In this document: positions 1 through 40,163 of the stretch, one piece after another | Position numbering within the stretch: the stretch's first letter is position 1 | Layout: each line of letters opens with the position of its first letter | Assembly: GCA_001508935.1 (NCBI GenBank) | Contig: LGFQ01000005.1 | Span: 1 to 40,163, forward strand | Direction of reading: 5' to 3' | From: Synergistales bacterium 54_24 | GTDB lineage: Bacteria > Synergistota > Synergistia > Synergistales > Thermosynergistaceae | Length of the DNA stretch: 40,163 bases | Notes under the pieces: generated by a model | What the model saw: only the letters and a program-made list of their open reading frames with translations | Databases searched by the model: none | Told to the model about the DNA's origin: nothing | Translations under genes and position numbers: made by a program

Positions 1-38
1 AAGTGCGGCTTGCTCCTTGTGAATTTCTCTTTGGCCAT
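1..38 (-). CDS. tuf: Elongation factor Tu, N-terminal 12 codons (cut by window edge)
   Basis: The reverse strand from 38 reads ATG and then MAKEKFTRSKPH, the usual start of EF-Tu, which delivers aminoacyl-tRNA to the ribosome. A good Shine-Dalgarno (GGAGGG, about 46-52) lies just upstream. The gene follows fusA by 42 bases, the standard order at the end of the str operon. Only the first codons are in the window, so identity rests on this short stretch plus position. Confidence 0.85.
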   Translation of the reverse strand, partial: MAKEKFTRSKPH

Positions 39-80
39 GTCTTTTCCCTCCTACTTGTTTTTAAACGTCCCTTTTATGGT

Positions 81-2165
81 TTACCTCGATAGGAGCTTTT
101 CTGCGAGCTCCTTTGGCACCTCTTCGTAATGGCTGAACCGCATGGAGTACACGGCGCGACCGGAGGTCATGCTGCGCAGGTCGGTAGCGTATCCAAACAT
201 TTCAGCGAGGGGCACGAGCGCCTTGATCACGCGCCCATTGCCGCGGACATCCATACTTACGACTTTTCCCCTGCGGGCCACGAGGTCTCCCATGACTTCA
301 CCGAGGTACTCCTCCGGCAACACCACCTCTACCTCCATAATCGGCTCCATCAGGACCGGATGCGCCCTCCTCATCGCCTCCTTGAATGCCATAGAAGCGG
401 CGATCCTGAAGGCCATCTCCGAGCTATCCACCTCATGATAGCTGCCGTCTATCAATTTCACCTTGACGCCGACGACGCGATAACCTCCTAACACCCCTGC
501 AGTTGCGGCCTCTTGGAGCCCTTTCTGCACAGCGGGTATGAACTCCCTCGGTATAGCTCCTCCGACGATGCGATCCTCAAAGACGAAGCCCTTTCCGTCG
601 GGCAACGGCTCCATCTCTATCACAACGTGACCATATTGGCCGCGGCCACCGCTCTGCCTGACGAACTTGCCCTCTACGGGACCGGAGGAGGTGCGTATTG
701 TCTCCGTATAAGCCACCTGGGGATTGCCGACGCGCGCGGACACGCCGAACTCCCTCTTCAGCCTGTCTTGTATGATCTCCAGGTGAAGCTCTCCCATGCC
801 GGATATGATGGTCTGTCCGGTCTCGTGATCCACGGAGACGTGAAACGTCGGGTCCTCTTCGGCCAAAGCCGAAAGCCCCTTAGAGAGTCTTTCTTGGTCG
901 GCCTTTGTAGCCGGTTCCACAGCCAACGCGATGACCGGCTCCGGAAAGGTCAGGCTTTCGAGCAATACAGGGGCCGACGGATCGCAAAGCGAATCGCCCG
1001 TCCGCGTCTCTTTAAGGCCAGGCAGAGCCACTATCATGCCAGCAGACACAGAGCCCAGATCCTCGCGCTTATCCGCCTGCATTCTGAGGATACGCCCCAC
1101 CCGCTCTCTCCTTCCAGTAGTGGCATTGAGCACGGTTACGCCGTTTTCTATGCGACCAGAATAGACGCGAGTGAAGACTAAGCGCCCCACATATGGATCG
1201 ACCATGACTTTGAAAGCTAGGGCAGCGAATGGTTCGTTTATGTCGGGTTTGCGGAAGACGGCTTCCCCCGTGTTAGGGTCAATGCCCTCCACAGGCGGAA
1301 GGTCCAGCGGTGAGGGAAGGTAATCCACCACGGCATCCAAAAGGAGTTGGACCCCCTTGTTCTTGAGGGCCGATCCGCACAAAACCGGCACTATCTTCAT
1401 GCTCGTCGCTCCCTGCTTGATAACGCTCTTAAGGAGATCCTCGGGTATCTCTTGGCCACCCAGATAAAGCTCCATAAGCTCGTCATCAAGTTCTGCCGCT
1501 GCCTCCAACATGGCATCCCTCGCAGATTTTGCCTCTTCCGCCATGGAGGCCGGTATGTCAGCGAAAATGAGCTCCAGGCCCTGTTCGTCTTTATAAAAGA
1601 CAGCCTTCATGCGCACCAAATCCACGATGCCGGTAAAAGCCCCTTCGAGTCCAATGGGTATCTGAACCGGCACGGCATTGGCACCCAAGCGCTCTCTAAG
1701 TTGCTTCACCACGGCATAGAAGTCGGCGCCCACCCTGTCGAGCTTGTTGACGAAGGCGATCCGGGGCACGCGGTAGCGATCTGCTTGCCGCCACACCGTT
1801 TCAGATTGTGGCTCCACGCCGCCTACGGCACAAAATACAGCTATGGCGCCATCCAAGACGCGGAGAGACCGCTCGACCTCCACGGTGAAATCTACGTGGC
1901 CGGGTGTATCAATAATATTGACCATATGTCCCTTCCACCAACACGTAATTGCCGCCGAGGTAATCGTTATGCCTCGTTCTCTCTCTTGTTCCATCCAGTC
2001 TGTAGTGGTTGAACCCTCGTCGACCTCTCCCATCCTGTGTTTCTGGCCTGTGTAAAAAAGTATGCGTTCTGTAGTAGTCGTCTTTCCTGCGTCTATATGA
2101 GCAGCTATGCCGATATTGCGGATGAGGCGCAAATCGACGGCATCTACTGTAGTATTTTGCGCCAT
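81..2165 (-). CDS. fusA: Translation elongation factor G (canonical copy)
   Basis: EF-G is the ribosomal translocase, a cytoplasmic GTPase. At 694 residues it has the normal length. The GTPase motifs are all canonical: P-loop AHIDAGKT near 22-29, switch I ERERGITI near 61-68, DTPGH with the activating His at about 90, and NKLD near 140-143. The domain IV tip motif HEVDSSE is present near the C-terminus. The start follows two copies of GATGGTGA, the second serving as a weak SD. It lies between rpsG and tuf as in other str operons. A second, divergent EF-G is encoded at 29861-31951, so this copy is presumably the main translocase. Confidence 0.98.
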
Positions 2166-2208
2166 ATTCTCACCATCTCACCATCCAACTAAAAATAGAA
2201 ACTAACCA

Positions 2209-2679
2209 TTACCAACGATAATGAGCAAACGCGCGGTTTGCCTCCGCCATCTTATGAGTGTCTTCGCGCTTCTTGGCGGCGCCGCCCTCGCCTTTGTATG
2301 CATCGGCCAATTCCCTGGCAAGCCTCTCTTCCATCGGTATGCCCTTGCGGGCGCGGGCATACTGGATGATCCAGCGTATCGCCAAGCTCTGAGCTCTCTG
2401 CGGATCCACCTCAACCGGCACCTGATAGGTGGCGCCGCCTACCCTCCGAGGCCGCACTTCAACTATCGGCTTGACGTTCTCAAGCGCCTTTTCAAAGACC
2501 TCTTGCGGCGACACATTGAGGCGCTTCGCCGCCTTTTCGAGGGCAGCATATACAACCTTTTCCGCTTTGCTCTTGCCTCCGTCCCACATGACTGAGTTTA
2601 TCATCTTAGAGAGAGCGGCGTTTCCGTAAACTGGATCTGGATTTGCACTCCTTTTCCTTACCGATCCTTTTCGTGGCAT
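2209..2679 (-). CDS. rpsG: 30S ribosomal protein S7
   Basis: S7 nucleates assembly of the 30S head and in many bacteria represses the str operon. The 156-residue product has the family's length and typical stretches: [10 protein letters not shown] at the N-terminus, [14 protein letters not shown] in the middle, and a [20 protein letters not shown] ending. The ATG at 2679 has an SD (AGGGGGAGC) six to eight bases upstream. It lies 16 bases after rpsL and 43 bases before fusA, so the genes are almost certainly co-transcribed. I did not identify an S7-binding leader. Confidence 0.98.
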
Positions 2680-2695
2680 TCAATGCTCCCCCTCT

Positions 2696-3067
2696 CTACT
2701 TCGGCTTACGAGCGCCGTACTTAGATCGCGCTTTTTTGCGCCCGTCGACGCCACCGCAGTCGAGGGCACCTCTAACTATGTGATAACGAACGCCAGGCAG
2801 ATCCTTGACGCGACCACCGCGTATAAGGACTACGGAGTGCTCCTGTAAGTTATGCCCGATGCCTGGAATATAAGAGGTCACCTCGATTCCGCTCGTCAAG
2901 CGAACGCGCGCAACCTTCCTGAGCGCCGAGTTGGGCTTCTTTGGCGTCACAGTATACACCCTCGTGCAGACACCCCTGCGCTGAGGGTTACCCTGAAGTG
3001 CAGGGGCCCCCGAACGGGCCTTTTTCTCCTCTCGCCCCTTGCGGACGAGCTGATTAATCGTTGGCAC
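2696..3067 (-). CDS. rpsL: 30S ribosomal protein S12
   Basis: S12 sits at the decoding centre of the small subunit. The frame is open further upstream (TTG at 3085, ATG at 3076), but those codons overlap or abut the SD AGGAGG. The GTG at 3067 lies nine bases after it and gives the classical N-terminus [12 protein letters not shown], so GTG is preferred and yields 123 residues. The streptomycin-relevant stretches [11 protein letters not shown] and [12 protein letters not shown] carry the wild-type lysines. The gene follows the L7Ae-like gene by 24 bases. Confidence 0.96.
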
Positions 3068-3091
3068 AGAACTCATCCTCCTCAAATATAG

Positions 3092-3340
3092 TTACGCTTT
3101 GCGAATTCCTGCTGCCGCTGTTTTACACTGTACCGCACAGGCTCTCCCTAAGAGCTTCATGGAATCAGCCCATTCCACCATAAGCGACTGCCTTTGAGCT
3201 TCTACCAATATCGGTTGCACTAACGAGGGATCCGCATCGCGTGCCAAAAACACCTTCTCGAGCTCCCCCGCCAGAAGCTTTTTATATACCTGTCTTGCCC
3301 CCACCACGCAGCGCGGTGTGGCCAGATCGCCTAAGGGCAC
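3092..3340 (-). CDS. L7Ae/YbxF-type RNA-binding ribosomal protein
   Basis: This small protein of the L7Ae/L30e/S12e/Gadd45 family resembles the YbxF-type protein found between rpoC and rpsL in Firmicutes. Family members bind kink-turn RNA. Visible features are VVGARQVYKKLLAGELEKVFLARDAD and the later VEWADSMKLLGRACAV. The frame extends to a TTG at 3406, but that TTG forms the -35 box of a promoter and has no SD. The GTG at 3340 has AGGAG seven bases upstream and gives 82 residues, the usual size. The name is from homology; the exact ribosomal role is uncertain. Confidence 0.88.
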   Translation of the reverse strand: MPLGDLATPRCVVGARQVYKKLLAGELEKVFLARDADPSLVQPILVEAQRQSLMVEWADSMKLLGRACAVQCKTAAAGIRKA

Positions 3341-3377
3341 AACAAAACTCCTTCCTCTCGCCCCATCGCACCGACGG

Positions 3378-3406
3378 ATGATAGCAACAGACTCAAGTGC
3401 TGTCAA
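3378..3406 (-). promoter_or_regulatory. Sigma-70-type promoter for the str operon
   Basis: On the reverse strand TTGACA (3406-3401) is followed by exactly 17 bases and then TATCAT (3383-3378). Transcription would begin near 3371, about 30 bases before the GTG of the L7Ae gene. It lies just downstream of the rpoC stop, so rpsL-rpsG-fusA-tuf can be transcribed independently of rpoBC as well as by read-through. Confidence 0.75.
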
Positions 3407-3422
3407 GGGCGGAAGTAAATTT

Positions 3423-6400
3423 TTAAGCTACAGAGATAACTCTTCCTTCTCGAAGCTCTCCCTCTTCTTTCCCAGGAGCCTCCCCGACTGCAGAGACCTC
3501 TATCTTACGATACGCCTCGACTCCCGTTCCGGCTGGGATCAAGTGCCCAATAATGACATTTTCTTTAAGGCCTCGCAAGAGATCGATATCGCCCCTCACG
3601 GCAGCGGAGGCCAGTGATTGAGCGGTCTGCTGGAAGGAAGCCGCGGACAAGAAGCTTTCGGTCGCCAAAGCGGCCTTGGTGACACCCAAAACCACCGGTT
3701 TCCATTGTGGCTCCTCCCTCAACCTTCGCACAAACGAAACGCGCTGTATTATGCGCTCAAGCCTCGACTGGGCGTAAATGGGGCGCAAGACCAACTCCTG
3801 AGGCTCCGCTGCCACCAACTTGTCCACGATCTCCTGGTTGATCTCTCGCCCAGCCTCTACCACTACATCTCTCAACGCGCCATACACTGGCTCGAGCAAG
3901 ACCTTTCCGTAGGCTATCTCGTTGAACAGCTCTTTGAGGATCCCCTCGCGCGAGAGCACCTTCCCTTCCACTTCTATAGCGATGATGTTCCCCTCGATGA
4001 TGCCTCTCACTATGCTCCCATCCACTATGCTGGGCGCGTCGGCCATCAGTTCACCCGAAGCGGTTATAACGCGCGACAACGGATGACCCCATATTTGAGC
4101 GATGAGATATTCTTGCATACGGTCCACCACGTTGATCACTTCAGGGGCATACCATACCTTAATCTCGGCGACATCGGCGCTGCGCAAGCTCTGGAGGACG
4201 TCCGCAGTGAGCAGCCGGTCGCGATGAGCGAGCACCTCTCCATCGACAACCACATCTGCCGCGAGATAAGCCTTATCGCAAAGAGCATCGAGGCGCTTGA
4301 CATCGCGAACTAAGATGGGCCGTTGAGATAACTGAGTAATCAAGTTCAACTGCGAAAGCCTCAAGGGCACACCGGCATCTATATGGTGCCCAACTTCATC
4401 GCCAAAGGGCTCTACCAGTTCGAGCCCTTCCATTTCCCTCCGGAAGGAGGCCTCACCCACGATCACCCGTAAGAGCCCCTCTCGGTCTTCCACGAGCAGT
4501 TCGCTAACGGCACTGCCAGGTCGCAGTATTTGGCGAAGGACATCGCGGCTTAGGTTTTCCCCTTTGAACTGCAGAGCGCCCTCGAGTCCACCGGTGCCCA
4601 TGACATCCCTCAAAACAGAACCTTCAAGCAGTTCTTCTGCCTCTGTAAGGTAGCGTTCGTTATCGCGACGGATCTCTTCGATTTCCTTACAGAGATCGTC
4701 CATCCACGCCAATTCACCCGCGACAAAGGAGCTATCGCCCTCTTCTATTATTCGAACTCTGTTTGCAGGGGCAACCTTGCGGAGTATAACCTCGATGTGC
4801 TTGTTGTTTATAGATACCCCCTGAGACCTATATTCCTCTTGGATATTGTCGAGCAAATAGCTCTGCACTGCGGAGAGGCCTTTGACCTCCAACAGCTTTT
4901 GAGGATCGACATAACCCTCCGTAAGGACCTGGCCTCGCTTTACTGCGCTTCCCTCTTCCACCACGATGCTTTGGTTGGATGGGATAGTATAAGTCGCATG
5001 CTCGCCCCCATCGCTCGAGTGAACGACGATCTTTCTCTTGCCTTCCATCTCCCTTATTTCGGCGACGATCCCATCTATCTCCGAAAGAATGGCCTCTTTC
5101 TTCGGCTTCCGCGCCTCAAAAAGCTGCTCTATGCGCGGCAAGCCTTGTGTAATATCTTCGCCCGCCATATGAACGCCACCCGTGTGGAAAGTCCTCAGCG
5201 TAAGCTGTGTGCCGGGCTCACCGATGGACTGAGCAGCCACGACGCCCACGGCCTCGCCTATAGAAACCAGCTCCTGCATCGACAAATCGAAGCCATAGCA
5301 CTTTCGGCAGATGCCATAACGGAGACCACAGGTCATAGGGCTACGGATCCACACGCCTTCGATGCCGGCCTTCTCGATCGCCTCCGCTGCCTCCTGAGAT
5401 ATGAAGTCACCCTGGGCCACGATAAGCTGTCCGGTCTTCGGATCGAAGACGTCCTTAAGGGCAGTCCTCCCGTATATCCTCTCGCTCAGCGAAATAGCGA
5501 CCTTGCCGTCCTGGACGAAGGCGCTCATGTAGATTCCATCCGTCGTCCCACAGTCATCAGCTACGATGATCAGATCTTGGCCGACGTCAACCAGACGGCG
5601 CGTGAGATAGCCTGATTTTGCGGTGCGCAGTGCCGTGTCGGCAAGCCCCTTTCTGGCACCATGGGTCGAGATGAAGTACTCGAGCATGTTCAACCCTTCG
5701 CGGAAATTGGCCGTTATCGGATAGTCTATGATGCGCCCAGAAGGATCGGCCATGAGACCTCTTATGCCGGCCATCTGTGCGAGCTGGCTCTTGCTGCCCC
5801 GTGCTCCAGACTCGACCATAAGCTTAAGCGGATTGGCATCGTCCATGTCCTCCATTATGTGATCTGCAATGCGCCTCGCCGCATCGGACCAGAGCAGCTC
5901 TTTTTGTCTCAAATATTCTTCCTCTGTGAGCACGCCCATGCCGTATTGGTTATAGAGCTCTTCTTCCTGAGCCAAGATCTCTTTGACGATCTTGTCCTTC
6001 TCGGGCGGAATGACTACGCTGTTGACGTTGAAGCTCGCGCCGGAATTGGTGGCCCATCGGAAGCCCAGAGCCTTCACGGCATCCAACATCTGCACCATCG
6101 AGGAGTGTTCGACTTTGTCGTGAGCCACCTCAAAGAGCCTGCTGATGGCCTTTTTATCGAGCCTCTCGTTGATAAAAGGCAGTTCAGCCGGCATCGCACT
6201 GTTAAACAAGACCCTTCCAGGCGACGTCTCTATCCATTCTCCATTATTCAAGAGGAACTTGATTTTGCTGTTTATATGAACTATGCCATGATCCAACGCC
6301 GAGAGGACATCGTCTGTATCCTTGAAATACATACCTTCGCCTTTGAGACCGCCCCTCATGCCGGTGAGATAGTATATACCGAGGATGATGTCTTGAGTCG

Positions 6401-8402
6401 GCGTCACAATCGGGCGCCCATGGGCAGGAGAGAGCAGGTTGTGGGCCGAAAGCATGATGACCCTTGCCTCGGACTGCGCCTCCAGGGAAAGAGGGACATG
6501 GACGGCCATCTGGTCACCATCGAAGTCTGCATTGAAAGCCGTGCACGCTAACGGATGAAGGCTGATAGCTTTCCCCTCCGTCAAGACCGGTTCAAAAGCC
6601 TGAATACTCAATCTATGAAGGGTTGGCGCTCTGTTCAGGAGCACAGGGTGATCTTTTATGATCTCCTCCAGCACGCCCCAAACTTCGTCGCTTCCCCTCT
6701 CGATCATGCGTTTGGCGCTTCTCATGTTTACGGCCAGACTGTTCTCGACTAATTTGTGCATAACGAAAGGCTTAAAGAGCTCCAGTGCCATTTGTTTTGG
6801 TAAGCCACATTGATAAATTTTCAAATTTGGACCTACGACTATTACAGAGCGACCCGAATAGTCAACCCGTTTGCCTAAGAGGTTCTGACGAAATCTCCCC
6901 TTCTTACCGCGCAAAAGATCGGTCAAGCTTTTGAGCGGCCTATTGCCCGCGCCGAGGACAGCCTTGCCGACCCTTCCGTTATCGAAAAGCGCGTCGACAG
7001 CCTCCTGAAGCATCCTCTTCTCGTTGCGTATTATGATCTCAGGAGCTTTGAGCTCTTGAAGCTTCTTCAACCTGTTGTTGCGATTTATGACGCGACGATA
7101 GAGATCGTTCAAGTCAGAGGTGGCGAATCGACCTCCATCTAATTGAACCATAGGCCGCAATTCAGGCGGTATGACAGGCAGCACTTCCAGAATCATCCAT
7201 TCGGGCTTGTTATCACTCTTCCTGAAGTCTTCGACCACTTGAAGGCGTTTTATAAGCTTGCGCTTCCTTTGTCCCGAACTTTCGGCGATCTCCTCCCTGA
7301 GGGAAGCAGCCAATTCGTCCAGATTGAGCTGCTTCAGGAAGGCCAACACGCCCTCTGCTCCTATGCCAGCTGAGAACTCCTTATCGTAGGCGCTACAGAG
7401 GCGTTCTTCACTCTCCGTTATTATGTCACCATGATCGAACGGTGAATTGCCTTTGTTTATAACGAGATAACACGCATCCTCTGCTACGATTGTCTCCTGC
7501 CTGGCGGAAAAACGCCCAGGATATTTGCTCATATAGAGTTGGTATTCGCTCGACGAGATTATGTCGCCCTTAGCGAAAGGCAGATGGACTACGGCCGTGA
7601 CGACAAAGGCCTCCTGTTTTCCAACCATAGCTCGCTCGGTCTGTGGCTCTGCTCCCTCTTCCCTGAGCTTCTCCAACCTTGAGGCAGGAATTACGCTTCC
7701 CTCTTTCGGCAATGCTCCATCATCTTCTGATGGGAGCAGGATGAAGGCTGGTTCAACCTTGAAGATCCCTTCCCCATACTCTGCCCTGTAGCGATTCACC
7801 TGCTGGGGAGAGAGCAGATCTCCCTCTTCCAAAGAGATATCGTCCACTTCGACGATGCGGTAAGCTTCTTCGGCCTTAAATTTTGGGTCGTAATGGGAGT
7901 GAATCCGCTCCTCGCACGCGGGTATCAGATCCCCGCGGTGCGCTAAGTCCACCCTGCGCCCCTCTATGACCACTTTGTAGAGGACCTCGTGTCTCCTGAC
8001 AGGGGCAAAATATACAACCCTCTCGAGATCTTTGGTGGCCGCACCCACGAGCAAGCTCAACCTGCTGGGAATACCCCGCAAATACCACAGATGGACGACC
8101 GGCGCAGCTAATTCTATATGACCCATCCGCTCTCGGCGTACACGACTATCAGTGATCTCCACACCACAGCGATCACAAACTATTCCCTTAAACTTAGGAC
8201 CTGTGCGCTTATATTTGCCACAGGCACACTCATAACTGCGAACGGGACCGAATATGCGCTCGCAAAAGAGCCCGTCCTTTTCCGGCCTCAACGTCCTGTA
8301 ATTGATCGTCTCAGGCTTTTTCACCTCACCACTCGAGAGTTCGCGAATTCTTTCGGGGCTAGCCAAGCGAATGCGGATGCCCGCTATTTCACGCTGAGCC
8401 AT
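3423..8402 (-). CDS. rpoC: DNA-directed RNA polymerase beta' subunit, with N-terminal repeat insertion
   Basis: Beta' forms the clamp and catalytic Mg site of RNA polymerase. Seen: zinc ligands C59, C61, C76, C79; the catalytic NADFDGD at 624-630; the rudder/lid region [11 protein letters not shown] near 510-520; and the second zinc region around [11 protein letters not shown]. At 1659 residues it is much longer than the Bacillus protein (about 1200). Part of the excess is an insertion at about 140-350 with repeated G-D-[IL]-[IL]-x-x-x-[EQ] units, like the barrel-sandwich-hybrid insertion known in Thermus and Thermotoga. The ATG directly abuts the rpoB stop and its SD lies within the end of rpoB, implying coupled translation. 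Confidence 0.98.
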
Positions 8403-11400
8403 TTAGGCTTCATCCTCCTCTAAATCACCGTCTCCTTGTGAGGAGCCTCCAAATATCATGGCCTCCGTTACTTTAACCTTGCGAGAGTCGGGCCTATCTT
8501 TAACAACCTTTTCTTTCTTCCAACCGACGTCCTCCGAAACTTCCTCTACAGAAGAGGGGACCAATCTAAACTCCCTTTCTTCTTCCTCTTCAGCGACGAG
8601 ATCTCCAACCGTCCCATCGTCATACAAGACCTCCACATCCAGCGCAAGTCCTTGGAGCTCCTTGACCAACACTCGAAAGCTTTCGGGTATGCCGGGCTCG
8701 CCCAGATCCTGTCCTTTAACTATTCGCTCGTACGTCTGCAGGCGTCCTCGTATATAGTCGGATTTCACGGTCAACATTTCCCGCAGCGTATGGGCAGCGC
8801 CATAGCCTTCCAATGCCCAAACTTCCATCTCTCCAAAGCGCTGTCCTCCGAATTGAGCCTTCCCGCCCAAGGGCTGTTGTGTGATAAGGCTGTAAGGTCC
8901 AACGGAGCGGGCGTGAATCTTGTCGTCCACCAGATGGATAAGCTTGAACATATACATGTAACCCACGGTTACCTTGCCCTCCATCGGCTCTCCGGTGCGT
9001 CCGTCGTAAAGGGTGATACATCCGTCGGGCGTCATGCCAGGATACTTCTCATTCATATCTCCTATGAATTCGAAGATCTCCCTCTCGTTAGCGCCCTCAA
9101 ATACGGGCGTGGCTATGTAAACGCCCTTACAATGTGCCCCGAAACCCATGATCGTTTCCAAAACTTGACCCAAGTTCAAACGGCTCGGCACGCCGAGCGG
9201 ATTCAAAACCACGTCAACAGGAGTCCCGTCGGGCATACATGGCATATCCTCCACGGGCAGAATGCGGGAAACCACACCTTTGTTGCCATGGCGGCCGGCC
9301 ATCTTGTCGCCCACAGTGATTTTGCGAAGCTGTGCCACCGAGACTTTAACGACATCGTTGACACCAGGCGGGAGTTCATCGCCGTATTCCGCACGGGAGA
9401 GGCGCTTTATCGCTACCACTCTGCCGCCCTCGCCATGGGGTATACGAAGGGAGGTATCGCGCACCTCTCTCGCCTTTTCGCCGAATATCGCCCGTAGAAG
9501 CCTCTCCTCGGGCATCTGTTCGGACTCTCCCTTTGGAGTAACTTTACCGACTAAGATATCTCCAGCCTTCACCTCGGCTCCAATGCGAACCAAACCGTTT
9601 TCGTCCAGATTCTTGAGGGAATCTTCGCCTACATTAGGTATATCGCGGGTTATTTCCTCCGGCCCGAGCTTCGTGTCGCGCGCATCCACCTCGTATTCCT
9701 CCACATGGATGGAGGTGAAAAGATCTTCCTTCACAAGCCGTTCACTCACCAGTACGGCGTCCTCGAAGTTATACCCCTCCCAAGAGACGAAAGCCACTAA
9801 GACGTTCCTTCCCAAGGCCAATTCGCCGCGATCTATAGACTGACCGTCGGCTATTACGTCCCCGGCCGTAACGCTTTCTCCTGCCTCCACAATCGGGCGC
9901 TGGTGGATGACCGTCCCCTGATTCGACCGAGAGAACTTAACGAGGCTATAGCGATCCACCTCGCCATTCTCGGCTGTCACCTCTATGCGCGCAGCATCGA
10001 CATACGAAACTACACCAGAACGCTTCGCTATAACTGCGCAACCTGAGTCTCTCGCCACCTGAGACTCTATACCGGTTCCAACCAAAGGAGCTTCCGGCTG
10101 AATGAGTGGCACCGCTTGCCTCTGCATGTTAGAACCCATAAGGGCCCGGTTTGCGTCGTCGTTCTCTAAGAACGGTATCAGCGCCGTTGATATGGATACG
10201 ATCTGCTGCGGAGAGACATCGATAAATTGCACCTTCTCTCTGGGCACGGTGACGATGAGTCCTCTATGGCGGACGTAAACCTCTGGCTCCAAAAGGTATC
10301 CATCCTCGTCGACAGGTTCGTTGGCTCGCCCTACATAATATTCCTCTTCCTCATCGGCTGAGAGATAGACCATTTCGTCAGTCACGCGGCTGTTTACGAC
10401 TACGCGCTTAGGCGTGACCAGAAAGCCATATTCGTTCACCCTCGCGTAAACCGCTAACGAGGTGACCAAACCGATATTGGGGCCTTCCGGCGTCTCTATA
10501 GGGCAAATCCTGCCGTAGTGCGTAGGATGAACGTCCCTGGCCTCAAAGCCCGCCCTCTCGCGGCTCAACCCGCCTGGTCCGAGCGCCGAAAGGCGGCGGC
10601 GATGAGTCAATTCGGCCAATGGGTTGGTCTGGTCCATAAACTGAGAGAGCTGGCTCGACCCGAAGAACTCGCGGATGGCCGCCTGTATGGGGCGCACATT
10701 CACGAGGTCTCGCGCCGTCGCAGTCGAGAGATCGGGCACCGTGGTCATCCTATCCTTCGCTATCCGCTCCATGCGTAGCAAACCTATGCGGATCTGATTT
10801 TGAAGGAGCTCACCAACGGAACGCACGCGGCGGTTGCCGAGGTGATCTATGTCATCTTCCCGCTCGTTGCCATCTCTAAGGGCAATGAGCTTCAACACGA
10901 TGTTGACAACATCCTCCACGGTAAGGGTCCTGACCGAATCGGGGATGTCGAGTCCCAAGCGTTTGTTGAGCTTGTATCGCCCTACGCGGCCGAGGTTGTA
11001 CCGCCTCGTATCGAAGAAAAGGCCCTGGATATACTCTCTGGCGTTTTCGAGCCTGACCGGCTCATTGGGACGCATCCTGCGAAAGATCTCCAATACAGCC
11101 TCTTCTGTGTTGGTCGTGTCATCGCGCTCCAGCGTAGTGGCCAAGGAGCTATCCACATTCCACAGGCACACGCGAGTCCGTCCCATGTTCCACAAAAGCT
11201 CGAGGTGCTCCTTAGTGATTCGGTCATTTTTGGGTATGACTACCTTCCCAGTCTCGTCGATCACGGGCTCGGCCAGCAGTTTGCCCCTCACCTCTTCCTC
11301 CACGAGATCGACTTCTTCTTTCTTGGCACCGAAGAGGAGCAGGAGTTCATCGTCGTTTGGCACGCCAAAAGCTTTGAGCAGCGTCGTGGCTGGAACTTTT

Positions 11401-11990
11401 CTGCGATTGTCGATATTGACCGACAAGATCTCACCAGGTGTGAGGTCGAAATCGAGCCACGCCCCTCGGTCGGGGATGACCTTGGCCTTATAGACCTCCT
11501 GTCCCGGTGAACCCATCTCAATGCTCAAGTAGAGGCCTGGCGATCGAGAGAGCTGGCTTACGACTACGCGCTCCGTCCCGTTGACGATGAAGCTGCCCTT
11601 CTCCGTCATGACGGGGAAATCGCCTAAATATATCTCCTCTTCTTTGATCTCGCTGGTCTTGCGATTGATCAGGCGTATAGTAGCCCTGACCGGCGAAGAC
11701 CATGTCAGGTCTCGCCTGCACGCCTCTTCTTGGGAGATGGAAGGGGGGTCAATGTAATAGCTCACGAACTCGAGGGCGAACGAACCGTTGTAGCTCTCGA
11801 TAGGAAACACTTCTTCCAACAATTCCTGCAATCCTTGGGCCTTGCGCCGACCGGGATCCGCTTTGGTCTGAAAGAACCACTCGTAAGAGTTGCGCTGGAC
11901 TTCGAGCAGATCGGGCATCTCCAACCAATCGCGCGCAGGACCATAAGTTAACCTTTCTCGTCCCTTACCGCTAGGAACAAATCTGGGCAT
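8403..11990 (-). CDS. rpoB: DNA-directed RNA polymerase beta subunit
   Basis: Beta is the second large catalytic subunit of RNA polymerase. The 1195-residue product has the normal length and carries the rifampicin-pocket stretches [17 protein letters not shown] and [18 protein letters not shown], with the usual D, H and S wild-type residues. This suggests rifampicin sensitivity (inference). The C-terminal [19 protein letters not shown] block is intact. The frame is open to a TTG at 12002, but that codon touches the SD GGGAGG. The ATG at 11990, twelve bases after it, is preferred and gives [15 protein letters not shown] promoter lies at 12056-12084. The expected rplKAJL genes are not upstream; a tRNA-Leu is. 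Confidence 0.98.
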
Positions 11991-12055
11991 GGGAGAAACC
12001 AACCTCCCTGTTTACTTGAGGATTTTGGGGGATCGATAAAGCACAGCAAGAGGTG

Positions 12056-12084
12056 ATAATAACACACAAACCACCTTTGGTCAA
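12056..12084 (-). promoter_or_regulatory. rpoBp: Sigma-70-type promoter for rpoBC
   Basis: On the reverse strand TTGACC (12084-12079), a 17-base spacer and TATTAT (12061-12056) form a near-consensus promoter. Transcription would start near 12049, leaving about 60 bases of leader before rpoB. The -35 box lies inside one arm of the 13-base inverted repeat at 12073-12107. Confidence 0.75.
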
Positions 12085-12107
12085 CCCCAGGTAAGTTGAC
12101 CAAAGGT
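12073..12107. repeat. Perfect 13-base inverted repeat overlapping the rpoB -35 box
   Basis: The arms ACCTTTGGTCAAC (12073-12085) and GTTGACCAAAGGT (12095-12107) are exact reverse complements around a 9-base loop. It begins 15 bases downstream of the tRNA-Leu CCA end. As RNA it could fold into a stable stem that ends or protects the tRNA transcript, although the following sequence (GGTTTGTGTG) is only a poor U-tract. As DNA it could be an operator, because the rpoB -35 box sits in its promoter-proximal arm. Which role applies cannot be decided from sequence. Confidence 0.7.
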
Positions 12108-12121
12108 TACACCTTTCTCAC

Positions 12122-12209
12122 TGGTGTCGAGGGGGGGACTCGAACCCCCACAGGCGCATTGCCCACTAGAGCCTGAGTCTAGCGCGTCTACCTGTTCCGC
12201 CACCTCGAC
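12122..12209 (-). tRNA. tRNA-Leu, anticodon CAG
   Basis: The reverse strand starts GTCGAGG, pairs perfectly with CCTCGAC at the 3' end, then has discriminator A (12125) and an encoded CCA (12124-12122). The D-arm GCGGAACAGGTAGACGC, a 5-bp anticodon stem CTAGA/TCTAG around loop CTCAGGC (anticodon CAG, reading CUG), the long variable arm expected of a leucine tRNA, and the T-arm GTTCGAGTC are all visible. It is 88 nt including CCA. It lies directly upstream of rpoB in the same direction. Confidence 0.95.
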
Positions 12210-12228
12210 ACACCCTCGTCAATTTTAG

Positions 12229-12257
12229 ATTTTAACAGCCGCGACCGCGGTTTGCAA
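12229..12257 (-). promoter_or_regulatory. Promoter of tRNA-Leu
   Basis: On the reverse strand TTGCAA (12257-12252), 17 bases, and TAAAAT (12234-12229) form a good sigma-70-type promoter. The start point would be near 12222, leaving a leader of about 13 bases before the tRNA 5' end at 12209. Confidence 0.65.
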
Positions 12258-12354
12258 TAGACGGTTTTCCTAACATAAAATCAAAGAGAAGTCGCCACTC
12301 CCCTCAAAGGCTTCGCCCACGATCGCGCTATAGTCGAAATGAGCCGAGCGCAAG

Positions 12355-12384
12355 TTGCCAAAAGGAAGCGAGTACAAGTATAGT
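12355..12384 (+). promoter_or_regulatory. Probable promoter of the AOR gene
   Basis: TTGCCA (12355-12360), an 18-base spacer and TATAGT (12379-12384) precede the AOR gene, which has an SD (AGGGGGGA, about 12402-12409) eight bases before its GTG. With the tRNA-Leu promoter this forms a divergent intergenic region of about 200 bases. The remaining sequence there shows no further feature I can name. Confidence 0.5.
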
Positions 12385-12417
12385 ATAAAAAAGAACAACT
12401 AAAGGGGGGAGCGTCTC

Positions 12418-14592
12418 GTGAAGGAGATGAAGATCCTTTCAGAATGGGCATACAGCCCTTGCGAGCCCTACAGGGGGTACACCGGGAAAACCCTTTACGT
12501 GAACGTGGGCAACTTAAAGTTCGCAGAAAAAAACGTCACGGAGGAAATGAAAGAGAAGTTCGTAGGCGGGCGGGGCTTCGGCCTCAAGCTCCTCTGGGAT
12601 GCAGTGAGAGATGAGACGAGGTGGAACGACCCAGAAAACGAGATCGTCATATCGGGCGGCCCGCTCTGTGGCATAACGCAATATCCGGGCTCGGGCAAAT
12701 ACTATGCCGTTTTCATATCCCCCTTGACGGATCAGACATACGACAGCAACTCGGGCGGACACTTCGCGCCACTTCTCAAGTTCGCTGGCTGGGATGCCTT
12801 GGAAATCCAGGGTAAGGCAGAAAGGGACGTGATCGTCTTCATCGACGGAGATGAAGGGAAGGTCCAAGTATTGGAATCGCCCTTTAGGGACATCAACGCT
12901 CATTCTGTAACCGAGGAACTTCACGAGCGCTTCGCGGCATCTGAAAAGGATAAGCGTTTCATCTCCGTCATCGCCACGGGCAAAGGCGCCGAAAACACAT
13001 ACTTGGGATGCCTAAACACGAGCTTTTACGACGCTCGCCGCGGAATAGTCCGCCTAAAACAGGCGGGGCGCGGAGGCGGAGGCACAGTGCTTCGCGACAA
13101 AAAGATCGCGGCGATCGTCGTGCGCAAGCACGGATGGTCAGGCATGAGCAACAATCCCGCAGACCCGGAGACCATACAGAGGCTTGGGCTGAAGCTCCAC
13201 AAGGAGATTTACGAGCTCGACGACAAGCAAAGCCGCATGAGGCGCGTGGGGACCGTCCATTTGAACGAAATTATGAACGACTACCATCTCCTTCCCGTGC
13301 ACAATTATAAGTTCGGCCAGCATCCTGAGGCAAAAAACATACACTCAACAATATACGAAAAGATGTTCACCCAAGGTATACCGGACGGGTGTTGGTACGG
13401 TTGCACTATGGCGTGCTCCAAGGCGATAGATGGATTTACCCTCAAGACCGGACCGTGGAAAGGTCGCACCGTGTCCATAGACGGGCCGGAATACGAGACC
13501 TGCGCAGCCTTGGGATCCAATATAGGCGTCTTTGATCCGGAATGGACCGCCGAAGCGGCATTTTACGCCGACTTCTATGGCATCGATACCATATCATTGG
13601 GCACCAGCCTGGCATTCGTGTGCGAATGCTACGAGCTCGGTTACTTGAACGAGGAGACGACCGAAGGGCTCAAGCTCGGTTTCGGGAAGGCCGAGGCGCT
13701 GATGGAGTTGATCCACCGCATAGGCGAAGGAAGGGGCGAATTTGCCGCCCTTGTGGGAAAGGGCATCCGCAGGATGAAAGCGGCCTTCGCCGAGCGCTTT
13801 GGCGCACCACGAGAGATCTTGGAAGCGATAGGCATGGAAGGACAAGGCATTGAGGTATCCGAATACGTGTCTAAGGAATCGGTCGCCCAATGGGGCGGGT
13901 ATTTCTTGACGCTCAAAGGGCCGCAGCACGACGAAGCATGGCTCATCTTCATGGACATGGTCAACAGACAACTGCCGACGTTCGAGGACAAAGCCGAGGC
14001 GCTCCATTACTTTCCTAACTTCCGCCTCTGGTTTTCCCTGGCGGGCCTCTGTAAACTGCCCTGGAACGACATAGAACCTGAAGATAACCTCACAAAATAC
14101 CCACCTCAGGAGGCCGCGAAGGTGCCGGAGCACGTCCAAAACTATGTAGATCTCTTCAACGCGATGACCGGGAAGAAAATCGACAAAGCGGAATTGATCC
14201 TACAGTCTGAGAGGGTCTACAACTTTCAGCGCGTCTTCCAGCTTCGCCTCGGAAAGGGCACCCGAAAAGACCACAGCATCCCGTTGCGCGCAATATCGCC
14301 GGTATTCAAAGACGAATGGGAAGCCAGGCGCGATTATTACGATGAACAGCTCCGCTCTTCAGGTGTGGACCCGCAGGGACTTTCGACGGAAGAGAAGATC
14401 AAAAGGCTCCAAGAGCTGCGGCTTGCCCAATGGGAGAAGCTGGTGGACGCTGTTTACAGGCGGCGCGGATGGGACAAAAACGGCATTCCCACCGTCGAAA
14501 AGCTCGAAGAGCTCGGGATGGATTTTGAAAGCGTCGTCGCGGTCGTAAAAAAACATACCCGTAAGGAGGACCAGTGGGAGGAAGACCTGTGA
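12418..14592 (+). CDS. Aldehyde:ferredoxin oxidoreductase-family tungsten/molybdenum enzyme
   Basis: AOR-family enzymes oxidise aldehydes (or reduce acids) with ferredoxin, using a W- or Mo-bis-pyranopterin and a [4Fe-4S] cluster. The N-terminal domain shows FVGGRGFGLKLLW (48-60) and the pterin-binding GPLCGITQYPGSGK (81-94) plus DSNSGGHFAPLLKFAGWDAL (109-128). A second glycine-rich block, AGRGGGGTVLRDKKIAAIVV, follows at 216-235. Likely cluster cysteines are C325, C329, C333 (CX3CX3C, rather than the CX2CX3C I recall for Pyrococcus AOR) and C545. At 724 residues it is about 100 longer than classical AOR, mostly at the C-terminus. No signal peptide, so cytoplasmic. GTG start with good SD. The substrate is not predictable. 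Confidence 0.92.
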   Translation: MKEMKILSEWAYSPCEPYRGYTGKTLYVNVGNLKFAEKNVTEEMKEKFVGGRGFGLKLLWDAVRDETRWNDPENEIVISGGPLCGITQYPGSGKYYAVFISPLTDQTYDSNSGGHFAPLLKFAGWDALEIQGKAERDVIVFIDGDEGKVQVLESPFRDINAHSVTEELHERFAASEKDKRFISVIATGKGAENTYLGCLNTSFYDARRGIVRLKQAGRGGGGTVLRDKKIAAIVVRKHGWSGMSNNPADPETIQRLGLKLHKEIYELDDKQSRMRRVGTVHLNEIMNDYHLLPVHNYKFGQHPEAKNIHSTIYEKMFTQGIPDGCWYGCTMACSKAIDGFTLKTGPWKGRTVSIDGPEYETCAALGSNIGVFDPEWTAEAAFYADFYGIDTISLGTSLAFVCECYELGYLNEETTEGLKLGFGKAEALMELIHRIGEGRGEFAALVGKGIRRMKAAFAERFGAPREILEAIGMEGQGIEVSEYVSKESVAQWGGYFLTLKGPQHDEAWLIFMDMVNRQLPTFEDKAEALHYFPNFRLWFSLAGLCKLPWNDIEPEDNLTKYPPQEAAKVPEHVQNYVDLFNAMTGKKIDKAELILQSERVYNFQRVFQLRLGKGTRKDHSIPLRAISPVFKDEWEARRDYYDEQLRSSGVDPQGLSTEEKIKRLQELRLAQWEKLVDAVYRRRGWDKNGIPTVEKLEELGMDFESVVAVVKKHTRKEDQWEEDL

Positions 14593-14786
14593 TCTCCGTA
14601 AACGGTGAAAGCATGAAATGGCATCCAGGGATGACCGTGCGAGAAATCCTGGATGCCAAGCATTATACCTTCCCCATGATAGCCGTATGGATAAACGGCA
14701 CTCCTGTGCCTCGCGATCGGTTTGACGAAACGGAAGTGCCGGACGGGGCAAACGTGCAAGCCGTTCACATGATAGGGGGCGGGTAA
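14589..14786 (+). CDS. ThiS/MoaD-like ubiquitin-fold sulfur carrier
   Basis: This 65-residue beta-grasp protein (MISVNGESMKWHPGMTVREIL...) ends in IGGG, the C-terminal glycines that are thiocarboxylated in ThiS and MoaD. The GTG at 14589 overlaps the TGA of the AOR gene (GTGA) and has GGGAGG seven bases upstream. An earlier in-frame GTG at 14574 is possible but less well placed. The overlap implies translational coupling and suggests that it supplies dithiolene sulfur for the AOR pterin cofactor (inference). A thiamin role (ThiS) cannot be excluded, since no thiamin genes or MoaE are nearby. Confidence 0.85.
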   Translation: MISVNGESMKWHPGMTVREILDAKHYTFPMIAVWINGTPVPRDRFDETEVPDGANVQAVHMIGGG

Positions 14787-14792
14787 AGCCTT

Positions 14793-15440
14793 TTAGCCCT
14801 CTTCCTTCTTATTGTTGTTCTTGGGCCTGGGCTTTTGTCCCCGCTTTTCGGCGCGCGGCGCCTTCCAGTCGAGGTGCTTCTTGTCGTCCATTTCCCTGCC
14901 CACAGGCACTTCGGTCCATCCCCACGGCGTCACCAAGAGAAACCGTATCGTTATCCCCTCGGCAGCCAAGACGCGAAGGTGGCGCAGGTAATGAATGACA
15001 TCGCCCACGAGCCAGCTGTCGCTCACGATCCACACGCGGCGACACTTGCCCTTGCCGAAGATCGCGGCATGGTCTATCGCCGTTCGAAATGCCTCATCGA
15101 GGTCTAAAGGGCCCAAGCAGAGGACGACGGCATCTTCGTTGGCGCACGAAGTTACGTCAGAGGCGATGAGGAGATCGGCATGCTCTTCCAGCCATTCCAA
15201 TTGATCCCACAAAACTTCCGGATCACCGCCGAAGCGCCTCTCGTCAAAACCCAAAGCCTCATCATCCTCTCCATAGGCAGCTTCGCCGCTCAAGGCCGAG
15301 CTCATCCACGCCTGAAGCTGAAGGAGCAATCGCTCTATATACGGGGGGAGCTCCTCTCCAGCCGACATAGCGCGCAAAATATCCCCCACCGACCACGTTT
15401 CATCTTTTTTTCCGGCGTCGTCCATTTCATAGCACGCCAT
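14793..15440 (-). CDS. Unrecognised protein with acidic body and basic tail
   Basis: I do not recognise this 215-residue protein. The ATG at 15440, preceded by AAGGTGGTGG, gives MACYEMDDAGKK; a longer open frame reaches 15650 but has no better start. The first half is acidic and helical-looking (IERLLLQLQAWMSSALSGE, WDQLEWLEEHADLL). The second half resembles an alpha/beta fold (DAVVLCLGPLDLDEAF, CRRVWIVSDSWLVGDVIHYL, ITIRFLLVTPWGWTEV). It ends in a Lys/Arg/Asn-rich tail (RGQKPRPKNNNKKEEG). No signal peptide or membrane segment. It converges on the AOR-ThiS pair with six bases between stops and is divergent from the isochorismatase-type gene. Confidence 0.75.
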   Translation of the reverse strand: MACYEMDDAGKKDETWSVGDILRAMSAGEELPPYIERLLLQLQAWMSSALSGEAAYGEDDEALGFDERRFGGDPEVLWDQLEWLEEHADLLIASDVTSCANEDAVVLCLGPLDLDEAFRTAIDHAAIFGKGKCRRVWIVSDSWLVGDVIHYLRHLRVLAAEGITIRFLLVTPWGWTEVPVGREMDDKKHLDWKAPRAEKRGQKPRPKNNNKKEEG

Positions 15441-15547
15441 ATTTCCACCACCTTCGCCTTTCCGAAAATCCGGCCTTCGTCGCTCAACGGAACCAGTAAA
15501 CCTTACAGGATCTACAGCGGTTAGAGCATAGCACAAAGAGGTTTTCT

Positions 15548-15577
15548 TTTCCACTATCCCGCCATCTGCACTATAAT
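15548..15577 (+). promoter_or_regulatory. Possible promoter for the hydrolase trio
   Basis: A consensus-like TATAAT lies at 15572-15577, about 45 bases before the ATG at 15622. The matching -35 is weak: TTTCCA at 15548-15553 with an 18-base spacer. The 181-base gap between the divergent genes (15441-15621) shows nothing else I can name. Confidence 0.4.
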
Positions 15578-15621
15578 GAATTTTTGAGGAAAATAAAATA
15601 ATGCCGATAGGAGGGAACATC

Positions 15622-16191
15622 ATGGTCCCCTTTGTTCTGCAATCTTCCAAGTCTCAGCTGCTTTTGGTGGACATGCAAGAGAAGTTACTGCCTGCGATGC
15701 AAAATAACGATGAAATCGCAAAGAATGCCAAAACCCTTTTGAAGGCGGCCGACCTCTTGGGCATACCCGTGAAATATACGGAGCATTACCCCTCAGGATT
15801 GGGCCCAACAGCAGAAGGAGTTCGTCAGGCCTTGCCCCCCAGTTCGATACGTTTCGAAAAGGTCCACTTTTCTTGCTGGGCGGAGGCCGGCTTTGCCGAT
15901 TTCATCCGCAACGGAAGCCGCGACCAAATCGTCATGGCTGGCATAGAAAGCCACATCTGCGTCTTGAGCACCGCCTTGGATTTGTTGAAAGAAGGTTATC
16001 AGGTTGCCATCTCGCTCGACGCCGTCGGAAGCCGCAGGTCGCATCACCACGAAAGTGCTCTCAGGGCCCTTGCTTCGGCTGGCGCCTTAGTGGTCCCAAC
16101 AGAGACGATCATTTATCAGTGGCTCGCCCGAGCGGCCACAGAGGCTTTCAGGGCAATGCTCCCCTATTTTAAGGGAGAGGTCTCGAAGTGA
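15622..16191 (+). CDS. Isochorismatase-family cysteine hydrolase
   Basis: The 189-residue product belongs to the isochorismatase-like family (nicotinamidase, YcaC and related amidases). The catalytic triad is visible as D17 (LLLVDMQ), K80 (FEKVHFSCW) and C113 (GIESHICVLSTALDL), the last in the usual nucleophile context after a cis-peptide-type turn. The ATG at 15622 is chosen because AGGAGG lies seven bases upstream; an ATG at 15601 precedes the SD. It is the first gene of a three-gene run joined by GTGA overlaps. The nicotinamidase metal-site motif is not evident, so the substrate is unknown. Confidence 0.9.
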   Translation: MVPFVLQSSKSQLLLVDMQEKLLPAMQNNDEIAKNAKTLLKAADLLGIPVKYTEHYPSGLGPTAEGVRQALPPSSIRFEKVHFSCWAEAGFADFIRNGSRDQIVMAGIESHICVLSTALDLLKEGYQVAISLDAVGSRRSHHHESALRALASAGALVVPTETIIYQWLARAATEAFRAMLPYFKGEVSK

Positions 16192-17048
16192 GGCCCATGG
16201 AGGAAGGACGCAGCGCCGCCTTCAGTTACATTCACTTTTTGGGCACAGGAGGGGCGCGTTTTACGATGATCAGCCAAATCAGGGCAACGGGAGGGATATG
16301 GCTTTCCTACGATGGGTTCAACTTCTCCATAGATCCAGGGCCTGGGGCTTTGGTGAGGATGAAAGAACTATACCCTCACCATGACCCTGCGACCCTCAAC
16401 GGCTTGCTGCTTTCTCACCGCCATATAGACCACAGCAACGACGTAAACGTTTTGACGCTCGCCATGACAGGAGGAGGGCGCCAAAAAAATGGCACAGTTA
16501 TCCTTCCCGAAGATGCCATAACCGGGAATGAACCGATCCTCTTCCGTTTCCTGCGCAGCAAGGTGGCACACCTAACGACGTGGGAGGACGGAAAAGCGAT
16601 CGCCCTCCCGGGGAAGGCTTCCGTGGAAGGGGTGCGTCTCATTCACCACGGGGTGGATTGTTTCGGCTTCGTCTTTCGACATCCCTCTATGCCCACTTGG
16701 GGATTGGTCAGCGATACCCGCATGCACGAAAGTTTGGCGCATCGCTTCCGCGAGTGCGAGCTCTTGGTAGTCAACGTTACGTTCGAAAAGCCGAGGCCTG
16801 AGATAGACCATCTTTCAATCTCCGACGTCGAGTGTCTCCTCGACGAACTTCACCCACGCATGCTGGTGCTCACGCACTTAGGAAGAGGGCTATCCGAGGC
16901 CGACCCGAGGGCGTTAGAAAGCCGGCTTTCCACGGCCAGAACGAGCGTAATCATGGCCTGCGATGGAATGGTGGTTGAACTATCCGATCTGAGCCTGAAG
17001 GAGCCGGCTATAACCGCATCGGCGAAGAAAGGAGATGATTGCCCGTGA
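16188..17048 (+). CDS. Metallo-beta-lactamase-fold metal-dependent hydrolase
   Basis: The metal-binding signature HRHIDHSND gives H77, H79, D81 and H82. Later histidines in GVRLIHHGVDCFGF, a D in LVSDTRM and a His in VLTHLGRG complete a typical two-metal site. The 286-residue protein resembles RNase Z-like or PhnP-like hydrolases with a short core, but I cannot name a substrate. The GTG at 16188 overlaps the upstream TGA (GTGA) and has GGGAGAGG seven bases upstream; an ATG at 16197 is an alternative. No signal peptide, so cytoplasmic. Confidence 0.9.
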   Translation: MRPMEEGRSAAFSYIHFLGTGGARFTMISQIRATGGIWLSYDGFNFSIDPGPGALVRMKELYPHHDPATLNGLLLSHRHIDHSNDVNVLTLAMTGGGRQKNGTVILPEDAITGNEPILFRFLRSKVAHLTTWEDGKAIALPGKASVEGVRLIHHGVDCFGFVFRHPSMPTWGLVSDTRMHESLAHRFRECELLVVNVTFEKPRPEIDHLSISDVECLLDELHPRMLVLTHLGRGLSEADPRALESRLSTARTSVIMACDGMVVELSDLSLKEPAITASAKKGDDCP

Positions 17049-17995
17049 CCGACAAAACCTACATATTCGACGGCCACTCAGATCTGCTCAACGAAGTGCT
17101 CCCCATGAGAGAGCAAGGCGAGAGGAGGGTTTTGGTTTCGAGATTCATCCCGAAACTCTTGAGCTCTAAAATTGGCGCCGTGGCGTTAGGGATCTGGGTC
17201 GAAAGCGCGTTCCGCGCCGACAGCTTTTCCGCCTTGGAGAGACTGACGCAATACCTCAGCATCTTGGCTGCAGAGCTCAAGGAAAGCCGAGAGATCGCCC
17301 TCGTTACGCACTACAACGACTACGAGAGGGGCATGCTGGAGGGGCGCTTCCTCTTGGTCTTGAGCGTAGAGGGGTTAGACGGCATCGGGACCAATCTGGA
17401 CTTGTTACACATGCTGCACCATTACGGCGTCCGCATGGCGTCTCTCACATGGAACGATGACAACACGCTCGCTTCGGGTTGCGGCTCGGATAGAGATTAC
17501 GGCGTAACTACGCTCGGCAAAAAAGCCTTAAAAATAATGGACGAGCTGGGCATCATCGTGGATGCGGCCCACGCGTCCCCAAAAAGCTTTTGGGACATCA
17601 TCGAAAGTTTCGAGAGGACTGTCCTGATAAGTCATGGCAACGCATACGCCCTCTGCCGCCACAGGCGAAATTTCACCGACGATCAACTGAAGGCCGTGGC
17701 CGAGAGAAATGGGCTGATAGGGTTGAGCGCAGTAAAGGAGTTCCTAAAAGAAAACGGCCAGGCTTCCACAGAAGATCTGATAAGGCACATTGATTACGTG
17801 ACCAACCTCGTGGGCATAGAACACGTGGCACTCGGACTCGATATAGACTACCACGAAAACGGCCGCAGCACACTTTCGCTGGATGAGGTCTCCTCCCTCG
17901 AAAAGGGTTTATCTGAAGCAGGCTACTCGAAAGCGGAAGCCGAGGCCATCTTGCACGGCAACTGGGAAAGACTGCTCAAGAACGCGTTATCTTAG
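17045..17995 (+). CDS. M19-family (renal dipeptidase-type) zinc dipeptidase
   Basis: This 316-residue protein matches membrane dipeptidase, which cleaves dipeptides (including D-residue ones) with a binuclear zinc site. Seen: the HxD pair in FDGHSDLL near the N-terminus, the bridging Glu in LSVEGLDG, the histidine in VDAAHASPKSFWD, the ISHGNAYALCRHRRNFTD block, and the Asp region HVALGLDIDYHENG. There is no signal peptide, so it should be cytoplasmic. The GTG at 17045 overlaps the previous TGA (GTGA) with AGGAG ten bases upstream; TTG at 17039 is a close alternative. The gene probably acts with its neighbours in peptide or amide breakdown (inference). Its 3' end overlaps the convergent ogt by 20 bases. 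Confidence 0.92.
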   Translation: MTDKTYIFDGHSDLLNEVLPMREQGERRVLVSRFIPKLLSSKIGAVALGIWVESAFRADSFSALERLTQYLSILAAELKESREIALVTHYNDYERGMLEGRFLLVLSVEGLDGIGTNLDLLHMLHHYGVRMASLTWNDDNTLASGCGSDRDYGVTTLGKKALKIMDELGIIVDAAHASPKSFWDIIESFERTVLISHGNAYALCRHRRNFTDDQLKAVAERNGLIGLSAVKEFLKENGQASTEDLIRHIDYVTNLVGIEHVALGLDIDYHENGRSTLSLDEVSSLEKGLSEAGYSKAEAEAILHGNWERLLKNALS

Positions 17996-18482
17996 CACCT
18001 TCAAATCTGAGCAAAGCCGCCTTCAATGCCAAACCTTCTTTGCCGCCGTATCCTTTGAGCGAGCCATCGGCGCCGATCACGCGATGACACGGCACAAAGA
18101 GAGGCCATCTGTTGCGGCGCAGGGCGCTTCCGACGCCTCTTGCTGCATGGGGCCTGCCGATCGATGCCGCGACACGGCCGTAGGATAGTACGCAACCAAA
18201 GGGTATCCGAGCCACGACTTCATAGACGCTGTGGGCGAACTCCGAAAGGGGGGGCACGGTGCAGAGCGGCACCTCGAAGATATCACCGCTCCAATAGGAT
18301 TCCCAAGCGCGAGCAAGCCAAGCGGGCAACGCGCCCTCTCTCTCGACCTCTTTCTCCTGAGGTCCACTCATCATCAATAACCCCCTATCGCACCAAAGGG
18401 CCTCCCAAAGGCCGAGCGGCGCGGATAGCGTTGCCCTCTGGACCGCTTCTTTCCCCGTAGCATATTGCCAAACAATAGCCAT
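17976..18482 (-). CDS. ogt: Methylated-DNA-protein-cysteine methyltransferase
   Basis: This suicide repair protein transfers the methyl of O6-methylguanine to its own cysteine. The active-site PCHRV is present (Cys about 132), followed by IGADGSLKGYGG. The DNA-binding helix region FGCVLSYGRVAASIGRPHAARGVGSALRRN is normal. The 168-residue length suits the Ogt class. The ATG at 18482 shares its A with the TGA of the upstream methyltransferase gene (TGATG) and has AGGGGG eight bases upstream. It ends the minus-strand run and overlaps the end of the convergent dipeptidase gene by 20 bases. Confidence 0.93.
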   Translation of the reverse strand: MAIVWQYATGKEAVQRATLSAPLGLWEALWCDRGLLMMSGPQEKEVEREGALPAWLARAWESYWSGDIFEVPLCTVPPLSEFAHSVYEVVARIPFGCVLSYGRVAASIGRPHAARGVGSALRRNRWPLFVPCHRVIGADGSLKGYGGKEGLALKAALLRFEGAKITRS

Positions 18483-19057
18483 CACTGCCACCCCCTAAAC
18501 AACAAAAGCAATGTGCCCAATATCGTGACAAAAAGCGAATGCCGCTCGCTCTCCCAAAGGACACTCCATTGAAATGGACCGGCGGTTTCCCTTAACTCGA
18601 AGGGTATCCTCGGAATGAGCCTACCCACGCGCTCCTTGTAACGGTGAAATTCCTCGCAGAAACATCGCTCGAGGACAGTCTCTTCGTAAGGGATGATGAG
18701 AAAGACATATAAAATTAGGTAGGACACCACAAATAACGCGATAGCCCGCGGACCGGCCAACAGGCTCCAACCCAACCCTATGAGGCCGTTGCCTAAATAG
18801 AGAGGATTTCTGACGATGGCATAGGGCCCCCAGGTTACCAAGGCTTCCACCTTAGCTTCCTCCCCGCGATAGCGCTTTATGCAGCCGGCCGCCCAAAAGC
18901 GCAACGCTTGACCGGTCGCCACCAGAACCAGCACGGCAGGCAGAACAGAAAAGTTGGGCTCGGCCAAAAACAAGATGGCGCAAAACAGCGCCGTCCATAT
19001 GCCGCCTCTCATCTTAAAGGCCCATGCCCGGATCTCGGTTGAGCGCCTACTCCTCAT
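18482..19057 (-). CDS. Isoprenylcysteine carboxyl methyltransferase-like membrane protein
   Basis: The protein has about five hydrophobic segments and the ICMT/PEMT-family signature: GPYAIVRNPLYLGN (77-90 from the chosen start), then YEETVLERCFCEEFHRYKERVGRLIP, where the E-E and R-Y residues belong to the SAM site. The family methylates lipids or membrane-associated thiols, and the bacterial substrate is usually unknown. The start is uncertain: the ATG at 19057 follows the upstream stop by a few bases, and a TTG at 19069 would overlap it, neither with a clear SD. It sits in the heptose/YbhN run, so an envelope role is plausible (inference). Confidence 0.8.
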   Translation of the reverse strand: MRSRRSTEIRAWAFKMRGGIWTALFCAILFLAEPNFSVLPAVLVLVATGQALRFWAAGCIKRYRGEEAKVEALVTWGPYAIVRNPLYLGNGLIGLGWSLLAGPRAIALFVVSYLILYVFLIIPYEETVLERCFCEEFHRYKERVGRLIPRIPFELRETAGPFQWSVLWESERHSLFVTILGTLLLLFRGWQ

Positions 19058-19061
19058 AAGG

Positions 19062-20096
19062 TCACTCAATTTCGCCGTTGACCCCCTTACCCAAAAGATA
19101 TATGGCCACTAACGCTCCTAAGAGCACCGGAATATAGGCCGTGAACACGCGCCACAGCAAAGCCGTCACGCCGGCCATATTCCAGGGCACCAAGAGCTTG
19201 AAAATGGCCGTTGCCCCGCCTTCGGCCACACCGCTGGCTCCAGGAGTAGGTACAAAATAAAGGACAAAGGTAAAGACCGCCTGAAGCATCATCGCCGCCA
19301 TCAAATCAGCAGGTAAATCCATGGACCAAGCCAAAAAAGGCAAGACGAGAAACGAACAAAAGAGCTGCAAAAAGGTAAGAGCGAGGGCTATCATGCATCG
19401 CCTTAAGCCAGAGGAAAACAATGCCCGAAAGTTCTCGTAATAGTTATCTATCTCTCGATTGGAGAAGCGTATCACCTTGAAGGCCAAACGGTCTTTTATG
19501 ATCCCAATATTCTTCAGCCGAACCGTTAAACCTCCTATCAAGCGCTTCATAAGCTTGGGCCGCAGCAAGCTCAGCGCGGTCGCAAACCAAATCCCAAGGA
19601 CTACTACGGTAACATAGCCGAACAAGCCTTCGATCAGGGTCTGCCCGGCCAAAATCTGAGGTTGCAGAAAGAGCGCGACAATAGCCATCGCTCCTAACAA
19701 AAAAAGCACCATGAGCGTCTTCGTCAGGGTTACGGCTACGCCTTTGCCAACGTTTACGCCGTTTTTATAGAGCACATAAACCTGAAAAGGTCCTCCGCCG
19801 CTCTGCATTGGGGTTATCGCCGAGCCGAAGTAGTTGAGAAATGTGAGATAAAGCCCCATCTTGAAGGAAATGCGCTCGCCTGCGGCTTCCACCAGAACCT
19901 TAAAGCGCAAGGCCTCGAAGAACCAGGACAAAGCCGCCGCCGAAAAAGCGAGCAAGAAAAACCGCTTGTTTATGGAGGAAAGCGAGCTCCACGTATCGGC
20001 ATCTACAGTAAAAAAGAGCATTATTAAGGCCGTTATCACGGCCAAGCCTATAAATATCGCCAAACCCTTGCGCAAAGAGAAAGGAATCGTCGGCAT
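19062..20096 (-). CDS. YbhN/UPF0104-type (LPG synthase TM-domain-like) membrane protein
   Basis: This 344-residue polytopic inner-membrane protein has about eight hydrophobic segments. It carries the family landmarks of the flippase-like domain related to the N-terminal half of MprF: LNYFGSAITPMQSGGGP (88-103) and the PTPGASGVAEGG block (284-294). MprF-related domains move lipids across the membrane, and members are often near lipid or polysaccharide genes. It lies five bases after gmhB and before an ICMT-like gene. It may handle a lipid in envelope assembly (inference). The catalytic MprF synthase domain is absent. Confidence 0.85.
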   Translation of the reverse strand: MPTIPFSLRKGLAIFIGLAVITALIMLFFTVDADTWSSLSSINKRFFLLAFSAAALSWFFEALRFKVLVEAAGERISFKMGLYLTFLNYFGSAITPMQSGGGPFQVYVLYKNGVNVGKGVAVTLTKTLMVLFLLGAMAIVALFLQPQILAGQTLIEGLFGYVTVVVLGIWFATALSLLRPKLMKRLIGGLTVRLKNIGIIKDRLAFKVIRFSNREIDNYYENFRALFSSGLRRCMIALALTFLQLFCSFLVLPFLAWSMDLPADLMAAMMLQAVFTFVLYFVPTPGASGVAEGGATAIFKLLVPWNMAGVTALLWRVFTAYIPVLLGALVAIYLLGKGVNGEIE

Positions 20097-20101
20097 AGCT
20101 T

Positions 20102-20677
20102 TTAGCCTGAGGATTTATCCGCTATCAAATGAGCCGCCGCGAGGAGGTCATCTACCACCCATTCCCCTTCTCTCAAGGGTGACAAAAGGCCGCCCTCTTC
20201 CAATATCCTCCCATAGCCGCTCCTTACCAGCACAAAGGGTAACCCGAGATTGCGGGCCATCATAAGGTCGGGCAGGTCGTCTCCCACTACCCAAGAGCCG
20301 ACAAGCCCAAGGCTCAACTCGCTGGCCGCACGCAGCAGGAGGCCAGGCTTAGGCTTTCGGCAGTCGCAATCGACCCTATAAGGGGGATCCCCCTCCGTGG
20401 GATGATGCGGGCAAAAGTAAAAGGCATCCACGGTTACACCCGTCTCTTTTAAGAGAAGCTGAATCTGCCGGTGGCTCTCCAAGACGAAATCCTCATCGAA
20501 AAAACCCCTCGCGACGCCGCTTTGGTTCGTAACGACCACCAGACTGTAACCCTTCCCCTTCAGCAACGACAGCGCCTCAGGCACACCGCTAAGCAGCTTT
20601 ATTTGAGAAAGGCGCGATAGGTATGGAACGGCCTCGATAAGCGTCCCATCCCTATCCAGAAAGATCGCTTTCCTCAC
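20102..20677 (-). CDS. gmhB: D,D-heptose 1,7-bisphosphate 7-phosphatase
   Basis: A HAD-superfamily phosphatase of 191 residues. The nucleophile motif FLDRDGT gives D8 and D10. VVTNQSG is motif II, and the zinc loop contains C89, H91, C104 and C106, which is diagnostic of GmhB. KPKPG and VGDDLPD supply motifs III and IV. It removes the 7-phosphate of heptose bisphosphate in ADP- or GDP-heptose synthesis, feeding LPS core or S-layer glycan. GTG start four bases after the preceding stop, with only a weak SD (AAGG), suggesting coupling. gmhA and a nucleotidyltransferase lie upstream in the same run. Confidence 0.93.
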   Translation of the reverse strand: MRKAIFLDRDGTLIEAVPYLSRLSQIKLLSGVPEALSLLKGKGYSLVVVTNQSGVARGFFDEDFVLESHRQIQLLLKETGVTVDAFYFCPHHPTEGDPPYRVDCDCRKPKPGLLLRAASELSLGLVGSWVVGDDLPDLMMARNLGLPFVLVRSGYGRILEEGGLLSPLREGEWVVDDLLAAAHLIADKSSG

Positions 20678-20681
20678 GGCC

Positions 20682-21290
20682 TTATTGCACTTCGCCCGAA
20701 GCCATAGCCAACAACTCGTCGATATATCGCCTCAGGTCGCTCAACGCGGGCTCGACTTCTTCCCTCAGGCGATAAGCCAGTTCGAAGAACTTGCCTTCCT
20801 CCAAGGGGCTTAGCACTCCCTCGAGCGTTTGCAACAGACGTTCGCGCGTCGTGCCCAACCCGCCGTCTCCTAAATCGGCATCGGTTATGCCCAACAGGAG
20901 CAGGCTGTTGTGAAGCACTTTGACTACCCATCCTATTCCTTCGGTCACCTGTTGTAATAAAGTGAGGGCGTCCTTATCGTATTTTTCTTCCAAGCGATCT
21001 GCGACCAGGTTGATCCCGTCGAGCAACGCGGGCATGTAGCGCTGAGTCTCCTCTAAGGATTCCGTCACCAGCTCCTTGACGGAGATGGTCACAAATTTTA
21101 CCTCCAGCCCCCCCTTCATGGAAAGAAATGCCTCTTCCTGAAGCGGTTTGCCGTCCACCAATATATCTCGGATGAAACGCCTGCTCCTGGCAGCTTCCTT
21201 TCTCGCACGCTCCAAGAGGTCTTTTCTCTCCTCCTCTAAGAGTTCCCCTTCCAGGTTTTCCCATTCCGCATCATCTATCAACACGCGCAT
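20682..21290 (-). CDS. Unrecognised protein inside the heptose cluster
   Basis: I do not recognise this 202-residue protein. The N-terminus is acidic and charged (MRVLIDDAEWENLEGELL, then a Lys/Arg-rich helix RKDLLERARKEAARSRRF). A small strand-rich section follows (IRDILVDGKPL, GGLEVKFVTISVKEL). The second half looks wholly helical (LEETQRYMPALLDGINLVADRL, LTLLQQVTEGIGWVVKVL, FFELAYRLREEVEPAL). There is no signal peptide, membrane segment or nucleotide-binding motif, so it is not an obvious sugar kinase. The ATG at 21290 has AGGGGGAGA about eight bases upstream. It lies between the nucleotidyltransferase and gmhB in the same direction. Its nearness to fliD may also matter. Confidence 0.75.
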   Translation of the reverse strand: MRVLIDDAEWENLEGELLEEERKDLLERARKEAARSRRFIRDILVDGKPLQEEAFLSMKGGLEVKFVTISVKELVTESLEETQRYMPALLDGINLVADRLEEKYDKDALTLLQQVTEGIGWVVKVLHNSLLLLGITDADLGDGGLGTTRERLLQTLEGVLSPLEEGKFFELAYRLREEVEPALSDLRRYIDELLAMASGEVQ

Positions 21291-21353
21291 GAATTCACTC
21301 TCCCCCTTTTACGCACAAAGCGGCATCTTCGCGCATCCTACATCGGCGAGATT

Positions 21354-22094
21354 TTATGATACGGATTTCAAAGATGCCATAAAGGCGGGAATTTCCCGCT
21401 GTGCTCTCGCGTAATCTTCCGGCACGCCTATGTCTATGAAAAAACCGCCCACCTCAAGGGCGCATAAAAGTTCCCCTTGCGACAAAAGGGCAGGTATTAT
21501 CTCCCCTTCCCAAGAGATCCTGCGCAAGGGGATCCTTTCTATAACAGCGCGCTTCACTCCGTAAACCCCGCCGTTTACAAGCCAGAACCCGTCATCCTTG
21601 GGCATCAAATTTTTGCCGCCGAAGGCTTTTACCCTTCCTCCCTCGTCGACGTCGAGCGGGTCCACGCGGGAAAGGTCCTTCCACGGCCTAACAGCGAAGG
21701 TGATCACGGCGCCCATGCGGCGATGAAACGACAAAAGCCTGCAATAATCCACATCCAAAAGAGTGTCCCCGTTCATGAGCAAGAAATCCTCGGCATCTAT
21801 AAGCGGGATGGCATTGCGGAGCGCCCCGCCCTTGTCGAGAGGCTCGTCCTCTACGCTGTAAGATATTTCGATCCCCCACCTGCTGCCGTCACCACAGCTC
21901 GAGATTATATCGGAGGCTTTATACCCCAAAAGAAAAAGCGCTTTCTTTACGCCCCTGAACGAAAGGAGGTCCAGCAACCAGTGGATGAACGGCCTGCCGG
22001 CTATAGAGGCAAGCGGCTTAGGCACATCTGAAACGACGGGGCGCAACCGTTTCCCCTCGCCACCAGCTAGTATTACGGCCAAAGGTCCACTCAC
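21354..22094 (-). CDS. Sugar-1-phosphate nucleotidyltransferase, HddC-like
   Basis: The protein opens with the nucleotidyltransferase signature LAVILAGGEGKRLRP and the PKPLASIAGRPFI block, followed by LLMNGDTLLDVD, where the Asp binds metal. HddC-type enzymes add GMP or AMP to heptose 1-phosphate. The GTG at 22094 overlaps the gmhA stop (GTGA) with GAGAGG eight bases upstream, giving 246 residues; a longer frame to 22202 lies wholly inside gmhA and is rejected. Neighbouring gmhA and gmhB make heptose the likeliest substrate, although mannose or glucose 1-phosphate cannot be excluded. Confidence 0.85.
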   Translation of the reverse strand: MSGPLAVILAGGEGKRLRPVVSDVPKPLASIAGRPFIHWLLDLLSFRGVKKALFLLGYKASDIISSCGDGSRWGIEISYSVEDEPLDKGGALRNAIPLIDAEDFLLMNGDTLLDVDYCRLLSFHRRMGAVITFAVRPWKDLSRVDPLDVDEGGRVKAFGGKNLMPKDDGFWLVNGGVYGVKRAVIERIPLRRISWEGEIIPALLSQGELLCALEVGGFFIDIGVPEDYARAQREIPAFMASLKSVS

Positions 22095-22663
22095 GGGAAG
22101 AGCCTCTCCTCGACCAGGGCGCAGATGATGTGCCCCCAAGTGATATGGAGCTCCTGGATGCGCGGCGTATCGTGCGATGGAGCCTCGAGCAGCACCTTGC
22201 AATAGGGCTTCATATCGCCCCCTCCCTCGCCGGTCAAGCCTATGGTTATCATGCCGTGTTCCGCGCCCCAGCGCACCGCATTGACGACATTCGCGCTGTA
22301 TCCGCTCGTCGAAATGCCAATCAGGGCATCTCCCGGCCCGGCGAGCCCTTCGAGCTGTCGCACGAATATCTCATCGTAAGAGAAGTCGTTGGCGATGGCG
22401 GTCACGGCGCTGGTGTTCGTATGGAGCGCGAGGGCTGGGAGTGAAGGGCGCACTTTGCGGAATTTCCCCAATAGCTCGGCCGCTAAGTGCTGCGCATCAG
22501 CGGCCGAACCGCCGTTGCCGCAAAAAAAGGCCCGCTTGCCCGACGAAAATACCTCTATCAGCAGACGCGCCGCTTCCGCTACGGGTTTCAGGTCTCGCAT
22601 CGCCCTTTGTTTTAACGCTATAGACGCTTCCATGTCTTCCTTTATGCGCTCCTCCAAAGGCAC
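22091..22663 (-). CDS. gmhA: Sedoheptulose 7-phosphate isomerase
   Basis: GmhA converts sedoheptulose 7-phosphate to D,D-heptose 7-phosphate, the first step of the heptose pathway. The 190-residue SIS-domain protein shows FFCGNGGSAADAQHLAAELLGKF (47-69, with E64 as likely base), the phosphate loop ISTSGYSANV (117-125), and H173 in IQELHITWGHI (169-179), the second catalytic residue. The GTG at 22663 follows a strong purine run (GGAGGGGG) at short spacing; a TTG two codons later is possible. It is the first gene of the minus-strand cluster, divergent from fliD. Confidence 0.95.
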   Translation of the reverse strand: MPLEERIKEDMEASIALKQRAMRDLKPVAEAARLLIEVFSSGKRAFFCGNGGSAADAQHLAAELLGKFRKVRPSLPALALHTNTSAVTAIANDFSYDEIFVRQLEGLAGPGDALIGISTSGYSANVVNAVRWGAEHGMITIGLTGEGGGDMKPYCKVLLEAPSHDTPRIQELHITWGHIICALVEERLFP

Positions 22664-22680
22664 ACCCCCTCCACCGGTTT

Positions 22681-22707
22681 ATTCTATCACGGGAGCTTTT
22701 ATAGAAT
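22681..22707. repeat. Inverted repeat between gmhA and fliD
   Basis: ATTCTAT (22681-22687) and ATAGAAT (22701-22707) are exact reverse complements around 13 bases. It sits in the 124-base divergent region, about 18 bases before the gmhA start. On the reverse strand one arm contains TAGAAT, which could be a -10 box, but no matching -35 is clear. Possible operator or chance. I could not define a convincing fliD promoter in the rest of this region. Confidence 0.4.
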
Positions 22708-22787
22708 CGCTTGCGCCCTGCCGCTTTAGCGAAGGCAGAAAACATCCGAGAACAATATGACAACTTGTATTTTATGGAGGTCATCCT

Positions 22788-24251
22788 ATGGCTGATTATA
22801 CAGCACCGCTGTTTCAAGTGACGGGCCTCGCTTCCGGCATAGACTGGGGGCAGATGATCGACAAAATGATGGAGGCAGCCAGGAAGCCCGAAGAGTTCTG
22901 GCAGGCCGAAAAGGATACGCTCGAACTGAAGGTGGGGCTGTATAACGAATTTTCCGCCTATCTAAAGACGCTGCGCAGCTCTATCTCTCCCTTGAAGCTT
23001 TCGGGCACGTTCACCGCCAAGGAGGCCGAACTCACCCCTCTTTCACCTACTACAGATCCTTCATCCGTGCTCGCAATTACGGCTACACCCGAGGCAGAAA
23101 TAAACAGATACGAAATCGAGGTATTGCAAAAGGCCGCGGCTGAGATGCGCATCAGCAACCCCCTCTCCGGGATACTCGGAGACGCAGACATCACGGATTC
23201 CTATTTTTATATAAAAGTAGGAGACATGCGGGCCAAGGTCAACCTTCATCCCGCAGACACCCTTTCTGATGTGGCGGCACGTATAAACGAAGCCGTAGAC
23301 GAAAGCACGGACGAAGCGCTCCCCATCCAGGCGCGCGTCTTCGATAACCGCCTCGTAATCGAAAGTACGCAGACCGGCACAGAAGCTGCTTTCTCGTTAG
23401 AAGACGAATATCCTCAGGGGACACTTGCCAAGTTAGGACTGGATTTGGATGATCCAGATCACCACATATCAGCACAAGACGCAAAATTGGTTGTCGATGG
23501 TGTAAGCGTTACGCGCTCGAGCAACGAAATCTCAGATTTAATCCAAGGGCTTACGCTTAATATAAACGGGGTAGGAAAAGTAAGAGCGGATATAGTCTTA
23601 GACGCCCAAAATGCGGTTGAATCCATTCAAAGCTTCGTAGAGGCCTACAACGACACCATGGATTGGATCAACGTGCGACTGCAAGAGGAGAAAGTCAAAG
23701 AGCCGAAGTCTGAGCTCGAGGCCCAGAGAGGGCTCCTGCGCGGGGATTCTATCCTATGGCAGGCAAAAGCTCACCTTCGCCAAATTGTAGCCAACCCCCT
23801 GTCGTTAGATGGCTTCTCTCAGCTCTCTCAAATCGGCATAACGACAGAGTCAATCGACTACGGCAAGAGCGGCAAACTCGAATTCGACACCGATAAATTC
23901 ATGGCGGCAATGACGGAAGACCCTCAAAGTGTGGCAGACCTGGTAAACGGCGTCGCGAACAAGTTCGAAAGCTATCTCGCCAACATGGTCGATGCCGTTC
24001 CTGTCGCCATAGGAGGAAGCACGGCGCCGAGAGGGCGCGTGCCAAGCCAGATTCAAAACCTACAAGAGCAAATTCGGTCGATCGACAAAAGGATAGCGGA
24101 CTTCGAGGAGCGCCTTTCTATCCGCCAGAGAGGGTTATATGAGCAGTTTAGCCAGATGGAAAACACGCTGGCGCAGTTGAATCAGCAAGCCTCGTGGCTC
24201 GCCAGCGTCCTTGGCATTTTATCGAGCGCTAACACCGCATCGAATTCATGA
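22788..24251 (+). CDS. fliD: Flagellar hook-associated protein 2 (filament cap)
   Basis: FliD caps the growing flagellar filament and helps flagellin fold; it is exported by the flagellar type III system and needs no signal peptide. The N-terminal domain shows VTGLASGIDWGQMIDKMMEAARKP, and the middle is hypervariable. The C-terminal FliD domain has LSQIGITTESIDYGKSGKLEFD, then a coiled coil ending IADFEERLSIRQRGLYEQFSQMENTLAQLNQQASWL. 487 residues is a normal length. The ATG follows GGAGG by about eight bases. It is a single flagellar gene here, with no other flagellar genes beside it. Confidence 0.95.
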   Translation: MADYTAPLFQVTGLASGIDWGQMIDKMMEAARKPEEFWQAEKDTLELKVGLYNEFSAYLKTLRSSISPLKLSGTFTAKEAELTPLSPTTDPSSVLAITATPEAEINRYEIEVLQKAAAEMRISNPLSGILGDADITDSYFYIKVGDMRAKVNLHPADTLSDVAARINEAVDESTDEALPIQARVFDNRLVIESTQTGTEAAFSLEDEYPQGTLAKLGLDLDDPDHHISAQDAKLVVDGVSVTRSSNEISDLIQGLTLNINGVGKVRADIVLDAQNAVESIQSFVEAYNDTMDWINVRLQEEKVKEPKSELEAQRGLLRGDSILWQAKAHLRQIVANPLSLDGFSQLSQIGITTESIDYGKSGKLEFDTDKFMAAMTEDPQSVADLVNGVANKFESYLANMVDAVPVAIGGSTAPRGRVPSQIQNLQEQIRSIDKRIADFEERLSIRQRGLYEQFSQMENTLAQLNQQASWLASVLGILSSANTASNS

Positions 24252-24260
24252 CGCGATAGC

Positions 24261-24923
24261 CTAAGCGCGGCCATCCTTCTGCCGGCCCCTCTGCACCAGG
24301 CCCAAGCGCCAGGCCATGATGGCCGCTTGTGTCCTGTCGCGCAAGCCCAACTTCCTCAGGATGCGGGTCACATGGTTCTTTACGGTTTTTTCAGAAACGA
24401 CCATCTTTTGCGCTATCTCCTCGTTCTTCAATCCTTGAGAAAGCCAGTAAAAGGTCTCCTTTTCTTTGGGCGTGAGATTGCACAGCGGCTCGTCGTTGTC
24501 TTCGTGAAACGCAATCAGCAACTTCCCCGCCACCTTCGGATCTACATAGGGCTCCCCTCTGGCCACCGACCTGAGGGCAGAAAGCAATTCTGAGTAGCCG
24601 GACTCCTTCAGCAGGTATCCGTGCACGCCAGCTGACGAGAGCGCAAAAAGGGACTCCTCGTCGTCGTAGGCCGTGATCGCCAAAAAGCGCACAGGAAGCG
24701 AGTCGTTCTTGACCTGCCTTATCACCTGCACGCCGTCTCCCTTTGGCATGTTTATATCGAGCAGCACGACATCGGGCTTCTTATCGGCGACCACCCGCAC
24801 GGCCTCCTCGCCGTCTTTGGCCTCACCGATCACTTCCACATCCGGCTCCAGTTCCAGCAATTTCTTGAGGCCATCGCGGAAGAGGCGATGGTCATCGACC
24901 AGCACAACCCGAATAGTCTGCAA
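24261..24923 (-). CDS. NarL/LuxR-family response regulator (orphan)
   Basis: The N-terminal receiver domain has the acidic pair D10-D11, the phospho-acceptor D56 (VVLLDINMP), T84 and K106. The C-terminal LuxR-type helix-turn-helix (about 150-210) shows LTPKEKETFYWLSQGLKNEEIAQKM and VSEKTVKNHVTRILRKLGL. The start is TTG at 24923, since no ATG fits; GGGAGGTG lies ten bases upstream. No histidine kinase is adjacent. It converges on fliD with nine bases between stops, so a motility link is possible but not shown. Confidence 0.93.
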   Translation of the reverse strand: MQTIRVVLVDDHRLFRDGLKKLLELEPDVEVIGEAKDGEEAVRVVADKKPDVVLLDINMPKGDGVQVIRQVKNDSLPVRFLAITAYDDEESLFALSSAGVHGYLLKESGYSELLSALRSVARGEPYVDPKVAGKLLIAFHEDNDEPLCNLTPKEKETFYWLSQGLKNEEIAQKMVVSEKTVKNHVTRILRKLGLRDRTQAAIMAWRLGLVQRGRQKDGRA

Positions 24924-24962
24924 CTATTAAAAACACCTCCCTAAGGGGCAAACGGGCGATAC

Positions 24963-24990
24963 TTGCAAAAACATGAGATATCATGATTAT
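24963..24990 (+). promoter_or_regulatory. Weak candidate promoter before the TtcA-like gene
   Basis: TTGCAA (24963-24968), 16 bases and GATTAT (24985-24990) are spaced like a sigma-70 promoter, but the -10 matches at only four of six positions. A small palindrome, CATGA-GATA-TCATG (24972-24985), lies within the spacer and could be an operator. Confidence 0.3.
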
Positions 24991-25030
24991 AGCAGCGAAG
25001 GATCGTCGAAATCGTCAAGGGGGCATCGCT

Positions 25031-25780
25031 TTGAACAAGGCGGACATATTTACGTCGCTTTCAAACGATACGAGACGAAAGGTAGGAGAAGCGGTCGCGG
25101 ATTTCGCCATGATAAGTCCCTCGGATACCATATGCGTATCGCTTTCAGGAGGCAAAGACAGCCTGCTTCTCCTCGCGGCCTTGGCGAGGTTGCGCCGTGT
25201 AGCTCCAAAGCCTTTCACCCTGAAGGCCTGCACGCTCGACCCTACGGGGGGAGAGCTCGATCTTTCCCCCCTGGAGGACTTTTGCCGCTCTCTCGACGTG
25301 CAGCTGCGCACCACCAGATATCCCATTTACTCCATAATCCGCTCCCGCAGAGAGGATTCCCCCTGCAGTTTTTGCGCCAACATGAGGCGTGGCATCCTGT
25401 GCAGTATGGCCCAAAAAGAGGGAGGCCAAGCGCTCGCGCTCGGCCACCACCTCGATGACGCGCTCGAAACGGCCCTTTTAAACCTCTTCTTCGCGGGCCG
25501 CTTCGCGCCCCTTTCTCCCAAGATCTGGATGAGCCGCTCACAACTCTGGGCCATCAGGCCGCTCATCTATCTGGAGGAGCGGTCCATAGAGTCGGAGGCG
25601 AAGAGGTTGAACCTGCCCGTTATACAATCCAGCTGCCCTTTCGCCAAAGGAAATCGCCGCACTTTGATAAAGCAACTCGTCAAAGAGCTGGAAGAAAGGT
25701 CTTCCGTCTCCGTAAAGAGCAATGCGCTCGGCGCCCTAAAAGCCATTTGGAAAGGGCAAAGGGCTAAACCACGAGCCTGA
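25031..25780 (+). CDS. TtcA-like PP-loop ATPase (tRNA 2-thiolation family)
   Basis: Members adenylate a tRNA base and replace oxygen with sulfur (C32 in TtcA). The PP-loop VSLSGGKDS is at about 37-44. Three cysteines match the TtcA iron-sulfur pattern: C112 and C115 (CSFC) and C202 (SSCPF). GHHLDDALETALLN is the second family motif. The TTG at 25031 is chosen because AAGGGGG lies seven bases upstream; it gives 249 residues. An ATG at 24983 falls in the candidate promoter. Its 3' end overlaps the convergent pgi by 17 bases. The exact tRNA position modified is uncertain. Confidence 0.87.
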   Translation: MNKADIFTSLSNDTRRKVGEAVADFAMISPSDTICVSLSGGKDSLLLLAALARLRRVAPKPFTLKACTLDPTGGELDLSPLEDFCRSLDVQLRTTRYPIYSIIRSRREDSPCSFCANMRRGILCSMAQKEGGQALALGHHLDDALETALLNLFFAGRFAPLSPKIWMSRSQLWAIRPLIYLEERSIESEAKRLNLPVIQSSCPFAKGNRRTLIKQLVKELEERSSVSVKSNALGALKAIWKGQRAKPRA

Positions 25781-27146
25781 ACGATTCTATCAGGCCGAAG
25801 TGCCCCGCTACATCCCTCGCCTCGTCCTCAAATCCCTTGCGCCCCAACAAACCGTAGGCATACCGTTTGCTCTGCTCCACCCCAGGTTGATCGAAGGGAT
25901 TTACCCCGTAGAGCGCGCCGCACAGAGCGGTCACGTATTCCCACAAAAAAATTAACGCACCGAGGTTGTGCTCCTCCAGCCGCGGCAGCTCCATCCATAT
26001 GACCGGGCGGCCAGCCTTGACCAAGGCCGCAGCTGTTGCCTTGGCCTCTTCGTTCAAGATGTCGCCTAACTTCTGACCTTTTAGGTATGAAAAATCCTTG
26101 AGGCTCTTTTCTTCGCAGCCGAAAGGGATCGATAGATCGCCCAGCGTCTCTCGCACCTCGAGGAGCGTAAACAGCTTATCGTCGGGGCCTTCGGAATAAA
26201 GCTGAAGCTGGGAGTGCTGGTCCACAGCTCCAAGGGCACGGATCGGGGTCGATCCCTTGCCGCCCTTGCCGAGGCTTTCAGCCCAAAGCTGAGCGAACCA
26301 CTCGGTAAAGTCCTTCAGCGCATCGGCATAGGGCATGAGGACGGCCATGTTGCGCCCTCTCACCGAGTGCAGGTAGTGAAGGCCGGCCAAAAGCCACGCC
26401 GGGTTTTCGAAGAGAGAGTTCGCGGCGGAGAGCTTAAGGTCCATCTCTTGAGCCCCTTTTAAGAGAGACTCCACCTCTATGTCGAGCGTCGCAGCGGAGA
26501 GCAACCCGACAGGAGAGAGCACGGAATAGCGCCCCCCTACGCTCTGGGGGATAGGAAGGCTCCTGCACCCGACCTCATCGGCAAATCGCCTCAAAATCCC
26601 CGAGTGAGGATCGGTTACCACGACGAAGTGATCTTTTGCCGATTCGCCGAAGAGATCTGTCATCTTCTGCCATGCCCAAAGAAATTGCACCGCAGTTTCG
26701 GTGGTCTGCCCCGACTTGCTCACCACCACAAAGGCCGTTTTAGATGGATCGACGAGCTCCCATATGGCGAGGATGTTTCGCGAATCTAAATTTTCCATTA
26801 AATAAAAACGAGGCCCGTGGCGCTCTTCCCTGGAAAATTCGTTATAGTAGGGCGGCAGGAGAGCTCCATGGAGCATCCTGTTGCCCAAGGCAGATCCGCC
26901 TATGCCGATCTGAATGAGCGCATCGAACCGCGAAAGCCAGCGAGAGGCTTCGAGCACCTGCGTTATGTCCTGATAGGGAAGTTTGAGCCATCCAAAACCG
27001 TCTTCGTCCCTTTCACAGCCAGACCTAAGCCACTCATCGGCGCGTCTTAGCTGCGGCTCGAGCAGTTCAAGGTCTTTTTTGCTCACGTCGTCTTCGCGCA
27101 ATGCCCCGCCTAAAGCGATAGCCATGAGTTCGCTCAAGTATCTCAC
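25764..27146 (-). CDS. pgi: Glucose-6-phosphate isomerase
   Basis: Pgi interconverts glucose 6-phosphate and fructose 6-phosphate in glycolysis and gluconeogenesis. The 460-residue protein has IQIGIGGSALGNRML, the sugar-phosphate loop VVSKSGQTTETAVQFLWAW, the active-site His region GAVDQHSQLQLYSEGPDD, and the C-terminal catalytic-lysine region GVEQSKRYAYG. This is the shorter Bacillus/Thermotoga-type form. The GTG at 27146 overlaps the folB stop (GTGA). Its last 17 bases overlap the convergent TtcA-like gene. Confidence 0.96.
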   Translation of the reverse strand: MRYLSELMAIALGGALREDDVSKKDLELLEPQLRRADEWLRSGCERDEDGFGWLKLPYQDITQVLEASRWLSRFDALIQIGIGGSALGNRMLHGALLPPYYNEFSREERHGPRFYLMENLDSRNILAIWELVDPSKTAFVVVSKSGQTTETAVQFLWAWQKMTDLFGESAKDHFVVVTDPHSGILRRFADEVGCRSLPIPQSVGGRYSVLSPVGLLSAATLDIEVESLLKGAQEMDLKLSAANSLFENPAWLLAGLHYLHSVRGRNMAVLMPYADALKDFTEWFAQLWAESLGKGGKGSTPIRALGAVDQHSQLQLYSEGPDDKLFTLLEVRETLGDLSIPFGCEEKSLKDFSYLKGQKLGDILNEEAKATAAALVKAGRPVIWMELPRLEEHNLGALIFLWEYVTALCGALYGVNPFDQPGVEQSKRYAYGLLGRKGFEDEARDVAGHFGLIESFRLVV

Positions 27147-27517
27147 CCTTCCAACTCTTCTCTGTCGAGGCTGACGGTGACAACCTTGGAATCGATCAAA
27201 CCGGGCACAAAGAGTTGGCTGCTACTCACATCCACATAGACATCTTCGACGAAGGGATAGGCCTCGAGAATGGTCTTTCCTATGTCCCATCCCAGGGCCT
27301 CGAGGGTGCGAAACTTCTTGCCCATCACCACGTGCTGAACCCGCTCAAAGACCTCCTGATAAGAGGGGACCGCCTCCGGGTCATCGGCCTCTTCCGGAGA
27401 TAGCTCGTAGTCCAAACCCACATTTATGGAAAAGATCTGCCCCAACTCTCTTTCCACCTCAAGACAACCGTGAAAAGCGTGAAACTGCATTCCTCTCAAA
27501 GCGAGCGTAACCAGCAT
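27143..27517 (-). CDS. folB: Dihydroneopterin aldolase-like protein (FolB family)
   Basis: FolB cleaves dihydroneopterin in folate synthesis. The 124-residue T-fold protein aligns well with the Staphylococcus enzyme: HGCLEVERELGQIF (E22 conserved), SYQEVFERV, and the pterin-anchoring Glu in RTLEALGWDIGKTIL (about 73). However, the KP/KE stretch that holds the catalytic Lys before PG is here SSSQLFVPG, with Ser near 99 and no Lys. Activity may therefore differ. The ATG at 27517 has AAGGGGGC just upstream. No other folate gene is in the window; pgi follows with an overlap. Confidence 0.82.
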   Translation of the reverse strand: MLVTLALRGMQFHAFHGCLEVERELGQIFSINVGLDYELSPEEADDPEAVPSYQEVFERVQHVVMGKKFRTLEALGWDIGKTILEAYPFVEDVYVDVSSSQLFVPGLIDSKVVTVSLDREELEG

Positions 27518-27548
27518 TTTTTGCCCCCTTCTGCGCCTCGCAAGGCGA

Positions 27549-29812
<2,264 letters not shown>

Positions 29813-29846
29813 CCCACCCGCAGGAATATTTATAATTATTTTAACA

Positions 29847-29863
29847 TAGGGACGGTCTCCCTA
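29847..29863. repeat. Small hairpin at the fusA2 stop
   Basis: TAGGGA and TCCCTA (29847-29852 and 29858-29863) pair around a 5-base loop; the fusA2 stop lies within one arm. On the reverse strand it is followed by an AT-rich run (TTAAAATAATTATAAAT) rather than a T-tract, so it is a weak terminator or processing-site candidate. The AT run contains -10-like boxes, but no -35 was found. Confidence 0.35.
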
Positions 29864-31951
29864 CTCCTCTGTCCCCTCTTCTGTCTGGGCCTGAGCTATG
29901 ATCTTCTTCGCGATTTCCTGCGGCACTTCCTCGTAATGGGAGAAGGACATGGAAAAACTCCCCCTTCCCGAGGTCATAGAGCGCAACGTTATGGCGTAGC
30001 GGAACATCTCGGCAAGCGGCACTTGAGCCTTGATAACTTGCAACCTGCCGCGGCCCTCTATGCCCATGATCCGACCTCTGCGGCCGTTGAGATCCCCCAT
30101 GACATCGCCGAGGTAATCTTCAGGGACGACGATTTCGACATCCATTATCGGTTCAAGCAGCGTCGGAGACGCCTCGGAAAAGCCTTTTTTGAAGGAGAGA
30201 GAAGCCGCTATCTTAAACGCCAATTCTGAAGAGTCCACCTCGTGATACGAGCCATCGTATAGCTTGGCCTTGAAGTCGACAGCGGGGTAACCTGCTAATA
30301 CGCCCTTCTGTATCGCCTCCCTCAAGCCCTTCTCCACTGCGGGTATATACGATTTGGGCACAGCGCCGCCCACTATCCTATCTTCGAACTGAAAGCCGGC
30401 TCCTCGCTCGAGGGGTTCAAACTCTATCCACACATCGCCATACTGACCGCGGCCGCCGGTTTGCTTCTTATATCTCCCTTGCGCTTTGGCGCTCCGCTTT
30501 ATCGTCTCTTTGTAGGGCACGCGCGGAGGCCGAGTCTCCAGATCCACGCCATAGCGCTCTCTGATCCTGGACAAGATGATATCCAGATGGAGATCTCCCA
30601 TGCCCGAAAGCAGGTTATCGCCCGTCTCGGCGTTCTTCTCAAAGCGAAGGGTCGGGTCTTCCTCCAAGATTTTATGGATGGCGTTAGACAGTTTGTCCTC
30701 GTCCGCCCTACTCTTGGGGACGACGGCGATGCTGTAGACCGGCTCCGGAAACTGGATCGGTGGAAAGCACACGTCGCAACCGCGCTCGGCGAGCGTATCT
30801 CCCACGGCTACACTCGAAAGCTTAGGCACAGCGACTACATCGCCCGTCGTGACCTCCTTGACCTCTTCTCCATCCTTGCCGCGCATCAGGCGATAGCCGC
30901 TCACCCGCTCTTCCGTCTCCTTATTGACGTTGAACAGCCCCTTGTCGCTGGAATGTTTGCCTGAAAAGACGCGAATGAAAGAAAGCTTGCCCACATAGGG
31001 ATCCACCATAACCTTGAAGCAGAGGGCCATAAAGGGTCCATTCGGATCCGGCGGTACGTCCACCTCTGCCTCCCCCTTTATCCCTTTACGGGGGGGCATC
31101 TCCAGAGGAGAAGGGAGTATGTCCGAAATCACGTCGAGAAGCTGCATAACGCCGACGTTAGCGGGAGCAGCGCCCGGCAATGCCGGAAAGAGCTTTCGCT
31201 CTCTAACGGCCTTGCGCAGAACGGGAAGCAGCTCTTCTTTAGAGATGCTGTCCCCTTCAAGATAGCGCATCATCAGTTCGTCGTCGGCCTCCACAATGCG
31301 CTCAATCGCCTCTTCCCTCGCTTTTGAAACTTCGTCGGCCATATCTTGAGGAACAACGGCTTCCTCGAATTCTTTGTTTCCGTCTCCGGAGTATAAGTAA
31401 GCTTTGTTCGCGAGGATGTCCACCAGGCCTTTGAAGTTCTTCTCCGAGCCTATCGGCAGATATAAAGGCACAATCTTGTCGCTCAGATATTGGCGGATCT
31501 CGCCTAACGTCCTCTCAAAGGAGGCGTTATCCCTGTCCATCTTGCTGACATAAAAGACAGTCGCTATGCCAAAGTCCTCGGTGAAGTTCCATGCCCTTTC
31601 GGTCTGCACTTCGACGCCGTCAACGGCGCTCACGAGCACTACAGCCGCATCGCAGGCGCGCATACTCGATCTCAGATCTCCGACGAAATCGGCATAACCG
31701 GGCGTGTCGAGAACAAATATCGTCTTATCTTTGTGGTAAAGCGTAGCCACAGAGGTATTTATGGATATCTGGCGTTTCTTCTCTTCTGGATCAAAATCCG
31801 TCACGGTGTTTCCATCCTCTGTGCGCCCCATGCGCGAGATGGCACCCGTATCGAAGAGCAACGCCTCCGTGAGCGCAGTTTTCCCTGACCCTCCGTGTCC
31901 AGCCAGAGCTACAACCCTGATCCCTTCGGGCCTGCGTGTCCCCATAGCCAT
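29861..31951 (-). CDS. Second, divergent elongation factor G-like GTPase (EF-G2 class)
   Basis: A full-length (696-residue) EF-G paralogue. Its G domain differs from the fusA copy: P-loop GHGGSGKT (18-25) instead of AHIDAGKT; switch I DPEEKKRQISI instead of [15 protein letters not shown] with Tyr86 where EF-G has the GTPase-activating His; and SKMD (136-139) in place of NKLD. Domains III-V are EF-G-like, including HEVDSSE and YLGDVMGDLNGRRGRI. Similar EF-G2 proteins occur in Thermus and Thermotoga, and their role is unclear. The start is ATG 31951, or ATG 31945, which has better spacing from GGAGGGGG. It follows gatB by 25 bases. Confidence 0.93.
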   Translation of the reverse strand: MAMGTRRPEGIRVVALAGHGGSGKTALTEALLFDTGAISRMGRTEDGNTVTDFDPEEKKRQISINTSVATLYHKDKTIFVLDTPGYADFVGDLRSSMRACDAAVVLVSAVDGVEVQTERAWNFTEDFGIATVFYVSKMDRDNASFERTLGEIRQYLSDKIVPLYLPIGSEKNFKGLVDILANKAYLYSGDGNKEFEEAVVPQDMADEVSKAREEAIERIVEADDELMMRYLEGDSISKEELLPVLRKAVRERKLFPALPGAAPANVGVMQLLDVISDILPSPLEMPPRKGIKGEAEVDVPPDPNGPFMALCFKVMVDPYVGKLSFIRVFSGKHSSDKGLFNVNKETEERVSGYRLMRGKDGEEVKEVTTGDVVAVPKLSSVAVGDTLAERGCDVCFPPIQFPEPVYSIAVVPKSRADEDKLSNAIHKILEEDPTLRFEKNAETGDNLLSGMGDLHLDIILSRIRERYGVDLETRPPRVPYKETIKRSAKAQGRYKKQTGGRGQYGDVWIEFEPLERGAGFQFEDRIVGGAVPKSYIPAVEKGLREAIQKGVLAGYPAVDFKAKLYDGSYHEVDSSELAFKIAASLSFKKGFSEASPTLLEPIMDVEIVVPEDYLGDVMGDLNGRRGRIMGIEGRGRLQVIKAQVPLAEMFRYAITLRSMTSGRGSFSMSFSHYEEVPQEIAKKIIAQAQTEEGTEE

Positions 31952-31976
31952 ACCCCCTCCGAATTGTGCAGTTCTC

Positions 31977-33446
31977 TCAATTGTTAAGCGATTCGTCTAA
32001 GAGCTCTGAAACCTCCTGCGGATCCGCCTGCCCCTTGGTGCGACGCATGACCAATCCCTGCAGGAATTTCACCTTTTTACCTTTCTTGTCGCGGCCAGAT
32101 TTGATATCTTCGATCACTTCCGCGTTCTCGCGCAATACCTCATCTATTATATCTTTTAGGGCACCGCCCGACACCTTGCCCACGGACACTCCCGCGGCTT
32201 TTATCGCCTCGTCGAGCCTAAGGCCTTGGCCCGCCATAAGGCCAAAAACGTCCTTAGCCGCCGTGGCGGATAGATCTCCCTGCTCCACTTTCCTGAGGAG
32301 CTCGGTCAGCGCCTCTGGCCTCACGGGAAAGTCATCGGCCGAACACTTGCACTCGTTCATGACGCGAAAGAGCTCCGTCTTAATCCAGTTGGCTGCCTTA
32401 TCTGGAGATGCTCCAGCCTTCACGCAGGCTTCGAAATATGCTGCCACATCGCGACGTTCCGAAAGAAGCGCCGCGTCTTCAGGCTCGATGCCGTAGACTT
32501 CTTCAAAGCGCTTGAACACTTCCCACGGCAGCTCGGGCATCGATTCGGCGATCTCTTCTAAAAACCCCTCCTCCAATACGAGGGGTAAAAGATCCGGCTC
32601 GGGGAAATACCTATAATCGTGAGCCTCTTCCTTGCTGCGGCTCGAACGAGTCACGCCGGCGGCATCATCCCAATGGCGCGTCTCCTGCTCCACTTCCTCG
32701 CCCCTGGCCAACATACTGCTTTGGCGCTCTATTTCGTACTCCAAGGCCCTTTCTATGGCCCTCAGAGAGTTCATATTCTTGATCTCCGACTTCTTTCCCC
32801 ATCGGCCGTCCGAAACTTTGACCGATATATTGGCATCGACCCTCAGCGAGCCGGATTCCATATCTCCGTCCGAGACGCCGAGATACCGCACGAGCTGGCG
32901 AAGCCGCGCCACGTATTCCTTCGCCTGAGCCGGAGATGTGATATCTGGGGCCGAAACGATTTCCATCAGCGGTATGCCGGCTCTGTTGTAATCGACGAGG
33001 GAGTAAAGCGCCCCACTCAGGCGGCCGTCACTTGCGATGTGAACGAGCTTGCCGGTGTCCTCTTCCAGATGAAGGCGCTGTATGCCAATCCTCCGCTTGG
33101 ACCCGTCCGCCTCGGTCAACTCCACATAGCCGCCCACCGCCAGCGGAAGGTCGTATTGGCTTATCTGGTAAGCTTTGGGTAGGTCAGGATAGAAGTAATT
33201 CTTCCTGTGAAAGCGCGTCCTGTTCCGGACGCGACAATTCAAGGCAAGGGCAGTCTTCGTGGCGAACTCCACAGCGCGCCCGTTTAGGACCGGAAGCGTC
33301 CCCGGAAGGCCCAAACAGACAGGGCAGACATTGGTGTTGGGCTTTTGCCCGATGTAATCTGTAGAACAGCTGCAAAAGAGCTTAGAAACGGTCGCGAGCT
33401 GCACATGGATCTCAAGCCCTATGACAGGCGTAAAAGAAAGCGGCAT
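31977..33446 (-). CDS. gatB: Aspartyl/glutamyl-tRNA amidotransferase subunit B
   Basis: GatB is the kinase and tRNA-binding subunit of GatCAB, which converts Glu-tRNA(Gln) and/or Asp-tRNA(Asn) to the amide forms. Typical stretches are TPVIGLEIHVQLAT, a cysteine pair in LFCSCSTDYIG plus CPVCLGLPGT (zinc site), DLPKAYQISQYDLPLA, and the C-terminal YqeY-like tail with GPxAxKD-type residues. The ATG at 33446 shares its A with the gatA stop (TGATG), and GGAGG is nine bases upstream. It gives 489 residues; the TTG one codon earlier is less likely. Confidence 0.96.
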   Translation of the reverse strand: MPLSFTPVIGLEIHVQLATVSKLFCSCSTDYIGQKPNTNVCPVCLGLPGTLPVLNGRAVEFATKTALALNCRVRNRTRFHRKNYFYPDLPKAYQISQYDLPLAVGGYVELTEADGSKRRIGIQRLHLEEDTGKLVHIASDGRLSGALYSLVDYNRAGIPLMEIVSAPDITSPAQAKEYVARLRQLVRYLGVSDGDMESGSLRVDANISVKVSDGRWGKKSEIKNMNSLRAIERALEYEIERQSSMLARGEEVEQETRHWDDAAGVTRSSRSKEEAHDYRYFPEPDLLPLVLEEGFLEEIAESMPELPWEVFKRFEEVYGIEPEDAALLSERRDVAAYFEACVKAGASPDKAANWIKTELFRVMNECKCSADDFPVRPEALTELLRKVEQGDLSATAAKDVFGLMAGQGLRLDEAIKAAGVSVGKVSGGALKDIIDEVLRENAEVIEDIKSGRDKKGKKVKFLQGLVMRRTKGQADPQEVSELLDESLNN

Positions 33447-34912
33447 CAACCCTCACCTCCCATAGCCACCTTCGGCGAGCCGACGGCATCGGTCAAAACG
33501 GAGGCCACCTTCAAAATCTCCATCTCCCCCCATTTTGGAGCCACGACCTGAACGCCCACGGGAAGCCCGGCCTTGCTGTAACCGACGTTCATCGAAACAG
33601 CCGGTAGCCCTGCCAGGTTTACGGGCAATGTGAAGAGATCTGACATATACATCTGGATCGGATCGTCGAGTTTCTCTCCTTTTTTAAAAGCGACCGTGGG
33701 AGATGCCGGCATAATCAGGGCATCGACGGCCGAGAAAGCCCTGGCGAACTCGTCCGCTATCAGGCGCCGAACCTTTTGAGCCACGAGGTAGTAGGCATCG
33801 TAATAGCCCGAACTCAACACATAAGTCCCGACCAAAATCCTCCGCTTCACCTCGTTTCCGAAACCCTTGCCTCTGGTTTTAAGATAAAGCTCGAGAATGC
33901 TCTTTCCTTCTTCGCTCAAGCCGTACTGGACGCCGTCATAGCGAGCAAGGTTTGAGCTCGCCTCGGCAGGCGCAACTATATAGTAACAAGGAAGGCCGTA
34001 TCCGGTAGAGACGGGCAAAGAGACCTCCATCATCTCAGCTCCGCCCTCTTGACATATCCTCAAAGCAAAAGCTAACTTTTCTTTCACCTCGTCATCCATA
34101 TCGAAATCTTGGTATCCTTTCAGAAAACCTATGCGTTGTCCCTTTAGGTCGTGCGCCTTCAGGGCATCGCGATAGCGAGGACGACTCCCCGGCACACACG
34201 TGGAATCCAGCGGATCGTAAGCAGAAATCACCTCAAGGACGAGCGCTAAGTCCACAAGGTCTCTCGAAAACGGCCCTACTTGATCTAATGACGAGGCATA
34301 CGCTATGAGGCCCCAGCGGCTCACCAGGCCATATGTAGGCTTCAGGCCATAAACGCCGCAGAGCGCAGCCGGTTGCCTAATCGAGCCGCCCGTGTCGCTT
34401 CCGAGCGCTATAGGAGCATAGCCGGCAGCTACCGCCGCCGCGCTCCCGCCGGAGCTGCCGCCGGGGACGCGCGAAAGATCCCAGGGGTTCGACGTAGCGC
34501 CGAAGGCCGACTGCTCCGTGGAACTTCCCATGGCAAACTCGTCCATATTAGTTTTACCTATCACAATCGCTCCGTTTTCCTCCAGATAGCGCACGGCAGA
34601 AGCGGTGTAAGGGGATTTCCACTCTCCCAAGACGCGGCTGCCGCACGTCGTGCGGATCCCCTCTGTGCAGAGGAGGTCTTTCACTGCGACGGGCACGCCG
34701 GCTAAGGGGAGGTCGGTTCCTTTGGATAGAGCCTCATCTACGGCTAATGCCCTCCTTCTGGCCTCCTCCGGCATAGGGGTGATCATGGCGTTAAGCGAAG
34801 GCTCGAGGCTTTCCATACGTCTGATGTGCGATTCCACCACCTGCGATGCGGATAGGTTTCCGCGCCTCACCTCCTCCGCTATCTTCCAGGCAGGAAGTTT
34901 CCACAATTCCAT
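33446..34912 (-). CDS. gatA: Aspartyl/glutamyl-tRNA amidotransferase subunit A
   Basis: GatA is the glutaminase that releases ammonia for GatB. The amidase-signature triad is visible: K78 (VAVKDLLC), cis-Ser S153 (in GGSSGGS) and nucleophile S177 (GSDTGGSIRQPAAL). 488 residues is normal. The ATG at 34912 lies three bases after the gatC stop, with GAGGAGG overlapping that stop region. The gatC-A-B order suggests one translationally coupled unit. No GlnRS or AsnRS is in the window. Confidence 0.97.
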   Translation of the reverse strand: MELWKLPAWKIAEEVRRGNLSASQVVESHIRRMESLEPSLNAMITPMPEEARRRALAVDEALSKGTDLPLAGVPVAVKDLLCTEGIRTTCGSRVLGEWKSPYTASAVRYLEENGAIVIGKTNMDEFAMGSSTEQSAFGATSNPWDLSRVPGGSSGGSAAAVAAGYAPIALGSDTGGSIRQPAALCGVYGLKPTYGLVSRWGLIAYASSLDQVGPFSRDLVDLALVLEVISAYDPLDSTCVPGSRPRYRDALKAHDLKGQRIGFLKGYQDFDMDDEVKEKLAFALRICQEGGAEMMEVSLPVSTGYGLPCYYIVAPAEASSNLARYDGVQYGLSEEGKSILELYLKTRGKGFGNEVKRRILVGTYVLSSGYYDAYYLVAQKVRRLIADEFARAFSAVDALIMPASPTVAFKKGEKLDDPIQMYMSDLFTLPVNLAGLPAVSMNVGYSKAGLPVGVQVVAPKWGEMEILKVASVLTDAVGSPKVAMGGEG

Positions 34913-34915
34913 CCG

Positions 34916-35206
34916 TCATTCCTCCTCTACGATGCGCGGGACGACGAAGAAATCTCCCTCGCGCCGTGGCGCCTCAGACAAGATCTCGTCACGCCCACCC
35001 CAGGGTTTGGCCTCGTCGCTCCTCCAAGGCGTGCCCGGTCCCTCAAGGGAAAAGGGATCGACCTCGCTCAATTCTAACTCTTGAAGGCGATGAAAGTGCT
35101 CCAAAATCTTGCCAAAGTGCTCTGCAAGCGATCTTGCCTCCTCGTCTGTGACCTCCAGGCGGGCGAGAAGGGCGACGCGGCGGACATCTGCCTCAGATAT
35201 TGCCAT
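34916..35206 (-). CDS. gatC: Aspartyl/glutamyl-tRNA amidotransferase subunit C
   Basis: GatC (96 residues) wraps GatA and GatB and stabilises the complex. The N-terminal helix ISEADVRRVALLARLEVTDEEA and the C-terminal VPRIVEE are typical. The ATG at 35206 starts two bases after the ligA stop, and its SD AAGGAGGGG lies within the end of ligA. Confidence 0.95.
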   Translation of the reverse strand: MAISEADVRRVALLARLEVTDEEARSLAEHFGKILEHFHRLQELELSEVDPFSLEGPGTPWRSDEAKPWGGRDEILSEAPRREGDFFVVPRIVEEE

Positions 35207-35208
35207 TT

Positions 35209-37224
<2,016 letters not shown>

Positions 37225-38739
37225 TTATCCTTTTGGCCGCATCGTGGGGAAGAGCATGACATCGCGAATAGAGCGCGAGTCGGTGAGAAACATGACGAGC
37301 CTGTCTATTCCGATGCCGAGCCCGCCCGTGGGGGGCATACCGTATTCCAGCGCCATCACAAAATCCTCGTCGTACGGGTGAGCTTCCTCATCGCCTGCCT
37401 GGCGCTTCCTTTGCTGTTCAAGGAAACGCTCTTTTTGGTCGATGGGGTCATTCAGCTCACTATATGCGTTTGCCACCTCAGCGCCACATATGAAAAGTTC
37501 AAAGCGGTTGGTGAAATTTGGGTCTTCAGGATCCCTTTTCGCCAAAGGCGACACTTCTACCGGGTATTTGAACACGAACGTAGGCTGCAGGAGCTTTTCT
37601 TCCACAAACTCCTCGAACAATTCCGCGAGGATCGAGTATTTGCTATCGCTTGCCTCCACCTCGACCCCAAGTCGCTGGGCGATCTCACGGGCCTCTTCGT
37701 CGCTTCCGATCTGGGAAAAATCCACGCCGGCATGCTCTTTTACGAGCTCCGCCATGGTGGCACGCCTAAAGGGAGGCTCAAAGTTTATCTCCTGCCCTTG
37801 ATAGACGACGCGCCTGCCGCCCACGGCGTCGGCGCAAGCTACAACGATCTCCTCTGTGAGGTCCATCATGTCTTTGTAGTCGGCATATGCCCAGTAAACT
37901 TCCATCGCCGTGAACTCGGGGTTGTGCATGGAGTCCACGCCCTCGTTACGAAAGTTCTTGCCTATTTCGAAGACGCGGCCCATCATGCCCACTATCAGGC
38001 GCTTCAAGTAAAGCTCTGTGGCAATGCGCAGATATAGGTTCATGCCGAGGGCGTTATGGTAGGTTATGAAGGGCCTGGCAGTTGCACCCCCCGCTATGGG
38101 AGAAAGGACAGGGGTTTCCACTTCAACGGTATCGTGGCGCCTCATACATTCGCGCACGGCCTCAATTATAAGCGCCCTCTTCCTGAAGACTTCCCGCACC
38201 TCAGGGTTCGCCAACAGGTCGAGATAACGCCGGCGATAGCGGACCTCCGTGTCTTTGAGGCCATGCCACTTCTCCGGAAGCGGCCGCAACGCCTTAGAGA
38301 GAAGCTTAAATTCCACGACATGTATGGAAAGCTCTCCCCTGCGCGTCCTGAAAGGGTGCCCCTTTATGCCTACTAAGTCTCCTGGGTCAACCCATTTCTT
38401 AAAAAAGTCATACGATGCCTCTCCGAGGGCATCCACCTGGAAATAAAGTTGCAGACGAGATGTCTCGTCTTCTAAATCGGCAAAAGAAGCTCTGCCGTGC
38501 CTCCTGATCGTCATGATCCTGCCTGCCGTGACGACGAAGGAGTCGGCATGCTCGTCAGGAGCGAGATGAGAATAGTGTTCTACCACATAAGACAGAGGAT
38601 GCTCCCTCGTCCAGCGCTCGATGCGAAAGGGGTCATAGCCCTCCTCTTTTCTCAGACGTTCGAGCTTTTCCAATCTCTGTCTGTAAATTTCCTCTTCCGG
38701 CGCTTCGGAGTTGAGCTGAACCTCATCGTGAGGTGCCAT
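37225..38739 (-). CDS. lysS: Lysyl-tRNA synthetase, class II
   Basis: The 504-residue enzyme charges tRNA-Lys. An N-terminal OB fold (about 55-150; SFVVTAGRIMTIRRHGRASFADL) precedes the class II catalytic core with motif 2 (FRNEGVDSMHNPEFTAMEVYWAY) and motif 3 (GGLGIGIDRLVMFLTD). The ATG at 38739 has GAGAGGGG eight bases upstream. It is the first gene of a packed run to nfnB, and the 324-base gap upstream should hold its promoter. I found no T-box or lysine riboswitch there. Confidence 0.97.
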   Translation of the reverse strand: MAPHDEVQLNSEAPEEEIYRQRLEKLERLRKEEGYDPFRIERWTREHPLSYVVEHYSHLAPDEHADSFVVTAGRIMTIRRHGRASFADLEDETSRLQLYFQVDALGEASYDFFKKWVDPGDLVGIKGHPFRTRRGELSIHVVEFKLLSKALRPLPEKWHGLKDTEVRYRRRYLDLLANPEVREVFRKRALIIEAVRECMRRHDTVEVETPVLSPIAGGATARPFITYHNALGMNLYLRIATELYLKRLIVGMMGRVFEIGKNFRNEGVDSMHNPEFTAMEVYWAYADYKDMMDLTEEIVVACADAVGGRRVVYQGQEINFEPPFRRATMAELVKEHAGVDFSQIGSDEEAREIAQRLGVEVEASDSKYSILAELFEEFVEEKLLQPTFVFKYPVEVSPLAKRDPEDPNFTNRFELFICGAEVANAYSELNDPIDQKERFLEQQRKRQAGDEEAHPYDEDFVMALEYGMPPTGGLGIGIDRLVMFLTDSRSIRDVMLFPTMRPKG

Positions 38740-39063
38740 CGCGATTACCCCTCTCTGTAACTTTTGATGCGAACCACGCTGTAGGCGAAGCTTTATATAA
38801 AAGCACAGCGCATATCAGCGGCGAAGTGATGGGCGCTATAAAATATTGGGCTTGTCCGCTATAGAGCTTGTCTAAGCGAGCCCGAGAGACTTTGACAAAC
38901 TTTTGCACCCGTATAGCCGATATTTTACCGCATTTTATGTCGCGCGCCATTGCGCGCAAGGGCAATCTTCCACAGCCATAGCGCGCAATCGGGACGCAAT
39001 GCCGCTAAAGCCTGAAGGCTTGAGCTCTTTCTTTTTGGATGTTACGGATGCCTTAGGACGCCA
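38740..39063. other. Intergenic stretch of 324 bases between coaX and lysS
   Basis: No convincing gene. An open frame of 80 codons on the reverse strand (38723-38965) runs into lysS, has no SD and no recognisable protein features. Just after the coaX stop there is a short palindrome (AAGCCTTCAGGCTT, about 39009-39022) and further on a GC-rich 9-base inverted repeat. Several -10-like AT boxes occur on the reverse strand, for example TTTTATATAAAG, but none has a good -35 partner. Confidence 0.6.
38949..38989. repeat. Inverted repeat in the coaX-lysS gap
   Basis: ATTGCGCGC (38949-38957) and GCGCGCAAT (38981-38989) are exact reverse complements separated by 23 bases, with a further GCGCGC just outside at 38942-38947. 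It could form a stem-loop in RNA or a protein-binding dyad in DNA. No T-run follows, so it is not a standard terminator. Confidence 0.45.
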
Positions 39064-39888
39064 TTAACGCCTGGAAGTGTTTCTTTCGTATATGAGTTTT
39101 AAGCCCTCCAGAGTGAGCCATGGCTCTACCGTTTTCATATACTTCGAATGCGCAGCGATCAGATGCGCGTGGCCACCCGTGCCTATAACTTTAGCCTGGC
39201 CTCCGCACTCGTACCAAACGCGCTCTACGAGCGCGTCCACCAGTCCCGCATAGCCAAAAAGTATGCCCGATTTTATGGAATCCACCGTGTTTTTTCCCAC
39301 GACGCTCGGCGGCGGGGCATCCAAAGCTATGCGCGGCAACTTGGCCGTGCGACCGAAGAGAGCCTCCATGCTCACCTCGAGTCCAGGAGCGATCGCCCCT
39401 CCCATATATTTTCCTCCAGGCCCTACGTAATCGAGCGTAATGGCTGTGCCAAAGTCGACGATGATGAGCGGAGAGCCGTAACGCGCCACACCGGCCACCG
39501 CGTTGACCAGGCGGTCCGCTCCAACCTCTTTCGGCGCTCCGTAGAGCACCTCTATGCCCAGGTCTAAATCCGTCGATACTGTCATACACTCCACGCCGAG
39601 GTAGCGCTTCACCCCATCCCTCCATGGAATATCGAGGGAGGGCACAACGCTGGAAAGGATTGCCCCGTCAAAGGAGTTTAGATGAATATCCACCGTCTTT
39701 AAGAGATTCGTCAAGTATATGCCCAGTTCGTCTGCGGTGTGCCGCTCCGATATAAGCCTCCAGTGCCCAAGTAGTCTGTCGTCCTTATAAACGCCTATGA
39801 CAGTGTTCGTATTCCCTACATCTAACACCAACACCCTTGGGGTCGGGTCTTTACTTTTTGCGTTTTCGTCCTTCGCTGTGCCTGACAA
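39064..39888 (-). CDS. coaX: Type III pantothenate kinase
   Basis: CoaX phosphorylates pantothenate in the first step of CoA synthesis. The ASKHA-fold motifs are present: LVLDVGNTNTVIGVY (D23), APKEVGADRLVNAVA, and VDFGTAITLDYVGPGGKYMGG, plus IGTGGHAHLI near the end. The start is TTG at 39888, with AGGAGA six to seven bases upstream. It gives 274 residues and a hydrophilic N-terminal extension of about 17 residues (SGTAKDENAKSKDPTP) not usual in the family. A GTG nearer the domain has only a weak SD. Confidence 0.93.
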   Translation of the reverse strand: MSGTAKDENAKSKDPTPRVLVLDVGNTNTVIGVYKDDRLLGHWRLISERHTADELGIYLTNLLKTVDIHLNSFDGAILSSVVPSLDIPWRDGVKRYLGVECMTVSTDLDLGIEVLYGAPKEVGADRLVNAVAGVARYGSPLIIVDFGTAITLDYVGPGGKYMGGAIAPGLEVSMEALFGRTAKLPRIALDAPPPSVVGKNTVDSIKSGILFGYAGLVDALVERVWYECGGQAKVIGTGGHAHLIAAHSKYMKTVEPWLTLEGLKLIYERNTSRR

Positions 39889-39995
39889 CGGCGCTCTCCT
39901 TTCTCTTTCTCGTACTTGAACCTCATTTGGGACTGACGGCGCTGAAGCTCAATTAACGCATGTGCGACCTTCCTCACTCCAGTGCTCTTAAAACC

Positions 39996-40163
39996 TCAGG
40001 ACTTGTCTTTTGCATCTAAAATCGCATCCAGCGCAGCTTCGAGCTTGGCTTCGTCCGTAACGGAGCGCAACTTCTCTTCCTCTGCGAGGGTGAGGCCGAA
40101 TTTGCGCTTGAGCTGCCTTATCAATGTCGAGCGTTTGGCTTCTATTTTGCCTATCTCCTTGCC
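39996..40163 (-). CDS. C-terminal end of a probable Rpn/PD-(D/E)XK nuclease-family (transposase-like) protein, cut by window edge
   Basis: The reverse strand from the window edge stays open for 55 codons to a TGA at 39996. It begins GKEIGKIEAKRSTLIRQLKR and continues with KFGLTLAEEEKLRSVTDEAK and LEAALDAILDAKDKS. This pattern (basic helix, then RFG-L-x-x-EEE-x-x-L, then a closing LD-AILDA helix) is typical of the C-termini of Rpn/YhgA-like recombination-promoting nucleases. The nuclease domain would lie outside the window, so the call is tentative. It is 107 bases upstream of coaX in the same direction. Confidence 0.55.
   Translation of the reverse strand, partial: GKEIGKIEAKRSTLIRQLKRKFGLTLAEEEKLRSVTDEAKLEAALDAILDAKDKS

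Follow-up and report, generated by a model that had tools for sequence, protein, structure and literature searches.

The gene pair and its surroundings

The window (the whole stretch of DNA analysed, 40,163 nt) carries on its plus strand an AOR-family (WorL-type) oxidoreductase gene at 12418-14592, with a GTG start and a product of 724 aa, followed by a ThiS-like sulfur-carrier gene (WorX type) at 14589-14786, with a product of 65 aa ending in HMIGGG. The two genes overlap (ctGTGAtc): the carrier GTG at 14589 shares four bases with the AOR stop, whose TGA is at 14590-14592. The Shine-Dalgarno sequence of the carrier, GGAGG at 14577-14581 on the plus strand, lies within the AOR reading frame, seven bases before the GTG. 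Both the overlap and this ribosome-binding site had been reported in the preliminary description and were confirmed. An alternative in-frame GTG at 14574 would give a product of 70 aa; the relatives begin at the equivalent of 14589, and the GTG at 14589 is the likely start.

The relatives are the best 80 of at least 554 confirmed AOR stretches. They come from many phyla and share 55-71% identity with the window gene. The window and these 80 relatives form the 81 loci, or subfamily members, referred to below.

Upstream of the AOR gene, a tRNA-Leu (12122-12209) and an ORF of 1199 aa, which reads as rpoB (named by eye), lie on the minus strand. WorS-type ORFs occur in 35 of the 81 loci (by clustering), directly upstream of the AOR gene in many Synergistaceae relatives, and the one checked (L006) has four Fer4 stretches in Pfam. 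Beside the window AOR, however, no such ferredoxin-like WorS gene was found: the gap between rpoB and AOR holds no plus-strand ORF of at least 70 aa, and the window was absent from the best 30 rows of a WorS tblastn search. The window thus fits a Class I WOR with WorX, i.e. a WorL without WorS and with a ThiS-like gene nearby.

Downstream of the pair lie a minus-strand hypothetical ORF and then an isochorismatase-family gene at 15601-16191. Members of both clusters are also found behind the AOR gene in L006, L007 and L012. No Moco riboswitch was found in the window, the moa cluster of the host or five further loci (Rfam, gathering threshold).

The AOR product

The AOR product matches the Pfam families AFOR_N (173 bits) and AFOR_C (320 bits), and a phmmer search of the PDB returned nine AOR-family chains of 604-653 aa with 83-161 bits. 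Its AlphaFold model (pLDDT 87.7, pTM 0.91) matches seven AOR-family structures with Z scores of 34-42. Closest is the FOR of Pyrococcus furiosus (Z 41.6, rmsd 2.2 over 598 residues, 29% identity), followed by the electron-bifurcating AOR 9mqx (40.7), PfAOR (40.6) and, lower, BamB (34.1).

Eight residues are invariant in all 81 members: T279, E358, Y483, H504 and the cysteines C325, C329, C333 and C545. In the alignment to PDB chains, the first four correspond to T243, E313, Y427 and H448 of PfAOR, which are described as conserved in most aldehyde-oxidising members (PMC13328260). The codons of C325, C329 and C333, the expected [4Fe-4S] ligands in a CX3CX3C motif, span 13390-13416 on the plus strand, and that of the fourth cysteine, C545, is at 14050-14052 on the same strand. 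As the active-site residues and cluster cysteines are invariant, an AOR-type active site is expected.

The five PDB alignments inspected show CX2CX3C instead, relative to which CX3CX3C is a one-residue insertion. The preliminary description had called the length of 724 residues and the CX3CX3C spacing unusual. Both features are present, but unusual they are not within the subfamily: the cysteine columns are invariant in 81 of 81 members and the spacing itself, searched with a regular expression, is found in 80 of 81. Spacing and length therefore appear to be subfamily traits, neither due to chance nor peculiar to the window gene. By sequence, CX3CX3C reads as a spacing variant within the AOR/WOR family and involves no defining loss.

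The host genome has three other AOR genes, all with CX2CX3C. One of these, on host contig C125 (L093, about 394-5504), follows NuoF/G-like and 4Fe-4S ORFs (named by eye), an arrangement resembling that of the electron-bifurcating Class IV WOR.

The carrier

The carrier matches Pfam ThiS with 31.8 bits (cut-off 22.5) and the NCBIfam model TIGR01683 (thiS) with 50.3 bits (curated cut-off 37.45). Its predicted model (pLDDT 92.6) is closer to ThiS 1zud (Z 11.3) than to MoaD 1fm0 (Z 8.0), so that the prediction for this GG-tailed protein is a beta-grasp fold of the ThiS type. Among 38 AOR-linked carriers, N5, H60, G64 and G65 are invariant. The window protein and its host thus combine traits of the sulfur-carrier family: the predicted beta-grasp fold, the C-terminal GG and an E1 in the genome.

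All 38 of these carriers match TIGR01683, and the scores obtained for six of them, the window carrier and those of five relatives, all lie above its cut-off. Automatic naming would therefore call them thiamin ThiS, and, since they pass in genomes where no ThiG was found, this is a warning for annotation.

A tree of 73 carriers, built from a short alignment, places the 58 AOR-linked ones in one group, which also takes in a single second-copy carrier (support 0.42). Six thiG-linked ThiS proteins stand beside this group (support 0.73, same short alignment), and MoaE-linked MoaD and other MoaD-like proteins are placed elsewhere. Because the alignment is short, the separation of the AOR-linked carriers from thiG-linked ThiS and from MoaD is only suggestive.

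Conservation of the pairing

A carrier lies near the AOR gene in 58 of the 81 loci, the window counted, and these are spread across phyla. In 51 loci the carrier is downstream on the same strand: seven overlap the AOR gene, 23 follow at 0-35 nt, 13 at 36-220 nt and eight beyond 600 nt. In the other seven it is divergent and upstream of the AOR gene. Given the number of paired loci, the overlaps and the short distances, the coupling is more than chance. An E1 gene is present in 14 of the 81 loci, every one with a carrier.

The pairing is not universal. Where the flanks extend 1 kb or more in both directions (56 loci), the carrier was found in 43 loci and not detected in 13. L005, the closest relative among the matches listed, has no carrier within 1.5 kb downstream of its AOR gene. 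The loci with a carrier are distributed over the whole AOR tree, a point in favour of the pair.

In clostridial relatives (L064:1250-4974 and similar), genes for Fer2_4, Pyr_redox_2, SO_alpha_A3/BFD and DAO proteins precede a ferredoxin-like gene, the AOR gene and the carrier. The domains were confirmed by Pfam for the L064 operon, and 12 loci were recognised by clustering of the Pyr_redox protein. This set is sarcosine-oxidase- or amine-dehydrogenase-like and, possibly as a dehydrogenase of amines or amino acids, might supply the AOR with an aldehyde.

Cofactor and thiamin genes

Cofactor and thiamin genes were searched in 50 genomes, the host itself plus the genomes that carry 49 of the 80 relative loci, chosen for their longer loci; most are MAGs. 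The first pass of the profile search is lossy: the PF02597 search of the host missed the window carrier itself (31.8 bits in hmmscan), so negative results of the genome searches are not absolute.

The MoeB/ThiF-like activating enzyme anticipated in the preliminary description was found, as a single E1 (ThiF/MoeB family) in the host genome. Across the 50 genomes with a window-type AOR, 47 have an E1. A host cluster (L096) encodes MoaA, MoaC, two MoeA proteins (one with PF12727) and one MoCF_biosynth protein. In Desulfovibrio vulgaris, moeA and moeA-2 (one with PF12727) are both reported to be needed for the tungsten cofactor of AOR, and this species has a moaE (PMC10102598). The host has at least three further ThiS/MoaD-family proteins besides the AOR-linked carrier, and its genome gave no match to PF01568 (DMSO-reductase family).

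The profile search of the host found no full-length ThiG, only partial matches (24 and 19 bits), and just six of the 50 genomes have a full-length one. The reading of the carrier as a genuine thiamin ThiS, beside the AOR gene only by chance, is very improbable and was rejected: the profile matches and nearest folds of the carrier are those of ThiS, but no full-length ThiG was found in the host, the linkage to AOR is conserved and the thiG-linked ThiS proteins form their own group, albeit with low support.

Scarcity of MoaE

MoaE, the enzyme that usually introduces sulfur into the metal cofactor, was also sought on the suggestion of the preliminary description and was not found by profile search in the host genome, which is 93% complete. 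Among the 50 genomes with a window-type AOR, 44 have MoaC and seven have MoaE; 37 have MoaC without MoaE. The same holds for the phylum: in a sample of 120 genomes with a completeness of 85% or more, MoaC was found in 84 and MoaE in three, all three with MoaC, so that 81 of 84 MoaC-bearing genomes show no MoaE. In the controls, the same 11 of 14 named genomes were positive for MoaE and for MoaC. Moreover, MoaE was not found in six genomes of cultured species or strains (Alkaliphilus, Fervidicola, Fervidicella, Anaerosolibacter, Desulforadius and Desulfotruncus). The scarcity of MoaE in the host lineage is the unexpected part of the analysis and the part worth following.

Similar gaps are in print for single genomes or groups. 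For acetogens, a cysteine desulfurase was guessed as the substitute (PMC5039349); for Geobacter metallireducens, the step was called unexplained (PMC2700814); and for Dehalobacter, MOSC proteins were proposed as a replacement (PMC4751268). A survey of MoaE absence across genomes was not found in the limited portion of the literature searched.

Several candidates for the missing step were tried. That the carrier simply stands in for MoaE is not supported, because a carrier remains beside the AOR gene in six of the seven genomes with MoaE (L022, L032, L034, L044, L064 and L065, but not L069). Furthermore, 27 of the 37 genomes with MoaC and without MoaE have DMSO-reductase-family genes (counted with PF01568, a profile of this family only), and AORs are therefore not the only enzymes there for which pterin is made.

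Four of the 50 genomes (L116, L117, L118 and L119) encode a diverged MoaE-like protein, 129-135 aa long and scoring 31-35 bits with PF02391. A search of all 50 with this separate type returned the same four and two rows with E values of 0.06-0.07, taken as chance, so that a hidden MoaE of this kind was not found in the others.

Nor did a conserved unknown gene beside moaC emerge as a replacement. In 20 clustered moaC neighbourhoods, three of them without a moaC label, the recurring neighbours were MoaA, MoeA, MogA-type and MOSC proteins; MOSC was confirmed by Pfam in L102, L105, L106 and L115. Beside moaC in the Synergistota loci L096:6754-7599 (host contig C148) and L097:7528-8355 lies a protein with about 110-120 N-terminal residues that match no Pfam family, ahead of a MoCF_biosynth domain. 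It occupies the place where other lineages have MOSC and is a candidate for the missing MoaE step.

Proposed role of the carrier

We consider it likely that the pair consists of an AOR-family oxidoreductase (WorL) and a dedicated ThiS-like carrier (WorX type) that supplies the dithiolene sulfur of its metal-pyranopterin. An AOR-dedicated sulfur carrier follows from the conserved linkage, the weakly supported grouping of the carriers apart from others, the presence of MoaA, MoaC, MoeA and one E1, and the missing ThiG. The E1 would adenylate the GG tail of the carrier, and a cysteine desulfurase would convert the tail to a thiocarboxylate. The carrier would then donate sulfur for the dithiolene in the metal-pyranopterin of this particular AOR, which is its most likely target. 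Coupled translation would yield carrier and apo-enzyme together. The most likely reaction of the AOR itself is the oxidation of an aldehyde, with the electrons passed to ferredoxin, and its metal is probably tungsten.

Some points speak against this reading: the 13 of 56 well-flanked loci and L005 without a carrier, the missing MoaE and the other ThiS/MoaD-like proteins of the host. As MoaE was not detected in the host, another protein would have to take its place in the acceptor step of the proposed scheme.

Alternatively, the carrier could be shared by all pyranopterin enzymes of the pterin pathway and stand beside AOR only for co-expression. The single E1 of the host, the DMSO-reductase-family genes in most genomes with MoaC and without MoaE, and the partial redundancy of the ubiquitin-like proteins (Ubls) of Thermococcus kodakarensis (PMC11323500) would fit such a carrier. 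However, the host has other MoaD-like proteins, the AOR-linked carrier is kept in most MoaE-bearing genomes, the three whose MoaE is canonical encode a further MoaD next to it, and in T. kodakarensis one tungsten enzyme depended mainly on a single Ubl (PMC11323500). We regard a shared carrier as unlikely.

A more specific scheme, which we hold to be improbable, concerns MoaE-free anaerobes of the Synergistaceae type and others. The co-translated carrier would dock on its own apo-AOR and sulfurate bound cPMP there, the AOR acting as its own 'MoaE' with no canonical MPT synthase. The authors of the T. kodakarensis study raised the possibility that sulfur reaches MPT once the apo-cofactor is bound to its target protein (PMC11323500), and in-situ sulfuration would tie this idea to a lineage in which MoaE was not found.

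The chance is slimmer still that the carrier acts on the AOR in another way, by providing the metal with a sulfur ligand or by ubiquitin-like conjugation to the enzyme. T. kodakarensis Ubls do form conjugates with specific targets (PMC11323500), and the carrier stays linked to AOR even where MoaE exists. Nevertheless, Ubl deletions in this archaeon lower MPT derivatives, which points to pterin synthesis (PMC11323500).

What makes the locus valuable is its setting, with MoaE undetected in 81 of the 84 sampled phylum genomes that have MoaC and in 37 of the 44 that combine MoaC with a window-type AOR. The pair and a single E1 are a compact set, which makes the dithiolene question testable in a reconstituted system.

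Comparison with known systems

The interpretation in the preliminary description, that an AOR is coupled to its own sulfur donor, was right in outline and is partly supported. The carrier is a Pfam ThiS match with a ThiS fold by model, its adjacency to AOR is conserved across phyla rather than lost in relatives, and an E1 is present in a host where no full-length ThiG was found. The outcome named there as refuting, a carrier that clusters with thiamin ThiS and whose place beside AOR is not conserved, was thus not seen. The idea itself goes back to a 2006 publication (PMC1779556), in which Iyer, Burroughs and Aravind reported, for a scattered set of lineages, MoaD genes immediately next to AOR and in many cases accompanied by MoeB; they suggested that these genes take part in WCo synthesis. 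The window shares with these a carrier adjoining AOR. Their carrier was called MoaD, whereas that of the window is nearer to ThiS by profile and fold, and the relevant passages of their paper make no tie between the AOR-adjacent carrier and a missing MoaE. Archaeal links between ThiS and AOR have also been described (PMC2948915).

Putumbaka et al. (2026) named the ThiS-like neighbour of WOR WorX and predicted a role in pterin biosynthesis (PMC13328260). Their systems have in common with the window a large AOR subunit and a small ThiS-like gene nearby; the CX3CX3C spacing of the window AOR did not turn up in a text search of that paper. A further difference is that many relatives in the subfamily also carry a WorS gene, which was not found in the window. 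The AOR operon aorABCDE of Aromatoleum aromaticum likewise holds MoaD-like maturation genes, aorD and aorE (PMC6365974). That enzyme, however, has three subunits, is NAD-linked and has a large subunit of 616 residues with CX2CX3C, in contrast to the 724 aa and CX3CX3C of the window AOR.

Neither a biochemical test of the window-type AOR subfamily nor a direct test of the AOR-carrier pairing in bacteria was found in the part of the literature searched. The nearest functional evidence is from T. kodakarensis, where deletion of the three Ubls, one at a time or combined, reduced both MPT derivatives and tungsten-enzyme activities in sulfur-poor medium (PMC11323500). UblC (TK1065) is paired there with the AOR TK1066, and UblB is the main Ubl for GOR, so that these carriers too are beside or specific to tungsten enzymes, with genetic evidence. 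They differ in that TK1065 and TK2118 belong to the MoaD family and the enzymes are different, archaeal AORs, while the window carrier is ThiS-like. By analogy, the deletions support such a role of the carrier.

Hence, the pairing of AOR and carrier was already known. What the analysis shows is its conservation in a distinct CX3CX3C subfamily, a new member of that known kind, whose host lineage seems to be without MoaE.
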